64,000 nt of DNA from Streptomyces clavuligerus (GTDB taxonomy: Bacteria; Actinomycetota; Actinomycetes; Streptomycetales; Streptomycetaceae): NCBI RefSeq assembly GCF_005519465.1, contig NZ_CP027858.1:62001-126000 (forward strand), in the 5' to 3' direction. Below are positions 1 to 64,000 of the stretch, in pieces. The number at the start of each line of letters is the position of its first letter. Within the stretch, counting starts at the first letter, position 1. The notes below the pieces were generated by a model that worked only from the letters and a program-made list of their open reading frames with translations, was not told where the DNA came from and did not search any database. A program made the translations under genes and the position numbers.

Positions 1-1295
1 TCCTCCTCAGCGGCGGCACCGTGGTCAGCATGGACCCGGCCGTCGGCGACCTCGTCCGCGGTGACGTGCTGATCGAGAACGGCGTGATCACCGGGGTGGA
101 CGAATGCCTCGACGCCCCGGACGCCGAGATCATCGACGCGACCGACCGGATCGTCATGCCCGGCTTCGTCGACAACCACCGCCACACCTGGCAGACCGCG
201 TTCCGCGGCATCGGCGCGGACTGGACGTTCCCCGAGTGGGCGCTCGCCCTGCACGGCATCCTCAAACCCCACTACCGGCCCGAGGATGTCTACGCCGCCA
301 CCCTCCTCGGCCGCCTGGAGGCCCTGCACTCCGGCGTGACCACCATGCTGGACTGGCACCATGTCGCGCGGACGCCCCAGCATGTGGACGCCGCCGTCGC
401 CGCGCTGCGCGACGCGCCGGGACGGTCGGTCTTCTGCCTCGGCGCGGGATGGGGCACCCCCGACCCGGTCGACACCGAGGTCCGCCGCGTCCACCGCAAG
501 CTGTCCGGCGACAAGCGGGTCACCCTGGCAGTGGGGCTGCGCGGCCCCGACGACACCGGCATGCCCACCGTCGCCAGGGAGCTGGCACTCGCGGCCGAAC
601 TCGGCCTGCGCACCAGCCTCCACATCGCCTCCGACGGGACACAGCGTCCGGTGGCCGATCTGCGCGAGCACGGCCTGCTGCGGGACACCACCACGTTCGT
701 CCACGCCAACGGCGTCAGCGACGAAGAACTGCGGATGCTCGCCGACGCCGGCAGCTCCGTGTCGATCAGCCCCGACGTCGAACTGAAGATGGGCTTCGGA
801 CACCCCGTCACCGGCAGGGCGCTCGCCGCCGGCCTGCGCCCCACGCTCTCCACCGACGACGTCCCCTCGGCCGCCGGCGACCTGTTCTCCACCATGCGCA
901 CCGCGTTCGCCGTACAGCGCGGCCTGGACGGCGGACTGCGCTCCCGCGACCTGCTGGAGTTCGCCACCGTCGACGCCGCCCACTCCTGCGGACTCGGCCA
1001 CCGGACGGGCAGCATCACCCCCGGCAAGGACGCCGACCTCGTCCTCCTGCGCACCGACGACCCGACCGTGTTCCCGGTCACCGACCCGGTCGCCACCATC
1101 GTCAGCGCCGGCCACCCCGGCCTGGTCGACACCGTCCTCGCCGCCGGACGCGTGGTCAAACGCGATGGCGCACTGGTGGGGGTCGACCTGCCGGGGCTCA
1201 GGGCCCGACTGCTCGCCTCACGGAACCGGATCGCCAGGGCCGCCGGCATTCCCCTCGACGGCACCTGGCGCCCACGCCCCGAACCGGAGGAGTAG
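1..1295 (+). CDS. Amidohydrolase (ATZ/TRZ, deaminase-like), 5' end outside window
   Basis: Metal-dependent hydrolase of the amidohydrolase superfamily, layout like the cytosine/8-oxoguanine deaminase and chlorohydrolase group. It probably hydrolyses or deaminates a small nitrogen compound in the cytoplasm; the substrate is not deducible. The frame is open from base 3 and reads LLSGGTVVSMDP, the usual first strand of this family, so the true start lies upstream and the GTG at 21 is internal. Visible metal-site residues are the HRH pair in DNHRHTW, the H of SLHIAS, the H of VHANG and the D of LSTDDVPS. The C-terminal PGKDADLVLL strand is also typical. It ends before a strong hairpin at 1736-1780 and is convergent with the PA14/FN3 gene. 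Confidence 0.9.
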   Translation, partial: LLSGGTVVSMDPAVGDLVRGDVLIENGVITGVDECLDAPDAEIIDATDRIVMPGFVDNHRHTWQTAFRGIGADWTFPEWALALHGILKPHYRPEDVYAATLLGRLEALHSGVTTMLDWHHVARTPQHVDAAVAALRDAPGRSVFCLGAGWGTPDPVDTEVRRVHRKLSGDKRVTLAVGLRGPDDTGMPTVARELALAAELGLRTSLHIASDGTQRPVADLREHGLLRDTTTFVHANGVSDEELRMLADAGSSVSISPDVELKMGFGHPVTGRALAAGLRPTLSTDDVPSAAGDLFSTMRTAFAVQRGLDGGLRSRDLLEFATVDAAHSCGLGHRTGSITPGKDADLVLLRTDDPTVFPVTDPVATIVSAGHPGLVDTVLAAGRVVKRDGALVGVDLPGLRARLLASRNRIARAAGIPLDGTWRPRPEPEE

Positions 1296-1825
1296 CACAC
1301 GGTGCCCGCGCCGGAAACGCTGTCGGGCCGATCCACCACCGGCCGGGCTCCACCTCCCGGGACGCAGGGACGGCACCCGTTGAACCACGGTGGAGGGCAC
1401 GGTCCCCGGTATCGGCCCGGGTGCATCGCGCATGATGACGTGCGGCCCGGTTCCGGGCCTCGGAACCGGAGGAGCCGCTGCCGCGGATCGGTCACCGGTG
1501 CGGCCGGGGCGATCTGTGGCGGCGCACCCGGGACCATGCGCGGGCCGCCCGGTCCTGTCGGCGGGAAGAACGGCCGGCATCCGGCCGAGTGCATGGGCCG
1601 TGATGTGCTGGGCGGTCCGGAGCACCTGCCGGACCGGGCGCGGGGCGACCCGGCCGGATCACCGTCCGGCCCGTCCGGCGCCCCGGCGCATCCGGTGCCG
1701 TACCCGCCGAAGCGGCTGGGCTTCTTCCAGGAGCCGGAAAGGGCGCCTGACCCGTTCATCCACCGGTCAGGCGCCTTTCCCGTCACCCCGTCATCCCGTC
1801 GGGCGGCTCGTCCCGGCGGATCGGG
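1296..1825. other. Intergenic gap between convergent genes
   Basis: About 530 bases separate the amidohydrolase and the PA14/FN3 gene, which point at each other. Open frames here are GC-rich Pro/Arg/Gly shadows with no family resemblance. The only structure I can support is the hairpin at 1736-1780. Confidence 0.7.
1736..1780. terminator. Bidirectional hairpin terminator
   Basis: Arms at 1736-1752 and 1765-1780 (GGAAAGGGCGCCTGACC against GGTCAGGCGCCTTTCC) pair over 16 bp with a single bulged G and a 12-base loop. It lies between two convergent genes, where it can stop transcription from both sides. There is no U-tract, which is normal for Streptomyces. Confidence 0.75.
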
Positions 1826-3544
1826 TCAGCGCGCCGGTGCGGAGACGGCCCAGTCCCCCGCGGGAAGGGACTCGGTGCCGTCGGCGGCCACGGCCGTCAC
1901 CCAGTAGTACGAGGTGGTGCCCCGCCCGGCCCGGGTGTCGGTGTAGGAGGTGCCGCTCGCGATATCGGCGATCTTCTCGTACCGGGCCGTCACGGGGTTC
2001 CACCGGTGCACCCGGTAGCCGCGCGCGGCCTGCGGGGAGGAGGGGTCGAGGCCGCTCCACGACACCGTGTTGCCCTCGGTGCCCCCGGCCCCGTGCGCGG
2101 TGACCCGCAGGGGGGAGCCCTCGGGGGTCGGAACGCCCGGTGTGGTGTCGATCTCCGTCGCGGTCACGGCGTGGGCCGTGCCGGTCTGCCGCAGGGACGA
2201 GTTCCCGGCGGTGTCCAGGACGTCGACGAAGAAGCAGACCTCGTCCCCGTCGGGGAGGGTGAGGTAGTCGTGGGAGGTGGTACCGGCCGCCAGGTACTCC
2301 ACGGGGCTGCCGTAGCAGATCTGTTCCTCCTCGTCGCCCATGAGTTCTCCCCAATGGACCACATAGGTCTTGGCGTCGGGCGCGCGGCTCGCGTCCCACG
2401 TCAGGGCGAAGCCGTACCCGGTCGGGGTGACACGCAGCCCGGTGACGGCCGGGGGCGCGGTGAGGTCCCTGCGGAAGACGCTGACCGGGGCGGAGCGGCC
2501 GGACTCGTTGCCCGCCCGGTCCAGCGCGGTGATCCGGTAGGTGTGGGTGGCGGCGTCGGCGGCCCGGGTGTCCAGATGGGTGCCCCGGGCCGTGTCGGCG
2601 ATCCGGGTGAACGCGCCGTTCGTCCCCGTCGCCCGGTAGACCCGGTACGAGGCCGCCGCGGGGTCCGTCGGCCAGGTGAGCCGGATGCCGTCGTACTCCG
2701 ACAGGGCGGTGGGCGCCGCGGGGGCCGGGGGCGGGGTCCGGTCGGTGGTGACGACCGACTGGTCTGCGGTGCCCGCCGACTCGTTCCCGGCCCTGTCGTA
2801 CGCGCGGACCTCGTAGAGGTAGGTGGCACCGGTGGCGGGCACGGTGGTGTCGCTGTACGACGTCGAGGTGGTGGTGGCGAGGGGGCGGGTGCCGAAGGAG
2901 GCGCCCTGCGCCCGGCGGTAGACGCGGTACCCGGCGAGGTCCATCTCCGGGCTCTTCGACCAGGCCACCCTGGTCCGGCGGGTGCCCTTGTCGTACGCCG
3001 CCGAGGCGCCCCGGGGGGCGAGCGGCTCGACCTTGTCCACGCTCGCGGAGGTGCGCGGCGTGTAGGTGAAGTCGACGTCGGCGTTCCCGGTCCAGTTGAC
3101 GAAGTCGACGCGGAGGGTGTGCTTTCCGGCGGGGACGGTGAGGTTCACCGTCTTCCCGCGGGTGCTGGAGACATTGCTCCACAGGTCGATCCTGCGGACC
3201 CCGTCGAGGTGGACCCGGATGCCGTCCTGCGCATCGGCCCGGAGGGTGAAGGGGCCGCCGGAGCCGAAGTCCCGGGTCACGGACCAGCGGACCCCGAAGT
3301 TGTCCCTCGGCAGGCCGGACGCGGGGGCTCCGGCCCGCCAGTTCTGGTCGATCGCGCTGTCGCAGTCCGTTGCCCGCGGCCTTCCGGAGAAGGTGGTGTT
3401 CGCGAAGAACTCCCGGGTGAAGGCGGGAGAGGCGCAGCTCACGGGAGCGGCGGCGGCCGGGGCGGTCGTGCTGAGCAGCGTTCCGGCGGTGGCGAGCACG
3501 ACGGCGGTGGCGGCCGCGGCAGTCGTGCGTCTGGCTGGGTTCAT
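1826..3544 (-). CDS. Secreted PA14 and fibronectin type III repeat protein
   Basis: Exported, probably carbohydrate- or matrix-binding protein of 572 residues. An N-terminal signal peptide (basic MNPARR, an Ala/Val/Leu core, then APAAAAP) occupies about residues 1-33. A PA14-like domain follows (about 37-160; FTREFFANTTFSG, then HLDGVRRIDLW), and then four fibronectin type III modules (about 170-260, 265-350, 360-455 and 465-570), each with the repeated GYRVYR / DRAGNES signature. No catalytic domain is visible, so adhesion or polysaccharide binding is inferred. The ATG at 3544 is preferred over an upstream in-frame start because AAGAGGA sits just before it and the signal peptide begins there. 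Divergent from the PAP2 gene. Confidence 0.85.
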   Translation of the reverse strand: MNPARRTTAAAATAVVLATAGTLLSTTAPAAAAPVSCASPAFTREFFANTTFSGRPRATDCDSAIDQNWRAGAPASGLPRDNFGVRWSVTRDFGSGGPFTLRADAQDGIRVHLDGVRRIDLWSNVSSTRGKTVNLTVPAGKHTLRVDFVNWTGNADVDFTYTPRTSASVDKVEPLAPRGASAAYDKGTRRTRVAWSKSPEMDLAGYRVYRRAQGASFGTRPLATTTSTSYSDTTVPATGATYLYEVRAYDRAGNESAGTADQSVVTTDRTPPPAPAAPTALSEYDGIRLTWPTDPAAASYRVYRATGTNGAFTRIADTARGTHLDTRAADAATHTYRITALDRAGNESGRSAPVSVFRRDLTAPPAVTGLRVTPTGYGFALTWDASRAPDAKTYVVHWGELMGDEEEQICYGSPVEYLAAGTTSHDYLTLPDGDEVCFFVDVLDTAGNSSLRQTGTAHAVTATEIDTTPGVPTPEGSPLRVTAHGAGGTEGNTVSWSGLDPSSPQAARGYRVHRWNPVTARYEKIADIASGTSYTDTRAGRGTTSYYWVTAVAADGTESLPAGDWAVSAPAR

Positions 3545-3774
3545 GCGGTCCTCTTGATCGGAATACCCGGATTGACCGGACATGCTCGGGCGGCGGGGAG
3601 ATGCCGCGCATGAACACGACTCATGAAACGCTGACGTGGTTGTACGGTCCGGCGCGCTCTTTTACCGTGGGCGTCCCGATGGGTCGGCGCCTCGCCGCCG
3701 CGGGCCCGGGCCCGGGCGCGGGGGGCGGCTTCGGCGCGGGCGGGACCGGACGTGAGGACGAGGGGGGCTCGTTG

Positions 3775-4467
3775 ATGGCTGTCGGTACCGGCACGGGTGG
3801 GCCGGGCGGGACGACCGGGTGGCGGGAGCCGGTTCTGCTGCCCCCGCCGCTGCGGGTGTGGCTCGGGCCGGTCGTGGTCCTCGCCGCGCTGGCGCTCGGG
3901 GTGCTCGGGGTCCTGTACGCCGGTGACGGCCGGTCCGGCGGGGTCGACGGGTGGCTCCGGTCGGCGGTGGGCGACGCCCGGCCGCTGTGGCGGCGGGTCG
4001 CGCTGGCGGTGGACTTCCTGGCGGAGCCCGCCGGGGCGGCGGTGCTGGTCGTGGCCGCCGTGACCGGGTGCCTGCTGCTGCGGCGACCGCGCGCGGCGGT
4101 GCTCGCCGTGGTCGGCCCCGGTCTGGCCGTGGGGACGACGACGCTGCTCAAGCCCCTGGTGGGTCGCACCATCCATGGCGTGCACCTGTCGTTCCCGAGC
4201 GGGCACACCGCCTTCCTCACCGCGTTCGCCCTCGTGGTGGCGCTGCTCGTGGCCGGCCGGCGCGGCCTCGGCGCGGCGGCCGGGACGTCGCTCGTGCTCG
4301 CCTCGGCGCTGCTCGCCGGCGCGGCCATGGGCTGGGCGCAGATCGCGCTGGACGCGCACCACCCGACCGATGTCCTCGGTGGCTGGTGCGCGGCGCTGGT
4401 GGTGGTGCCGGTGTCGGCGTGGCTGGTCGACCGGGTGTCCGGCGCTCGTGGGCGGGAGCGCCGCTGA
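3775..4467 (+). CDS. PAP2-family membrane phosphatase
   Basis: Integral membrane phosphatase of the PAP2 / phosphatidic acid phosphatase superfamily, 230 residues, expected to dephosphorylate lipid phosphates such as undecaprenyl or phosphatidyl phosphates at the outer face of the membrane. The motifs are in order: LLKPLVGRT (first motif), PSGHT (second, catalytic His) and a DAHHPTDVLGG-type third motif (His and Asp). About six hydrophobic segments are visible. ATG 3775 is chosen because GAGGGG stands 8-9 bases upstream; the frame is open from 3601 but that extra part is a Gly/Arg-rich leader. It sits beside the exopolysaccharide locus, where recycling of undecaprenyl pyrophosphate would fit, but the link is inference. 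Confidence 0.85.
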   Translation: MAVGTGTGGPGGTTGWREPVLLPPPLRVWLGPVVVLAALALGVLGVLYAGDGRSGGVDGWLRSAVGDARPLWRRVALAVDFLAEPAGAAVLVVAAVTGCLLLRRPRAAVLAVVGPGLAVGTTTLLKPLVGRTIHGVHLSFPSGHTAFLTAFALVVALLVAGRRGLGAAAGTSLVLASALLAGAAMGWAQIALDAHHPTDVLGGWCAALVVVPVSAWLVDRVSGARGRERR

Positions 4468-4474
4468 CGCCCGG

Positions 4475-5800
4475 TCACGCCCGGCGGCGGAAGACGGGTT
4501 TCACCGGCCGTCCGGCCAGCCAGGGTGTGGGGTCGGCGGCGTCGAGCGCCTTCCGGTACACCGCGCACGCCTGGGCCACGGTCTCGACGGTGCGGTCGAT
4601 GTCCTCGTCGCTGAGCGCGCTGCTCACCACGAACGACGGGGCGAGCACCCCGCCCGCGAGCAGGCGGCGCAGGAACAGGGTGCGGTACCGCTGCGACGGT
4701 TTCCCGTTCTCGTCGAGGGTGGCGAAGACCAGATTGCTGGCCCGGCCCCGGACGACGAGGTGGTCGGCGACGCCCATGCCCGCGGCGGCGGAGCGGACAC
4801 CGGCGGCCAGCCGCTCGCCGAGGGCGTGGAGCCGCGCGGTGACACCTTCCTCGGTGTAGGTGGTGAGCACCGCCATCGCGGCGGCCAGCGCGTGGGTTTC
4901 CGCGCCGTGTGTGGTGGACAGCAGGAACACCCGGTCGCCGGGGTGGCGCAGCCCGCCCCGTTCCATGAGGTCGCGGCGTCCGGCGAGCGCGGCGACGGCG
5001 AACCCGTTGCCGAGGGCCTTGCCGAAGGTGGAGAGGTCGGGGACGACGCCGTACAACCCCTGGGCGCCCGCCTCGGACCAGCGGAAGCCGGTGATCATCT
5101 CGTCGAAGATCAGGACGCAGCCGTGCCGGTCGGCCAGTTCGCGCAGGCCCGCGAGGTATCCGGGGGGCGGTTCGGTGTGTCCTGCGGGTTCGAGGATCAG
5201 GCAGGCGACCTCGCCCCGGTACCGGGTGAGCAGGTCCTCCGTCGCGGCCAGGTCACCGTAGGGGAAGGCCACGGTGCGTTCGGTGGCCGCCGCGGGGATA
5301 CCGGCGGACATCGGGGTGGTGCCGATGAACCAGTCGTCGACGGAGAAGAACGGGTGGTCCCCGCAGACGGCCGCTCTCGGGCGCCCGGTGACGGCGCGGG
5401 CGAGGCGCACCGCGGCGGTGGTGGCGTCGGAGCCGTTCTTCGCGAACTTCACCATCTCGGCGGTGGGCACGGTGGCCAGGAAACGTTCCGCGGCGTCGAG
5501 TTCCACGATGGACGGCCGGACGAAGTTGCTGCCGCGGTCGAGTTCCCGCCGCACCGCCTCGACGACGCGCGGGTGGGCGTGGCCGAGGCTGACGGACCGC
5601 AGGCCGGAGCCGTATTCGACATAGCGGTTGCCGTCGATGTCCCATACATGGGCGCCGCGGCCGTGGCTGATGACCGGAGCCAGGTTCTCGGGGTACTGGT
5701 CGTCGCCCTTGGCGTAGGTGTGCGCGCCTCCGGGGACCAGGGCGTGCAGTCGCTCGTTCGCCTGCCGTGACCGGGGCAGGTGGAACTCTTCGGTGGTCAC
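4475..5800 (-). CDS. Class III PLP aminotransferase, GSA-aminomutase-like
   Basis: PLP-dependent aminotransferase of the class III / glutamate-1-semialdehyde aminomutase family, 441 residues, the normal length. The start resembles GSA-type enzymes (RSRQANERLHALVPGGAHTYAKG), the cofactor-binding stretch includes IFDEMITGFR, and the Schiff-base lysine is in STFGKALGNGF. Being the last gene of the polysaccharide operon, 7 bases after the RmlC-like gene, it is more likely a sugar or side-chain aminotransferase than a haem enzyme. Homologues of this type occur in other polysaccharide clusters; the substrate here is unknown. The two last bases before PAP2's end are convergent with almost no gap. 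Confidence 0.85.
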   Translation of the reverse strand: MTTEEFHLPRSRQANERLHALVPGGAHTYAKGDDQYPENLAPVISHGRGAHVWDIDGNRYVEYGSGLRSVSLGHAHPRVVEAVRRELDRGSNFVRPSIVELDAAERFLATVPTAEMVKFAKNGSDATTAAVRLARAVTGRPRAAVCGDHPFFSVDDWFIGTTPMSAGIPAAATERTVAFPYGDLAATEDLLTRYRGEVACLILEPAGHTEPPPGYLAGLRELADRHGCVLIFDEMITGFRWSEAGAQGLYGVVPDLSTFGKALGNGFAVAALAGRRDLMERGGLRHPGDRVFLLSTTHGAETHALAAAMAVLTTYTEEGVTARLHALGERLAAGVRSAAAGMGVADHLVVRGRASNLVFATLDENGKPSQRYRTLFLRRLLAGGVLAPSFVVSSALSDEDIDRTVETVAQACAVYRKALDAADPTPWLAGRPVKPVFRRRA

Positions 5801-5807
5801 GCGGATC

Positions 5808-6449
5808 TCACTTCTCCTCGTGCTTCAGGGCCTTGTGCTGCGGAGCCTCGTGCCTCAGGGCCCCCTGCTTCGGGGCCTCCTGCTTCAGGACTTCGTGCTT
5901 CAGGACTTCGTGCTTCAGGACCTCGGCGAGGCTCGGCGCCTCCCGGTCCCGGCGGGACATGAGAGTGACCGGCAGTGGCCACGGAATGGCCAGCTCCGGG
6001 TCGTCGAAGGCGATCGTGACGTCCTCGGCCGGGTCGTGCGGGCGGTCGATGCGGTACGAGGTGTCGGCGGTCCCGGTGAGCGCCTGGAAGCCGTGCGCGC
6101 ACCCCGCCGGGATGTACAGGGTCGTCTGTGTCTCACCGGACAGTTCGAAGGTGGCCACGGTGCGGTAGGTGGGTGAGTCCGGCCGCAGGTCGATGACGAC
6201 GTCGAAGATCTTCCCAAAGGAGCAGCGCACCAGTTTGGCCTCGCCCGCTCCGGAGCGCAGATGCAGTCCGCGCAGCACTCCCCGGGCCGAGCGGGAGACG
6301 CTGTCCTGGACGAAGGCGTGCGGGTCGAGGCCCACCGAGCGGGCCAGGCCGGCGTCGAAGGTGCGGCAGAAGAAGCCGCGTTCGTCGGCGCGGGGTGTCG
6401 GTTCGAAGAGGTACGCGCCGGTGATCGCCGGGATTCCGGTCGCCTTCAT
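5808..6449 (-). CDS. RmlC-like dTDP-sugar 3,5-epimerase with a repetitive C-tail
   Basis: Cupin of the dTDP-4-dehydrorhamnose 3,5-epimerase family, 213 residues. The family pattern is clear: DERGFFCRTF near the N-terminus, RGVLRGLH with the catalytic His, KIFDVVIDLRPDSPT, and IPAGCAHGFQAL. It would epimerise a 4-keto-6-deoxysugar nucleotide for the polysaccharide. After about residue 175 the protein leaves the family fold and runs into seven imperfect pentapeptides (LKHEV, LKHEV, LKQEA and so on) encoded by 15-bp repeats at 5820-5924. The ATG at 6449 overlaps the stop of the pyruvyl transferase (ATGA), indicating translational coupling. No rmlA, rmlB or rmlD lies in the window, so its substrate may come from elsewhere. 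Confidence 0.85.
   Translation of the reverse strand: MKATGIPAITGAYLFEPTPRADERGFFCRTFDAGLARSVGLDPHAFVQDSVSRSARGVLRGLHLRSGAGEAKLVRCSFGKIFDVVIDLRPDSPTYRTVATFELSGETQTTLYIPAGCAHGFQALTGTADTSYRIDRPHDPAEDVTIAFDDPELAIPWPLPVTLMSRRDREAPSLAEVLKHEVLKHEVLKQEAPKQGALRHEAPQHKALKHEEK
5820..5924 (-). repeat. Seven tandem 15-bp in-frame repeats
   Basis: Units of 15 bp with consensus GTGCTTCAGGACCTC on the plus strand, seven copies in register (5820, 5835, 5850, 5865, 5880, 5895, 5910). The three units nearest 5924 are almost identical and the outer ones have diverged. They encode a charged pentapeptide tail at the C-terminus of the RmlC-like epimerase. Confidence 0.9.
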
Positions 6450-7699
6450 GGGGTCTCCCGCAGGGCGTGGCTGGGGCTCGGGTCGGGGTCGGGGTCGGGG
6501 GCGGGGCCGGTCGTCGGGAAGAGGGCCGCGGTCAACGCGGTGAAGTGCCGGTCGAGGTGGCGGGCGGCGGTCCGGTTCCGTTCGGCGAGGGTCCGTCGCA
6601 GCTCCGCCGCGGTGCGTTCCACTTCCCGGAACTGCGCGAGCAGTCGACCGGCGTCGACCGCGCGGGCCGGGTGGCAGTGGGCGCCCAGCCCCATCCGGTC
6701 CATGAGCGCCTCGCTCTTCGCCGCGTAGCTGAGGGCGAGGGTCGGTGTGCCGGTCTTCAGCGCGCAGACCAGGTTGTGGTAGCGGGTCGCGACCACGGTG
6801 TCGGCAGCCGCCGTCTCCTTCATCAGGTCGGCCAGTGTGGCCGTCTCGGCGGCGGTGACGAGCGGTGAGTCGACCGCGCCGAGGATCGCGGCGACCACCG
6901 GGGCGTCGACCGCGTCGCCGGTGAGCAGCCGGACCTCTCTGCCGTCCCGGGCCAGGGCGCGCACGAAGCGGGTCGTTCCGTCGAGGTAGCGCCGGTGGAT
7001 CTCCTCGGCGCGGGCGCGGTCGTCGTCGCCGCCGTGGAAGGCCATGACGCCGACGCAGACCCGGCCCGGGACGGTGGCGACCCGCGGCACCGGCAGGGCG
7101 AAGGCGAGGTCCGGGCAGACCTCGTCGTGCGCGGTGTCCACGCCCATCGCCCGGATCGCGTCGCGGGACAGGGTGTCCCGGTAGGAGCGGTGGGCGGCCA
7201 GCCGCGCCGACCAGCGCACCAGGGCCCGGGTGGGTCTGCTGCCGATCGCGGCGGCGCCGACACCGACCAGCGCGACCCGGGTGCGCAGCAGCCTGCCGCT
7301 CGCGCAGAGCAGGAACAGCGCGTACGGGAAGCCCCACGGCCGCAGCGGCAGGGTGGCCTCCAGGACGCCCATGCCCGGGACGATCACCACGTCGTGGCGG
7401 CGCACCCAGGCGGCCGTGCGGCAGGCGTCGACGAGTTTGCCGAGGCCCTTGCCCGCGATCGCGCCCGCGCGCGAGGCGGTCCGGTACTCCCCCCGGTACC
7501 AGTGCAGCCGGGTGGCGGGGATCCGGTACCGGGCGGCGACGGTCTCGGGGCCGCCGCACAGCGCGTCCACGACGGCTTCGGGGTGTTCGGCGCGGAGGTA
7601 CCCGAGCACGGCCTCCAGCGAGCCGTCGTTGCCGAGGTTGCCGGAGCCGAGCAGGCCGAACACCCCGACGCGCACCGGGGGCGCGGTCGCGGCCCTCAT
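6446..7699 (-). CDS. Polysaccharide pyruvyl transferase family protein
   Basis: Family that adds pyruvate from phosphoenolpyruvate to a sugar as a ketal, or in some members acts as a glycosyltransferase-like enzyme; cytoplasmic, 417 residues. The N-terminal Rossmann-like half begins VRVGVFGLLGSGNLGND. The C-terminal half carries the family's VVATRYHNLVCALKTGTPTL segment, where the His and nearby residues are conserved, and a YAAKSEALM motif. The tail is repetitive (DPDPDPSPS), from hexanucleotide repeats around 6470-6505. ATGA overlaps join it to the GT2 gene before and the RmlC-like gene after. A pyruvylated, hence acidic, repeat unit is inferred. Confidence 0.85.
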   Translation of the reverse strand: MRAATAPPVRVGVFGLLGSGNLGNDGSLEAVLGYLRAEHPEAVVDALCGGPETVAARYRIPATRLHWYRGEYRTASRAGAIAGKGLGKLVDACRTAAWVRRHDVVIVPGMGVLEATLPLRPWGFPYALFLLCASGRLLRTRVALVGVGAAAIGSRPTRALVRWSARLAAHRSYRDTLSRDAIRAMGVDTAHDEVCPDLAFALPVPRVATVPGRVCVGVMAFHGGDDDRARAEEIHRRYLDGTTRFVRALARDGREVRLLTGDAVDAPVVAAILGAVDSPLVTAAETATLADLMKETAAADTVVATRYHNLVCALKTGTPTLALSYAAKSEALMDRMGLGAHCHPARAVDAGRLLAQFREVERTAAELRRTLAERNRTAARHLDRHFTALTAALFPTTGPAPDPDPDPSPSHALRETP

Positions 7700-8652
7700 G
7701 CCCGTCCGCCGTCACGGCCCGCGACGAGGGCGTCGACACAGACGGTGGGCCGGTCCGGGTCGACCGGGGTGCGGTCCTCGACCCGTTCACCGGCGCCGGG
7801 CCGGGCGCGGCTGGCCAGCCACGCGGCCAGGTGGCGGTAGCACGCGCGCCGGTCGGCCGGGGACAGCGGCGCCCGCCGGACCGCCGCGACGAAGCCCCAG
7901 ACGTACTCGGCGAGCAGCCGGGGGGTGGGGTGCAGCAAGCCCGCCCGGCGCGGGTCCAGGTTGACGCACCGGGAGCGCTTGGAGGGGTTCGCCCGCTCGG
8001 CGCGGGTGGGGTGGTCGCGGCGGAAGTACAGCAGCTCCGGGACCTGGTGGAAGCGTCCGTGGAGGCCGATCTCGGTGACGAAGGTGCGGTCCGCGTGGTG
8101 GTAGCTGTCGTGCGGTTTCACCCGGCGCAGCACCTCGGCGCGGATCACCCCGTAGAAGTCGTCGCCGCCGGGTTCGAAGAGCATGCTGCGGAAGCGCTCG
8201 GGCGGGTGCGGCGAGCCGGTGGCGAGGGTGTACGCGTACGGGACCTTCACCCGGCCGTCGGCGTCGATGACGGCCTGGTCGGCGTGGGCGAGGATGACGT
8301 CGGGGTGTTCGTCGAGCGCCGCCACGCAGCGGCGCAGCAGGTCCCGGGCGTACAGGTCGTCGTGCGAGGCCCATTTGAAGAGTTCGCCGCGGCACTCGGT
8401 GAAGACGTGGTTGTGGTTCGGGGCGGCGCCGATGTTCCGGGGCAGCCGGATGTACCGGATGCGCGGGTCCCGTGCGGCGTAGCGGCGGCAGATGTCGCGG
8501 GTGCCGTCGGTCGAGGCGTTGTCGGAGATGACGAGTTCGAAGTCCTCGTAGGTCTGGCCGAGCAGGGCGTCGAGCGATTCGGCGAGGTACTCCTCGCCGT
8601 TGTACACGGGCAGGCCGATGCTGAGCCGGGGAGGGCGGGGCAGGGCGGTCAC
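7696..8652 (-). CDS. Glycosyltransferase family 2
   Basis: Inverting GT-A glycosyltransferase, 318 residues, transferring a nucleotide-activated sugar to the growing lipid-linked repeat unit on the cytoplasmic face of the membrane. The fold signature is complete: LSIGLPVYNGEEYLAESL at the N-terminus, ISDNASTDGT, and a DXD-type metal motif in WASHDDLYARDLL. No membrane segment is visible. It overlaps the flippase gene by four bases and the pyruvyl transferase by four, so it is co-translated with them. Sugar donor and linkage cannot be read from sequence. Confidence 0.9.
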   Translation of the reverse strand: MTALPRPPRLSIGLPVYNGEEYLAESLDALLGQTYEDFELVISDNASTDGTRDICRRYAARDPRIRYIRLPRNIGAAPNHNHVFTECRGELFKWASHDDLYARDLLRRCVAALDEHPDVILAHADQAVIDADGRVKVPYAYTLATGSPHPPERFRSMLFEPGGDDFYGVIRAEVLRRVKPHDSYHHADRTFVTEIGLHGRFHQVPELLYFRRDHPTRAERANPSKRSRCVNLDPRRAGLLHPTPRLLAEYVWGFVAAVRRAPLSPADRRACYRHLAAWLASRARPGAGERVEDRTPVDPDRPTVCVDALVAGRDGGRA

Positions 8653-9980
8653 GGTGTCCTCACTTCACGGGTGGTGTTCCGGTGGTGCTCGCGCAGGGCG
8701 GACCGCAGGTGCAGCCACCACACGGCGGAGCCGGTGACGGTCGCTGCGGCGACGCCCCAGGCCGAGCCGGTGGTGCCGGCCAGGGCCGCCCCGCCGAGCC
8801 CGCCGCCGGCGTAGCAGGTGGAGGCGTAGAGCTGGCAGCGCAGGCTGCGCCGGGCCGCGGCGAGGGCGCGCAGTCCGGCCGCCGCGCCGACGCCGAGACC
8901 GGCGCCCGCGACGCCGAGGGTGGCGGGCACGACGAGTCCGGAGGCGGCGTGCCAGACCTCGCCGAGCACCAGCTCACCGGCCCGGTCCGGGACCAGCAGC
9001 AGGGCCGCGCCCCAGAGCAGCGCGGCGGCGGCCTGCCCGCCGCCGAGCAGGAGGCAGAACCGGGGCAGCCGGTGCGGGGCCCGCCGCAGGACGCGGGCGG
9101 CTTCCGCGACGGTGACGAGCGACAGCCCCATCAGTACGGCGAGGAACGGGGCGAGCAGCAGTTCGGCGCCCCGGATCACGCCCACCGCGCCGACGCCGAC
9201 GATCGCGCCGAGGCCGTAGGCCCGGAGTTGGGCCGCGCCGCTGACGGCGGCGTTCTCGGCCAGATAGCGGTAGCCGAGGTCGCGCTGTTCGCGGAGCCAG
9301 GCGCGGGCTCCGGCCGGGCGGGGCAGGATGCCGGACTGGAGGCAGCCGTATCCCGCGGCCACGGCGGCGGCCGTGCCCCAGGCGAGCACGAACGCGGCCA
9401 CGCCGCCGACAGGGGCGGCCACCAGCAGGGCGGGGACGAGGGCGAGGGCTCCCAGGAGGTCGTTGGCGAACGCCTTCCGTCCGGTGCCCGCGGCGAAGAA
9501 CGCGAACCGCCAGGCGTCCTGGAGCAGCAGGGCGGGCAGGACGGCGCCGAGGGCGGCGAAGGCGGGTCCCACCGGGCCGCCCAGGAGCAGCCCGGTGGTC
9601 AGGCACGCCGTGCCGACGGTGACGCCGACGGCGAGGGCGGTGCCCGAGGAGCGGGCCGCCGCCGTGCGCCAGGACGCGACCGGCACGGCGCTGAAGCGGA
9701 CCATCAGGGGGTCGGTGGCCAGCCCGCGGGAGACGCCGAGGACGACGCCGTAGGTCACCCAGGCCAGGCTGAACACGCCGAACGCGGCCAGCCCGAGGGA
9801 GCGGGCGACACAGATGCCCAGCGCGAAGCTGGTCAGGCTACAGACCGCCTGGTCGGCCAGTCCCCAGGAGAGCCGGCGGGCGATGGCTCCCCCGGCGGCG
9901 GGCGGGTCCGACGCGGGTGCCGTCGGGGGTGCCGGTGCGGCCGGGCCCGGGTTCTCCTGTCCGGTGGTCATCGGCGTCAT
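8649..9980 (-). CDS. Wzx-like polysaccharide flippase
   Basis: Multi-spanning membrane protein of 443 residues with about twelve hydrophobic helices, fitting the MOP/Wzx family that flips undecaprenyl-linked repeat units across the membrane. It has no ATP-binding motif. The first 35 residues are a disordered Pro/Ala/Gly-rich leader; the first helix begins near LADQAVCSLTSFALGICVA. ATG 9980 is chosen because it overlaps the stop of the DUF4910 gene (ATGA); ATG 9971, three codons in, is the alternative. Position among glycosyltransferases and a polymerase supports the call, although Wzx proteins diverge too much for motif proof. Confidence 0.8.
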   Translation of the reverse strand: MTPMTTGQENPGPAAPAPPTAPASDPPAAGGAIARRLSWGLADQAVCSLTSFALGICVARSLGLAAFGVFSLAWVTYGVVLGVSRGLATDPLMVRFSAVPVASWRTAAARSSGTALAVGVTVGTACLTTGLLLGGPVGPAFAALGAVLPALLLQDAWRFAFFAAGTGRKAFANDLLGALALVPALLVAAPVGGVAAFVLAWGTAAAVAAGYGCLQSGILPRPAGARAWLREQRDLGYRYLAENAAVSGAAQLRAYGLGAIVGVGAVGVIRGAELLLAPFLAVLMGLSLVTVAEAARVLRRAPHRLPRFCLLLGGGQAAAALLWGAALLLVPDRAGELVLGEVWHAASGLVVPATLGVAGAGLGVGAAAGLRALAAARRSLRCQLYASTCYAGGGLGGAALAGTTGSAWGVAAATVTGSAVWWLHLRSALREHHRNTTREVRTP

Positions 9981-11290
9981 GCCGTGATCAGCCCGGCGGT
10001 GTGCAGGGCGTCGGCGGCTGCGGTGACGGCGTCGAAGGGCAGCCCGGACCGTTCGGCGACGTCCAGCAGGCTGTGTCCGCCGTCGGAGAGGCTGAGCACC
10101 CAGAGCATGGCCATCTGGGCCTGTTGGGCGTCGCTTCGGCCGCCGAGCGAGTCGTACAGTCCGCGTCGGCCGAGCTGGGGTTCGCCGTAGGGGCTGAGGT
10201 TGCGGTAGCGCCGGTTGCGGTCGAGTACGGCGCATGCCTCGCGGCAGACGGCGAGGGTGTCCGCCAGCGCCTCCGGGGTGACGAAGTCCGGGTTGTCCGC
10301 CGAGGTGTGGTATTCGGGGTAGCCCGCGTAGGGGGTCCGGCTGAGCGAGCCCACGCCGAGGTCGAAGCCGGGTGAGCAGAACTGCCGCTCGTCGTAGCCG
10401 TACGGGGTGAATTCGGTGATGCGGTGGGGGCGGTCGGAGGCGGCGAGTACGTACCGCATCACGCGGTCGATCTCCGCGTCGCCGCGTCTGCTCTGTTTGT
10501 AGGTCAGCCGGCCCGGGTCTCCGGCGCAGGCCAGCACCAGCCCGTGCGCGACCCGTCCCCCGGTCTCCGGTCCCGCCGGGGCGGGGAGTGCCCCGCCCAC
10601 CCGTTCCGGGTTGCGGGCCAGCCAGGTGATCGCCCCGATGGTGCCGGGCGCGAACAGGAACCGGTAGGTGTACCAGGGGGTCCCCTCCGCCAGCGCCCCG
10701 GCCAGCCAGGTCGCCACCGCGATGCCGGCCAGGTTGTCGTTGGCCAGCGAGGGGTGGCAGACGTGGCAGGAGATGAGCACCTCGTCGGTGACCTGTCCGG
10801 GGACGACGTGTTCGGCGTAGGTGAGGTGGCCGTCGGCGAGGGTGGAGTCGATACGGACCTCGTAGTCGCCGTCCGGGAGGGCGTCCAGGGTCTCCTGGGC
10901 CAGGCAGAATCCCCACTGGGGCCGGTAGTAGCTGGTGCGGTAGGGCACCCAGGACGGGTGGTCGGGCAGGGTGTGCAGATGTCCGCGCAGCTCGTCCAGG
11001 GACAGGGTCGCCGAGACGGGCACGCTGTAGCCGAGGACGTGCAGGCTGGACGCGGCGAAGTCGACGACCCGTTTCCCGGTGGGGTCGGCGATGTAGGCGT
11101 CCTTGATGTTCCACTCCTGGGGCACCGTCCAGTCGAGCACGGGTGTCCCCGTCGGCACCTCGTGGACCTGGAGCGGCAGGTGTTCGCCGACGATGTCCAG
11201 GGTGGCGCGCACCCCGTCGCCGGTGATGCTCCGGCAGAGCGGGTACAACCGCTCCACCAGGGCGTGCATCTCCTCGCCTGCCCCGGTCAC
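9977..11290 (-). CDS. DUF4910 protein, M28-peptidase-like with winged-helix tail
   Basis: Aminopeptidase-like protein of the DUF4910 family, 437 residues. The zinc-site residues of the M28 fold are visible: CHVCHPSLANDNLAG (His and Asp), an acidic residue in YDERQFCSPG, and a His in YPEYHTSADNPDF. The last 60 residues (SDAQQAQMAMLWVLSLSDGG, then DVAERSG) look like a small winged-helix domain. Such proteins recur in surface-polysaccharide clusters, next to cytidylyltransferases and PIG-L enzymes, but their reaction is not established to my knowledge. The GTG at 11290 overlaps the SDR stop (GTGA); ATG 11269 with an adjacent GAGGAG is a possible alternative. Confidence 0.85.
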   Translation of the reverse strand: MTGAGEEMHALVERLYPLCRSITGDGVRATLDIVGEHLPLQVHEVPTGTPVLDWTVPQEWNIKDAYIADPTGKRVVDFAASSLHVLGYSVPVSATLSLDELRGHLHTLPDHPSWVPYRTSYYRPQWGFCLAQETLDALPDGDYEVRIDSTLADGHLTYAEHVVPGQVTDEVLISCHVCHPSLANDNLAGIAVATWLAGALAEGTPWYTYRFLFAPGTIGAITWLARNPERVGGALPAPAGPETGGRVAHGLVLACAGDPGRLTYKQSRRGDAEIDRVMRYVLAASDRPHRITEFTPYGYDERQFCSPGFDLGVGSLSRTPYAGYPEYHTSADNPDFVTPEALADTLAVCREACAVLDRNRRYRNLSPYGEPQLGRRGLYDSLGGRSDAQQAQMAMLWVLSLSDGGHSLLDVAERSGLPFDAVTAAADALHTAGLITA

Positions 11291-12312
11291 CGGCGCCACC
11301 GCAGGGTGTCGTCGACGGCGCCGGTGTCGGCGGCGGTCCGCAGGACGGCCAGCCGGGTGAAGCGGCGTTCGAAGTCCTCGCGGGTCAGGCCGTGGGCCCG
11401 GTAGGCGTCGGCGAGTTCGAGGGCGCCCCGTTTCACCGTCCACGCGCAGTCGAAGCCGGGTATCGCGGCGCGGAACCGGGAGAAGTCCACCCGGTAGGAC
11501 CGGGGGTCGGCGCCGGTCTCGCCGGTGATCCGCACCCGGGAGCCGGTGACCGCCTCGGCGACCTGTGCGGCGATCTCGGCGACCGTGACGTTGTTGGTCT
11601 CGCTGCCGATGTTGAACGCCCGGCCGTGGACGGCCTCCCGGGGCGCGGTCAGCGCGGCGGCGAAGGCCCGGGCGATGTCGGCGGCGTGCACCAGCGGGCG
11701 CCAGGGGGTGCCGTCGGAGAGGACGAGCACCTCGCCGGTGAGGAGGGCGTGGCCCACCAGGTTGTTCAGCACGATGTCGGCGCGGAGCCGGGGCGAGTGG
11801 CCGAAGGCGGTGGCGTTGCGCAGGAACACCGGGGTGAAGTCGGTGTCGGCGAGGGCGTGCAGGTCGTCCTCCACCCGTACCTTGGACTCGGCGTACGGGG
11901 TCACCGGGCGCAGCGGGGCGTCCTCGGTCACCAGGTCGTCCCCCCCGGCGGCGCCGTAGACCGAGCAGGTGGACGCGTAGAGGAAGCGCCGTACTCCGGC
12001 GTCGCGGGCGAGCTTGGCCAGCCGCACGGACGCGTGGTGGTTGATGGCGTAGGTGAGGTCGGGTGCCAGCGCTCCCAGCGGGTCGTTGGAGAGCGCGGCC
12101 AGGTGGATCACGGCGTCCGCACCGGCCAGGTGGTCGGCGGTGACATCGCGCAGGTCGACCCGGTGTCCCGGCGGGTCGGCGGGCGGCGGGCCCAGGACGC
12201 AGTCGGCGAAGAGGCCCGCGTCCAGTCCGGTGATCTCGTGGCCCGCGTCCGCGAGGACCGGGGCCATCACGGTGCCCAGGTATCCCTGGTGTCCGGTCAG
12301 CAGCACACGCAC
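11287..12312 (-). CDS. NAD-dependent epimerase/dehydratase (extended SDR)
   Basis: Nucleotide-sugar SDR of 341 residues. The NAD-binding glycine motif is TGHQGYLGTVM at the N-terminus, followed by HLAALSND, the catalytic Ser region STCSVYG, and the Tyr/Lys pair in PYAESK; FNIGSETNNVTV near residue 235 is the usual substrate-side loop. It probably acts as an epimerase, dehydratase or reductase on the CDP-sugar made by the neighbouring nucleotidyltransferase. No separate CDP-glucose 4,6-dehydratase is present, so this enzyme may fill that step; that is inference. Three bases separate it from the PIG-L gene. Confidence 0.88.
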   Translation of the reverse strand: MRVLLTGHQGYLGTVMAPVLADAGHEITGLDAGLFADCVLGPPPADPPGHRVDLRDVTADHLAGADAVIHLAALSNDPLGALAPDLTYAINHHASVRLAKLARDAGVRRFLYASTCSVYGAAGGDDLVTEDAPLRPVTPYAESKVRVEDDLHALADTDFTPVFLRNATAFGHSPRLRADIVLNNLVGHALLTGEVLVLSDGTPWRPLVHAADIARAFAAALTAPREAVHGRAFNIGSETNNVTVAEIAAQVAEAVTGSRVRITGETGADPRSYRVDFSRFRAAIPGFDCAWTVKRGALELADAYRAHGLTREDFERRFTRLAVLRTAADTGAVDDTLRWRR

Positions 12313-12315
12313 GGT

Positions 12316-12963
12316 TCATTCCCCCAGGTCGAGAGTGAGTTTGGTGACGGCGAACGCCTCGGCGTACCGCGTGTGGCATTCGATGCCGCGGATGCGGGCG
12401 AGCCCGAGGAAGGCTTCCCGGTCGTACCAGGGCCGGTGGTGTTGGGAGGGGTAGTGCTCCTGGAGCAGCCGGGCCTTGTCCTCGGCGTTTTGGGGGGTCA
12501 GCGGCTGGTACGCCACCGGGCGGCCGAGGTCGCCGTCCCATTTGACGATCTCGTAGCCGAGGACGAGGTGGTCGCGGAAGGCGGTGGTGACGAGCCGCGC
12601 GAGGGAGCGGTGGTCCTGGTGGGCGTCCTCGGTCCGCGGGGCCAGGACGAGATCGGGGTCGGTCCGTGCGCGCAGTTCCTCGACGGCGGCCTTGGCCTCG
12701 TCCCAGTGGGCGGGCAGCCGTCCGTCCGGCAGTTTGAGCACGGTCAGCCGCAGGTCGGCGTCGGGGCAGAAGGCGGTGAGCGCGGCCCGTTCCTCCTGTT
12801 CCCGTTCGGTGCCCGCGCCGGTGAGCACCAGCGCGTCGACGCGGAGGCCGGGCCGGGCGCGGCACAGGGTCAGCAGGGTGCCACCGGTGCCGATGGCGAT
12901 GTCGTCGCAGTGGGCGCCGACCGCGGCGACGCGGTGCAGGCGGGCGCCGCTCAGGCCGATCAC
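12316..12963 (-). CDS. PIG-L family LmbE-like deacetylase
   Basis: Zinc-dependent N-deacetylase of the PIG-L/LmbE family, 215 residues, a normal length. The metal-binding motif appears as GAHCDD (usual form A/P-HPDD) near residue 16, and the second cluster as EDAHQDH near residue 115. Substrates in this family are N-acetylated sugars, so it may deacetylate a sugar intermediate or the finished polymer unit. The GTG start at 12963 overlaps the stop of the cytidylyltransferase (GTGA). It lies inside the five-gene block with methyltransferase, nucleotidyltransferase, SDR and DUF4910, which appear to work together. Confidence 0.87.
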   Translation of the reverse strand: MIGLSGARLHRVAAVGAHCDDIAIGTGGTLLTLCRARPGLRVDALVLTGAGTEREQEERAALTAFCPDADLRLTVLKLPDGRLPAHWDEAKAAVEELRARTDPDLVLAPRTEDAHQDHRSLARLVTTAFRDHLVLGYEIVKWDGDLGRPVAYQPLTPQNAEDKARLLQEHYPSQHHRPWYDREAFLGLARIRGIECHTRYAEAFAVTKLTLDLGE

Positions 12964-13781
12964 GCGGTCCTCGCCCCGGTGCCGCCGGTCGCGCCCGCTG
13001 TGGCGCCGTCCCGTTCCCACACGGCCCACGGGTGGTCGCCCCGGGCGTAGGCGGCGTCGAGCGCGGCCCGCTCCTTCACGGTGTCGGTCGGCTTCCAGAA
13101 GCCGCGGTGCCGGTGCGCCACCAGCCGTCCGCGTTTGGCGAGCCGGGCGCAGCCGTCGGCGACCAGGTCCCCGTTCTCGGGGATGTGGTCGAAGATCTCC
13201 TGCCGGAGGACGAAGTAGCCGCCGTTCTCCCACAGGGGCAGTTCGCTCACCGCGGTGATGCCCCCGACCAGGCCGTCCTCGCCCAGGTCCACGCAGTGGA
13301 ACGAGGACTGCGGCGGCACCACCATCATGGAGGCGCCTGCGTCGCGGCGGGCGAACCGGTCGATCATCTCGGGCAGCGGGGCGTCGGTGAGCACATCGGC
13401 GTAGTTGGCGAGGAACATCTCGTCGCCGTCGAGGTGGTGCCGGACCCGGCGCAGCCGTTCCCCGATCGGTGACTCGATGCCGGTCTGGACGAACGTGATC
13501 CGCCAGGAGGCGATGTCGGTGGAGAGCAGTTCGGTCCGACCGTCGCGGAGCACGAAGTCGTTGGACGTCGTCTCCCGGTAGGTGAGGAAGAACTCCTTGA
13601 TGTGGTGGGCCCCGTAGCCGAGGCAGAGGATGAACTCCGTGTGCCCGTAGTGCGCGTAGTAGCGCATGACATGCCAGATCAGCGGGCGCGGGCCGACCAT
13701 CGCCATGGGTTTGGGCATGTCGTCGTCGGTGCCGTTGCGCATCCGCATCCCGTAACCGCCGCAGAACAGGACGACCTTCAT
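12960..13781 (-). CDS. Glucose-1-phosphate cytidylyltransferase-like nucleotidyltransferase
   Basis: Sugar-1-phosphate nucleotidyltransferase of 273 residues, best matching the RfbF/glucose-1-phosphate cytidylyltransferase group. The N-terminus MKVVLFCGGYGMRM is the nucleotide-binding loop, followed by MPKPMAMVG and PLIWHVMRYYAHYG. It would make CDP-glucose (or another CDP-sugar) from CTP and the sugar phosphate in the cytosol. The loop reads NYADVLTD where classic RfbF has a TYGDG-type sequence, so it is a divergent subtype and base or sugar preference is less certain. ATGA overlap with the methyltransferase upstream and GTGA with PIG-L downstream. Confidence 0.8.
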   Translation of the reverse strand: MKVVLFCGGYGMRMRNGTDDDMPKPMAMVGPRPLIWHVMRYYAHYGHTEFILCLGYGAHHIKEFFLTYRETTSNDFVLRDGRTELLSTDIASWRITFVQTGIESPIGERLRRVRHHLDGDEMFLANYADVLTDAPLPEMIDRFARRDAGASMMVVPPQSSFHCVDLGEDGLVGGITAVSELPLWENGGYFVLRQEIFDHIPENGDLVADGCARLAKRGRLVAHRHRGFWKPTDTVKERAALDAAYARGDHPWAVWERDGATAGATGGTGARTA

Positions 13782-15013
13782 GATGTGACCTCGACCATGC
13801 TCAGTTCCGGGATGGGGAAGACCAGCCGGCCGCCCCAGGTGTGCACGAAGGACAGTTGCTCGACGAGTTCGGCGCGCAGGTTCCAGGGGAGGACGAGGAC
13901 GTAGTCCGGCCGGTCGGCGGCGATCCGCTCGGGCGGCAGGATGGGGATGCGGGTGCCCGGGGTGAATCTGCCGTGCTTGTAGGGGTTGCGGTCGACCGTG
14001 TACGGGAGCAGGTCGGGCCGGATGCCGCAGTGGTTGAGCAGGGTGTTGCCCTTGCCGGGGGCGCCGTAGCCGACGACGGTCTCGCCGCGTTCGGCGGCCT
14101 CGACGAGGAATCGCAGGAGGTTCCGGCGGACGGTGGCCACGCGGGCGGAGAACGCGGTGTACCCGGACAGTTCCTCCAGTCCGGCGGCCTTCTCCCGGGC
14201 CAGGGCGTCGGCGACCCGCCCGGTCGGTTCCCCGGCCGTCTCGGCGGGCCGGGCCCACAGCCGGATGGAACCGCCGTGGGTGGGCAGGTGTTCGACGTCC
14301 ACGAGCGCGAGTCCGCCGCTCGCCAGTGCCCGGGCCGCGGACGCGACCGTGTAGTACTGGAAGTGCTCGTGGTAGATCGTGTCGTACTGGTTCAGCTCGA
14401 TCAGGGTCAGCAGGTGCTGCACCTCGATGGAGACCCAGCCGTCGTCGGCGACCAGGGCGCGCAGCCCCCGGGTGAATCCGACCACGTCGGGGATGTGCGC
14501 GTACACGTTGTTCGCCACGACCAGGTCCGCCGGGCCGTGTGCGGCGCGGACGGCGGTGCCGGTGGCCGGGGAGAGGAACTCCGTGAGCGTGGGTACGCCC
14601 GCGTCCCGCGCGGCGGCGCCGACGTTCTCCGACGGCTCGATGCCGAGGCAGCGGATGCCCCGGTCCACCAGGTGCCGCAGCAGATATCCGTCGTTGCTGG
14701 CGACCTCGACCACGAAGGCGTCGGGGCCGAGGCCCAGCCGCCGTACGGTGCCGTCGACGTAGGCGCGCGCGTGCTCCACCCAGGAGGTCGAGTAGGAGGA
14801 GAAGTAGGCGTACTCCGTGAAGGTCTCCTCCGGGGTGATCAGCGGAGGGAGCTGCGCGAGCCAGCAGTCGGTGCAGACCCGCAGATGGAGCGGGTAGGTC
14901 GGTTCCGGCTGGTCCAGTTGGTCCGCGGCGAGAAAGCTCTCGCACGGCGGGGTCGCCCCCAGGTCGACGACCCCGGCCAGCGCCGTGGAGCCGCAGAGTC
15001 GGCATCGTGTCAT
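13778..15013 (-). CDS. NDP-sugar C-methyltransferase (zinc-finger SAM enzyme)
   Basis: Class I SAM methyltransferase of 411 residues with the three-part layout of NDP-hexose C-methyltransferases. The N-terminal zinc-binding region has CRLCG and VCTDC (about residues 4-55). The central SAM-binding core has VVEVASNDGYLL (about 105). The C-terminal domain has VGYGAPGKGNTLLN and YTVDRNPYKHG (about 315-345). Family members add a methyl to C-3 of a 4-keto sugar nucleotide, producing a branched deoxysugar. Beside a cytidylyltransferase and SDR, a CDP-linked C-methyl sugar is the natural inference. ATGA overlaps with both neighbours. Confidence 0.88.
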   Translation of the reverse strand: MTRCRLCGSTALAGVVDLGATPPCESFLAADQLDQPEPTYPLHLRVCTDCWLAQLPPLITPEETFTEYAYFSSYSTSWVEHARAYVDGTVRRLGLGPDAFVVEVASNDGYLLRHLVDRGIRCLGIEPSENVGAAARDAGVPTLTEFLSPATGTAVRAAHGPADLVVANNVYAHIPDVVGFTRGLRALVADDGWVSIEVQHLLTLIELNQYDTIYHEHFQYYTVASAARALASGGLALVDVEHLPTHGGSIRLWARPAETAGEPTGRVADALAREKAAGLEELSGYTAFSARVATVRRNLLRFLVEAAERGETVVGYGAPGKGNTLLNHCGIRPDLLPYTVDRNPYKHGRFTPGTRIPILPPERIAADRPDYVLVLPWNLRAELVEQLSFVHTWGGRLVFPIPELSMVEVTS

Positions 15014-16296
15014 CTTCTGCCCCCATCCCCGCCCGCGCGGGTGCCCCGCCGCGGGTCGGTGCTCGTGTCCCCTGTCGGCGGCGGGCCGTCCCCGCCGCCG
15101 GACCGCGCCGCGAGAGCGGTGCGGTACGCGTCCACCAGGCGCTCCAGCCCGACGGCCGGGCTGAAGCCCCGCTCGTAGCGGCGCCGGGCCGCCCGGCCCA
15201 TCTCCTGGTTGCGGGCCGGGTCGGCCGTGATCCGGCGCAGGCAGGCCGCGAGCGAGGCGGGCTCGCCCGGCCGGTGCAGCAGCCCCGTCACCCCGTCCTC
15301 GACGAGTTCGACGAAACCGCCGTGACCGGCGGCGACGGTCGGGACCCCCGCCGCCATCGCCTCCGCCGCGACCAGTCCGAAGGTCTCCATGGCCAGCGAG
15401 GGCGCCACCACGGCCACCGCCCGCGCGACCGCCCGCCGGCACTGCTCCGGGTCGTAGAGGCCGACGTGGCGCACGTCGTCCCGGCCCGCGGCCCACGCGC
15501 TCACCTCCCGCTCCAGCGGCCCCGACCCGGCGAGCACCAGTGGGACGCCCACCCCGCCGTCCGCGGCGATCCGGTCCCACGCGGCCATGAGGAGCGCCAC
15601 GCCCTTCGCCTCCGCGAGCCGCCCGAGGAAGAGCAGATGCTCGCCCGCTCCCGTGCGGAGGGCGCCCGGGTCGGGCACGAAGTTGTGCTTCACCGCCAGC
15701 CGCCCGGCCGGGAGGCCCGCGTCCAGCAGGATGTCGCGCTGCGCCGCCGAGATGCAGAGGAACCGCTCCACACCGGACCACCACCGCCGTCGGTTCACCG
15801 TCAGACCGACCGCGAGCGGCAGCGTCGCCAGCCGGGAGCCCCGGTAGCAGCCGTGCCGGACGGCGGGCAGCGGCGCCGCCCGGCCGACGCACTCGGTGCA
15901 CAGCCTGCCGTCCCGCTGGAGTGTGCCGGGCGGGCAGATCTGGGCGTAGTTGTGCAGGGTGGCGACGGCGGGCACCCCGGCGTCGGCGCAGGCGGCGACC
16001 ACCGAGGGCGACAGCAGCGGGAAGACGTTGTGGAGGTGGACCACGTCCGGCCGCTCGGCGCGGAGCCGGGCGGCCAGCTCGGTGCGGACCGCCGGGTTCC
16101 AGGGCACGAGCAGCGGCACCGCGGCCTTGGCGGGCAGGGACCGGGCGGCGATGTCGTCGCTGCGCCGCTCGAACGTCCCGACCCGGTGACCGGCCGCCCG
16201 CAGCAGCTCCACCTCCTGGTCGACGACCCGGTTCTCCCCGCTCGGCTGCGCCGAGGAGTAGCGATTGTGCACCACGAGAACGTGCAGACCCTGCAT
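15010..16296 (-). CDS. Glycosyltransferase family 4
   Basis: Retaining GT-B glycosyltransferase, 428 residues. The acceptor-side N-terminal domain starts LHVLVVHNRYSSAQPSGEN, includes DVVHLHNVFPLLSP, and has two cysteine pairs (QICPPG, CTECVG) typical of one polysaccharide GT4 subgroup. The donor-binding half has LLFLGRLAEAKGV and an E-x7-E motif around METFGLVAAEAMAAG. The tail is a disordered Gly/Arg-rich stretch. ATG 16296 is preferred because an AGGAGGTGA site stands about 10 bases upstream; a GTG at 16308 overlaps the polymerase stop and is the alternative. It extends the repeat unit on the inner membrane face. Confidence 0.9.
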   Translation of the reverse strand: MQGLHVLVVHNRYSSAQPSGENRVVDQEVELLRAAGHRVGTFERRSDDIAARSLPAKAAVPLLVPWNPAVRTELAARLRAERPDVVHLHNVFPLLSPSVVAACADAGVPAVATLHNYAQICPPGTLQRDGRLCTECVGRAAPLPAVRHGCYRGSRLATLPLAVGLTVNRRRWWSGVERFLCISAAQRDILLDAGLPAGRLAVKHNFVPDPGALRTGAGEHLLFLGRLAEAKGVALLMAAWDRIAADGGVGVPLVLAGSGPLEREVSAWAAGRDDVRHVGLYDPEQCRRAVARAVAVVAPSLAMETFGLVAAEAMAAGVPTVAAGHGGFVELVEDGVTGLLHRPGEPASLAACLRRITADPARNQEMGRAARRRYERGFSPAVGLERLVDAYRTALAARSGGGDGPPPTGDTSTDPRRGTRAGGDGGRR

Positions 16297-16304
16297 GGGC
16301 GCGG

Positions 16305-17603
16305 TCACCTCCTCTCCCGCGGCCGGCGCGGGAGACGTCGTCGGGGGGCGGCGGGCGCCGGGAGGGGCGCGGCCGTGGCGGGTGCCGCCAGCAGCGAGGC
16401 GGCCAGGGCCAGATGCAGCAGATACGGTGAGGCGTCGCCCAGCCCTGCCTCGGTGTACGAGGAGATGGCGCAGTAGCTGATGAGGAAGATCGCGCAGGCC
16501 CTCGGCAGCGACGGCGGACGCAGCAGCGCGACACCGCCCAGCACGACGATGATCGACGCCACGAGGGCGAGGCCGACCAGGCCCTGTTCCAGATAGACGG
16601 CGAGCCAGCTGTTGTCGATCGGCAGCCCGCCGAACGACTTGTCGCCCAGGCCCACGCCGAACAGCCGCTCCGCGGTGGTCCGGGGCTCCGCCAGCAGGGC
16701 GTCCCAGACCTTGGCCCGGCCGGTGAGGCTGGAGAAGTGCTCCTTGCTCTGTCCGCGCAGGAACCACGCCTGCACCGCGGAGGCGAACCCCACCGCGGCC
16801 ACGGCCGCGCACACCACCGTCCAGGCGAAGAACCGGCGGGCGGGGCCGCTGGTCAGCAGGAGCGAGCCGATCGCCAGCACCAGCCCGGCGAGCAGGCCCA
16901 CGGTCGCCGTCCTGGTGTGGGTCAGCGCGAGCAGGATGAGGGTCGGGACGATGATCACGGCCGCGCTGGTGCCGGTGGTGCGACGGCCCAGCAGGAGCAG
17001 CACGGTGAGCCCGATGATCACTGCGGCGTACTGTCCGATCTGCGGCGGGGTGAGCGGCCACAGCGCGCCGACCAGCCGTCCGCCGTACAGCTCGGGCATG
17101 GCCGCGCCCGGCGAGACGACCAGCCCGGCGGCCGCGGAGCCGATCACCGCGAAGTAGAGCCGGATGTGGTGGCGGACGAAGGTCAGGCTCCCGTCCCACC
17201 AGCGGCTGAGCAGCCACAGCGTGCCGACGAAGAGGGAGAGCCGGGCACAGCGGAACATCGCGCCGAACCCGGACTCCAGGATCGCGCTGGAGATCACGCT
17301 CGGCACCAGCAACAGGGTGAGCAGGAAGACGAAGGCGCTGGCGCGGATGCGCAGCCGGAGGTTGAGGGCGAGTGCCAGGGCGAACGCGGCGGCGAGCGCG
17401 CCCATCGTGACCATCTGCATGAGGGAGCGGGGCAGCGGGACGATGGTCTTCGCCCCGGCGGAGCCGAGGGTGTTGAGGACGAGCAGCCCCCAGACGATCC
17501 CGACGGTCTTCGGTGGTCCGGGCGGGCGCGGTTCGGCGCCGGGGTGGGGGCCCGCCGGGTCCGCTCCGCCCGGCAGGCCGCGCCGCCGTAGATATCCGGC
17601 CAT
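16305..17603 (-). CDS. O-antigen polymerase/ligase-like membrane protein (Wzy)
   Basis: Polytopic membrane protein of 432 residues with about eleven to twelve helices, consistent with Wzy polymerase or WaaL-type ligase. A large outward loop carries SSLTGRAKVWDALLAEP and VGLGDKSFGGLPIDNSWL, resembling the arginine/aspartate-containing loop around the NxWL motif of this family. It would polymerise flipped repeat units outside the membrane. The start is uncertain: ATG 17603 or GTG 17612, neither with a strong ribosome site. The end is rich in Pro/Arg. A 360-base gap upstream breaks the otherwise overlapping gene chain, so a separate promoter is possible. Confidence 0.8.
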   Translation of the reverse strand: MAGYLRRRGLPGGADPAGPHPGAEPRPPGPPKTVGIVWGLLVLNTLGSAGAKTIVPLPRSLMQMVTMGALAAAFALALALNLRLRIRASAFVFLLTLLLVPSVISSAILESGFGAMFRCARLSLFVGTLWLLSRWWDGSLTFVRHHIRLYFAVIGSAAAGLVVSPGAAMPELYGGRLVGALWPLTPPQIGQYAAVIIGLTVLLLLGRRTTGTSAAVIIVPTLILLALTHTRTATVGLLAGLVLAIGSLLLTSGPARRFFAWTVVCAAVAAVGFASAVQAWFLRGQSKEHFSSLTGRAKVWDALLAEPRTTAERLFGVGLGDKSFGGLPIDNSWLAVYLEQGLVGLALVASIIVVLGGVALLRPPSLPRACAIFLISYCAISSYTEAGLGDASPYLLHLALAASLLAAPATAAPLPAPAAPRRRLPRRPRERR

Positions 17604-17963
<360 letters not shown>

Positions 17964-19916
17964 TCAGGCCCTGCCGTCGAACCTGAGGACGGTGGTGAAC
18001 CCCCGCGTGCCGTCGGCGAAGCCGGTGCCGAGCAGCGTGGTGGCGGGTTCCTTGCGTCCGAAACCGGCGGAGTACCAGCCCAGCGGCGGGGCGGTCTCGC
18101 CGCGGTGCGCCCGCCAGTGGAGCTGCCCCGGCAGGTCGAGCACGGCGGAGCGGTCCTCGCCGTCCCGGGTCCAGGTGAGCCGGGCCCGGTTCCCCGCCAG
18201 CTCCGCGGTGATCGCGGGCCCGAGGTGGAAGGCCAGGCCCGCGGCCCGGCGCGGGCCGCCGCGCACCTCGTCGACCACGCGCAGCTCCCGGCTCGCGGCG
18301 GTCAGCTCCACCCGGCGGCGGTGCACGGAGGGCCGGTAGCCGTCGTGTTCGGCGCACCAGCGGGCCACTGGCCCGTCGGACGGCTCGACCGCCAGGACCC
18401 GGCTGCGGGCCTGCCGGGTCCACAGGAACGGGCCGCCGGATGCGGACTGGTCGGCGCCGTCGAGCCGCAGGGTGTTGTGGCCGAGGGTCGAGCGGAAGTA
18501 CCGCCGCCACTCTGGCTGGCCGTGGTAGCAGAACGTCCCCGGGTCGGCGAGGATGTCGACCCCGTCGTGCCGGACCTCCACGGACAGCGCGTCGGCGTGG
18601 GCGTGCGCGGCGATGGACAGGAAGCCGTGCGGACCGCCGTCGCAGCGGCACCAGATCTCCCCGGGGCCGCGCAGGACGGTCAGCCCCGCGTCGGCGAAGT
18701 GGGCCGGCCGGTGCGCGGGACGGGTCACCGGCGGCGCCGCGGGCCGGATGAGCGCGGTCAGCAGCGGGGTGCGCACATCGGTGCCGGTGACCTCGGGCCA
18801 CCAGGCGAGCCGGCCGAACACGGCGTCCCCGGTGGCCAGCAGCGAGGCCCAGCGGTCGGTGCCCGCGCCGTCCACGACCAGTCCGTGCCCGTCGTCCGCG
18901 TCGCCCTGGCGCGGTGGCCGCAGCCGGTTGTCCACGACGGCCGCGAGGGCGTCCGTCATGCGCAGCAGGACCTGCCGGACGGAGGCGGGGACCGGCACAC
19001 CGGCGGTGTCCGCCTCGGCCACCGCGGCGAGGCCGAGTTCCAGGACGAGTCCGTGGTACTCGGTGGCCAGCTCGCGGTTGAGGCCGGAGTCGAAGGTGTT
19101 GTTCCGCAGCTGCCGTTCCAGCGACCGCAGCGCGTCGGCGCGCCAGCGCGCCGATTCGGGGAACCATCCGAACGCGCAGGCCGCGGCGGTCTGTCCGGCG
19201 GCCTCGGCGATGATGTGGTTGTTCGCGGAGGACCCCCGGCTGGGGAAGGCGGCCAGCCAGCGCTGATGGTGCCAGATCTGGTGCAGCGCGGCCGGGTTGT
19301 CCTCGAACAGCCCGGCCGCGCCCGGCCAGCCGTCGAGCAGTCGGCGGGTCCACACCCAGGACAGCAGCCGGATGCCCAGCTCGATGCCGCTGGTCCAGTG
19401 CACCCCGCGCAGCGGCGGGTTCGCCGCCCACCAGGACCGCAGATGTCCGGCGACGCGCTCGGCGTACCGCTCGTTCCCGGTGAGCGCGTAGGCGGCGGCG
19501 AGCACGGTCAGGTGCTGGTGCCGGGACGGCTCCCAGATCTGTTTGATGTCGCCGACGGCGTCCTCGTCGCGGTACGGCAGGTCGAAGGCGTGGCCCGCCG
19601 GGGCGCGGCGGCCGGTCTTCGGGTCGTACCACCAGTCCGGGTCGGCCAGGTCGTGGCGGTCCACCCCGAAGTACCGGGCGTGCCCGTCCATCAGCCGGTC
19701 CGCCGTGGCGACGAGGCGTTTCACGGCGTCCGGCGGGACCGCGGCGACCGTCCCGGCGGGCAGGACCGCGGTGAACCGGGCGCCGTCGGGGACCGGGCAG
19801 CCGGGCGGGTCCGACCGCCATCGCCTGCGCCGTACGGCGTCGGCCGCCCGGCCGCCGACCTCCCTCGGTCCCATCCGGGACAGCCGCCGCAGATACCAGC
19901 CCATGTCCATGGTCAT
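17964..19916 (-). CDS. Heparinase II/III-family polysaccharide lyase
   Basis: Lyase-like protein of 650 residues with the two-part structure of heparinase II/III and related alginate lyases. An N-terminal alpha-toroid (about residues 70-340; LPYRDEDAVGDIKQIWEPSR, NNHIIAEAAG) is followed by a C-terminal beta-domain (about 365-645; HAHADALSVEV, DPGTFCYHG, STLGHNTL). The paired His residues in the NNH and HAHAD motifs are where the family places catalytic or metal residues. No signal peptide is visible, as in polysaccharide-cluster members, which may edit the polymer or have another role. It acts on uronic-acid polymers in known relatives and sits in an operon with an AlgD-like dehydrogenase. 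ATG 19916 overlaps the oxidoreductase stop. Confidence 0.87.
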   Translation of the reverse strand: MTMDMGWYLRRLSRMGPREVGGRAADAVRRRRWRSDPPGCPVPDGARFTAVLPAGTVAAVPPDAVKRLVATADRLMDGHARYFGVDRHDLADPDWWYDPKTGRRAPAGHAFDLPYRDEDAVGDIKQIWEPSRHQHLTVLAAAYALTGNERYAERVAGHLRSWWAANPPLRGVHWTSGIELGIRLLSWVWTRRLLDGWPGAAGLFEDNPAALHQIWHHQRWLAAFPSRGSSANNHIIAEAAGQTAAACAFGWFPESARWRADALRSLERQLRNNTFDSGLNRELATEYHGLVLELGLAAVAEADTAGVPVPASVRQVLLRMTDALAAVVDNRLRPPRQGDADDGHGLVVDGAGTDRWASLLATGDAVFGRLAWWPEVTGTDVRTPLLTALIRPAAPPVTRPAHRPAHFADAGLTVLRGPGEIWCRCDGGPHGFLSIAAHAHADALSVEVRHDGVDILADPGTFCYHGQPEWRRYFRSTLGHNTLRLDGADQSASGGPFLWTRQARSRVLAVEPSDGPVARWCAEHDGYRPSVHRRRVELTAASRELRVVDEVRGGPRRAAGLAFHLGPAITAELAGNRARLTWTRDGEDRSAVLDLPGQLHWRAHRGETAPPLGWYSAGFGRKEPATTLLGTGFADGTRGFTTVLRFDGRA

Positions 19917-22102
19917 CGCGCTCTCGCCAGGGTCACCGGCGCGCCGCTGACGAGACCGTCCCGTACCGCGAGGGTGGCCGCCGTGGTGGCGGCCAGCGAC
20001 TCCAGCGGCACCGGCATCGGCCCGCCGGTCCGCAGCGCCCTGATGAACGCGGCCAGTTGGGCGGACTGGCCCTTGTCCCGGGCCTGGGGCAGCCGGGGGC
20101 CGGCCCACCGCTTGCGGCGGTCGTCGTACACGGCGGCACGGACGAAGTCGTCGAGGCGCAGCACCTTGCCGTCGGCGACCAGGTCCAGCGTCTCCTTGGG
20201 GAAGCCGGGGGCGCCGGTGGTGACATAGCTGACGGTGGCGGTGGACCCGTCGGGGTAGCCGAGCACGATCTGGAGGTCCTCGGTGCCGGGGGTGGCGACC
20301 GCGTACACCGACACCGGGTCGGCTCCGAGCAGCCAGCTCGCCGTGTCGATGAAGTGGCCGCCCTCGCCCGCGAACCGGGAGCCCTCGGTGTCCTGGCGGA
20401 GGTACCAGCTCCCGTGGTCCAGCCGGCCCGCGTTGACGAGGTAGCGCAGGCTCGCCGGTCCGCTCCGGGTGCCGAACCGGGTGCGTGCCTCGTTCAGCAG
20501 CGGCGCGAACCGGCGGTTGAAGCCCACCTGGAGCCGGTCGTTGCCGGACTCCTCCACCGCGGCGAGCACCCCGGCCAGCTCGTCCTGGTCGAGCGCCAGC
20601 GGCTTCTCCACGAACACCGCCTTGCCCGCGAGCAGCGCTCTTCGGGTCAGGTCGGCGTGGGAGCTGTGCCGGGTGACCACGAACACGGCGTCGACGGCCG
20701 GGTCCCCGAGCACGGTGTCGAGGTCGGTGGTCGCCCGGGCGAAGCCGAACTTCCGCCGTGCGTTGGCCCCGGACAGCGCCGTCGTGGTGACGACGGCGGA
20801 CAGCTCGACGCCGTCGCGCCGCGCCAGGTGCGGCAGCAGCATCGAGGTGGCGTAGTTTCCGGCGCCGACGAAGGCCAGCCGGACCGGCGCCCCGCCGGTC
20901 CCGGTCGCGGCGGGCGCCGCTCCGCTCCTCCTGACGGCGGGGACGGCCACCGCCGGGGCGGCCTTCGGCTCCTCGGTGTGCCCGGGGTAGCGGAACAGCA
21001 CGGCCACGGCCTCCAGTTCGCCGTCCTTCAGCCGCCGATAGGTCTCCACGGCGTCGTCGAAGCCGGCGATGTGGGAGATCAGGGGCTCCACGTCGACACC
21101 GCCCCGGGCGGTGAGGTCGAGGAAGCAGGCCAGGTTGCGGCGCTCGGTCCAGCGCACATACCCGATCGGGTAGTCCCGTCCCTCCAGCTCGTACTCCGGG
21201 TCGTAGCGCCCGGGCCCGTAGCTGCGGGAGAACCGGACGTCCAGCTCCTTCTCGTAGTACGCGTTCCACGGCAGGTCCAGTCGGCACTTGCCGATGTCGA
21301 CGACCCGGCCCCGGTCCCGGCTCAGCCGGGCGGCGAGTTCGACGGGCTGGTTGCTGCCGCCGCCCGCGGCCAGATACACCTGGTCCACCCCGTGGCCGTC
21401 GGTCAGCTCGGCGACGGCCGCCGCCACGGCCGTGGACGCGGGATCGCCGCAGGCGGCGGCGCCCAGGCGGGCGGCGAGCGCGCAGCGCGCCGGGTCGGGG
21501 TCGACGCCGACGACCCGGACCCCGGAGGCGGTGAGGAGCTGCGCCACGAGCTGTCCGATCAGCCCGAGGCCGATGACCAGCGCCACCTCTCCGAGCTGCG
21601 GTTCACCCCGGCGGACGCCCTGAAGGGCGATCGATCCGACGGTGCCGAAGGCCGCGTGGCGCGGCGCGAGGCCGTCCGGCACCCGGGCGAAGAGGTTCTT
21701 CGGCACCCAGTTCAGCTCGGCGTGGAGCGCGTGCTCATTGCCCGCGCAGGCCACGAGGTCGCCGGCCTTCACCTCGTCGACCCCGGCGCCGACCTCCTCG
21801 ACCACCCCGCACAGCGAGTAGCCCAGCGGGGTGTACGAGTCCAGCTTGCCCATCACCTTGCGGTAGGTGGCGGGCACCCCGTTGACGGCCACGCTCTGCA
21901 TGACCTTGGCGACCTGGTCCGGCCGGGAGCGGGCCTTGCCGAGCATGGACATGCCCGCCTCGGACACCTTCATCAGCTCGGTCCCGGTGGAGATCAGCGA
22001 GTAGGCGCTGCGGACCAGCACACCGCCCGGTGCGCACCCCGGCTCCGGTACGTCGAGCAGCGCCAGCTCGCCGCTCTTGTAGTTCTGTACGACCTGTTTC
22101 AC
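19913..22102 (-). CDS. Bi-domain oxidoreductase (MDR dehydrogenase plus Gfo/Idh/MocA)
   Basis: Fusion of two NAD(P)-dependent oxidoreductases in 729 residues. Residues about 1-370 form a zinc-type medium-chain dehydrogenase (YSLISTGTELMKV, TPLGYSLCGVV, nucleotide-binding ALVIGLGLIGQLVAQLL). Residues about 410-725 form a Gfo/Idh/MocA dehydrogenase (RLAFVGAGNYATSMLLPHL, VFVEKPLALDQDEL, GGHFIDTASWLLG). The EKP motif carries the usual catalytic lysine. This fusion recurs next to heparinase-like genes in bacterial polysaccharide loci, where it may remodel a sugar or its substituent; the reaction is not established. It overlaps the heparinase gene by four bases. Confidence 0.9.
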   Translation of the reverse strand: MKQVVQNYKSGELALLDVPEPGCAPGGVLVRSAYSLISTGTELMKVSEAGMSMLGKARSRPDQVAKVMQSVAVNGVPATYRKVMGKLDSYTPLGYSLCGVVEEVGAGVDEVKAGDLVACAGNEHALHAELNWVPKNLFARVPDGLAPRHAAFGTVGSIALQGVRRGEPQLGEVALVIGLGLIGQLVAQLLTASGVRVVGVDPDPARCALAARLGAAACGDPASTAVAAAVAELTDGHGVDQVYLAAGGGSNQPVELAARLSRDRGRVVDIGKCRLDLPWNAYYEKELDVRFSRSYGPGRYDPEYELEGRDYPIGYVRWTERRNLACFLDLTARGGVDVEPLISHIAGFDDAVETYRRLKDGELEAVAVLFRYPGHTEEPKAAPAVAVPAVRRSGAAPAATGTGGAPVRLAFVGAGNYATSMLLPHLARRDGVELSAVVTTTALSGANARRKFGFARATTDLDTVLGDPAVDAVFVVTRHSSHADLTRRALLAGKAVFVEKPLALDQDELAGVLAAVEESGNDRLQVGFNRRFAPLLNEARTRFGTRSGPASLRYLVNAGRLDHGSWYLRQDTEGSRFAGEGGHFIDTASWLLGADPVSVYAVATPGTEDLQIVLGYPDGSTATVSYVTTGAPGFPKETLDLVADGKVLRLDDFVRAAVYDDRRKRWAGPRLPQARDKGQSAQLAAFIRALRTGGPMPVPLESLAATTAATLAVRDGLVSGAPVTLARAR

Positions 22103-22135
22103 CCGAGTTCCTCTTTCGTTCCGCTCACTACGCCC

Positions 22136-24064
22136 TCACGCCGCGTGGCTCCGGCCGGAGCCGGAGACCGCGTCGCGGTACCAGTACTCAAGGGTCAGCA
22201 CGTGCCACAGATGTTTGGAGAAGTCCCGCTGCCCGGCGGCGTCCTCGGCGACCATGCGCGCCAGGGCCTCGCGGCGCAGGAGGCCGGAGCGGACGAGGAC
22301 GCCGTCGTGCACCACCTCGCGCACCAGCGGTGCCAGGTCCCGGCTCATCCAGGCCCGCAGCGGGGCGCTGAACAGGCCCTTGGGCCGGTAGACGATCTCC
22401 CGGGGCAGGACCGAGACCGCCGCCTCCTTGAGGGCGGCCTTGCCCTGCCGTCCGACGATCTTGCGGTCGCCGGGTGTCGCGAACGCCGCCCTGACCACCT
22501 CGACGTCCACGTACGGCACCCGGACCTCGGTGGACGCGGCCATGCTCGACCGGTCGGTGTAGGCGAGGTTCAAACCCGGCAGGAACATCCGGGTGTCGCC
22601 CAGGCACATCCGGTTGACGAAGTCGTCGAGGTCGTTGTCCCGGTAGACGTCCGCGTGTTCGGTGAGGACGTCGTCGACCGTCCCCGCCAGGTCCGGATCG
22701 ACCAGGGCGAGCAGTTCGTCCCGGTCGTACATCGTGTAGCTGCGGCGGAACGCGGTCTCCTCCGGGAGGTCGGCGAAGGAGAGGAACCGCTTCGCGAAGC
22801 GCACCGACCGGTAGCCCCGGCGGGATGTGGCGACGGGCAGCCGGTCCACCGCCGCCGACAGGCCGCGCCGCAGGGGCCCCGGGACGCGCTGGTAGCGCAG
22901 GGCGAGCAGGTTGGCCAGGTGCTTGCGGTACCCGGCGAACAGCTCGTCGGCGCCCATGCCGGAGAGCATCACCTTGACCCCGGCCTCCCGGGCGGCCGAG
23001 CAGATCAGGAATGTGTTGATCGCGGCGGGGTCGCCGATCGGCTCGTCCAGGTGGTACGTCATCCTCGGCAGCAGGTCGAGCACCTGGGGGGAGATCTCGA
23101 TCTCCCGCAGGTCGATGCCGAACCGCCCGGCCACCCGGCGGGCGTGACGCAGGTCGTCGGGCATGGCCTCGAACATGGCGTCCTCGGCGCGGAAGCCGAT
23201 GGTGTAGGCGGAGATCCCGGGCCGGTGGCGGGCCGCCAGCGCGGTCAGATAGCTGGAGTCGAGGCCGCCGGAGAGGAAGGTCGCCACCGGTACGTCGGCG
23301 AGCAGATGGCGCCGGGTCGACTCCTCGACGACGGCGGCGAGGTCCGGGCGTTCCCCGGACCGGGCCCGCTCCTGGCCCTCGGCGGCGACGTCCTTGAGGT
23401 TCCAGAACCGGCCGCGGTCGACCCGGCCGTCGGCCCGGCACCGCAGCCAGCTCCCCGGCGGCAGCTTCTCCGCTCCGCGGAGCGCGCAGCGCGAGTCCGG
23501 CACCCAGTAGTAGAGCAGCGAGGCCACGAGCGCCCCGTGGTCCACGTCCAGCTTTCCGCCGGTGGCGGCGGCGAGCGCCTTGAGTTCGGAGGCGAAGATC
23601 AGGCCCGGGCCGCGCCGGAGCAGGAACAGCGGCTTGATGCCGAGCTGGTCGCGGACGAGGACCAGGTCACCGGTGCGTTCGTCGAAGACGCCGAACGCGA
23701 ACATGCCGCGCAGCCGGGGCAGGCAGGCGGTGCCCCAGCGGCGCCACGCCTCCAGCAGGACCTCGGTGTCGGAGGTGCCGCGGAAGCGCACTCCGGCGGC
23801 TGTCAGCTCGGCGCGGAGTTCGGGCGCGTTGTACAGCTCGCCGTTGTAGGTGAGGGCGAGGCCGTCGGAGACCATCGGCTGGGCGCCGGTCGCGGAGAGG
23901 TCGACGATCGCCAGCCGGCGGTGGCCGAAGTGCACCTCGCTGTCGCCGACGGGGTGGCTGTAGCGGCCCGACCCGTCCGGGCCGCGGTGGGTGAGGACTC
24001 CGGTGAGCCGGTCCGTCACCGCCTTCCCGTCCGGCCAGCGGTATGTGCCTGCGATGCCACACAT
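22136..24064 (-). CDS. asnB: Asparagine synthetase-type amidotransferase (glutamine-hydrolysing)
   Basis: Class II glutamine amidotransferase fused to an ATP-pyrophosphatase synthetase, 642 residues. The N-terminal Cys2 nucleophile (MCGIAGTYRW) and YNGELYNAPELR belong to the glutaminase domain (about 1-210). The synthetase domain has the PP-loop FLSGGLDSSYL (about 265) and GMGADELFAGYRKH (about 375). Within a polysaccharide operon, enzymes of this family often amidate uronic acids rather than aspartate, so conversion of a mannuronic-type carboxylate to an amide is a reasonable inference. It lies 33 bases after the bi-domain oxidoreductase in transcription order reversed, and 3 bases after the Wzz-like gene. 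Confidence 0.92.
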   Translation of the reverse strand: MCGIAGTYRWPDGKAVTDRLTGVLTHRGPDGSGRYSHPVGDSEVHFGHRRLAIVDLSATGAQPMVSDGLALTYNGELYNAPELRAELTAAGVRFRGTSDTEVLLEAWRRWGTACLPRLRGMFAFGVFDERTGDLVLVRDQLGIKPLFLLRRGPGLIFASELKALAAATGGKLDVDHGALVASLLYYWVPDSRCALRGAEKLPPGSWLRCRADGRVDRGRFWNLKDVAAEGQERARSGERPDLAAVVEESTRRHLLADVPVATFLSGGLDSSYLTALAARHRPGISAYTIGFRAEDAMFEAMPDDLRHARRVAGRFGIDLREIEISPQVLDLLPRMTYHLDEPIGDPAAINTFLICSAAREAGVKVMLSGMGADELFAGYRKHLANLLALRYQRVPGPLRRGLSAAVDRLPVATSRRGYRSVRFAKRFLSFADLPEETAFRRSYTMYDRDELLALVDPDLAGTVDDVLTEHADVYRDNDLDDFVNRMCLGDTRMFLPGLNLAYTDRSSMAASTEVRVPYVDVEVVRAAFATPGDRKIVGRQGKAALKEAAVSVLPREIVYRPKGLFSAPLRAWMSRDLAPLVREVVHDGVLVRSGLLRREALARMVAEDAAGQRDFSKHLWHVLTLEYWYRDAVSGSGRSHAA

Positions 24065-24067
24065 GTT

Positions 24068-25642
24068 CTACCGTGCCTCCTGCTCGCTGTCCGGGACCCG
24101 TGCGGCCCGCATCGCCGGCCGCTCGGTGCGCGGCGGGCCCGTTCTGTTCTGCCGGGGCGGGCGCTCGGCGCGCGGCGGGCCCGCCGTCCCGTACGGTGGG
24201 GTCGGCCGTTCGTCCCGGCCGTGCGGGGCGGCGTACGGCCCGTCCCAGAGCGTGCCGTCGGTCCGGTCCCGCGGGTCGGGGTCGATCAGCACCACGCCGA
24301 GCACCGGAATGCGCTGGTCGGCGAGTTGCCGTGCCACGGTGTGCAGCCAGGCGGCGCTGCCGTGCCCGGCCCGTACGACGAGGACGGTCCGGCTGCCGAG
24401 GTACTGGAGGTCGGTCCAGGCCGTGCCGGGCGCGACCGAGCCGACGCCGAGCCGGCGGGTCTGCTGCGGCAGGGACTCGGCGTCCGCGCCGCTGACCACG
24501 GCCGGGTCTTCGGGTCCCCGGCGGCCCGCGGCGAGTTCCGCGCCGGGCAGGCCGTCGACGACGGCCACCGGGCCGTCCGCCGCGAGCGCCGCGGCGACGT
24601 CGAGGGCGAGGGCGCCCGTGCCGCGCGCACAGCCGAGTTCCAGCAGCGACACCGGTTCCGCGCAGCCGCGCACGGTGCGGACGAGGGTGGTGGTGAGCCG
24701 TTCCCGGGCGGCCCGGGTCCGTCGGCGCCGCCACCGCCGGGGCCGGGGGCGGGGCGCCCCGGGCAGTTCCGCGATGACCGAGGCGCCCAGGTTCGCCGCG
24801 ATCTCCCGGCGCAGCACGGGGCGGTCCGCGACCACGGCGCCGACCGCGGCGAGCGCGAGCCCGAGCGCGAGCCCGAGGACGAGTCCGATGGCGGCGTTGG
24901 TGGCGGCGGCCCGGGGCAGGGAGTGCCGCACGGTGCGCGGGGCGTCCACGATCTGGGTACCGGCGGCGACCTGGGGCGCGCCGGTGCGGGCGTCCGCGGC
25001 GCGGCGGTCGAATTCGGCGATCCGCGAGTTGAGTTCGGCCCGGCGGGCGAAGAGCGACTCGATGTCCGCCGACGCGTTCGGGTCGCTTCGCGGTGGGCGG
25101 TTCCCGATGTCCCGGTTGACCCGGGCGAGTTCGTCCCGCATCCGGTCGCGTTCGTCGAGCAGGGCTTTGGCCTCGGCGTTCGCGGTCTGCCGCATCCGCC
25201 GTACATGGTCGGCGATGAACACGTCGGCCAGGGCCCGGGCGCGGGCCACCGCGTCCGGGCCGGTGTCGCCCGTCGCCTCGATCAGCAGCAGGTTGTTGGT
25301 CAGGCCGGTGCCCCGGTACTCCCGCAGGAACTCCGCCGGGTCCTCGGGGGAGGCGAGGGCCTTCAGGGCCCGGCCCGCGATCCGGGTGGTCTGGAGCAGG
25401 GCGATATCGGTGCGGATCAGGGTTCCGGTGTCGTTCGGCTGGTCCTCCTTGTGGATGACCAGCACCGTGGTCACGGCGGTCGGCGGCGGTCGCAGCAGGA
25501 CCGCCGCCGCGGGTCCGGCCAGCAGCCCCAGGAGCGCCAGCGCGTACCAGAGGCGGCGGCGTCTGCGGACCGCCACCACCAGCGCCTGGAGGTCCAGCAG
25601 CGGGGCGGCCGTCGACGGCTTCCCGGTCGTGCTCGTCGTCAC
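24068..25642 (-). CDS. Wzz-like chain-length protein with degenerate ATPase domain
   Basis: Membrane protein of 524 residues with the Wzz/Wzc layout. TM1 is at about 30-50 (LWYALALLGLLAGPAAAVLL) and TM2 at about 247-270, with a periplasmic coiled region between (heptad-rich MRDELARVNRDIG, ELNSRIAEFDRR). A cytoplasmic domain at about 315-455 follows the BY-kinase fold order, but its P-loop reads GCARGTGA without the GKS/T and its Walker A' region is VVDGLPG without the expected Asp. ATPase or kinase activity is therefore unlikely. The tail repeats Arg/Pro-rich RTGPPRTERP motifs. GTG 25642 overlaps the stop of a second Wzz-like gene, so the two are probably partners in chain-length control. Confidence 0.82.
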   Translation of the reverse strand: MTTSTTGKPSTAAPLLDLQALVVAVRRRRRLWYALALLGLLAGPAAAVLLRPPPTAVTTVLVIHKEDQPNDTGTLIRTDIALLQTTRIAGRALKALASPEDPAEFLREYRGTGLTNNLLLIEATGDTGPDAVARARALADVFIADHVRRMRQTANAEAKALLDERDRMRDELARVNRDIGNRPPRSDPNASADIESLFARRAELNSRIAEFDRRAADARTGAPQVAAGTQIVDAPRTVRHSLPRAAATNAAIGLVLGLALGLALAAVGAVVADRPVLRREIAANLGASVIAELPGAPRPRPRRWRRRRTRAARERLTTTLVRTVRGCAEPVSLLELGCARGTGALALDVAAALAADGPVAVVDGLPGAELAAGRRGPEDPAVVSGADAESLPQQTRRLGVGSVAPGTAWTDLQYLGSRTVLVVRAGHGSAAWLHTVARQLADQRIPVLGVVLIDPDPRDRTDGTLWDGPYAAPHGRDERPTPPYGTAGPPRAERPPRQNRTGPPRTERPAMRAARVPDSEQEAR

Positions 25643-27099
25643 TCCGGCTCCCCTGTCGTGCGGCCGGGCGCCGCGGGTGCCGTCGCGGCGGTGTCCGAAG
25701 GGCGGTCGGCGGCCCGCGCCGGACGGGCCCGGACCGCGCCGGCGACGACGGTGCCGACGATGTCGTGTCCGCTGTCCGCGCACGCCTCGGCGATACCGCC
25801 GAGTTCCGCGGCGGTCCAGTGGCCCGCGCTGAGCACGACCACGGCGCCGGACTCGGTGCCGCGGTCCGGGACCATCGGCCGGTCCACCGCGACCTCCACG
25901 ACCCGCAGCAGGGGGTATCCGCCGCTCGCCGGGGCCGGGTCGCCGGGCAGCCCGCCCCCGGCCTCCGCGAGGAGTTGCCCGGCGGCCCGGCGGGCGGTCT
26001 CGTCGCGGTCCGGTACGACGACCAGCAGCCGCCGGGGGCCGGGGGCCTGGTCCCGGAGGCGGGCGCACACCCGCCGGTAGCGGACGCGCCGTCCGGCCTC
26101 GTCGCCGGAGGTCCGCGGGGTCGGCAGGTCCCACCGGGTGTCGACGCCGAGCAGTCGGCGGGTCCAGGCGCGCGGGCCGCCGCCCGCCGTCCCGTGCGCG
26201 CCCCGTCCACCGGGGACGTCGACGGTGCCCAGCAGGGCCGAGCCCAGCGCCGCCGCGATCTCCGGTTCGGTGCGCAGCCTGCGGTTGACCCGTGCGGCGG
26301 CGAGGTGGCCGATGACCGCGGACAGGAGGAACAGCAGGGCCCCGGCGGCGATGAGCTGGGGCCGCGTCGGCGGCACCGCGCCGGTGGGCCGGTCCGCCGG
26401 TGCCATGACGACCATGCCGGTCCTGCCGTTCGCCGGGTCGGCCTCGTCCAGCTTCTTCATGGCCGTCTCCAGCGCGGTGAGCAGCTTGGCGAGGGTGGTG
26501 CGGGCCTGCACGCTCTCCACGGTCCGGCCCGGGTCGGCCGCCTCGGCCAGTTCGGTGATGCGGCGGTCGGTCTCCAGGACCTTGCGCCGCAGCGCCTCGG
26601 CTCCCGTGGCCGCTTCGGGGTCGGTGCCCTCGCCCGTGAGCCGCGCGGCGAAGGCGACGAACTCCCGGGCCGTGCGGTCGGCGAGCCGCTGTGCGCGCTC
26701 CGGGGTGTCGGCCGTGCCGGAGATCTTGATGATGTTCCCGTCGGTGGGTCTGGCGCTCACCCGCTCCCGCAGTTCGCTGCCGCTGACGCCCTTCCAGCCG
26801 AGCGCGGCGGCCGTGCGGTCGACGACCGCCGACATGGTCGCGATCTCCACCTGGGTCAGCAGCTCGCGTTCCTCCCACTGCCCCGACAGCAGGACCGGCG
26901 CCGAGGCCGTGTAGCGCGGCGGGAACAGGACGGAGGTGCCGTAGCCGACGAGCGCGCCCACCACGGTGAGGAGGGTGAGGAGCCGTCGGCGCCGACGGAG
27001 AATCCGCCCGATCGTGGCCAGGCGTATCGTGTCATCGCTCAACGGTGCGGTCGCTTCCCTGTCCGGACCGGGTCGCCGGCCGCCCCGGGGTGCGGTCAC
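25639..27099 (-). CDS. Second Wzz-like chain-length protein
   Basis: Two-TM protein of up to 486 residues. TM1 is at about 39-58 (LLTLLTVVGALVGYGTSVLF), a Wzz-type periplasmic domain begins RYTASAPVLLSGQWEER, and TM2 is at about 248-268 (LIAAGALLFLLSAVIGHLA). The cytoplasmic part (about 330-470) has alternating beta-strands (LLVVVPDRDE, AVVVLSAGHW) that follow a BY-kinase-like fold, yet no P-loop is present. It would set polymer length together with the downstream Wzz-like protein. The GTG at 27099 makes a 68-base overlap with the glycosyltransferase; a TTG at 27042, giving an 11-base overlap, is an alternative start. Confidence 0.78.
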   Translation of the reverse strand: MTAPRGGRRPGPDREATAPLSDDTIRLATIGRILRRRRRLLTLLTVVGALVGYGTSVLFPPRYTASAPVLLSGQWEERELLTQVEIATMSAVVDRTAAALGWKGVSGSELRERVSARPTDGNIIKISGTADTPERAQRLADRTAREFVAFAARLTGEGTDPEAATGAEALRRKVLETDRRITELAEAADPGRTVESVQARTTLAKLLTALETAMKKLDEADPANGRTGMVVMAPADRPTGAVPPTRPQLIAAGALLFLLSAVIGHLAAARVNRRLRTEPEIAAALGSALLGTVDVPGGRGAHGTAGGGPRAWTRRLLGVDTRWDLPTPRTSGDEAGRRVRYRRVCARLRDQAPGPRRLLVVVPDRDETARRAAGQLLAEAGGGLPGDPAPASGGYPLLRVVEVAVDRPMVPDRGTESGAVVVLSAGHWTAAELGGIAEACADSGHDIVGTVVAGAVRARPARAADRPSDTAATAPAAPGRTTGEPE

Positions 27100-28303
27100 G
27101 GCAGGCGGCGGCGTAGGCCGCGAGCAGGGACGCCTGGGAGTTGCGCCAGGAGAGCCTGCCGCTGATCCGTTCCCTGCCGATCCCGCCCATGCGGGCCCGC
27201 CGGTCCGGGTCGTCCAGGAGCTGCGCGATGAGCGCGGCGAACTCGGACTCGTCGTCGGCGGACGCGTAGACGGCGGCGTCCCCGGCGGAGACGCGCGCCT
27301 CCCGGAGGTCGAACGAGACGATCGGCCGGCCCATCGCCATGTACTCCAGGACCTTGTTCATGGTCGACACGTCGTTGAGCGGGTTGCGCGGGTCGGGCGA
27401 GAGGCAGACGTCCGCGGTGGACAGGTAGCGCACCAGGTCGGCGTCCGGGACCCGCCCGGTGAACTGCACCCGGTCGTCGAGTCCGAGCCGCCGGGACAGC
27501 CCGGTCATCGCGTCGAAGGCGTCGCCGGAGCCGATGAACACCGCGTGCCAGTCGGTCCGGCCCAGTTCGTCGCGGAGTGCGGCCAGGGCCCGCAGGGCGT
27601 AGTCGACACCGTCCTGGGGGCCCATGACCCCGAGGTAGCACAGCAGATGGGGCTTGCCGCGCTTCAGCTCCGGCTCGGGCGGCACCGGCTGGAACCGCTC
27701 GATCTGGGGGGCGCTGCGCACCACGAAGACGTCCTCGGGCCGCTGTCCGCCCCGGTGGATCGCGACGTCCCGGTAGCTCTCGTTCGTGGCGATCACGATG
27801 TCGGCGGCCCGGTAGGTGAGCCGTTCCAGCGCGCACACGGCGCGGTAGAGCAGGTCCTCGCCGCGGCCGAAGCGGGAGAGGTACAGCTCGGGCACGAGGT
27901 CGTGCTGGTCGAAGACGAATCGCGCGCCGCGCCGCTTCAGCCACAGCGCGGGCAGGAACAGCAGATCGGGCGGGTTGCAGGCGTGGACCACGTCGACCGG
28001 GCCGACCCTGCGGGCCAGCCGGGCCGTGTGCCACAGCGCCGACCCGTACTCCCGCAGATAGCCTGCGGGGCCCCCGGTGGCCGCGCGCAGCGGGTAGCGG
28101 TGGATGCGGACCCCGTCGATCTCCGCCTCCGGCTCGGTGTCCCGTGTGCTGCCCCGGGGGCAGATGACGTGCACCGTCCAGCCCGCGTCGCGCAGGGTCG
28201 TGCACTCCTGCCACACCCGCCGGTCGAAGGGCACCGACAGGTTCTCCACCAGGATCAGGGCGCGCCGGTCCGGCCGGCCGTCGCTCGTCGTGTCACCAGG
28301 CAA
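27032..28303 (-). CDS. Glycosyltransferase family 4
   Basis: Retaining GT-B glycosyltransferase of 423 residues. The N-terminal half has ALILVENLSVPFDRRVWQE and DVVHACNPPDLLFLPAL; the donor half has CYLGVMGPQDGVDYAL and the E-containing NDVSTMNKVLEYMAMG motif before PIVSFDL. These are the markers of the WcaI/WbuB-like polysaccharide GT4 group. It probably adds an early sugar to the lipid carrier. The start at 28303 overlaps the GDP-mannose dehydrogenase by 11 bases. The C-terminus is a short Arg/Ser-rich extension. Confidence 0.9.
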   Translation of the reverse strand: MPGDTTSDGRPDRRALILVENLSVPFDRRVWQECTTLRDAGWTVHVICPRGSTRDTEPEAEIDGVRIHRYPLRAATGGPAGYLREYGSALWHTARLARRVGPVDVVHACNPPDLLFLPALWLKRRGARFVFDQHDLVPELYLSRFGRGEDLLYRAVCALERLTYRAADIVIATNESYRDVAIHRGGQRPEDVFVVRSAPQIERFQPVPPEPELKRGKPHLLCYLGVMGPQDGVDYALRALAALRDELGRTDWHAVFIGSGDAFDAMTGLSRRLGLDDRVQFTGRVPDADLVRYLSTADVCLSPDPRNPLNDVSTMNKVLEYMAMGRPIVSFDLREARVSAGDAAVYASADDESEFAALIAQLLDDPDRRARMGGIGRERISGRLSWRNSQASLLAAYAAACRDRTPGRPATRSGQGSDRTVER

Positions 28304-29609
28304 GGCCCAGGTACCCCGGTTCGGCCCGGCGCCTGTCGGCGTCGGGGAGGCGGACGAGGTCGACGATCACCGGTCCTTCGCCGTGGGGCAGTGCCGCGAG
28401 CACCTCCGGGTCCCTGGTTCCGACCAGGCACACATCGGCGTGTTCGAGCACCTCGCCGACGGAGTCCGCGAGGAGGTGCGCGAGGTGCGGCAGCCGGGTC
28501 TCGATGTACTCGCGGTTCGCGCCGAGCAGCCGGGACAGGCTCACGTTGGCGTCGTAGATCCGCAGGTCGTACCCCTTGCCGAGGAGGCGTTCGGCCAGTT
28601 CGACGAGCGGGCTCTCCCGGAGGTCGTCGGTGCCGGGTTTGAAGGAGAGACCGAACAGGCCCGCGCGGCGCCTGCCGGTGCGTTCGACGAGTTCCACCGC
28701 GCGCTGGAGATGGGCGGTGTTGGACGGCAGCACATGGGCGAGGATGGGCACCGAGACATCGGCCCGGTGTGCCGCGTGGACCAGGCTGCGCAGGTCCTTG
28801 GGCAGGCAGGACCCGCCGAAGGCGAAGCCGGGCCGCAGATAGGCGGGGCTGATGTTCAGCTTGCGGTCGGCCAGGAACACATCCATCACCTGGTGCGAGT
28901 CCACCCCGAGGGCCTGGCAGACCGCGCCCAGCTCGTTCGCGAAGCCGATCTTGAGGCCGTGGAAGGCGTTGTCCGCGTATTTGATCGCCTCGGCCGTCGG
29001 GACCGGCACCCGGAACACCTCGCCGGGCAGGTCCCGGTAGAGCGCCGCCACCGTGTCGCCGCTGGCCGGGTCGATCTCGCCGATGACGGTCTTGGGCGGG
29101 TCGAAGAAGTCCCGCACGCTCGTGCCCTCGCGCAGGAACTCCGGGTTGACCGCGACCCCGAAGTCCACTCCGGCCGTGCCGCCGACGCTCTTCTCCAGGA
29201 TCGGCACCAGCAGGTTCAGACAGGTGCCCGGGAGCATGGTGCTGCGGAAGACGACGGTCTGCCGCCCGCCCCGCTCGGCCAGCGCGGCGCCGATCTCCTC
29301 GGTGACCCGCTCCAGATAGGCCGTGCACAGGCTGCCGTTGGGTTCCGACGGTGTGCCCACGCACACCAGTGACACCTCGCTGCCCCTGATCGCCTCGCCG
29401 ACGTCGCCGGTGGCGCGCAACGCCCCGGTCCGTACGGCCTCGGCGACGAGTTCGCCGATCCGTTCCTCGACCACCGGGGCCCTGCCGCTGTTGACCAGGT
29501 CGACCTTCACCTGGTTGACGTCCACCCCGATGACCTCGTGTCCCATGTCGGCCAGGCACGCGGCTGATACACAGCCCACGTAGCCGAGCCCGAACACACT
29601 GACTCTCAT
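28293..29609 (-). CDS. GDP-mannose 6-dehydrogenase (AlgD-like)
   Basis: NAD-dependent nucleotide-sugar dehydrogenase of 438 residues, oxidising the C-6 of a GDP- or UDP-hexose twice to the uronic acid. The NAD motif is FGLGYVGCVS, the catalytic Cys is in FAFGGSCLPKD, and NPEFLREGT precedes DFFDPPKTVIGE. Several stretches (GLSFKPGTDDLRESPLVELAE, GANREYIE, HGLKIGFANE) read closer to Pseudomonas AlgD than to UDP-glucose dehydrogenases, so GDP-mannuronate is the likely product. That gives the polymer an acidic mannuronic-type residue and fits the heparinase/alginate-lyase-like gene downstream. Confidence 0.85.
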   Translation of the reverse strand: MRVSVFGLGYVGCVSAACLADMGHEVIGVDVNQVKVDLVNSGRAPVVEERIGELVAEAVRTGALRATGDVGEAIRGSEVSLVCVGTPSEPNGSLCTAYLERVTEEIGAALAERGGRQTVVFRSTMLPGTCLNLLVPILEKSVGGTAGVDFGVAVNPEFLREGTSVRDFFDPPKTVIGEIDPASGDTVAALYRDLPGEVFRVPVPTAEAIKYADNAFHGLKIGFANELGAVCQALGVDSHQVMDVFLADRKLNISPAYLRPGFAFGGSCLPKDLRSLVHAAHRADVSVPILAHVLPSNTAHLQRAVELVERTGRRRAGLFGLSFKPGTDDLRESPLVELAERLLGKGYDLRIYDANVSLSRLLGANREYIETRLPHLAHLLADSVGEVLEHADVCLVGTRDPEVLAALPHGEGPVIVDLVRLPDADRRRAEPGYLGLAW

Positions 29610-29688
29610 GCCCTGTCTCTCCCCCCGGGCAGGCCCCTGCGGCCTGCGCTCCGCGTGCGGGCCGCCGTGCGGCCCTGTCTCCCGCGCA

Positions 29689-31167
29689 TCAGTAGGCCCC
29701 CTGCCCGTAGACCACCGCGCGCAGGGTCTTCCACAAGATCACCGCGTCGAGGGCGAGCGACCAGTCCTCGACATATCTCAGGTCCAGCCGGACCGCTTCC
29801 TCCCAGGGCAGGTCGCTGCGTCCGCTGATCTGCCACAGGCCGGTGAGCCCGGGTTTGACCAGCAGCCGCCGCCGGATGTCCGGGCCGTACGCGGCGGACT
29901 CCTCGGGGAGCGGGGGCCGCGGGCCGACGAGCGACATCGATCCGGTGAGCACGTTGAGGAGCTGCGGGAGCTCGTCGATCGAGTACCGGCGCAGTACCGC
30001 TCCCACCCGGGTCACCCGCGGGTCCCGGCGGAGTTTGAACAGCAGCCCGGCGCCCTCGTTGCGGTCGGCCAGCCCGGCGCGGGCCCCGTCGGCTCCGGCG
30101 ACCATGGTGCGGAACTTGAGGATGGTGAACTCGCGGCCGTCCTTGCCGACCCTGCGCTGGCGGTAGAACGCGCCGCCCCGGCTGTCCGTCAGGACGAGCA
30201 CTCCGACGAGCAGCATCAGCGGCGCGAACAGCAGCAGCAGGACCGCCGCGCCCAGCCGGTCGACGACGGCCTTGACCGCCCGGCGGCCCCCGGTGAAGGC
30301 GGGCATGCTGACCCGCAGCAGCGGGATGCCGAGCACCGCGTCGACATGCAGCCGCGGCCCGGCCACCTCCATCAGGACGGGGGCCACCACCATCTCGGCG
30401 TCGCTGCCTTCGAGGTTCCACGCCAGGCGTTGCAGCCGGTCGGGCGACCAGTGCGGGTCCGGTGTGACCGCGACGACGCGATAGCCGTCGCGGCGGACGT
30501 GGCTGGCGACGTCCGCCAGCCTGCCGATGACCGGCACGCCGTCCAGTTGGTCGCCGTCCGGGCCGAGGCCGTCCGTCGTGCACACCGCGTCCACCCGCCA
30601 GCCGAGGTGCGGGAACTTGCGGGCCCTGGCGATCAGGTCCTGCACGGTGGCCGGGCTCCCGGCGGCGAGCACCGGTCGCAGACACCGTCCTTCCTTGCGC
30701 TGTTTGTGCAGCCGGAGGCGGAGCAGATAGCGCTCGGTCATGGTGACGAGGGCGATCGCGGGAATCGCGACGAAGATCCAGAGTTTGATGTTCCGCGAGG
30801 TGAGGGCGATCCCGCCGAGCGCCAGAACGACGGCCGCCGTGAACACCGCGCGGCTGAGCCTGCGGAATTCCTCGGCCCCCTGACCGAGGACGGCAGGAGT
30901 CCATGAGCGGTTCACCGCGAGCGCTCCCAGCACCAGCAGTTCGGTGCCGAAGGCGAGAATTCCCCATTTCTCGTGCCAGTTGGCCGCGTCACGGGCCCCG
31001 AAGAAATTGCCGATCGCCGCCACCACGAAGGCGGTGGCCACGGTATCGCTGATGATCACGGTACGGCGGTACCGCTCTTCCCAATCGATCGCGGGCTGGT
31101 TGAACGCCCCGTTCGCCAGACGCCCGCGCGCTGACGGAAACGGGTTGACTAATCCCCCCTGTTGCAC
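29689..31167 (-). CDS. Undecaprenyl-phosphate sugar phosphotransferase (initiating enzyme)
   Basis: Polyprenyl-phosphate sugar-1-phosphate transferase of the WbaP/WcaJ type, 492 residues. It starts each repeat unit by moving a sugar phosphate to undecaprenyl phosphate. Four or five N-terminal TM helices and a CoA-binding-like middle region (PVLAAGSPATVQDLI) precede the conserved catalytic domain (about 270-490) with YRQRRVGKDGREFTILKFRTM, SIDELPQLLNVLTGSMSLVGPRPPLP and KPGLTGLWQISGRSDL. It is the first gene of the operon. The GTG start at 31167 has GGGGGGA five bases upstream. Codon 6 (31150-31152) is TTA, a rare bldA-dependent codon. A 79-base gap follows. Confidence 0.92.
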   Translation of the reverse strand: MQQGGLVNPFPSARGRLANGAFNQPAIDWEERYRRTVIISDTVATAFVVAAIGNFFGARDAANWHEKWGILAFGTELLVLGALAVNRSWTPAVLGQGAEEFRRLSRAVFTAAVVLALGGIALTSRNIKLWIFVAIPAIALVTMTERYLLRLRLHKQRKEGRCLRPVLAAGSPATVQDLIARARKFPHLGWRVDAVCTTDGLGPDGDQLDGVPVIGRLADVASHVRRDGYRVVAVTPDPHWSPDRLQRLAWNLEGSDAEMVVAPVLMEVAGPRLHVDAVLGIPLLRVSMPAFTGGRRAVKAVVDRLGAAVLLLLFAPLMLLVGVLVLTDSRGGAFYRQRRVGKDGREFTILKFRTMVAGADGARAGLADRNEGAGLLFKLRRDPRVTRVGAVLRRYSIDELPQLLNVLTGSMSLVGPRPPLPEESAAYGPDIRRRLLVKPGLTGLWQISGRSDLPWEEAVRLDLRYVEDWSLALDAVILWKTLRAVVYGQGAY

Positions 31168-31502
31168 AGATCCCCCCAGTACGCCGGCGGTTCGACGTGT
31201 CTACCCGACACCGTTCCCTCCCCTCGGGAGGCCCCCGCCTCCCGCGCCGCGCCGTCCCCCGTCCGGGCCCCCGCGCCCTTGCGCGGGGCGCCCCGGCCGG
31301 TTCGGTGCCGCGTGAACAGCCCACCCCGGGCGGCAGCGGACCCCTCTGTCCACCGGCCTCGTGAGGTGCGCGGAAACCCGTGGAGACCCCGGGCGCTCCC
31401 CGCGCCCAAGGCCCTGACGGGCTCCAGGAATCGATCACCCCCACGTCTGGCACCGGGACGCGATCGACGGCTGTCCACGGTGTCAGACCCATAGATCATC
31501 AA

Positions 31503-31523
31503 TGTTCGCTTCCCGCCCGAACA
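31503..31523. promoter_or_regulatory. Inverted repeat, operator-like
   Basis: TGTTCG at 31503-31508 and CGAACA at 31518-31523 are perfect inverted 6-bp arms with a 9-base spacer. It sits at the edge of the AT-rich stretch about 340 bases upstream of the initiating sugar transferase. A dimeric regulator site is a plausible reading; the binder is unknown. Confidence 0.4.
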
Positions 31524-31884
31524 GCTGAAGCACGGTCAATCTAGACCATCGCGGCCGCTATGAAGAGGGGATGTGTGCAATTTGTGTTCAAGCTTTGAAA
31601 ATGGATCTTCCAATTGATGATCGCTCAAGCCGCTTCACGAGCGGGGACATGCCTGATGACCTGTGGTGGAGGGAATTCTCGGGGCTGTCGACACCCGGTG
31701 GGGACAGCGTCCGCTACGGCATCGGAATCATGGTGACGGTGTGTGGGACATGCCGCCTCGGGGGCCTCCGGCCGGGCCGTGGCCCGCGGACGAAAAGGGG
31801 ATACCGGGGCGCCGAAGATCGATGACGGGGTGCTCCCCGGACTGCTGTTGCTTCTGTGACGGGTGCGAAAAGAGAGAGCGCCGC

Positions 31885-31980
31885 GGAATTGATCACGGAA
31901 TTGATCACGCGACTGCTCACGGAATTGATCACGGAGCTGAGCACAGAACCGATCAGGGAGCTGCGTACGGAATTGCTCCG
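31885..31980. repeat. Eight tandem 12-bp repeats
   Basis: Units of 12 bp in strict register (31885, 31897, 31909, 31921, 31933, 31945, 31957, 31969), consensus GGAATTGATCAC. Three copies are exact and contain the palindrome TGATCA; the others have diverged. Not inside any convincing gene. Confidence 0.9.
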
Positions 31981-32404
31981 CGGACACCGTCCCGGCCCGA
32001 CGGTCCTGCCGGACCGGTCCGGCCCGGCGCCCGCACGGGGAGTGCGGCAGAGCGCCGGGGGGTCCGGCACCCGTCGCGGCACGGGCGGGCCCGTCGCCCC
32101 GACCGTGCCGCGGGCGGTCGCCGTGAACCATCCGGAAGATCACGGCCGTGCGGTCCGGTGAGACAGGTGTACGAAGGGGCCCGCGCGGAGCGGCCGGGAG
32201 GGGGCACGGTGCACGGAACCACGGCCGTGGCGCCCTGCCGGTCCCCGCGTTCCCGGTCCGCGCGGACGGACGGCGGCAGCCGCGCCGTGCGGCGCCGGCC
32301 CCGTGTCCCCGCGGGCACCGGGCCCCGGTGGTGCCCCCGTACCCGGCGCCGGGTGAGAGCACGCGGCGCGTCGGCCGAAGACGAACAGAAGACGAGGTCC
32401 CCCG

Positions 32405-33625
32405 ATGTCGACCCCGCCGGCTCCCGGTGTGTCCGCTTCCACCATGCCCTTCCCGGCGCCCCGGGGCGGTTGCCCCTTCGCGCCACCGCCCCTGTACGAG
32501 GCGGCGCGTGAGGAGGAGCCCCTCACCCGGGTGACCCTCTTCGACGGGAGCGAGGCGTGGCTGGCCACCCGGCACTCCGCCGTCCGGCTGGTCCTGTCCG
32601 ACCCCCGGTTCAGCGCGGACATCCACACCCCGGGCTTCCCGCTGACCAGCCCCCGCCAGCGGTTCATGGCGCAGGGCGAGCCCTCGTTCGTGCGGATGGA
32701 CGCCCCGGAGCACACCCGGCAGCGGAGAATGCTGACGAGCTGGTTCACGGCCCGCCGGGTCCGGGCCATGCGCCCGGCGGTGCAGGCCCTCGTCGACGAG
32801 CGCATCGACCGGATCGAACCGCGCGGACAGGCGGATCTGTTCAGCGAGTTCGCCCTGCCGGTGCCGTCGCTGGTGATCTGCGACATCCTCGGCGTCCCCT
32901 ACGAGGACCACGAGTTCTTCGAGGGGACCAGCCGGGCGATGGCGCAGTGGAACACCACACCGGAGGAGAGCTCGCGGTGCTGGAACGCCCTGCACACGTA
33001 TCTGAGCGAGCTGGCGGCGGCCAAGCGGGAATGCCCCGACGAACGTCTCGTCAGCCATCTCGCGGCCCGGGACGATCTGACACTCGCCCAGGTGGCCTCG
33101 ATGTGCCGGCTGCTGCTCGTCGCCGGTCACGACACCACGGCGTCGGCGATCGGCCTGTCGGTGGCGGCGCTGCTGGCGAACCCGGAGTGGGCCGCCGCCC
33201 TCCGGGACTCCCCCGGGCACTCCCCCGAGGCCGTCGACGAGCTGCTGCGGCTGGTGTCCCCGCTGGGGCACCACGGCATCGGCCGGGCGGCCCTGGCGGA
33301 TGTCGAGGTCGACGGCCGGACCGTCCGCGCCGGGGAGGGGGTCCTCGTGATCCCGCCCACCGCCAACCGCGACGGCCGGGCCTTCGACCGCGTGGACGCG
33401 TTCCTCGTCGCCGGTGAACGGGATCAGAGCACCCACCATCTCTCCTTCGGCCACGGCCCGCATCTGTGCCTCGGGGCGCCGCTGGCCCGGCTCGAAATGG
33501 AGATCGCCCTGGAAACCCTCTTCCGCAGGCTGCCGGGCCTGCGGCTCGCACGGCCGCTGGAGGAGCTTCCGTTCCGGGGCCCGGGGGCCATACACGGTCT
33601 CGACGCGCTGCCGGTGCGCTGGTGA
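32405..33625 (+). CDS. Cytochrome P450 (first of two)
   Basis: Soluble class I bacterial P450 of 406 residues. The I-helix oxygen-activation motif is LLVAGHDTTAS (about 240), the K-helix ExxR is in DELLRLV, and the haem-ligand loop is FGHGPHLCLGAPLAR (Cys about 357). It needs ferredoxin and reductase supplied elsewhere. Translational coupling (GTGA) with the Rieske gene suggests they act on the same intermediate. In a cluster with a stand-alone A-PCP protein, one attractive role is hydroxylation of the carrier-bound amino acid, as P450s do in aminocoumarin pathways; substrate is unknown. A GACGAGG site precedes the ATG. Confidence 0.92.
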   Translation: MSTPPAPGVSASTMPFPAPRGGCPFAPPPLYEAAREEEPLTRVTLFDGSEAWLATRHSAVRLVLSDPRFSADIHTPGFPLTSPRQRFMAQGEPSFVRMDAPEHTRQRRMLTSWFTARRVRAMRPAVQALVDERIDRIEPRGQADLFSEFALPVPSLVICDILGVPYEDHEFFEGTSRAMAQWNTTPEESSRCWNALHTYLSELAAAKRECPDERLVSHLAARDDLTLAQVASMCRLLLVAGHDTTASAIGLSVAALLANPEWAAALRDSPGHSPEAVDELLRLVSPLGHHGIGRAALADVEVDGRTVRAGEGVLVIPPTANRDGRAFDRVDAFLVAGERDQSTHHLSFGHGPHLCLGAPLARLEMEIALETLFRRLPGLRLARPLEELPFRGPGAIHGLDALPVRW

Positions 33626-34761
33626 CACGGGCCGGAGCGCGGGTGTCCGGACCGGGCACCGGCGGCGGCCCCCGGAGGTCCGGCGGGACGCCGCTGCTCC
33701 GGTGGCGGCTCCGGCCGCCCGCCGGGCCCCGGCCGAAGGAGCCGTACGCCGACGGGGAGCCCCCGCTGCCGTATCCGGCGGGCTGGTTCCTGCTCGTCCC
33801 GTCGCACGATGTCCGACCCGGTGCCGTGGTGACGCGGCGCCTGATGGACGAGGACGTCGTGGTCTACCGCACCCGTGGCGGGCGGGCGCGGGTGATCCGG
33901 CCGCACTGCCCCCATCTGGGGGCGCACCTCGGCTGCGGGGGCCGGGTGGACGGGGAGAGCATCGTCTGCCCCTTCCACCACTTCGCCTTCGGCGGGGACG
34001 GCGCCGTCACCCGCACCGGCCCCGGCTACGCCCCGGGGGCCGTCCGGGACCGGCTCGCCGTGCTGCCCTGCCACGAGGTCAACGGCGGGATCTTCACCTG
34101 GGCGGGCGGCGCCCCCGGGCAGCCGCCCGGCTGGCGGTTACCGGAGCTGCTGGACCCCTCGGGCCCGCCGCTGCGGTTCGCCCGCACCGAGGTGCTGAGC
34201 CATCCGCAGGAACTCTGTGAGAACGTGGCGGACCTGGGGCATCTGCGTGCCCTGCACGGTTTCTCGGACGCCGTGCCGAAGGGCGGTCCGGTCATCGACG
34301 GGCACCGCTTCCGCGCCACGGTGGAACTCACCCGGACCTTCCCGCCGTTCGGACGGCTCCGGGCGGATCTGACCTTCCACCTCTACGGTCTGTCCCTGCT
34401 GCACGCCACGCTCCGGGACGCGCGCAGCGGGCTGGTGTTCGATGTGCTCGCCGCCAGTCGGCCCGTCGCGCCCTGGCGGGTGGAGCTGCTGATCGGTACC
34501 CGCGTGGCCGTCGACGGCGGTCACCGGGTGTGGTCCCGGCTTCCCCCGCCGCTGCTCCGGCCCCTGACGGGGGCGGCGGGCTGGGTGAATCTGCTCACGG
34601 TGGTCAGGGACATGAGCCGGGACCTGCCGGTCTGGGACGCGAAGCGGTATGTCAGCCCGCCCCGGCTGGTCCGGGGCGACGGCCCGGTGGGGGTGTTCCG
34701 CGCCTGGGCCCGGCAGTTCTACCCGGACCCTCCGGCGGACGGCGGCACTCCGGCCGGGTGA
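33622..34761 (+). CDS. Rieske non-haem iron oxygenase
   Basis: Rieske-type oxygenase of about 379 residues, layout like KshA and related tailoring oxygenases. The 2Fe-2S site is CPHLGAH (Cys/His) with CPFHHFAF (Cys/His), about residues 94-120. The mononuclear iron region has ENVADLGHLRALHGFS (Asp and two His). It would hydroxylate, desaturate or cleave its substrate with a separate reductase. The GTG at 33622 overlaps the P450 stop; a GTG at 33643 is also possible since the first 45 residues are low-complexity. Codon 173 (34138-34140) is TTA, a probable bldA control point. A hairpin terminator follows directly. Confidence 0.9.
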   Translation: MTRAGARVSGPGTGGGPRRSGGTPLLRWRLRPPAGPRPKEPYADGEPPLPYPAGWFLLVPSHDVRPGAVVTRRLMDEDVVVYRTRGGRARVIRPHCPHLGAHLGCGGRVDGESIVCPFHHFAFGGDGAVTRTGPGYAPGAVRDRLAVLPCHEVNGGIFTWAGGAPGQPPGWRLPELLDPSGPPLRFARTEVLSHPQELCENVADLGHLRALHGFSDAVPKGGPVIDGHRFRATVELTRTFPPFGRLRADLTFHLYGLSLLHATLRDARSGLVFDVLAASRPVAPWRVELLIGTRVAVDGGHRVWSRLPPPLLRPLTGAAGWVNLLTVVRDMSRDLPVWDAKRYVSPPRLVRGDGPVGVFRAWARQFYPDPPADGGTPAG

Positions 34762-34765
34762 CGGG

Positions 34766-34810
34766 CGTGCCCGGCGCCGGTGTCCTCCGGCGGCACCGGG
34801 GGCGGGCACG
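34766..34810. terminator. Hairpin terminator after Rieske gene
   Basis: Arms at 34766-34782 and 34794-34810 (outer parts CGTGCCC and GGGCACG) pair across 17 positions with two mismatches and an 11-base loop, five bases after the stop codon. Confidence 0.7.
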
Positions 34811-35560
34811 GCGGGACAGGGGTCGGGCCACGGGTTGTTCCCGGCCCGGCGGCCGGGCCGTTCCAGGATGTCCGCCTCCGGGGTGCGGGCCACGGGATCG
34901 GCGGAGACAGCGTGGCTGAGGGGTCCGGCGGCGTCCGTGGCGTTGCTGGGGGCCCGCAGGGCGGTCTGCACGGCCTGCGCGGGCGCCGCCCCGGGGCTCG
35001 GCACAGCGAGGTCCCGCCGCCCCGGGCGGGACGGTGTGCGGATCGGTCGGCGTTCCCGTCGTACCGGCCGGGACAGCGCCGGTGGACGGCCCCGCGCCCT
35101 GGTCGGCGGTGCCGCGGCAGCCGGGGTCGCACCGCGGACCGGCCCGTGCGCCGGGCGGTCCGCCGTCCCTTCGCCCGGCGGTCCCGGTCATGGCGCCGGT
35201 GCGGTCGGCGTGCCGCCGGGACCGGTCGTGGAGACCCCGGTACGGATTCGCCCGGCTGCCGGGGAACGGGACAGGTCGCCCGCAGGCCCGCCGCGCGCGG
35301 CTGTCCGCCCGAGGCCGGACCCGGTGTCCGGGGCGTCCGCTCCCCTCGGGTGCCGAGCGCCGGGGAGGCGGCCGGGCCGCTCCGCACCGGGCGCGCCACC
35401 GTCCCCGCCGAACGGCTCCGGGTCGCCCCGGGGCCGCCGCCGGGCCGGGGCCCGTACCTCCCGGGAGACCCCGTGGCAGCCGCCCGCACCGTACGCGGTG
35501 AGCCGTCCGGGCCCGGACGGGACCGTGGCGGACACCACGGCCGGGGCGGCCCACGGTCCG
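34811..35560. other. Gap between convergent Rieske and A-PCP genes
   Basis: About 750 bases of extremely GC-rich sequence. Frames on both strands are Arg/Pro/Gly-rich with no recognisable domain and no ribosome-binding context. I see nothing in it beyond the terminator just upstream. Confidence 0.6.
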
Positions 35561-37429
35561 TCAGGCGCCGGACGCCCGGGCCAGGGCCACCGTCCGGGCC
35601 AGCTCCGCCAGTGTTCCGGCCTCGAAGATCGCCCGCATCGGCACGGTCACGTCGAACGCCCTGCGGATCTGCCGCGCGAGCAGGGTGGCCAGGACCGAGT
35701 GACCGCCGATGTCGAAGAAGTTGTCCCCGGGGCGCACGCCGTCCGCGCCGACGATCCGGGCGACGAGGGCGCACAGCTCGGCCTCGACCGCCGTCCCGGG
35801 GCCCGTCGGCTCCCCGGGGGGAACGGGGCGGGCGGGGCCCCCGGGGCGGACGGTGGGCAGGGCGGCCCGGTCGATCTTGCCGTTCGGCGTGGTGGGGAAG
35901 TGGTCGAGAACGGTCACCCGGGACGGGACCATGTGGCCGGGGAGCGTACGGGCCGCATGGCGGCGCAGCTCCGCGGCGGCGGCCCCGGAATCGACCGCCG
36001 TCCCGCCCGGGGGGCGCGCCCCCTCGCGGAGGGTCACATACGCCACGACCCGGGCCGTCGCGAGGTCGCCCTCGACCAGCGCGCACGCGAGACCGACCGA
36101 GGGATGGGCGGTCAGCCGGGCCTCGACCTCGTCCAGTTCGACACGGAAGCCGCGCACCTTCACCTGGTGGTCGGCGCGGCCGGTGAAGAACAGCTCCCCG
36201 TCGGCGCGCCGCCGCCCCCGGTCGCCGGAGCGGTACATCCGGCTGCCCGGCGGCCCGGCGGGGTCGGCCACGAAGCGGGTCGCGGTCTCCGCCGCCCGGT
36301 TCAGATAGCCGCGGGCCAGGCCGGGTCCGCTGAGATACAGCTCGCCCTCGGCGCCGGGGTCCACCGGCCGGAGCCGGGAGTCGAGCACCTGGACCGAGCT
36401 GCCCGGCAGCGGGCGGCCGACGCCGATCTCCTCGTCCCCGGTGACCTGCCCCACGGAGATGCCGACGGTCACCTCGGTGGGGCCGTACCCGTTGAACAGG
36501 CGCCGCCCGGCGGACCAGGCGCGGGCGAGGGCCGGGGAGAGGGCGTCCCCGGTGGAGACCACGGCCCCGCCGGTCAGGACCCCGTCCGGCTCGGTGACGC
36601 TCAGCGCCACCGGGGGGAGGGTCGCGTGGGTGACGCGGTGCCGGGCCAGGGTGTCCCGGAGCGGCTGCCCGGGGAGCAGGTCGGCGGCGGGTGCAAGCAC
36701 CAGGGTGGCGCCGGAGAACAGGGCCAGGGAGAGATCCCAGAAGGAGGCGTCGAATCCGGTCGCGGCCCATTGGAGCACCCGGTCGCCCGGCCCGGGGGCG
36801 AGGTGCCGGTGCTGGCCCTCGACCAGCGCGGACACCCCGGCGTGGGAGACGGCGACGCCTTTGGGACGGCCGGTGGAGCCGGAGGTGTAGACGAGGTACA
36901 TGAGGTGGGCGGGCAGCAGGGGGGCGCGGCGTTCGGCGTCGGTGAGGTCGTCGCCGGAGCGGGCCGCGCACTCCGCGCGGAACACCGGATCATCGATGAC
37001 CACATCGAGCACATCGACCGCATGGGCCGCGTCGGCGCCATCGGCGCCGCCGTCGACTCCGGCGGCCGGTGCGGGGAGCGCGAGCTCCGCCGTGCGCAGA
37101 TGCAGCAGCGGCCGGGCGTCGGCCACCATGGCCGAGAGCCGTTCCGCCGGGTAGTCGGGGTCGAGCGCGAGATAGGCGCCGCCCGCCTTGAGGACGGCCA
37201 GCAGGACGGTGGGCAGCTCGATCGACCGGGGGACCGAGACCGCGACGGTCATGTCCGGTCCGACCCCCCGGTCGACCAGGCACCGGGCGAGCCGGTTCGC
37301 CGCCGTGTTCAGCTCCGCGTAACTGACGGCGGCGGTCCGGAAGACGACGGCGGTCTCGTCCCCGGCCCAGCCCGCGACCGCCTCGAAGAGCTGGGGCACC
37401 GTGGGCACGGTCCGCTCGGTCTCCTCCAT
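35561..37429 (-). CDS. Stand-alone NRPS adenylation-carrier (A-PCP) didomain
   Basis: Activates an amino acid as the AMP ester and loads it on its own phosphopantetheine arm; 622 residues, about the size of NovH-type proteins. Core motifs in order: YTSGSTGRPKG (A3), FDASFWDL (A4), NGYGPTEVTVG (A5), YRSGD (A7), GRADHQVKVRGFRVELDE (A8), NGKIDRAAL (A10). The carrier motif is DNFFDIGGHSVLA with Ser at about 578. The pocket begins Asp-Ala..Trp after A4; I did not derive a reliable specificity. There is no condensation or thioesterase domain and no MbtH nearby, so the loaded amino acid is probably modified on the carrier, then released or passed on. Confidence 0.93.
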   Translation of the reverse strand: MEETERTVPTVPQLFEAVAGWAGDETAVVFRTAAVSYAELNTAANRLARCLVDRGVGPDMTVAVSVPRSIELPTVLLAVLKAGGAYLALDPDYPAERLSAMVADARPLLHLRTAELALPAPAAGVDGGADGADAAHAVDVLDVVIDDPVFRAECAARSGDDLTDAERRAPLLPAHLMYLVYTSGSTGRPKGVAVSHAGVSALVEGQHRHLAPGPGDRVLQWAATGFDASFWDLSLALFSGATLVLAPAADLLPGQPLRDTLARHRVTHATLPPVALSVTEPDGVLTGGAVVSTGDALSPALARAWSAGRRLFNGYGPTEVTVGISVGQVTGDEEIGVGRPLPGSSVQVLDSRLRPVDPGAEGELYLSGPGLARGYLNRAAETATRFVADPAGPPGSRMYRSGDRGRRRADGELFFTGRADHQVKVRGFRVELDEVEARLTAHPSVGLACALVEGDLATARVVAYVTLREGARPPGGTAVDSGAAAAELRRHAARTLPGHMVPSRVTVLDHFPTTPNGKIDRAALPTVRPGGPARPVPPGEPTGPGTAVEAELCALVARIVGADGVRPGDNFFDIGGHSVLATLLARQIRRAFDVTVPMRAIFEAGTLAELARTVALARASGA

Positions 37430-37512
37430 CGCCCTGCCTTCCTTCGTCGGGTGTCACGGGGGGGGGTGCGGGCGGCGCGGGACCGTCCGCGGGGTACCGG
37501 GCCGGGGGTCCG

Positions 37513-38172
37513 CTACGGGGCCGCCGCGTCGTCCACGGTCCGCACGATCCACTCCATGAGCGGGACGTGGGCCGCCTCGGCCGCCTGCGTCCAGCGGCCC
37601 CTGCGCTCGGAGTCGAGGTTCAGGGTCACCTGGACCCGGGCCGCCGCCCCGCCGTCCACGGCGTGGTGGCCGCGCAGCTCCCGCCGCAGCCGCCGGGCGG
37701 ACCACCGCTCGCGCTCGGCGCGCTCCAGCCACCGGTCCTGCTCGTCGGCGGGGAGGGCGGCGGTCTCGGCGTGGTGCTGGAGGCTGAGCGCGTCCCGGCG
37801 CCGGGCCACGGGGAACTTGCGGGCGACCCAGGCGTAGTTGCGCAGGGTCTGATAGCTGAGCGAGGTCCTCTTGATGACGACCTGATAGCGGTCGGGGTAC
37901 TCCTCCTCGCCGAAGACGAGCCAGTCGGCGAGCCACCACACGGAGGACTCGGAGACCCTTTTGATCTGGCTTCCGAGCCGGCACCAGGAGTCGAACGGAA
38001 GGCCCGCGGGTATCCGCAGTTCGACCTGTCCGGCGTAGACGCCGTCGGTGATGCCGAGGCGGTTCTGCAGGGAGCGGGCCCCGCCCCGTTCGACCCCGTT
38101 CGGGCCGCCCGGCGGACCGTGGGGAGCGGCGCCGGTCCTGCGTGCCGACCGATACTGACCGTAACGTTCCAT
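37513..38172 (-). CDS. LmbU-family transcriptional regulator
   Basis: Regulator of the LmbU/NovE family, 219 residues, found in lincomycin, hormaomycin and aminocoumarin clusters as pathway activators. The diagnostic run is present: VWWLADWLVFGEEEYPDRY, then SYQTLRNYAWVARKFP, RRRDALSLQHHAE, and EQDRWLERAERE. ATG 38172 is chosen from family length; an AAGGAG lies 15 bases upstream, rather far. It lies 83 bases after the A-PCP gene end in reverse, same strand, so it may be cotranscribed with it. A consensus -35 at 38351-38356 and an inverted repeat at 38229-38244 lie upstream. It is the only regulator in the biosynthetic cluster. Confidence 0.9.
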   Translation of the reverse strand: MERYGQYRSARRTGAAPHGPPGGPNGVERGGARSLQNRLGITDGVYAGQVELRIPAGLPFDSWCRLGSQIKRVSESSVWWLADWLVFGEEEYPDRYQVVIKRTSLSYQTLRNYAWVARKFPVARRRDALSLQHHAETAALPADEQDRWLERAERERWSARRLRRELRGHHAVDGGAAARVQVTLNLDSERRGRWTQAAEAAHVPLMEWIVRTVDDAAAP

Positions 38173-38228
38173 GAAGGCGTGGTCATCTCCTTGCGTCGCG
38201 GATGTCCCGATTTCCTGAAGGCTCTTGA

Positions 38229-38244
38229 CGTTCCACTGGGAACG
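38229..38244. promoter_or_regulatory. Inverted repeat upstream of LmbU-type gene
   Basis: CGTTCC at 38229-38234 and GGAACG at 38239-38244 are perfect 6-bp arms around a 4-base centre, 57-72 bases before the LmbU-type start. A further CGTTCC lies at 38164-38169, over the start codon. This may be an operator or an mRNA hairpin. Confidence 0.4.
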
Positions 38245-38329
38245 GTGCCGAGGGCCGGGAATTGGCGTACGCAAGCACCTGCGCGCCTGACGGGGTGACA
38301 CCGTCGACTGCACAGCCCTGCCGTGATGC

Positions 38330-38356
38330 GTACTACAGTCGCGTTTTTCCTGTCAA
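38330..38356 (-). promoter_or_regulatory. Probable vegetative-type promoter for the LmbU-type gene
   Basis: Read on the minus strand, a perfect TTGACA (-35; 38356-38351) is followed 15 bases later by TAGTAC (38335-38330), about 160 bases upstream of the start codon, in a locally AT-rich stretch. The spacer is shorter than the ideal 17-18. Confidence 0.4.
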
Positions 38357-38420
38357 TCGGCCTGCCCGCGCCACGCGGTTGACCAGGGGTGACGCATCCG
38401 GCCCCGTGCGGGCCCGGCCT

Positions 38421-39644
38421 TCAGGGCCGGTCGGGCCGCGGTGCGGAACGCCGCGGCCGGAAGGTGACCGGCAGACTGCTGTAGCCGTGGAGGAAGGTGG
38501 AGTAGATCCGCCGCCCCTCCCCGGCCTGCTCGATCGTCCCGGCGTGGGCGGTCAGCGCCGTCAGCAGGGCCCGCAGTTCGGCGCGGCCGAGGGCGGCGCC
38601 GACGCAGAAGTGGGGCCCGTGGCCGAGCGCGAGATGCGGATTGGGGCGGCGGGCGAGGTCGAGGGTGCGGGGCCGGTCGAAGACCGTCTCGTCGTTGTTG
38701 GCGGAGGTGTTCCAGAGGGTGACGATGTCCCCGGCGCGCACCCGCTGCCCGCCGAGGGTGAGATCGCACCGGGCGGTGCGGGCGAAGTGCATGCCCGGGG
38801 TGGCCCAGCGCAGGATCTCCTCGACGGCGGTGTCCACACCGATCCGGCCCTCGCGCAGGGCGCGCCACTGGCCGGGGTGGCGGGCGAGGACGAGCACGGC
38901 GGTGATCGCCGACATCCGGGAGGACTCGTCGCCGCCCAGCAGCAGGCTGTAGCAGTTGAGCGCGATCTCCTCCGGGGTGAGCGGGCGGCCGTCCGCCTCG
39001 GCCGACGCGAGCATGCTGATGACGTCGTCGCCGGGGCGGGCCCGCCGTTCCAGGGCGAGTTCGACGAGGTACAGGACGATCTCGTTCCGGGCCTCCAGCG
39101 CGTCCAGGCGGTCGCCGTCCGGCCGTTCCGAGGCCAGGGCCGTCTTGCTCCACGCCAGCAGCTCCGCGCGGTCCCGGCCGGGGATGGACAGCAGATCGCA
39201 GATGGTGTTCAGGGGGATGTGCGCGGCGACATCGGCGGCGAAGTCGACGGTGCCCCGGCCCACGGTCTCCTCGACGAGCCGGGCCGTGCGCTCCTCGACG
39301 CGGCGGACCACCTCGCCGAGGACCCTCGGGGAGAAGGCGCGGAGCATCAGGCTCCGCAGCGCGCGGTGACGGGGCCGGTCGGTGACGGCGAGCATCTTCC
39401 CGCCCGCCGAGTCGTCGCCGTGCAGCAGCACGTCGAGGACGGTGCCCCGGGCGGAGCCGAGCCGCTGCCCGTCGTCGTAGCAGGCCCGGACGTCGGCGTA
39501 CCGGGACACCACCCAGAATCCGGGCCGCCCGGCGGCGGGCGGATGCCAGAAGACGGGGCTCCGCACGCGTATCTCCTGCCAGTAGGCGTACGGGTCGTTC
39601 CGGACGAAGGCGGCCGGGTCGGTGAGGTCGAGCGACGGCGCCAC
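38421..39644 (-). CDS. Cytochrome P450 (second of two)
   Basis: Bacterial P450 of 407 residues. The I-helix reads LLLGGDESSRMSA, where the usual Thr pair after Asp/Glu is Ser-Ser. The ExxR is in VEEILRWATP, and the haem loop is LGHGPHFCVGAALGRAEL. GTG 39644 is preferred to the upstream ATG 39668 because AAGGAG lies six bases before it. It is divergent from the dehydrogenase-monooxygenase-ABM unit across 282 bases that must carry both promoters. A second P450 implies at least two separate oxidations on the pathway intermediate. It differs clearly from the first P450, so this is not a recent duplication. Confidence 0.92.
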   Translation of the reverse strand: MAPSLDLTDPAAFVRNDPYAYWQEIRVRSPVFWHPPAAGRPGFWVVSRYADVRACYDDGQRLGSARGTVLDVLLHGDDSAGGKMLAVTDRPRHRALRSLMLRAFSPRVLGEVVRRVEERTARLVEETVGRGTVDFAADVAAHIPLNTICDLLSIPGRDRAELLAWSKTALASERPDGDRLDALEARNEIVLYLVELALERRARPGDDVISMLASAEADGRPLTPEEIALNCYSLLLGGDESSRMSAITAVLVLARHPGQWRALREGRIGVDTAVEEILRWATPGMHFARTARCDLTLGGQRVRAGDIVTLWNTSANNDETVFDRPRTLDLARRPNPHLALGHGPHFCVGAALGRAELRALLTALTAHAGTIEQAGEGRRIYSTFLHGYSSLPVTFRPRRSAPRPDRP

Positions 39645-39926
39645 AGGGTCTCCTTTCCGGCGGTTCACCCCGGGTCCGCGGGGGCCGGTCTGTACATCCG
39701 GGCTTCCGGGGGGAAGGCTCGGCCCGCTGAATGTAGGTGACCCCGGCGGGCGGGAACAGGCCGCGTGCTGCTGGGGTGCGTGGCGCGGCGGGGCGGGGGC
39801 CGCCGACGGGTGTCCCGGCGCCGGGACAGTCCGCCGGGCGGGGCTGCCGACGGCCGCACCGGACCTGTCCCCCGCGCTTCACCGCGGGTTCTGCCCCGAA
39901 CGGACGACGCACTGGAGGTGCGGCTT

Positions 39927-40961
39927 GTGCGAACCATCACCGTGATTCCCGGCGACGGCATCGGTCCCGAGGTGATCGGGCCCGCGCTGGACGTCCTGGT
40001 CGCCCTGGGACTCGATCTGCGATTCGATGTCATCGAGGAGGTGAACGCGCACCGGTATCTGCGCGACGGGACCGCGCTGTCGGACGCGGACTTCGCCCGG
40101 GTGCGCTCCAGCGCGGCGACCCTGCTCGGCGCGGTCGGCGACCCACGGCTCCGCGACACGGGCTATGCCCGGGGTGTGCTGTGGCGGCTGCGCTCCGGGC
40201 TCGACCTGTACGCCAACTACCGGCCCGCGCGGCTCTGGCACGAGCGGCTCAGCCCGCTGCGGGACGCCGCCCGGCGGCCCATCGACTGCGTGGTCGTCCG
40301 GGAGAACACGGAGGGGCTGTACAGCGGGATCGGCGGCGGCACCGCGACGGGCACCGCCGCCGAGGTCGCCCTCGACACCGACCTCAGCACCCATCGCGGG
40401 GTGTCCCGGATCATCGACTTCGCCTTCTCCGTCGCACGCCGCGGGGTGTGCCTGGTGGACAAGGCGAGCGCGATCCCGCACGGTGGGCGTCTGTGGCAGC
40501 GCTGCTGGCGGGAGGCGGTGGCCCGGCATCCGCGGTGCGCGACGTCCCATCTGTACGCGGACACGGCCGCGCTGCGGCTGGCCGAGGACCCCACCGTGTT
40601 CGACGTGATCGTGACGAACAACACCTACGGCGACATCCTGAGCAGTCTCACGGCCGCCCTCGCGGGCGGGATCGGCCTGGCCCCGTCGGCCAGTCTCAAC
40701 CCCGGCACCGGGTTCGGGGTGTTCGAGCCGATGCACGGCTCCGCGCCGGACATCGCGGGGACGGGTACGGCCAATCCGCTGGGCGCGATCCTCTCGGCGG
40801 CCCTGCTGGTCGAGCATCTGGGCCACGGCGAGGAGGCCGGGGCGGTGCGCCGGGCCGTCGCGGCGGCCGTCGCCGCCGGGCGGACCACCCCCGACATCGG
40901 CGGGGCGCTGGGCACCCGGGAGGCCGGTGCCGCCGTGCTCGCCGAACTCGGCGCCCGATGA
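39927..40961 (+). CDS. Isopropylmalate/isocitrate/tartrate dehydrogenase-family enzyme
   Basis: Beta-hydroxyacid oxidative decarboxylase of the IPMDH/IDH/tartrate dehydrogenase family, 344 residues. The N-terminus VIPGDGIGPEV, the substrate loop VVRENTEGLYSGIGG, the Lys in VDKASAI, and the metal-binding Asp residues near VIVTNNTYGDILSSLTAAL are all present, as is FEPMHGSAPDIAGTG. It oxidises a 2-hydroxyacid with NAD(P). Within a tailoring cluster it is likely repurposed from leucine metabolism, perhaps oxidising a beta-hydroxylated side chain with loss of CO2. GTG 39927 has GGAGG 8 bases upstream; a GTG three codons earlier is possible. Stop overlaps the next start. Confidence 0.9.
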   Translation: MRTITVIPGDGIGPEVIGPALDVLVALGLDLRFDVIEEVNAHRYLRDGTALSDADFARVRSSAATLLGAVGDPRLRDTGYARGVLWRLRSGLDLYANYRPARLWHERLSPLRDAARRPIDCVVVRENTEGLYSGIGGGTATGTAAEVALDTDLSTHRGVSRIIDFAFSVARRGVCLVDKASAIPHGGRLWQRCWREAVARHPRCATSHLYADTAALRLAEDPTVFDVIVTNNTYGDILSSLTAALAGGIGLAPSASLNPGTGFGVFEPMHGSAPDIAGTGTANPLGAILSAALLVEHLGHGEEAGAVRRAVAAAVAAGRTTPDIGGALGTREAGAAVLAELGAR

Positions 40962-42388
40962 GCGGGGGACCCGGCGACGGGAACAGGAGCGGGGCGGGCG
41001 GGACGCACGGAGCGGGACGCGGGCGGACCGGTGCCGCCGGGGACCCCGATGTCGTCGTCGTGGGCGCCGGTCTGGTGGGGCCGGTGGCGGCCCTGTATCT
41101 GGCCCGCAGGGGCGAGCGGGTCCTGCTGCTCGACAAGCGGGCCGATCCGCGCGGAAGGCCCGGCGCGGGCGGGCGTTCGCTCACCGTGATGCTCTCCGCA
41201 CGCGGCTGGCGGGTCCTGGACGAGCTGGGTCTCGGCGACACGGTGCGGTCGTTCGCCGTCCCCCTGCACGGGCGGTGCGCGCATCTGCGGGACGGCACCT
41301 CGCACACCACCCCGTACAGCCGGGACGGGCGGCCCATCTGGTCGGTGGAGCGGGAGCGGCTGCACCGGCTGCTGCTGGACGCGGCCGAGGCGGCCCCGGG
41401 GGTGGCGGTGCGCTTCCGGCGGCGGGTGCGGTCGGTGGACCTGGACGAGCCCGCGCTCCTCGTCGAGGAGGAGACGGGGCCCCGGAAGGTGGTCTGCCGT
41501 CATGTCCTGGGGTGCGACGGGGCGCACTCCGTCGCCCGTGCGGCGCTCGTCGCCCGGGGTGCCCGGCAGCGGGTCCGTCCGCTGCGGCTCGCGTATCAGG
41601 AGATCGCCCTGGACGGGGGGTGGCTGGACCGCCGCACCATGCACTACTGGCCGACGGGGGACGCGCTGTTCGGAGCGTTCCCCGTGCCGTCGGGCCGGTT
41701 CTCCGGCTGTCTGTTCCAGCGTCTGGACGGGCCCGCGCCGTCCTACGCCGCGGTGGACGCGGGCCGCGATCCGCTGGAGCTGTTCACCGCGGACTTCCCC
41801 GAGCCCGCGGCGGCCATCGCGGACCTGGGCGCGCAGCTCGCCGCGGCGCCCCGGGCCACCGTCCCGCTGGTGCGGTGCGACCGCTGGGTGTGGCGCGACA
41901 CCTTCGCCCTGCTCGGGGACGCCTGTCATGCGATGGCCCCGTTCATGGGACACGGCATGAACTGCGCCTTCGAGGACGCCCGGACGCTCGCCTCCTGTCT
42001 GGACGCGGAGGGCGGCTGGGGACCGGCCCTCGCCGCCTACGAAGAGCGGCGGCGGGCCGACGCCGACGCGATATCCGAGCTGTCCTACCGGCACTACGAC
42101 ACCATGACCCGCCCCCCTCGGGAGGGGGCCGACGAGGCGGCGGCGCTGCTGCGGGAACGTCTCGTCGGCCTCTTCCCCGACCGGTTCGTGCCGCTGTACG
42201 AGCGGTGTGCCTTCTCCGAGGAGGGGTACGCCTCGGTCCGGCAGGCCGACCGGCACTTCAACGACCTCGTCGAGGCCCTGCTCCGCAGGTACGGAGCGGG
42301 GCTGGCGACGGTCTCCGACAGCCGGTTGCGCGCGTACACGCCCCCGGCCCGCCCCGCGTTCCCCGTGGAGGGTTACGGATGCTTCTGA
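40958..42388 (+). CDS. FAD monooxygenase, kynurenine 3-monooxygenase-like
   Basis: Group A flavin hydroxylase of 476 residues. The FAD site is VVVVGAGLVGPVAALYLARRG near residue 30, and the second FAD motif is LLGDACHAMAPFMGHGMNCAFED (about 325-345). This motif, the following RRADADAISELSYRHYDTM and the C-terminal LFPDRFVPLYERCAFSEEGY are the hallmarks of kynurenine 3-monooxygenase relatives rather than generic phenol hydroxylases. An ortho-hydroxylation of an aminoaryl (kynurenine-type) ring is therefore likely. The first 25 residues are a Gly/Arg-rich extension. ATGA overlap with the dehydrogenase gene. Confidence 0.88.
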   Translation: MSGGPGDGNRSGAGGTHGAGRGRTGAAGDPDVVVVGAGLVGPVAALYLARRGERVLLLDKRADPRGRPGAGGRSLTVMLSARGWRVLDELGLGDTVRSFAVPLHGRCAHLRDGTSHTTPYSRDGRPIWSVERERLHRLLLDAAEAAPGVAVRFRRRVRSVDLDEPALLVEEETGPRKVVCRHVLGCDGAHSVARAALVARGARQRVRPLRLAYQEIALDGGWLDRRTMHYWPTGDALFGAFPVPSGRFSGCLFQRLDGPAPSYAAVDAGRDPLELFTADFPEPAAAIADLGAQLAAAPRATVPLVRCDRWVWRDTFALLGDACHAMAPFMGHGMNCAFEDARTLASCLDAEGGWGPALAAYEERRRADADAISELSYRHYDTMTRPPREGADEAAALLRERLVGLFPDRFVPLYERCAFSEEGYASVRQADRHFNDLVEALLRRYGAGLATVSDSRLRAYTPPARPAFPVEGYGCF

Positions 42389-42732
42389 TCGTTTTCACCT
42401 CGCGGCTGTCCGCGCGGGCCGGGGCGGACCACGACGCCGCCGAGGAACGCATGCGGGAGCGGGTCGCCGCCATCGGCGGTACGGACCCCGTCGAGGTCAA
42501 GCACTACACGGCGGAGGACGGTGAGCGGCTCGCGGTCGTCCTGTGGCGTGATCCCGGGACGCTGGAGGCGTGGCGCACCGACCCCGAGCACCGGTTGGCC
42601 CAGCGGCTGGGGCGGGAGCGGTGGTACGACTCGTACACGTTGTATGTGGCCGAGGTGATCCGGACCAGCGGGACGGGCGACGGCGGGGCGGCCTCCGGGA
42701 CGGAGCGGGCGCCGGACGGCGGTCCCCGGTAG
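42379..42732 (+). CDS. Small ABM-type (antibiotic biosynthesis monooxygenase-like) protein
   Basis: Protein of 117 residues with the small alpha/beta-barrel pattern of the dimeric ABM superfamily: MLLIVFTSRLSA first strand, a helix with ERMRERVAAI, and WRDPGTLEAWRTDPEHRLAQ. Members include cofactor-free monooxygenases and cyclases of secondary metabolism, and also members of unknown role. It overlaps the monooxygenase gene by ten bases, with GGAGGG eight bases before the ATG, so it belongs to the same unit. The last 20 residues are low-complexity. Activity cannot be read from sequence. Confidence 0.75.
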   Translation: MLLIVFTSRLSARAGADHDAAEERMRERVAAIGGTDPVEVKHYTAEDGERLAVVLWRDPGTLEAWRTDPEHRLAQRLGRERWYDSYTLYVAEVIRTSGTGDGGAASGTERAPDGGPR

Positions 42733-42820
42733 ACGCGGCCTCCGGGGGGGCGGCCCGGGAGCCTCCGGTGCCGCCCGCCGGTGCTGTCGCCGCCCGGTGC
42801 CGCCCGCCGGTGCGGGTGGC

Positions 42821-43390
42821 TCAGGACGCCGGGCGGTCCGCGCCCGCGCCGGACCGCCACTCGGGTGCGAGCACCGCCCAGACCTGCTGGTCGTGGCGGG
42901 CACCGGCGAAGGGCCAGACCGCGCGCCGCACCCCTTCGAGGGTCATGCCCAGCCGCCGGGCCACGGCGGCGCTCCGCTCGTTGTCGGCCCGGCAGCACCA
43001 CTCGGCGCGGTACATCCCCCGCTCGGCGAAGGCCCAGTCCAGCAGGGCCCGGCAGGCCGGGGTGACCAGCCCGTGCCCCTCGGCCGCGGGCTCCAGCCAG
43101 CAGCCGATCTCGCAGCTTCCCGACGCGGCGTCGAACGTCGTGAACATCACGCCGCCGACCAGGGTGTCCGCGTGCCAGATGCCGTAGAGACGGCCGCCGT
43201 CGGCGGCCTGGCGCCCGGCGTAGCGGCTCAGGATGCCCCGGGCCCCGTCGAGGCCGTCGGTGACGAACCCCGCGCCGACCCAGGGGCGGATGTGTTCGCG
43301 CGCCCGGTCCATGTGCGCGGCGAACTCGGCCGCGTGCCACACCTCCAGCGGACGGAGGCGGGCGTCGTCCCGCAGGGGGAGGGAGAACAT
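42821..43390 (-). CDS. GNAT-family N-acetyltransferase (RimJ/RimL-like)
   Basis: Acetyl-CoA-dependent acyltransferase of 189 residues of the RimJ/RimL type, acting on a protein N-terminus or small amine. The order of family elements is visible: LRPLEVWHAAEFAAHM at the N-terminus, EIGCWLEPAAEGHGLVTPAC (motif A acetyl-CoA loop, about 105-125), and NERSAAVARRLGMTLEGV near the C-terminus. Divergent from a TetR-family gene across 48 bases, which suggests the regulator controls it. Convergent with the ABM gene; substrate unknown. Confidence 0.87.
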   Translation of the reverse strand: MFSLPLRDDARLRPLEVWHAAEFAAHMDRAREHIRPWVGAGFVTDGLDGARGILSRYAGRQAADGGRLYGIWHADTLVGGVMFTTFDAASGSCEIGCWLEPAAEGHGLVTPACRALLDWAFAERGMYRAEWCCRADNERSAAVARRLGMTLEGVRRAVWPFAGARHDQQVWAVLAPEWRSGAGADRPAS

Positions 43391-43438
43391 GGCGACCCCA
43401 TTCACAAAACAAGTGTTATGTCTATGTACTCTGGCAGC
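43391..43438. promoter_or_regulatory. Divergent promoter/operator between GNAT and TetR genes
   Basis: A 48-base AT-rich intergenic region with near-palindromic AACAAGTGTT (about 43409-43418) followed by TATGTC and TATGTA tracts that could be -10 boxes. TetR-family genes commonly repress such divergent promoters; the operator assignment is inference. Confidence 0.4.
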
Positions 43439-44089
43439 ATGCCACGTACCAGGGGGGATCACGAAGCCCGCCGCCGCGAGGTCTCGGAGGCGGTCTGGCG
43501 GGTGCTGGCCGCGCGCGGCTTCGACGGGCTGACCCTGCGCGCCGTCGCCGTCGAGCTGGGCGCGACCACCGGTCTGCTCACCCACTACTTCCCCGCCAAG
43601 CGGGACCTGGTCGCGCACGCCCTGGAACTGCTCGCGGAGCGGACCGCCGCCCGGCCCCGGCGCGCGGCGGCCGAGGGCCTCGCCGCCGTGCGGGCCGCGC
43701 TGCTCGACATCCTGCCGCTGACCGCCGAGGCCGCGGCGAGCAACCGGATCTGGGTCTCGTCCTGGGACACGGCGCTCGCCGACCCCGGGCTGAGCGAGGA
43801 GTACGCCCGCAGATACGCGGGCGGCCGGGCCCGGCTGCGGGAGCGGATCGCCGCGGCCCAGCGGCTCGGCGAGCTGCCGCCCGGGGCCCCGGACCGGGTC
43901 GCGGAAGGCGCGCTGGCCTTCGTGCTCGGCCTGGTGGTGCAGGCCCTCTTCGACCCCGGGGCGTTCCCGCCCGGCCACCAGACCGAGCTGGTCGACGGAT
44001 ATCTGGCGGGGCTGGCCCCGCCGCCGGCGGAGAGCGCTGACCCCCCGGTCTCCCCCGGCACCGGCACACGGCCGTCCGCCGGCGGCTGA
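43439..44089 (+). CDS. TetR/AcrR-family transcriptional regulator
   Basis: Regulator of 216 residues. An N-terminal helix-turn-helix (about 10-55) has REVSEAVWRVLAARGFDGLTLRAVA, then LGATTGLLTHYFPAKRDLVAHAL, the classic TetR pattern. The ligand domain is helical (SNRIWVSSWDTALADPGLSEEY), and the tail is Pro-rich. It likely represses itself and the divergent acetyltransferase gene. No strong ribosome site lies before ATG 43439; an in-frame ATG at 43418 would add seven residues. Confidence 0.88.
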   Translation: MPRTRGDHEARRREVSEAVWRVLAARGFDGLTLRAVAVELGATTGLLTHYFPAKRDLVAHALELLAERTAARPRRAAAEGLAAVRAALLDILPLTAEAAASNRIWVSSWDTALADPGLSEEYARRYAGGRARLRERIAAAQRLGELPPGAPDRVAEGALAFVLGLVVQALFDPGAFPPGHQTELVDGYLAGLAPPPAESADPPVSPGTGTRPSAGG

Positions 44090-44287
44090 GCGCCCCGCCC
44101 GGGCCCGGACCCCGGCGCCCCAGAGGTGCACTCCGTTCGCTCAAGTCCCTTGCGGCACACCCGCCACCGGTACCCGGACCACCGGATGAGTATCCGCACG
44201 GATGTCGTCGTCTTCGCCCGGCGGAAGGGTAGGCGCTCATGCGGGGCCCCGGCCCCGCACCGCGTCTCTCTCTTCCGGAGGTATGTC

Positions 44288-44866
44288 ATGCGCCCCTTGG
44301 GAACCGCCGTCACCGCCCTCGCGCTGGCGGGTGTCACGCTCGTGGGAACGGCCGGAGCGGCCTGGGCCTCGTGCGGTCAGGTGGACCACCCGTCGGCCGC
44401 GGCCACCTGCTCCACCCCGTGGGGCAGCGGCACCCGGTCGGCCACCGAGTCGACCGCCGAACCGCTGAAGAACATCCGCACCGGGCGGCACGACTGCTTC
44501 GACCGCGCCGTCTTCGACATCACCGGCGCCGGCGGCGGCGCCACGGGCTACCACGTCGGCTATGTCGACGCCTTCCACCAGGACGGCACCCATGAACGCC
44601 TTCCCGTCAAGGGCGGTGCCATCCTCCAGGTCTATGTCAACGCCCCGAGCTACGACCCCGCCACCGGCAGGCCCGTCTACGAAGCCACCGCGGGCAAGGC
44701 CCTGCCGGGTGTGGACGTCTCCGGCTACCGGACCTTCCGGGACGCCGTGTTCGGGGCGAGCTTCGAGGGGCAGACCCAGGTGGCCCTGGGCGTGCGCGCG
44801 AAGCTGCCGTTCCGGGTGCACCACGCGGGCGACCGCCTGATAGTCGACGTGGCGCACACCTGGTAG
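44288..44866 (+). CDS. Secreted AMIN-like domain protein
   Basis: Small exported protein of 192 residues. A Sec signal peptide (MRPLGTAVTALALAGVTLVG, then AAWAS) precedes Cys-containing SCGQVDHPSAAATC. The rest fits the AMIN-like domain of actinobacterial (lipo)proteins (GRHDCFDRAVFDI, GYVDAFHQDG, ALGVRAKLPFRV, DRLIVDVAH). AMIN-type domains bind cell-wall or membrane components elsewhere; the function here is unknown. GGAGGT stands six bases before ATG 44288. A perfect 13-bp hairpin follows the stop. Confidence 0.82.
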   Translation: MRPLGTAVTALALAGVTLVGTAGAAWASCGQVDHPSAAATCSTPWGSGTRSATESTAEPLKNIRTGRHDCFDRAVFDITGAGGGATGYHVGYVDAFHQDGTHERLPVKGGAILQVYVNAPSYDPATGRPVYEATAGKALPGVDVSGYRTFRDAVFGASFEGQTQVALGVRAKLPFRVHHAGDRLIVDVAHTW

Positions 44867-44876
44867 GCCCGGCAGG

Positions 44877-44912
44877 GCGCGGGCCGCCCGGTGCTCCCGG
44901 GGCGGCCCGCGC
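44877..44912. terminator. Strong hairpin terminator
   Basis: Perfect 13-bp arms GCGCGGGCCGCCC (44877-44889) and GGGCGGCCCGCGC (44900-44912) with a 10-base loop, ten bases after the AMIN-like gene stop. Confidence 0.85.
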
Positions 44913-44970
44913 GTCGTCGCACACGAAAACCCGGCGACGCCGTCGGCCGCCCCCGGGATACTGATCACCC

Positions 44971-45723
44971 ATGGATGAGGTCAAGGTCGTCGTCGCCCAT
45001 TCCGAGCGGGCGACGCTGCGCGTCGGTGATGTGTTCCTGAAGGTGGACGCCGATCGGGCGCGTGTCGGCACCGAGGTCGAGGCGATGTCCCTGGCACCGG
45101 TCCCGACCCCGGAGATCCTGTGGCACGAGCCGCCCGTGCTCGCGATCGCCGCGCTCCGGGGGACGACGCTGGGGCGCCTCGGCGGGCCGTCGACCGGGTC
45201 GCCCGCGGCGTGGGCCGCTGCGGGCGCCGCCATCCGGACGCTGCATGACGCTCCGCCGCCGCCCTGGCCGGGCCGGGCCGGGCGGAGCGCCGTCGCGCTG
45301 GCGGCGGAACTCGACGACGAGTGCGGGGCGCTCGTGACAAGCGGCGTCCTGCCCGCCGACCTGGTCGCCCGCAACCGCCGGGTCGCCGAGGCCGCGCTCC
45401 GGCCGTGGACTCCGGCGTTCACCCACGGCGATCTCCAGATCGCCCACGTCTTCGTCGACGGCGACGAGGTCACGGGCGTCATCGACTGGTCCGAGGCGGG
45501 CCGGGGCGACGCCCTGTACGACCTCGCCACCTTCACACTCGGGCACGAGGAGCACCTCGGCGACGTCATCGCGGGCTATGGCACCGGCATCGACATCGAC
45601 ATCGAGGTGATCCACGGGTGGTGGTCGCTGCGCAGCCTGCTGGCGGTCCGCTGGCTGGTCGAGCACGGCTTCGACCCCTTCGCGCCGGGCTGCGAGGTCG
45701 ATGTGCTGAGAGCCCGGATGTGA
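44971..45723 (+). CDS. Aminoglycoside-phosphotransferase-fold kinase
   Basis: Small-molecule kinase of the APH/choline-kinase fold, 250 residues. The catalytic loop is FTHGDLQIAHVFV (His, Asp), and the metal-binding Asp is in GVIDWSEAGRGDALYDLA. The N-lobe is short (VFLKVDADRARVGTE, with Lys as likely ATP contact). The fold covers antibiotic resistance and house-keeping kinases alike, so resistance is not implied. It follows a strong terminator, so it has its own promoter. Confidence 0.87.
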   Translation: MDEVKVVVAHSERATLRVGDVFLKVDADRARVGTEVEAMSLAPVPTPEILWHEPPVLAIAALRGTTLGRLGGPSTGSPAAWAAAGAAIRTLHDAPPPPWPGRAGRSAVALAAELDDECGALVTSGVLPADLVARNRRVAEAALRPWTPAFTHGDLQIAHVFVDGDEVTGVIDWSEAGRGDALYDLATFTLGHEEHLGDVIAGYGTGIDIDIEVIHGWWSLRSLLAVRWLVEHGFDPFAPGCEVDVLRARM

Positions 45724-45919
45724 GGCCGCGTCGGGCCCGGGGCCGCGCGCGCTCAGGCCCGGCGGACAGGCGGTCCTGCCGCCCCGCCCCGTTCCGGTCC
45801 CGCAGCCGTCGCCGTCGCCGCCACGGACGGACCGCCCCCGGGCCGGAGCCCCGGCTCCCGGGGCCGGCGGCAGGAGCCGTAGACTGCCGACTCCCCCCGG
45901 TCCCAACGGAGTTCACACG

Positions 45920-46732
45920 ATGGCATACGAGGCACGGCGCGCGGCGGACCGCGTGGACACCGGCCGGGCGCACTCGGCGCGCGTCTACGACTTCATCCTC
46001 GGCGGCAAGGACCACTACCAGGTCGACATCGAGGCCGGTGCGGCCATGTGCGCGGAGTGGCCCGCCCTCCCCGTCCATATGCGCGCCAACCGCGCGTTCA
46101 TGCACCGGGCGGCCCGGTACCTCGCCCGCGAGGAGGGTGTCCGCCAGTTCCTCGACATCGGCACCGGCCTGCCGACCTCGCCCAACCTCCATGAGATCGT
46201 CCAGGCGGAGCGGCCGGACGCGGGTGTCGTCTACGTCGACAACGACCCGATCGTGCTCGCCCATGCCGAGGCCCTGCTCACCAGCGCCCCCGAGGGGCGG
46301 ACCGCCTATGCCGACGCGGACATGCGCGACCCCGGCACGATCATCGGCTCGCCCGCCTTCCGGGACATCCTCGACCTGGGCGAGCCGGTCGGCCTGATGG
46401 TGATCGGGATGCTGCACTTCGTCCTGCCGCCGGAGGACCACCCCGTGCTGAGGCGGCTGCTCGCGCCGCTGCCACCGGGCAGCTTCCTGGCCGCGACCAT
46501 CGGCACCGCCGACTTCGCCCCGCAGGAGGTCGGCCGGGTCGCGCGCGAGTACGAGCGCCGGGGGATGCCCATGGCGCTGCGGACCCGGGCGCAGGCCGCG
46601 GCCTTCTTCGACGGCCTCGACCTGGTGGAACCGGGCCTGTGCCAGGTCCACCGCTGGCGTCCCGAACCCGGCCGGCCGCTGGACGACGACCGGGACATCG
46701 CGATGTACGGCGCGGTCGCCCGTATCCCCTGA
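45920..46732 (+). CDS. DUF574-family SAM-dependent methyltransferase
   Basis: Protein of 270 residues of the DUF574 (Methyltransf_19) family, which is expanded in Streptomyces. The family N-terminus ([17 protein letters not shown]) is clear, then [13 protein letters not shown] (SAM site), [10 protein letters not shown], and [13 protein letters not shown]. Crystal structures in this family show SAM binding, but natural substrates are generally not established. A GC-rich stretch of about 190 bases separates it from the kinase gene. Confidence 0.9.
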
Positions 46733-46812
46733 CCCCTGCGCCCCGAACCTGTATTCCCTGCCCCGGGACACGGACCCCGGGCAGGCCGGACCAACCCTGG
46801 AGGAGTGCGTCG

Positions 46813-47379
46813 ATGCACGACGTCAGCCCGTTCCTGGAGCGAAGGCTCGCACGGCGGTTCGCCACCTACGACACCGACGGCGACGGATTCATCGAGCGGC
46901 GGGACTTCGAGTCCGCCGTCGAACGGCTGGGGGCCGCGTTCGGCCGGGGGCCCCAGGACGGGGCGCTGGGCAGGCTGCGGGAGCTGACCACCGGGCTGTG
47001 GCGGCAACTGGTGCGGGTCGCGGACGCCGACGGGGACGGCAGGATCGGCGAGGACGAGTACAAGGCGGCCTTCGCCGCCGGGCTGCTGGTGACGCCCGAC
47101 TCCTTCGACGCCGCGTATGTGCCGTTCCTCGACGCGCTCATGGACGTCGCCGACGAGGACGGCGACGGACGGCTGACCCGCGACCAGCAGGTCCGGTGGA
47201 CGGGGGCGCTGATGGGGCTGCCGGAAGGGGACGCCCGGGAGGTCTTCGGACGGCTGGACACCGACGGCGACGGGCTCATCGGCCGGGCGGACATCCTCGG
47301 CGCCATCCGCGCCTACTACTTCGACGAGGACCCGCACGGTCCCGGGGCCTGGCTGCTGGGGCCGCTCGACAGCCGCTGA
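46813..47379 (+). CDS. Four-EF-hand calcium-binding protein (calerythrin-like)
   Basis: Soluble Ca-sensing or buffering protein of 188 residues. Four canonical EF-hand loops are visible: [13 protein letters not shown] (about 19-31), [13 protein letters not shown] (about 71-83), [13 protein letters not shown] (about 115-127) and [13 protein letters not shown] (about 149-161). All four keep the calcium-coordinating D-x-D-G-D-G frame; the third ends in Gln rather than Glu or Asp at the last ligand position, so it may bind weakly. GGAGG precedes ATG 46813. Closely resembles bacterial calerythrin in layout. Confidence 0.9.
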
Positions 47380-47382
47380 CAT

Positions 47383-47444
47383 CCGGACGGTCCGCTTCCC
47401 GGGCCCGTGCCGCGCAGCGGGGACGGGCCCGGGGAGCCGTCCGG
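47383..47444. terminator. Large bidirectional hairpin
   Basis: Arms are CCGGACGG (47383-47390) with CCGTCCGG (47437-47444) and inner CCCGGGCCCGT (47398-47408) with ACGGGCCCGGG (47423-47433). It starts four bases after the EF-hand stop and ends three bases before the pseudogene's stop, serving both convergent units. Confidence 0.8.
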
Positions 47445-47446
47445 GG

Positions 47447-47761
47447 TCAGCGGATCCGGCGGACGCCCCGGCGCCGGACCGCGTGGATGTCGCGGGTGGG
47501 ATCCCCGCTCACCAGCAGGAGATCGGGGGCGATCCGGCCGCGGCCGGCGAGGGAGAAGTGGCGGGCGACGGTGGCGGTGCTCGCGGTCAGCGCCTCCAGC
47601 GGGGTCAGCCCCGGCCCGGGTCAGCAGCTTCAGCTCGCGGTGGCGGCCGTCGCCGTGGCCCGGCGCGAAGGGGGTGGCGTCGGTGCCCGCCGGCAGGGGG
47701 ACGCCCGCCTCGTGCAGGGCCCGCCGAAGACCCGCGCCCCGCGGATGAGGGTCCGCGTCAT
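47447..47761 (-). pseudogene. Internally deleted and frameshifted amidohydrolase
   Basis: Remnant of an amidohydrolase-family gene, about 105 codons instead of about 400. From ATG 47761 it begins MTRTLIRGARVF, a normal N-terminus of the family. After about 12 codons the frame shifts to C-terminal sequence, RALHEAGVPLPAGTD and DGRHRELKLL, so most of the catalytic domain has been lost. A second frameshift at a GGGG run near 47622 leads to the remaining C-terminus (LTPLEALTASTATVARHF, GRGRIAPDLLLVSGDPTRDI) and the stop at 47447. It is divergent from a MarR-family gene that may once have regulated it. Confidence 0.75.
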
Positions 47762-47856
47762 CCAGATCTCGGGGTCCCCGGACGCACCGCCCGGAGATGA
47801 TTTTCCAGACGACAGTACACGCGCGAATTGTCTTCGGGCTCATAAGCTGTCGGGCC

Positions 47857-48453
47857 ATGAGCGATGACTCCGTTCCCGCGAACGCCCCGGCCCGGCCCGA
47901 AGGGCCCGGCGATCCGGACAGCCCCCGCCGCCCCGCCGCCGGGTCCGCCGACCCGACCGACCGCCTCGCCGACGACTGGCTGCGCGAGCGGCCCGATCTC
48001 GATCTCGGCGCCGTGGCCGTCCTCGGCCGTCTCGCCTTCGTCGCCGAGCAGGTCACCGGGCCCGCGGGGGAACGGGCGGTGCGGCGGCACGGCATCAGCA
48101 AGGGCGAGTTCGACGTGCTCGCGACGCTCCGGCGCGGCGGCCCGCCCTATGTCCTGAGCCCTTCGCGGCTCTCCGACACCCTGCTGACGTCCCGCGCCGG
48201 TATGACCAAGCGGCTGGACCGGCTGGAGCGGGCGGGGCTGGTGGCGCGGAGCCTGGACACCGAGGACCGGCGCAGCTTCCGGATCGCCCTCACCGACGAG
48301 GGCCGCCGGGTGGCCGACGCCGCGCTCACCGATCTGGCGGCGGCGCTCACCGGGCTCGTCTCGCTCCTCGACGACGGGGAGCGCGAGGGCCTGGACCGGG
48401 CGCTGCGGTCCCTCGCGCGCGCCGCCGGGCCGTCCGCCGCGCCCCGGCGCTGA
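47857..48453 (+). CDS. MarR-family transcriptional regulator
   Basis: Regulator of 198 residues. A winged helix-turn-helix lies at about 70-140 (AVRRHGISKGEFDVLATLRRGG, LSDTLLTSRAGMTKRLDRLE), with the wing KSFR-like DTEDRRSFRIALTDEGR. A weak inverted repeat (GACA 47811-47814, TGTC 47829-47832) lies about 25-45 bases upstream and may be its operator. It faces the amidohydrolase pseudogene across 95 bases, so its former target may be lost. The first 45 residues are disordered. ATG 47857 is chosen for spacing; the upstream frame has no family sequence. Confidence 0.88.
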   Translation: MSDDSVPANAPARPEGPGDPDSPRRPAAGSADPTDRLADDWLRERPDLDLGAVAVLGRLAFVAEQVTGPAGERAVRRHGISKGEFDVLATLRRGGPPYVLSPSRLSDTLLTSRAGMTKRLDRLERAGLVARSLDTEDRRSFRIALTDEGRRVADAALTDLAAALTGLVSLLDDGEREGLDRALRSLARAAGPSAAPRR

Positions 48454-48481
48454 CACTCCCGGGACCACGGCCCCGGGAGTG
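48454..48481. terminator. Hairpin terminator after MarR gene
   Basis: Arms CACTCCCGGG (48454-48463) and CCCGGGAGTG (48472-48481) are perfect 10-bp complements around an 8-base loop, starting just after the stop codon. Confidence 0.8.
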
Positions 48482-48586
48482 GCCGGGCTGCCGCCCCACG
48501 GCCGGAAGGGCGGCAAAGGGCGACAATGGACCACGGGGGGCGGTGCGAGCGGTGTCCCGGGGGATGCCCCTGTGGGGAGGCTGCGC

Positions 48587-49927
48587 ATGTACTTCCTGGA
48601 CCGGGACGAGGCGGGCCGGCGGCTGGCCGGACGGCTGACCTCGCTCCGGGACCGCGATCCGGTGGTCCTGGGGCTGCCCCGGGGCGGTGTGCCCGTCGCG
48701 GCGCGGGTGGCCGAGGCCCTGGGCGCCCCGCTGGACATCTGTCTGGTGCGCAAGCTGGGGGTGCCGTTCCAGCCCGAGCTGGGCATGGGCGCCGTCGGCG
48801 AGGACGGGGTACGCGTCGTCAACGAGCGGGTGGTGCGCGGGGCCGGGGTCTCCCCCGGTGAACTGGCCGCCGTGGAGGAGCGGGAGCGGGCCGTGCTCGC
48901 GGAGCGGGCCGCCCGCTACCGGGGCGAACGCCCCGCCGAACCGCTCGGGGGCCGCACGGTGGTCCTGGTGGACGACGGTGTGGCGACCGGTTCGACCGCG
49001 CGGGCCGCCTGCCGGATCGTCCGGGCCCGGGGAGCCGCCCATGTCGTGCTCGCGGTACCGGTCGCGCCGCCGCACTGGACCTCGGTGCTCGCGGGTGAGG
49101 CGGACGAACTGGTCTGCCTCCACACCCCCGTGGACTTCGCCGCCGTGGGGCAGTTCTACGCGAACTTCGCCCAGACCCGGGACGAGGAGGTCGTCCGGGC
49201 GCTGCGGGACGCGGCCCGGCGGACGGCGGCGGACGGCCCGGCCGGGGACGGCGGGGCGCCGCCCGCGCCGGAGCCGCCCCGGGCCGGGCCCGTGGACACG
49301 GAGGTGTCGCTCCCGGCCGGTGGGGTACGGCTCGGCGGACATCTCACGCTGCCCGCCGGGGCGACCGGAGCGGTGCTCTTCGCCCACGGCAGCGGCAGCG
49401 GACGGCACAGCCCCCGCAACCGGCGGGTGGCGGCGGGGCTCAACGGCGCGGGCCTCGGCACCCTGCTCCTCGATCTGCTGACCGAGGCGGAGGCCGTGGA
49501 CCGTTCCCTGGTCTTCGCCACGGAGCTGCTGGCCGAGCGGCTGGCCGGGGCCACCCGCTGGCTGCTGGACCGCCCCGGCTGCGGGGAGCTGGCGATCGGC
49601 TGGTTCGGCGCCAGCACCGGGGCCGGGGCGGCGCTGTGGGCGGCGGGCTCGCCCGGTTCACCGTGCGCCGCGGTGGTCTCCCGGGGCGGCCGCCCCGACC
49701 TCGCCGCCGCCCGGCTGCCCGCCGTGACGGCCCCCGTCCTCCTCGTGGTCGGCGGTGCCGATCCCCGGGTGCTGGAGCTGAACCGCTGGGCCCAGGACCG
49801 GCTGCGCTGCCCGAACCGGCTGCTGGTCGTGGCGGGCGCCGGGCATCTCTTCGCGGAGCCGGGCGCCCTGGACCAGGTCACCGAGGCCGCCGCCGGGTGG
49901 TTCACGGACCATCTCGCCCCGCGCTGA
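48587..49927 (+). CDS. Phosphoribosyltransferase-dienelactone hydrolase fusion
   Basis: Two-domain cytoplasmic protein of 446 residues. Residues about 1-215 are a type I phosphoribosyltransferase-like domain with PRGGVPVAARVA, and the PRPP motif VVLVDDGVATGSTARAA. Residues about 240-446 are an alpha/beta hydrolase of the dienelactone-hydrolase type, with the nucleophile elbow GASTGAG (Ser), the acid GGADPR (Asp), and GAGHLF (His). Homologous fusions are known in actinobacteria and predicted in stress contexts, but substrates of either half are not known to me. GGGGAGG lies before ATG 48587. Confidence 0.88.
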   Translation: MYFLDRDEAGRRLAGRLTSLRDRDPVVLGLPRGGVPVAARVAEALGAPLDICLVRKLGVPFQPELGMGAVGEDGVRVVNERVVRGAGVSPGELAAVEERERAVLAERAARYRGERPAEPLGGRTVVLVDDGVATGSTARAACRIVRARGAAHVVLAVPVAPPHWTSVLAGEADELVCLHTPVDFAAVGQFYANFAQTRDEEVVRALRDAARRTAADGPAGDGGAPPAPEPPRAGPVDTEVSLPAGGVRLGGHLTLPAGATGAVLFAHGSGSGRHSPRNRRVAAGLNGAGLGTLLLDLLTEAEAVDRSLVFATELLAERLAGATRWLLDRPGCGELAIGWFGASTGAGAALWAAGSPGSPCAAVVSRGGRPDLAAARLPAVTAPVLLVVGGADPRVLELNRWAQDRLRCPNRLLVVAGAGHLFAEPGALDQVTEAAAGWFTDHLAPR

Positions 49928-50888
49928 ACCGGCCGATCCCCCTCCGGGGGGCGTCGTACGGGCGCCGTCCGCCCGGAGGTCGGCGTCGGCGGCGTCCGCC
50001 CGGGGCCGCGTCCCGCTCGGGGAAGGGGACACCGCTCGCGCCGGTGACGGTCCTGGGCCGGTGTCGTACCCACGCATCCACGTGACGCGGGCCGCCGCCC
50101 GCGAGCTGTCCGGCACGGCGCCGGACCGGGCGGCGGCAGGACCTCCCGCCGGTGTCCCGGACGGCGCCCCGGGCCATTCGTCCCACACAGGGCACGGCCG
50201 TGCCGGGTCCGGAGGCCGACGGCCCCTTTGCGGGACCGCGGAGAACACGGGGACCGCGGCGGCCGGGCGGACGCGCGCCGTCGGGGCGGGCCCGAACGGG
50301 GGGCCGCGGGCGCCCGCGGCCCCGGTTCCCTGCCGCACCGAGGGCACCTGCCCGGCCGGTCCGGACGCCCCGGACACGGAGGCGGCGCACGGAGACCATG
50401 AACGATAGAACGGGGCACCGCCCTCCCACGGGAAGGAACACCGGCCCGTCGGAGGGTCCGGAGGGGGCGATCACGGACGGCCGGGCGGACCCGCGCGCCG
50501 TCGGGCCGACCCGACGAGGTCGCCATCGGCGCCCGCCGTCCCCGGTGCCGTCCTCCCCGTACCGCACGGGGACGCACGCCCGGCCGGTCCGGACGCCCCG
50601 GACACAGAGGCGGCGCACGGAGACCATGAACGATAGAACGGGGCACCGCCCTCCCACGGGAAGGAACACCGGCCCGTCGGAGGGACCGGAGGGGGCAATC
50701 ACGGACAGCCGGGCGGACCCGCGCCCTCGGGCCGACCCGACGAGGTCGCCATCGGCGCCCGCCGTCCCCGGTGCCGTCCTCCCCATACCGCACGGGGGAC
50801 GCACGCCCGGCCGGTCCGGACCCCGGGGCCGGGCGCAGGAGGAGCGCGCGCCCCGGCGTCGTCGAGCGGACGGCACGACCGGCACGGT
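49928..50888. other. Gap between convergent genes, carrying a tandem duplication
   Basis: About 960 bases between the fusion gene and the SARP gene, which converge. The outstanding content is a 228-bp tandem duplication (50351-50805). The rest (49928-50350 and 50806-50888) is GC-rich and shows no gene; long minus-strand frames are Arg/Gly/Pro-rich shadows. Confidence 0.65.
50351..50805. repeat. 228-bp tandem duplication
   Basis: Two direct copies begin with CCCGGCCGGTCCGGACGCCC at 50351 and 50579, period 228 then about 227 bp, differing by only a few substitutions and small indels. Each carries GAACGATAGAACGGGG and CCCACGGGAAGG segments. A third partial start at about 50806 diverges after about 16 bases. 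As 228 is 76 codons, the frames remain open through both copies, but no known protein results. Confidence 0.85.
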
Positions 50889-52814
50889 TCAGGGAAGGGG
50901 CGGGCCGGAGTGCCCGAGGGCGCAGACCGGGGCGGGCCGGATGTCCCGGACCGGCGGGGCGGTGGTCGCGAGGGAGAAGCGGAGCAGCCGGGCCAGGGCC
51001 TCCTGGCGGTCCCCGGGGGTCTCGTCGCGTTCGGCGCAGGAGCGCGCGTGGAGGCGGACGAGGTCGTGGTAGTGGTAGCGGCCCGGTGCGGCGGACGCGA
51101 GCAGTGAGGCGTCGACGAGGTCTTCGAGCAGGTCCTCCGCCGTGTGCAGCGGGAGTCCGAGCATCGCCGCGGCGGCTGCCGCCGGGATCTCGGGGCCGTC
51201 CGCGAGGGCGAGCAGCCGGAAGGCGCGGGCCTGGCCCGGGCCGAGGCCCCGGTACGCGCGGTCGAAGGGGGCCCGGACGGCGAGTTCACCGGCCTGGAGT
51301 CCGCCGAGGCGGCGGCTTTCGTCGGCGAGCCGCGCGGCGAGGTCGGACACGGTCCAGGCGCGGCGGGCGGCCAGCCGGGAGGCCGCCATGCGGAGCGCCA
51401 GCGGCAGGAAGCCGCAGGCGGCGAAGGTGTGGAGCGCGGCCTCCGGCTCGGCGTCGGCGCGTTCGGCGCCCACGATCCGGGTGAAGAGCTGGAGCGCCTC
51501 CTCGGGGGACATCACATCGAGGTCGATGAGCCGGGCCCCGGCGAGGTCGACCATGCGGGTGCGGCTGGTGACGAGGACGGCGCAGCCCGCGGTGCCGGGC
51601 AGCAGGGGCCGGATCTGGGCCGCGTCCCGGGCGTTGTCCAGCAGCACGAGCAGCCGCCGCCCCGCGAGGACGGAGCGGTAGAGCGCCGCGCGGGCCTCCC
51701 TGCCCTCCGGGATGCCGGACTGCGGGACGCCCAGGGCGTGCAGGAAGGCGCCGAGGACGGCCCCGGGCCGGTCGGCGCGGGGCTCGGTGCGCTGGAGGTC
51801 GATGTAGAGCTGTCCGTCGGGGAAGCGGTGCCGGGCCGCGTGCGCGACATGCACCGCCAGGGTGGACTTGCCGACGCCGGGGACGCCCGCGAGCGCGCAC
51901 ACCGCCACCGCCGGGTGGCCGGGGTCGGCGAGCCAGTCCGCGAGCTCCCGCACCCGGTCCTCGTGGCCGGTGAAGTCGGGCACCCCGGAGGGGAGCTGGG
52001 CGGGCCGGACGAGCACCGGCGCCCCCACCGGGAAGCGGGGCGCGGCGGTTCCGGGCCGGGTGAGTCCGGCGTCCGCGCGGAGGATGCGTTCCTGGAGCCG
52101 GGAGAGTTCGGGACGCGGGTCGACACCGAGTTCGTCGGCGAGCAGACGGCGGGTGTCCGCGTACACCGCCAGCGCCTCCGCCTGCCGGCCACTGCGGTAC
52201 AGCGCCACCATCAACAGCTCCCGCAGCCGCTCCCGCAGCGGATGCGCCGCCGTCAGCGCCGTCAGCTCCGACACCGCCTCCGCGTGCGCACCCGCCTCCA
52301 GATCCAGATCCAGCCGCGTCTCCAGCAACTGGAGCCGCCACTCCTCCAGACGCGTCCGCTGATTCTCCGCGTACGGACCCGGCACATGCGCCAGCGGCTC
52401 ACCGTCCCACAGCCCCAGCGACTTCCCGATCAGCGCCCGCGCCCGCTCCCGGTCACCCGCCGCACGCGTCTTCTCCGCCTCCAGCGCCAACTCCTGCGCC
52501 TCGAACAGATCCACACACTCCCGGCCCACCCGGATCGCGTACCCACCCGCCTCACTCACCAGCGCACCCGGCCCCAGCACCTTCCGCAACCGCGACGCAT
52601 ACGTGCGGGTGATGGCGAGGGCCCGGGCGGGCGGCTGCTCGCCCCAGAGGGCGCTGATCAGCTCCGCGGGACCGGCCGTCCGGCCCTCGCGCAGGAGCAG
52701 CGCCGTCAGCAGGGCGCGCTGCTGGGGCGTTCCCGACGGCCGGGCCGCTCCGTCCTGCCAGACGCGGACCGGCCCGAGCAGTCCGAAGCGCAGCCCTCTG
52801 GCACTGCCCTCCAC
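50889..52814 (-). CDS. SARP/AfsR-type regulator with NB-ARC ATPase domain
   Basis: Pathway or global activator of the AfsR/SARP family, 641 residues. The OmpR-type winged-helix DNA-binding domain (about 5-95; LRFGLLGPVRVW, QQRALLTALLLREG) is followed by the bacterial transcriptional activation domain (about 105-250; YADTRRLLADELGVDPRPEL). An NB-ARC ATPase then follows, with Walker A GVPGVGKST (about 310) and Walker B RRLLVLLDNA, and a helical arm. GTG 52814 is favoured over GTG 52820 because GGGAGG is five bases upstream. Two direct heptamers at 52853-52870 could be its own binding site. The codon texture changes between about 52180 and 52610. Confidence 0.9.
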   Translation of the reverse strand: MEGSARGLRFGLLGPVRVWQDGAARPSGTPQQRALLTALLLREGRTAGPAELISALWGEQPPARALAITRTYASRLRKVLGPGALVSEAGGYAIRVGRECVDLFEAQELALEAEKTRAAGDRERARALIGKSLGLWDGEPLAHVPGPYAENQRTRLEEWRLQLLETRLDLDLEAGAHAEAVSELTALTAAHPLRERLRELLMVALYRSGRQAEALAVYADTRRLLADELGVDPRPELSRLQERILRADAGLTRPGTAAPRFPVGAPVLVRPAQLPSGVPDFTGHEDRVRELADWLADPGHPAVAVCALAGVPGVGKSTLAVHVAHAARHRFPDGQLYIDLQRTEPRADRPGAVLGAFLHALGVPQSGIPEGREARAALYRSVLAGRRLLVLLDNARDAAQIRPLLPGTAGCAVLVTSRTRMVDLAGARLIDLDVMSPEEALQLFTRIVGAERADAEPEAALHTFAACGFLPLALRMAASRLAARRAWTVSDLAARLADESRRLGGLQAGELAVRAPFDRAYRGLGPGQARAFRLLALADGPEIPAAAAAAMLGLPLHTAEDLLEDLVDASLLASAAPGRYHYHDLVRLHARSCAERDETPGDRQEALARLLRFSLATTAPPVRDIRPAPVCALGHSGPPLP

Positions 52815-52852
52815 TCCCACCTCCCGGCCCGCGCCGCGTGCTCTCCGCGGAC

Positions 52853-52870
52853 GTATATCGATCGTATATC
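52853..52870. promoter_or_regulatory. Direct heptamer repeat, SARP-box-like
   Basis: GTATATC at 52853-52859 and GTATATC at 52864-52870 are identical heptamers with a 4-base spacer, an 11-bp centre-to-centre period, which is the arrangement SARPs bind. It lies about 40-55 bases upstream of the SARP gene start, between that gene and the Clp gene, in an unusually AT-rich patch. Confidence 0.6.
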
Positions 52871-52893
52871 CGCCCGCGGACCGCTCCGCCCCG

Positions 52894-55467
52894 TCAGTTC
52901 CCCGCCTCGGTCCCCGCCTCCCCCGACCGCCCCTTCCCGTCCTTCTCCGGCTCGGCGGACGGCTCCGGGGACGGCTCGGCGGACGGGTCCGCCGCCGGGT
53001 CCGCCGCCGGGTCGTCCGCCGTCGGGTCCGGCTGTTTGAGGGAGAGGGTCAGCCCGCCGTCCCGGACATCGGCGACGACGGTGTCCCCGGGGCTCAGCGT
53101 GCCGTCGAGCAGCATCGTGGACAGCCGGTTGTCCAGTTCGGTCTGGAGGGTGCGGCGCAGCGGCCGGGCCCCGAACTCGGGCTGGTAGCCGAGGTTGGCC
53201 AGCCGTTCCTTGGCGGCTTCGGTGATCTCGAAGCCGACCCGCTGGGCGTGGAGCCTGCGCCGGGTGCCCTCCAGGAGGAGATCGACGATATGGATGAGGT
53301 CGTCCCGGGTGAGGGCGTGGAAGACGATGACCTCGTCGATGCGGTTGAGGAACTCGGGCCGGAAGTGGGCGCGCAGATCGCCCATCAGGTCGTCCCGGAT
53401 CTCGTCCACCGCCCCATGGTGGTCGAGGATGCGCTTCGAGCCGATGTTGCTGGTCATGATGACCACGGTGTGGCGGAAGTCGACGGTCCGGCCCTGCGCG
53501 TCGGTGAGTCTGCCGTCGTCCAGGACCTGGAGCAGCAGATGGAAGACGTCCGGGTGGGCCTTCTCGACCTCGTCGAACAGGACGACGCTGTACGGCTTGC
53601 GGCGCACCGCCTCGGTGAGCTGGCCCGCTTCCTCGTAGCCGACATAGCCGGGGGGCGAGCCGACGAGCCGGGAGACGGTGTGCTTCTCCTGGAACTCGCT
53701 CATGTCGAAGCGGATCATCCGGTCGGCGTCCCCGAAGAGGAGCTGCGCGAGCGCCTTGGCCAGTTCGGTCTTGCCGACGCCGGTGGGGCCGAGGAAGAGG
53801 AAGCTGCCGGTGGGCCGGTCGGGGTCGCCCATGCCGGCCCGGCCCCTGCGGACCGCCTGGGAGACGGCGACGACGGCCTCGTCCTGGCCGATGACCCGTT
53901 CATGGAGGGCGTCCTCCAGTTTCATCAGCCGGTGGCGTTCGGTCTCGGTGAGCTGGGAGACGGGGATGCCGGTGCGGGCGGAGAGGACTTCGGCGATGTC
54001 CTCGGCGGTGACGTCGGCGGTCTGTTCCCGTTCCTCGCCGACCTGCGCCAGCTCCTCCTCGGCCGCCCTGAGCCGGGCCTTGAGCGCGCCCGCCCGCTCG
54101 TAGTCCTCGGAGCTGACGGCCTCGTCCTTCTCCCGGCGCAGCTTGGTGACGCGGTCCTCCAGATCGTGGTTCCGGTCGGGGGTGCCGACGGCGCGCAGCC
54201 CGACCCGGGCACCTGCCTGGTCCATCAGGTCGATGGCCTTGTCCGGGAGGAAGCGGTCGCTGAGGTAGCGGTCGGAGAGGGCGGCCGCCGCGTCGAGCGC
54301 CTCGTCGGTGAAGCGCACCTGGTGGTGGATCTCGTAGGAGTCGCGGAGCCCCTGGAGGATCTCGACGGTCTCCTCGACGGTGGGTTCGGGCACCATGACG
54401 GGCTGGAAACGGCGTTCCAGGGCGGCGTCCTTCTCGATGTGCTTGCGGTACTCGTCGATGGTGGTGGCGCCGACCACGCTGAGGTCGCCCCGGGCGAGGG
54501 CGGGTTTGAGGATGTTCCCGGCGTCCATGGAGCCCTCCCCGCCGCCGCCCGCGCCGACCACGGTGTGGAGTTCGTCGATGAAGAGCACGACGCTCTTGTC
54601 GGCCGCGGTGACCTCGTCGATCACCTTTTTCAGCCGTTCCTCGAACTCGCCGCGGTACTTGGACCCGGCGACGAGTCCGGCGAGGTCGAGGGAGACCACC
54701 CGGCGGTCCTTCAGCGCCCTCGGGACCTCATCGGCGACGACGCGCTGGGCGAGCCCTTCGACGATGGCCGTCTTGCCGACGCCCGGGTCGCCGATGAGCA
54801 CGGGGTTGTTCTTGGTCCGCCGGGACAGGATCTCCACGGTCTGCTCGATCTCCTGGGCCCGGCCGACCACGGGGTCGAGCCGGCCCGCGCGGGCCTCCTC
54901 GGTGAGGTCGCGGCCGTACTCGTCGAGCGTGGGGGTCGGGCTGCCGCCGCCCGCGCGGGCGTGGCGCTCCCCCGTTCCGGGGTCGCCGCCGGGGCCGCCG
55001 GAGGGCAGGGCGCCCGTGAAGCCGGACGCGGGGTCGTCCGCCAGGGCGGCGAGGATGTGCTCGGGGCCGATGTAGGAGGCCCCGAGCGCCTGGGAGCGGG
55101 CGTGTGCCGCGAGCAGGGCCCGTTTGGCGGCCGGGGTCAGGGCGGGTTCACCGGCGCCGGTGCCGGTGGGCAGGGACCGGCCGACCCGGTCGGCGAGGGC
55201 GTCGGGGTCGACGCCCGCCTGTTCCAGCACCTGCCGTCCGGCCGGGACCCGGGTGGCGGCCCACAGCAGATGGGGGGTGTCGAGGTCGGAACCGTCCTCG
55301 GCGGCCCGGGCACCCGCCGCCGCCAGCAGCTCCTGGGCGGAGTCGCTGAGCAGCCGGCCGATGGGGACCCGCTGGACGGCCGGCGGGGAGGCCGCCGGGC
55401 TCATCCCGAAGAAGCGGTTGAACAGGTCGGAGAACGGGTCACCGGACCCGAAGGGCGAAGTCGTCAC
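52894..55467 (-). CDS. Clp-family AAA+ ATPase (ClpB/ClpC-type)
   Basis: Two-ring Hsp100 unfoldase of about 857 residues. An N-terminal Clp_N domain (about 30-150) precedes D1, with Walker [10 protein letters not shown] (about 225) and Walker [11 protein letters not shown], and D2, with Walker [10 protein letters not shown] (about 555) and Walker [16 protein letters not shown]. The middle region is short and carries a UVR-like motif ([14 protein letters not shown]), as in ClpC, instead of ClpB's long coiled coil. D2 shows [15 protein letters not shown] as in ClpB, and I see no ClpP-binding (I/L/V)GF loop. The tail is an Asp/Ala/Pro repeat. GTG 55467 has GGAGG nine bases upstream; ATG 55476 is the alternative. 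Confidence 0.9.
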
Positions 55468-55610
55468 CGCGGTCATCCCTCCGGCGGGCGCCACCGCACG
55501 GCCGGGCACCGCCCGCCGTGGTCGAGGTGCCCGTACCGGCACTCATTGTTCTCCGGGGGCGGGGGGTGCGCGACCGGAGTGGGCCGCCCGTGCCGGTACG
55601 CGCCGGGCCC

Positions 55611-55670
55611 GGCACCGGTACCAGCACCAGTACCGGCACCAGCATCGGCATCGGCATCGGCATCGGCATC
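55611..55670. repeat. Ten tandem hexanucleotides
   Basis: Ten 6-bp units in register (GGCACC, GGTACC, AGCACC, AGTACC, GGCACC, AGCATC, then four exact GGCATC) end three bases before the phosphatase stop. Comparable in size to the array at 17885-17944. Confidence 0.85.
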
Positions 55671-55673
55671 GGC

Positions 55674-58475
55674 TCAGAGGTTCCACTGGTCGAGCAGGGC
55701 CTCGGTGAGGTCGGGGCCGCCGGGGTGGCCGCCGGACCCGTCGAGGGTCTGCTCGGTCCAGATCACCTTGCCGCGGGGGGTGTAGCGGGTCCCCCACCGG
55801 TCGGCGAGCTGCGCCACCAGGAAGAGGCCCCGGCCGCCCTCGTCGGTGACGGTCGCCCGGCGCAGATGGGGCGAGGTGCTGCTGCCGTCGAAGACCTCGC
55901 AGATGAGGGAGGAGGCGTGGATCAGCCGGACGGTGATCGGCTGGGAGGCGTAGCGGACCGCGTTGGTGATGAGTTCGCTGAGGATCAGCTCGGTCGTGAA
56001 CGCGATCTCCTCCAGGCCCCAGTCCCGCAGCCGGCGGGCGCACTCGGCCCGCACCGGCGCGACGGCGGCGGTGTCGGACGGGACCCGCCACTCGGCGATC
56101 CGCTCCGCGTCGAGCCGTCGGGTCCGGGCCACCAGGAGGGCGACGTCATCCCGGGGGCGCTGGCCGGGGAGGGCGGTGAGCACGGCCCGGCAGGTCTCCT
56201 CCGGGCTCAGTCCGGGCCGCCCGGAGAGGGCGTCGCGCAGCCGGGCGAGACCGGTGTCGATGTCGCGGTCCTCGCTCTCGACCAGGCCGTCCGTGAACAG
56301 CACCAGCCGGGAGCCCTCGGGCAGCTTGAGGGCGGCGGTCTCGATGGGCAGCCCGCTGCCCGTGCCGAGCGGCGGTGACACGGGGACGTCGGGGATCTCC
56401 ACCCGGCCGTCCGGGTGGACCACGGCGGGCGGCGGGTGGCCCGCGCGGGCGAGGACGCAGTCCCCGCCGACCGGGTCGTAGATGGCGTACAGGCAGGTCG
56501 CGCCCGTCACATCGGGGCCGTCGTCGCCCGCGGTGCGCTCCTGGTCCATGCGGCCCACGAGTTCGTCGAGGTGGCCGAGGATGTCGTCGGGCGGCAGGTC
56601 GAGCGCGGAGAAGTTGTGCACGGCGGTCCGCAGTCTGCCCATGGTGGCCGCGGCGTGCAGCCCGTGGCCGACGACGTCGCCGACGACGAGGGCGACCCGG
56701 GCGCCGGGCAGCGGGATGACGTCGAACCAGTCGCCGCCGACGCCCGCCTGGGCGGGGAGGTAGCGGTAGGCGACCTCCACCGCCTCCTGGACCGGCAGAT
56801 AGCGCGGCATCAGGCTGTGCTGGAGGGTGACGGCCATGGTGTGCTCGCGGGTGTAGCGGCGGGCGTTGTCGAGACAGACGGCGGCCCGCGCGGCGACCTC
56901 CTCGGCCAGCGCCATGTCCTCCTGGTCGAAGGGCTCGGGGCGGCGCATGCGCCAGAAACCGGCGACGCCGAGGAGGACGCCCCGGGCGGCCAGCGGGGCG
57001 GTGATGAGGGAGTGGATGCCGTACTCGACGATCCGCCGGGCCCGTTCGGGCTCCTGCGCCGCCCACCCGGGGGCCTCGCCGAGGACGGGCTCCAGCACCG
57101 TGCGCCCGGTGGACAGCCCCCGGGCCTGGGGGGTGGAGGGCACCAGCCGGATCAGCTCGCCCTCGCGGTAGAGCGGGGCGTCGGGACGGATTCCGGCGAC
57201 GCAGACCCGGCGCACCTCGCCCTCGGTGCCGCCGACCTCCTCCCCGCGCAGGACCCCTTCGACGAGGTCGACGGTGACGAAGTCGGCGAAGCGGTCGACG
57301 GTGGTCTCGGCCAGCTCGCGGGCGGTACGCGGTACCTCCAGCGTGGTGCCGATGTGGACGCCCGCGTCGTAGAGGACGCGCAGCCGCCGCTGGGCGGTCT
57401 CGGCCCGGTCGGCGACGGAGAGGAGTTCGGTGATGTCGCGGACGGTGGTGACCCGGCTGGTGGGGCCGCCGGGCCGTGGTCCCCTGGTGGGGCGCTGGCT
57501 GACGGCGAGGGTCAGCTCCCCCGCGCGGTGCGGCTCGTCCGTCGCCTCCCGGCCCGAGGACAGCAGCTCCGCCAGGCCGGGCGGGAGACCGAGGGAGCCG
57601 ACGGCGGTGCCCTCGGCATCGGCGGGGAGGCCCAGCAGCCGCCGGGCCTCGTCGTTGGCGAGCAGCAGCCGCCCGGCGGGGTCGACGATGAGGACACCCT
57701 CCCGTACGGAGTGGAGCACCGCGTCGTGGTGTTCGTACATCCGGGTGATCTCGGCGGGGCCGAGGCCGTGGGTCTGGCGCAGCAGCCGGCGGCTCAGCAG
57801 GGCCGCGCCGCCGGTGGTGAGGAGGACGGCGCCGGCCGCCGCGCCGAGGACGAGGGGCAGTTGTTCGGCCGCGGCGGAGTGGACCTGCGCGATCAGGACT
57901 CCGGCTCCGACCGCGCCGACGACCGCGCCGTCGGGGCCGGTGACGGGGACGTAGGCGCGGACCTGGGGGCCGAGGGTGCCGTTCCACTCCTCGACGACGG
58001 TCCTCCCGGCGAGGATGGGGGCCATGTCGGTCGAGGTGTGCTTGCCGATCCGGTCGGGGAGCGGGTGGGTGAGCCGGGTGCCCCGGCGGTCCAGCACCAC
58101 GACGAAGGCGACGTGGGCGCCCTTGCGGGCCTCCTCGGCGAGGGGCTGGAGCACGGCGGTCGGGTCGGGCGTCTGGATCGCGGCGGCGGTGCCGGGGGCG
58201 ACGGCGAAGCCCTGCGCGAGCGCGAGGGAGCGGCCCCCGGCCTCCTGGACGCTCTCCTGCCGGGCCATGATCAGCAGCAGGACGACGGCGCCCGCGGTGA
58301 GCAGCAGCACCACCGCCAGATACAGCAGGAACATCTGCCCGACGACGCTGCGCGGCCCCACCGCGGACCGCGCGCCCGCGCGCCGCCCGGGGGCCGGTCC
58401 GTGCCGGTCGTCGCCGTTCGGTGGTCGCTGTCCGTCGCCGGAGGGCCGTTCAGAGGAACCCTTGATTCCCGCCAT
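55674..58475 (-). CDS. Membrane SpoIIE-type PP2C phosphatase with PAS, GAF and kinase-fold domains
   Basis: Sensor phosphatase of 933 residues, probably controlling an anti-sigma/anti-anti-sigma switch. Domain order: TM1 (about 50-72), an extracytoplasmic cache-like domain (RGTRLTHPLPDRIGKH), TM2 (about 185-205), PAS (AVLHSVREGVLIVDP, about 235), GAF (about 370-520, RDITELLS and ARELAETTVDRF before it), and SpoIIE PP2C (about 545-770; QAGVGGDWFDVI, VVGDVVGHGLHAA, LVLFTDGLVE). A C-terminal HATPase_c module has ELILSELITNAVRYA (N-box) and EGGRGLFLVAQL (G-box). Both activities are in one chain, a recurrent Streptomyces arrangement. Divergent from the PknG-like gene. Confidence 0.92.
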   Translation of the reverse strand: MAGIKGSSERPSGDGQRPPNGDDRHGPAPGRRAGARSAVGPRSVVGQMFLLYLAVVLLLTAGAVVLLLIMARQESVQEAGGRSLALAQGFAVAPGTAAAIQTPDPTAVLQPLAEEARKGAHVAFVVVLDRRGTRLTHPLPDRIGKHTSTDMAPILAGRTVVEEWNGTLGPQVRAYVPVTGPDGAVVGAVGAGVLIAQVHSAAAEQLPLVLGAAAGAVLLTTGGAALLSRRLLRQTHGLGPAEITRMYEHHDAVLHSVREGVLIVDPAGRLLLANDEARRLLGLPADAEGTAVGSLGLPPGLAELLSSGREATDEPHRAGELTLAVSQRPTRGPRPGGPTSRVTTVRDITELLSVADRAETAQRRLRVLYDAGVHIGTTLEVPRTARELAETTVDRFADFVTVDLVEGVLRGEEVGGTEGEVRRVCVAGIRPDAPLYREGELIRLVPSTPQARGLSTGRTVLEPVLGEAPGWAAQEPERARRIVEYGIHSLITAPLAARGVLLGVAGFWRMRRPEPFDQEDMALAEEVAARAAVCLDNARRYTREHTMAVTLQHSLMPRYLPVQEAVEVAYRYLPAQAGVGGDWFDVIPLPGARVALVVGDVVGHGLHAAATMGRLRTAVHNFSALDLPPDDILGHLDELVGRMDQERTAGDDGPDVTGATCLYAIYDPVGGDCVLARAGHPPPAVVHPDGRVEIPDVPVSPPLGTGSGLPIETAALKLPEGSRLVLFTDGLVESEDRDIDTGLARLRDALSGRPGLSPEETCRAVLTALPGQRPRDDVALLVARTRRLDAERIAEWRVPSDTAAVAPVRAECARRLRDWGLEEIAFTTELILSELITNAVRYASQPITVRLIHASSLICEVFDGSSTSPHLRRATVTDEGGRGLFLVAQLADRWGTRYTPRGKVIWTEQTLDGSGGHPGGPDLTEALLDQWNL

Positions 58476-58704
58476 GGTTCCTTTTCTACACGTCCGGGCG
58501 GTTTCAGTGGTTTGATCGGCCGTCATGTCCCGCCACGGACCCGGCCGGTACCGTCCGGTCGGCCCCCCGCCGGGCCCCGTCCGGCGGGTCCGGCGGGTCC
58601 GGCGGCTCTCAGACACCAGCGGCCCGGCGGGGCGGGTACGGCGATGGGGGGCGGTTCCTGGTGAAGGGGAGGGAACGCTCCTCTTCGGGGCTATCGTTTC
58701 CGGT
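58476..58704. promoter_or_regulatory. Divergent promoter region
   Basis: About 230 bases shared between the phosphatase (minus) and the PknG-like gene (plus). Moderately AT-rich near 58490-58520. I cannot assign promoter boxes. Co-location suggests that the phosphatase and kinase units might be co-regulated. Confidence 0.35.
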
Positions 58705-61700
58705 ATGAGGGACTTCGGGGGAGTGTCCAACTCGGCGGTCCGCGGCGAGAGTTGGCGGGTCCGGCTGTTCCGGCGGGAAGCCCGCACGGAGGGGCCGGTC
58801 GGGGCCGGGGTGCTGTTGCCGGGGGGTCTGGTGGTCACCTGTGCGGGGGTGGTGGCGCTCCGTCCGGCGGCGGAGGCGCCGTCGCGGGTGTACGCGGACT
58901 TCCCCGCCGCCGGAGGTCCGGGCGGGCGGCTGCTGCCCGCCGAGGTGCTGGCCGACCCCCACGGCGTGGACGGGGGTGTCACGGTGCTGCGGCTGACGGA
59001 GCCCGCGCCCGCGCGCCCCGTCCTGCTCCACCGGCAGTCCCCCGCGCCGCACGAACCGGTGCGGCTGGTCGGCTACCCCGGGGACCGGCCGGACGGCCGG
59101 GAGGTGCCCGCGCGGCTGCTGGAGCGCGACGGTCCCGGTGTCCGCCCCGCGTGGGTGCGCATCGCGCCGGACGCCGGGTCCGGCCCGCTCGGCCCCGGTT
59201 TCGCGGGCGGCGGCGTCGTCCACGGACGCACCGGCCGGGTCATCGGCATCCTGGCGCAGCCGCCCGGCGGGAGCGGCGACGGCGGGACGCACCGGATGAT
59301 CCCGACCGAGACCCTGCTGCGCCATCTCCCCGAGGCCGGGCGCGACCGGCTGGTCTCCGGGCACCGGGCCGTCTCCCGCACCATCCCGCCCACCTCCGGT
59401 CCACCGGACTCCCGGCGGGCGCGCGGGCTGCGGCACACGGTGACCGCCTGGTTGGACGGCGGGACGGCCCCGGGCCCCGGGCGGGTCAGGGACCCGGTGG
59501 AGCTGGCCTTCGCCGGTGACGACGACCAGGACGCGCTGTCCGTGCTGCACGCGACGCTCAACCTCGCCGACCGGGAACGCGCCCCGGGCACCGGGGAGGG
59601 CACCCGCGCCCCCGTCCCGCAGGCGGGGTCGATCGACCTCGCCGTGGAGGTCAGCGGCCGGACCGTCGCGGAGCTGGTCGCCCATACGGCGGGCCGCACC
59701 GGGCTGGACGACGGCGCCCCGGGAGGGGACGGCGCGGAACCGGGGGCGGACGGCCGGGGCCCAGCCCGGGCGACGGAGGGCCCGGCCCCCGGACGGGACA
59801 GCTCGGGAACGGAAGCGGACGGCCCCGCTCCCCCCACGGCGGGCACGGAAACCGACGCCCTGCTGGAGCGGATCGCCGGGCACAGCCCGCCACTGTGCGC
59901 GGCCTTCCTCTCCGTCGACCGGGCCGCACCGGTGGGCGAGGCGGTCCTGCCCCTGCTGCACGCCCTGCTGAGACAGGGGCACAGCCGACTGCTGCTCACC
60001 TTCCGCGACCCGCGCTCCCCGCTGCTCGACCGGGTCGCCGGTGAACTGCTCGACCCCGGGTGGTCCGAGCGCCGCGCCCGGACCATCGCCGAGCGGCTGG
60101 ATGTCCTGACCTCCCTGGAACGGCGCAGCCGCCCCCCGGGCGACCGCGCCGACCGGGCCGCCGGACGGGGCCCCGCCGGAGCCGCCCGGAGGTCCGCCGG
60201 CGGGAGCGCGGACGGCGGCGGCGCCGACCGGCACACCGTCCGCCTCACCCCGCCCGCCTCCCGGCACCTCGCCGCCCGGCTCTCCGCGCTCCGGGGCGGC
60301 GGGCTGCGCAACAGCGCGGCCCTCTCGTACGAGCTGTTCCGGCTCCACAGCGAGGTCGAGGAGGCCGTGCACTCGTTCGACCCGGACGCCGCGCACCGGT
60401 ACACCGTGCTCCCGGCCGGTGACGGCCTCACCGACCTCCCCCAGGTGACGGTCGACAACCCGGACGACCTCGTGGACACCTCCCCCGACCCCGCCGCCCC
60501 GGACTCGGGGCTGACGCGCGGCCAGGAGCTGCACCAGCAGTACCGGGTGATCGGCCGGATCGGCCAGGGCAGCTTCGGCCGGGTGTATCTCGCCCGTGAC
60601 CAGATGCTGGAGAACCGGGCGGTCGCCCTCAAGGGGGTCCGCGACCCCGGCGACCCCGGCGCCGCCGAGACGGCCCTGCGGGAGCGGCTGCGGCTCATCG
60701 GGCTCAACCACCCGTCGATCATCAAGGTCTTCAACTACGCCCGCCACCCCGGCCATCCGCAGAACACCGCCATGTTCATCGTGATGGAGTTCGCCGACGG
60801 CGCGCCGCTCCAGTGGGTCGCCGACCAGATCAGGGACCGCGTCCCGCCCTTCCACGACGACCGGGTGCCCGAGTTCATCACGGTGTACGGGCTGCTCATC
60901 CTGAACGCGCTCACCCATCTCCACGAGAAGCGGCGGCTCGTCTACGGCGACCTCTCCCTCACCAACGTGATCCACTGCGGCGGCGGGATCAAACTCATCG
61001 ACGTGGCCGGGGTACGGGAGATCGGCGCGCCGGGGCCGGTCACCTATCCGGCACCCGAGCTGCGGTACTCCAACCGGATGACGGTCGCCGCCGATCTGTA
61101 CGCCGTCGGCGCGGTGCTCCGGCAGCTCTTCGACCTGGCGCCGAAGGCGCCCTCGCCCCGGCGGCCCGACTCCCTGGAGCGGGCGGTGGCCCGGGCCATG
61201 GCGGACCTGCCCGAGGCCCGGTTCGCCTCGGCGGCGGAGATGGCGCTCCAGCTCCGGGGCGTCCTGCGGGAGCTGCGTTCGCTGCGGCTCGGCAAGGAGC
61301 ACTTCGAACCCTCGCCGCTCTTCATCCCCACGCCCGCCGCCCTCGACGGCGAACTCGGCCGGGCCCCGGCCCTCGTCCAGTGGCGGACCGGGGGCAATGC
61401 CAAACGCCGGCTGACCTTCCGGCCCCCGGAGCCCTCGGCCGTGGCCTGCGGGCTGCCGGTGCCGAAACCGGACGAGAACGACCGCAACTGGACCATGCTC
61501 CAGCGCACCTCGTACGACGACCCGGTCGGCCTGCTCCAGCTCAGCGGTGCCTGGGACGAGTCCCCCGAGCGCTCGCTGCTGCGCTGCCGACTCCATCTGG
61601 ACATCGCCGGGCACCGGCCCGAGGAGTCGGCGCAGCGGTGCGCGGAGGCCGAGCGGGAACTCGCCCGGGCCCGCTCGGCGATCGGGGCCCTGGCCGGACA

Positions 61701-62592
61701 CGACTGGCGGCTGCACTGGCACCAGGGGCTGCTGCGGCTCTTCCGCGGCGATCTGGCCGGGGCGCTGACCTCGTTCGACCGGGTGTACGCGGCGATCCCC
61801 GGCGAGTACGCGCCCAAACTGGCGCTGGGGTACTGCCATGAGCGGCTCGACCGGCCGAAGACGGCCGAGACGCTGTACCAGGCGGTGTGGCAGCGCAATC
61901 GCGCGCTCGGCGGGGCCGCCTTCGGGCTCGCCCGCATCCATCTGCTGGCCGGGCGGGCGGCGGACGCCCTCACCTGTCTGCGGGCCGTCCCGGCGGACTC
62001 GCGGCACCGCACGGCGGCGCGGACGGCCGTGGTGCGCATCCTCGCGGACCCGCCCGCCGACGGCTCCCCGCCCTCCCCCGAGGAGGCGTGCCGCGCCTGG
62101 GTCGCCCTGCACCGGCTCACCCGCAGGGAGGGGCTGACCGACCAGTTGGCGGAGCAGCGGCTCGGCGCCGATCTGCTGGAGCTGCTGCTCCTGCTGGTCC
62201 CCGCCGCCGGTCCGCGCCCCCGTGCGCGGACGGCGGCCGGGCGGCGGGCACGGCCGCCCGGGGACCGGCGGGACCCGGGCGGCGGGGACCCGCTGGAGAC
62301 GCTGCGCGCGCACCTCGCCGAGCTGCCCGAGGACGTCCCCGCCCCGGCCTCCGAGCGCGAGCTGCGCGAACAGCTCGCGGCCTGCTATCTGCGGCTGTAC
62401 GAGCAGGTGCCGCCCGGCTCCGGCGACGAGGACCGCGCACTGGCCGAGGCGCTGGTCGACAACGCGTATCTGACCCGGCCGTTCGGCTTCCGCCACCGGC
62501 GGAGCGACGAGGCGCCCCGGGGGCTGTTCGACCGCCGGGCGCGGGGCCGGTCCGCCGGTGGGGGCGACAGCGCGCGGGGCGGGGCCCGGTGA
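58705..62592 (+). CDS. Trypsin-like domain fused to PknG-like kinase and TPR region
   Basis: Large multidomain protein of 1295 residues. Residues about 20-215 have a trypsin-like fold (GAGVLLPGGLVVTCAGVVA, GPGFAGGGVVHG), but His, Asp and Ser are replaced (Gly48, Gly91, Ala167), so it is likely non-catalytic. A linker (about 220-600) has a helical part. The kinase lies at about 612-840, with Gly-loop GQGSFGRVYLA and Lys 643. The catalytic loop is YGDLSLTN, where D749 and N754 are kept but the usual Lys is Ser751, and DVAG replaces DFG/DLG. A PknG-like TPR region follows (about 930-1120). Two downstream genes complete the PknG-GlnX-GlnH-like module. ATG 58705 lacks a strong ribosome site; GTG 58722 is possible. 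Confidence 0.85.
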   Translation: MRDFGGVSNSAVRGESWRVRLFRREARTEGPVGAGVLLPGGLVVTCAGVVALRPAAEAPSRVYADFPAAGGPGGRLLPAEVLADPHGVDGGVTVLRLTEPAPARPVLLHRQSPAPHEPVRLVGYPGDRPDGREVPARLLERDGPGVRPAWVRIAPDAGSGPLGPGFAGGGVVHGRTGRVIGILAQPPGGSGDGGTHRMIPTETLLRHLPEAGRDRLVSGHRAVSRTIPPTSGPPDSRRARGLRHTVTAWLDGGTAPGPGRVRDPVELAFAGDDDQDALSVLHATLNLADRERAPGTGEGTRAPVPQAGSIDLAVEVSGRTVAELVAHTAGRTGLDDGAPGGDGAEPGADGRGPARATEGPAPGRDSSGTEADGPAPPTAGTETDALLERIAGHSPPLCAAFLSVDRAAPVGEAVLPLLHALLRQGHSRLLLTFRDPRSPLLDRVAGELLDPGWSERRARTIAERLDVLTSLERRSRPPGDRADRAAGRGPAGAARRSAGGSADGGGADRHTVRLTPPASRHLAARLSALRGGGLRNSAALSYELFRLHSEVEEAVHSFDPDAAHRYTVLPAGDGLTDLPQVTVDNPDDLVDTSPDPAAPDSGLTRGQELHQQYRVIGRIGQGSFGRVYLARDQMLENRAVALKGVRDPGDPGAAETALRERLRLIGLNHPSIIKVFNYARHPGHPQNTAMFIVMEFADGAPLQWVADQIRDRVPPFHDDRVPEFITVYGLLILNALTHLHEKRRLVYGDLSLTNVIHCGGGIKLIDVAGVREIGAPGPVTYPAPELRYSNRMTVAADLYAVGAVLRQLFDLAPKAPSPRRPDSLERAVARAMADLPEARFASAAEMALQLRGVLRELRSLRLGKEHFEPSPLFIPTPAALDGELGRAPALVQWRTGGNAKRRLTFRPPEPSAVACGLPVPKPDENDRNWTMLQRTSYDDPVGLLQLSGAWDESPERSLLRCRLHLDIAGHRPEESAQRCAEAERELARARSAIGALAGHDWRLHWHQGLLRLFRGDLAGALTSFDRVYAAIPGEYAPKLALGYCHERLDRPKTAETLYQAVWQRNRALGGAAFGLARIHLLAGRAADALTCLRAVPADSRHRTAARTAVVRILADPPADGSPPSPEEACRAWVALHRLTRREGLTDQLAEQRLGADLLELLLLLVPAAGPRPRARTAAGRRARPPGDRRDPGGGDPLETLRAHLAELPEDVPAPASERELREQLAACYLRLYEQVPPGSGDEDRALAEALVDNAYLTRPFGFRHRRSDEAPRGLFDRRARGRSAGGGDSARGGAR

Positions 62593-63764
62593 GCGGGGCC
62601 GCGGGGCGGACCCCCGCGGGCGGGACGCGCGGACGGTGGTGGCGGCGGGCCCCGCGGGCCTGCTGGCTGCCCCTGTGGCACTGGGCCTCGGGGCGCGCGG
62701 ACGGTGTCCGCAGGCCCACCGGGCCGTTCCTGATGACGCGGTCGGTCCTGCTGCCGGTGGTCGCCCTCACCGCGCTGGGCCTCGCGGCCGTCGCGCACTC
62801 CGTGCCCGCGGGCCGTACCGAACAGCTCCGCGACCGCCACGCGCCCGCCCTGGCGGAGCTGACCCGTACCCGGGTCTCGCTGACGCTGGCGCGGTACGAG
62901 GCGGAGCGGCGCCTCGGCGGGGTCGCCGGGCAGCCGCTGCGGCAGACCGCTCTCGTCGGGCTCGGCGAACGCTATCCCTCGCTGCTCGCGCAGGCCGCCC
63001 AGAGCCTCAACAACGCGGCGCAGACCGGGGCGCTGCGCCGCTCGCAGGAGCAGGAGATCCGGGTGGTGTCGGGTCTGGTCGTCGCCTACGACGGCTTGAT
63101 CGACTGGGCGAACGACCAGCAGAACAGCGACGGGCTGCGCCGGGCCGGGCTCGCGTACGCGGCCGGTCTGCTGGGCGACGGCCGGGGCCCCGAGGGCTCC
63201 ACGGCCGTGCTCGACCGCTTGCGGACCCTGGAGCGCGAGCTGCGCGCGGACGCCGCCCGGCGGTCGGGGTGGAGCGCCCTCACCGCGGGCACGGCCCTGG
63301 CCGCCGTGGTGGCGGCGCTGCTCTTCGTCCTCCTCGTCGTCGGCACCCTGGCCTTTCTGCGGCGGCGGATCCGGGTGCACAGCCTGCCGCTCGCCGGGTG
63401 CGCGGCGCCGGTGCTGCTGGTGCTCGCCCTGCTGGGGTTCGGGACGGCGGGCCAGCACCGCTCGCAGCAGTACATCGGGCAGACCGTGGCCGCGCTGGCG
63501 CGGGTCTCGGCCGACCGGGACGCGGCCGACCGGGGTGCGGGCAACCGGATCAGGGACGAGATCGAGAGCCAGATCCTGGCCGAGCGGACGATCGCACGGG
63601 AGCGGGACCGGCTCGCGGTCCGGCTCGCGGACACCCATCCCCCGGGGTGGACCCGGTGGACGGCCCTGGCCCTGATACCGGGGGCGGCAGCCGCCCTGGC
63701 CTGCGGATACACCCTCTTCCACTACAACCGCAGACATCTGATGATCCGTAGGCGGACCCGATGA
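62589..63764 (+). CDS. Four-TM membrane protein, GlnX-like
   Basis: Integral membrane protein of 391 residues. TM helices: about 51-70 (LLPVVALTALGLAAVAHSV), about 232-258, about 268-290 and about 355-375, with a long helical extracytoplasmic domain (LAELTRTRVSLTLARYEAE, LNNAAQTGALRRSQEQE) between TM1 and TM2, and another between TM3 and TM4. This four-TM, two-loop pattern resembles mycobacterial GlnX, which links the lipoprotein GlnH to the kinase PknG. GTGA overlap with the kinase gene and ATGA overlap with the lipoprotein gene show a tight operon. No recognised enzyme motif. Confidence 0.75.
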   Translation: MSGAAGRTPAGGTRGRWWRRAPRACWLPLWHWASGRADGVRRPTGPFLMTRSVLLPVVALTALGLAAVAHSVPAGRTEQLRDRHAPALAELTRTRVSLTLARYEAERRLGGVAGQPLRQTALVGLGERYPSLLAQAAQSLNNAAQTGALRRSQEQEIRVVSGLVVAYDGLIDWANDQQNSDGLRRAGLAYAAGLLGDGRGPEGSTAVLDRLRTLERELRADAARRSGWSALTAGTALAAVVAALLFVLLVVGTLAFLRRRIRVHSLPLAGCAAPVLLVLALLGFGTAGQHRSQQYIGQTVAALARVSADRDAADRGAGNRIRDEIESQILAERTIARERDRLAVRLADTHPPGWTRWTALALIPGAAAALACGYTLFHYNRRHLMIRRRTR

Positions 63765-64000
63765 CGACACCGTCGACGGCCGTGGGCCGTGTGCTGCGTT
63801 CCCTGCTGGCCTGGTGTCTGCTCGCCCCGGCCGCGCTGCTCGCCGCGGGCTGCTCGGGCGGCCCCGGCGAGCGGACCCTGGTGGTCCTGGGCCCCTGGAC
63901 GGGCGGCGAGGAGAAGCCGTTCACGACCGTGCTCGCGCGGATCGGCGAGCGGACCGGGGTCCGTTACGCGTACGAGGGCACCCGCTCCCTGCGCGAGACG
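63761..64000 (+). CDS. Solute-binding lipoprotein, 3' end outside window
   Basis: The first 80 residues of an exported substrate-binding protein. A lipoprotein signal peptide (LLAWCLLAPAALLAAGC) ends at a lipobox with Cys at about 31, and then TLVVLGPWTGGEEKPF begins the mature protein, a start typical of extracellular solute-binding family 1. It overlaps the GlnX-like gene by ATGA. By analogy with GlnH it would be the ligand sensor feeding the PknG-like kinase, though its ligand family (sugar-type) looks different from the amino-acid type of GlnH. The window ends within the gene. Confidence 0.8.
   Translation, partial: MTTPSTAVGRVLRSLLAWCLLAPAALLAAGCSGGPGERTLVVLGPWTGGEEKPFTTVLARIGERTGVRYAYEGTRSLRET

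Follow-up and report, generated by a model that had tools for sequence, protein, structure and literature searches.

At the end of the window, by which we mean the whole stretch of 64,000 nucleotides of Streptomyces clavuligerus DNA analysed here, lie three genes that probably (we put the probability at roughly 0.7) encode a second, paralogous relay of the PknG/GlnX type, fed by a binding protein of the carbohydrate type. To the known PknG relay this trio adds a different type of receptor, a different gene order and a kinase bearing a pseudoprotease domain.

The three open reading frames lie on the forward strand and overlap, and their starts at 58705, 62589 and 63761 are those of the original prediction, whose claim of a single overlapping operon is confirmed. 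The first (58705..62592) encodes a PknG-like Ser/Thr kinase of 1295 amino acids; the second (62589..63764), a GlnX-like membrane protein of 391 amino acids; and the third, a solute-binding lipoprotein of 424 amino acids, whose gene occupies 63761..64000 within the window, crosses its end and, according to the genome sequence, stops at window position 65035; in the extended locus L009 this gene occupies 7761-9035. At both junctions the start and stop codons share four bases, GTGA at 62589..62592 and ATGA at 63761..63764 (both on the forward strand), and the G+C content at third codon positions is 94-95% across the three genes. The membrane gene adjoins the binding-protein gene in each of 80 related loci compared, with the profile ends of the two ranging from 12 bases overlapping to 348 bases apart, and a PknG-type kinase gene lies upstream of the pair in 73. 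Therefore, the association of the three genes is not due to chance, and the trio, which had been expected to be conserved or else the prediction given up, recurs in many Streptomyces.

The kinase shows the core arrangement of PknG, in which a PknG-type kinase domain precedes the PknG TPR region. Residues 613-813 (60541..61143, forward strand) match the Pkinase profile of Pfam (E 8.4e-18), residues 908-1155 (61426..62169, forward strand) match PF16918, PknG_TPR (E 1.4e-37), and the best solved relatives are 7mxb_A (E 5e-47) and 2pzi_A (E 1.8e-46), the latter named PknG, all of which bears out a link to PknG first drawn from domain order and the operon. The VAIK Lys (Lys643), the HRD Asp (Asp749), Asn754 and the DFG Asp (Asp766) are retained, although the Lys of the catalytic loop is replaced by Ser751; the same replacement is found in all 13 fused relatives, and is therefore old. 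The N-terminal rubredoxin of PknG is absent, as the window kinase gave no match in a profile search with PknG_rubred, and none of the 13 fused relatives has a CxxC motif in the 80 residues that precede their kinase domain; a distant member of the module (L163) scores 28.4 bits in the rubredoxin search, against a cut-off of 28.5. Since rubredoxin is also missing from the PknG of Corynebacteriaceae (PMC6069109), this domain is not strictly defining.

The membrane protein is modelled as an all-helical structure with the four long membrane-spanning helices of the GlnX topology, in the order TM1, a four-helix extracytoplasmic domain, TM2, TM3, a two-helix extracytoplasmic hairpin and TM4; the first helix of the extracytoplasmic helical domain is continuous with a membrane helix. 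Direct profile comparison with GlnX is weak, whereas links via intermediates are strong, and on this sequence evidence the protein is a remote GlnX homologue. GlnX has been described with two extracytoplasmic four-helix bundles (PMC9769921, section 13). Thus, of the GlnX-like fold on which the original prediction had staked itself, the membrane topology and the first domain are supported, but the second domain, a hairpin in the model, differs.

The lipoprotein carries the lipobox LAAGC, with the Cys at residue 31. For family assignment we used an alignment of 12 members (A3) and Pfam matches at E<=0.01. All 12 matched SBP_bac_1, six of them also SBP_bac_11 and four also SBP_bac_8, while SBP_bac_3, sought in the same 12 proteins at the same threshold, matched none. 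The window protein alone gives a weak SBP_bac_1 match (E 0.0026), with 18.2 bits against the cut-off of 26 bits, which two of its relatives clear with 28.5 and 26.5 bits. In a model of a relative with 67% identity, the nearest folds are sugar receptors, AcbH (3oo6) first. AcbH, a galactose-specific protein of Actinoplanes, is 13% identical and is filed as the binding protein of an ABC transporter, whereas the window protein has a kinase and a GlnX-like protein for company. As judged from family profiles and this homologous fold, the lipoprotein is a carbohydrate-type binding protein of family 1 and not, like canonical GlnH, of family 3, which is what had been proposed from the sequence; its ligand would be a sugar.

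A canonical glnX-glnH-pknG locus is found elsewhere in the same genome, with a family 3 GlnH (SBP_bac_3, E 8.8e-28, compared with 1.1e-28 for the canonical GlnH of L066) and a rubredoxin-bearing PknG (rubredoxin match, E 7.6e-29); a GarA homologue is also encoded. The window trio is thus a second module rather than the counterpart of pknG/glnX/glnH. Nor does it have the layout of the mycobacterial genes, as had been claimed: its order is kinase-membrane-binding protein, whereas the order glnX-glnH-pknG is found in two comparison loci that appear to be mycobacterial. Of the 246 Streptomyces genomes surveyed, 101 have relatives of the binding protein and 239 have canonical GlnX.

The N-terminus of the kinase, missed in the original prediction, consists of a degenerate trypsin-like domain and an unassigned domain. 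The latter, conserved in alignment A7, spans residues 216-600 (59350..60504, forward strand), within which Pfam and NCBIfam searches gave no match. The trypsin-like domain covers residues 33-182 (58801..59250, forward strand; Trypsin_2, E 2e-10), and the three columns of its catalytic triad hold Gly48, Gly91 and Ala167. In 37 trypsin-bearing relatives these columns hold His in 36, with one gap, and Asp and Ser in all 37. Kinases fused to the trypsin-like domain also occur in, among others, S. rimosus and S. uncialis. The window domain is, by its residues, catalytically dead, and with the triad missing it can only have a binding or regulatory role in S. clavuligerus.

These relatives bring in another reading, in which the locus is a derived conflict, or defence-like, system, with protease, Trypco2, vWA protein and kinase as its working parts and with a binding protein and membrane protein that sense an invader or envelope damage instead of a nutrient. 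In 31 of the 37 trypsin-bearing loci, the trypsin gene has a divergent Trypco2-like neighbour (PF19631, E 3.3e-28 on one member); no such gene turned up in the other 43 loci, only 26 of which have enough upstream DNA to judge; a vWA gene lies between the kinase and membrane genes in 28 of the 73 kinase-bearing loci. Trypsin-Trypco pairs, in which a trypsin-like domain is joined to or stands beside a signalling protein, are described from conflict systems (PMC7159879); the terms 'pkng' and 'solute-binding' do not occur in the main text of that paper. Moreover, PADLOC kinase models match the kinase (PD-T4-6, E 1.2e-20; mad6, E 4e-19). However, what the PADLOC models hit is the kinase domain, with one PglW match extending slightly upstream of it, and the membrane and binding proteins match no PADLOC model. 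Trypsin is absent from 26 of the 63 loci with enough upstream DNA to judge, whereas the pair of binding and membrane proteins is kept in all 80, and the binding protein has the fold of a nutrient receptor. An active triad with a neighbouring Trypco gene is present in most trypsin-bearing relatives, but the window has lost the triad, gives no Trypco2 match, in itself or in the extended locus (L009), and is tied to a PknG/GlnX/binding-protein sensor. We therefore consider a conflict system unlikely.

The loss of all three protease residues, the missing Trypco2 match and the Lys to Ser replacement could also be signs of decay, in a copy whose kinase may be inactive and which no longer signals. 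This is quite improbable, given three intact overlapping frames with a third-position G+C of 94-95%, the retained ATP-binding Lys and both catalytic Asp, the age of the Ser replacement, and a relative (L074) with 68% identity in the binding protein and 76% in the kinase. That the lipoprotein is an ordinary uptake protein, with an incidental or merely co-regulated kinase, agrees with its similarity to receptors of ABC importers, but is improbable too against its constant GlnX-like neighbour, the four-base overlaps in the window and the open reading frames flanking the window operon, among which, by eye, there is no ABC permease.

The preferred reading, a second PknG/GlnX-type relay, has its closest parallel in the PknG-GlnX-GlnH-OdhI/GarA relay of Corynebacterium and Mycobacterium (PMC9769921, PMC6069109), which shares a kinase with the PknG TPR region, a four-TM relay protein with an extracytoplasmic helix bundle, a binding lipoprotein and a single operon; the GarA homologue is a further likeness. 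The window module differs from it in the family 1 receptor, the gene order, the trypsin-like and unassigned domains in place of rubredoxin, the modelled hairpin, and its coexistence with a canonical locus. Ser/Thr kinases genetically linked to binding proteins have been described in S. griseus (SGR_4432) and S. coelicolor (SCO1468) (PMC6069109); like the window genes, they join a kinase with a binding protein in Streptomyces, and they may belong to this very module.

In such a relay, the lipoprotein would bind a sugar or oligosaccharide and, once loaded, dock on the GlnX-like protein at its extracytoplasmic helical domain. The change would pass to the short cytoplasmic ends of the GlnX-like protein, which would meet the TPR region and switch the kinase on, and the kinase would then phosphorylate a cytoplasmic target, with the GarA homologue as first candidate. 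The trypsin-like domain would derive from a protease with a triad, usually beside Trypco2, as in the relatives. It is an even bet, in our view, that PknG/GlnX is a swappable transmembrane chassis, with an amino-acid version almost everywhere in Streptomyces and a carbohydrate version added in about two-fifths of the sampled species, built together with a protease/Trypco2/vWA conflict cassette; in the window lineage, the protease would have been fused to the kinase and then become a pseudoprotease regulator.

The abstract of PMC6069109 calls the signals that activate bacterial Ser/Thr kinases an open question; few such relays have a named input, and PknG/GlnX/GlnH is among them. The module would also connect nutrient sensing with a protease pair known from conflict systems, and because the window lineage has lost that pair, the sequence of events can be tested. 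If our reading is true, a second version with another type of receptor in the same cell would reveal a modular membrane relay, and in Streptomyces extracellular sugars could act directly on protein phosphorylation, possibly at the 2-oxoglutarate node via GarA.

The kinase gene (58705-62592, + strand, 1295 aa), the membrane protein gene (62589-63764, + strand, 391 aa) and the lipoprotein gene (63761-65035, + strand, its 3' end beyond the window end) overlap by four bases at each of the two junctions. The gene upstream of the kinase is divergent, and the next gene read downstream of the lipoprotein gene lies on the opposite strand of this 8.54 Mb genome. A tandem-like repeat, GTGHRAP in one reading frame, was seen shortly 3' of the lipoprotein gene (L009:9410-10204, in the DNA past the window end).

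A scan with an alignment of the solute-binding protein (SBP) returned 183 related loci, of which 80, namely, 79 from Streptomyces and one from Actinacidiphila, were analysed. The membrane gene is present in 80/80 and the kinase in 73/80; four of the seven kinase-less loci begin no more than 120 bases from a contig end, upstream DNA is shorter than 1.6 kb in two, and there is no such explanation for the last, L121. This locus (L121:1-8775) holds the SBP and a GlnX-like gene, preceded by 8.7 kb of sequence, yet no PknG-like kinase was found in it. In 28 loci a vWA gene stands between the kinase and membrane genes. By eye, the distant SBPs of L150 and L153-L164 (e.g. L154:9899-11113) have no lipobox Cys and look anchored through an N-terminal membrane helix instead.

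The original prediction likened the operon to the pknG/glnX/glnH module. The model of the membrane protein (pLDDT 84.6, pTM 0.77) is all-helical save a few residues, with TM1 running into helix 1 of a four-helix extracytoplasmic domain, followed by TM2, by TM3, which extends into a hairpin of two helices, and by TM4. In the published model of GlnX, four TM segments are combined with two bundles of four helices each (PMC9769921); the second extracytoplasmic domain is a hairpin in our model and a four-helix bundle in that of GlnX. Direct profile comparison of the window's family with GlnX was weak (probability 5.7%, E 0.0067). However, an alignment of remote module membrane proteins matched both GlnX (97.9%, E 3.2e-13) and the window's family (99.7%, E 2.9e-26), and the pooled family, with the window's protein among its members, matched GlnX at 96.0% (E 4.8e-9). 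As judged from these profiles, the window's family is joined to GlnX via remote module members, which bridge the weak direct comparison. A profile of canonical GlnX only, run at E<=10 against 12,500 frames from the 80 SBP-related loci (194 with at least three hydrophobic segments), matched seven frames, all seven being module membrane genes, with the remaining 73 membrane genes unmatched. In the reverse search 20 of 296 genomes of the class were matched and 15 regions retrieved. In nine of these (L179-L183, L185-L188) the module profile falls on a GlnX gene adjoining a GlnH-type gene, and the retrieved stretch also encodes a PknG-type kinase; the SBP is of family 1 in five (L176-L178, L189, L190); and in L184 the profile fell below the second threshold. 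The precomputed domain PF28326.1 is shared in 23/36 cases, the window's own protein not being one of those that carry it, and in 120/120 among the matches listed.

In the kinase, Pfam places Trypsin_2 at residues 33-182 (E 2e-10), Pkinase at 613-813 (E 8.4e-18) and PknG_TPR at 908-1155 (E 1.4e-37), with no rubredoxin match. The nearest solved structures are 7mxb_A (E 5e-47) and the PknG entry 2pzi_A (E 1.8e-46). Of the 73 module kinases, 69 gave matches longer than 450 residues. The HRD Asp, Asn and DFG Asp are each kept in 69/69 of these, and the ATP-binding Lys in 68 (a gap in the other); all four residues occur in 9/9 of a comparison group of eight canonical loci plus L073. A conserved, unassigned domain lies between the protease and kinase domains (window 59350-60504) and recurs in the separate trypsin proteins of loci L163 and L101.

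The protease part of the module has an unexpected history. A trypsin-like domain occurs in 37/80 loci, 13 of them with a kinase fusion and 24 with a separate trypsin gene, with the catalytic Asp and Ser in 37/37 and the His in 36/37 (a gap in L152). The window's domain carries Gly48, Gly91 and Ala167 at the triad columns, all three catalytic residues being gone. The relatives' domain begins 1.6-2.6 kb ahead of the kinase domain; of the 43 trypsin-less loci, 26 have at least 5.5 kb 5' of the kinase domain, ten are cut by a contig end and seven are kinase-less. Trypsin-Trypco pairs are reported from conflict systems in PMC7159879. A small, divergent Trypco2-type gene (PF19631, E 3.3e-28 for one member) sits beside the trypsin gene in 31/37 trypsin-bearing loci, and by profile search in 0/43 trypsin-less ones; the profile had no match in the window or L009. 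The correlation is imperfect, as L148 retains the triad with no Trypco2 seen.

A 54-kinase tree places the window's kinase in a group of nine (support 100/99) formed by the sampled fused forms plus L098 and L099, whose contigs start too near the kinase to judge the trypsin domain; its nearest relative is that of L148, at 75% identity. Two places C-terminal to the HRD Asp, the window's kinase and 13/13 fused relatives have Ser, against Lys in 24/24 separate-trypsin loci and 30/32 without a trypsin match. Canonical GlnX has RLSEYR or similar at its C-terminus. The short ends of GlnX would fit the TPR region of PknG, as proposed in PMC6069109. An EY pair in the tail is found in 20/24 separate-trypsin, 37/43 trypsin-less and 0/13 fused loci. 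Canonical PknGs lie on one side of a 100/100 branch together with the kinase of L178, which adjoins that of canonical-type L188 (100/100). The two come from non-Streptomyces genomes; L178 has a family 1 SBP, the L188 stretch a GlnH-type gene. Their pairing, in which both rows are long-branched, hints that sensor exchange may have happened repeatedly.

The same genome has a canonical locus at C1:4.58 Mb (L013, G000:C1:4572001-4588000), ordered glnX-glnH-coiled coil-pknG-PP2C. Its GlnX ends in NRRLAEYR, its binding protein belongs to family 3, and its PknG carries rubredoxin, kinase and TPR domains; a coiled-coil protein is encoded between the latter two, and a PP2C phosphatase after pknG. Against Streptomyces GlnX, the best match in the genome scores E 9.6e-120. 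At 5.95 Mb the genome also encodes a GarA homologue (E 4.7e-48 to GarA) that bears an ETTS motif. In a single comparison (E 1e-7), the coiled-coil protein of the canonical locus was similar to the C-terminal portion of L101's separate trypsin protein.

Among open-licence papers, we found no mention of SCO1468, an S. coelicolor Ser/Thr kinase linked to an SBP, beyond PMC6069109, and no description of the PknG/GlnX/SBP/trypsin-Trypco2 combination in titles or abstract openings. How the module works past its gene content is something we infer. Across 246 genomes of the genus, SBP relatives occur in 101 and canonical GlnX in 239 (both E<=1e-20), so that the module adds to the canonical system rather than replacing it; a single-protein search found membrane protein relatives in 48. 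The module is a new, well conserved variant of the PknG/GlnX/GlnH-type relay.
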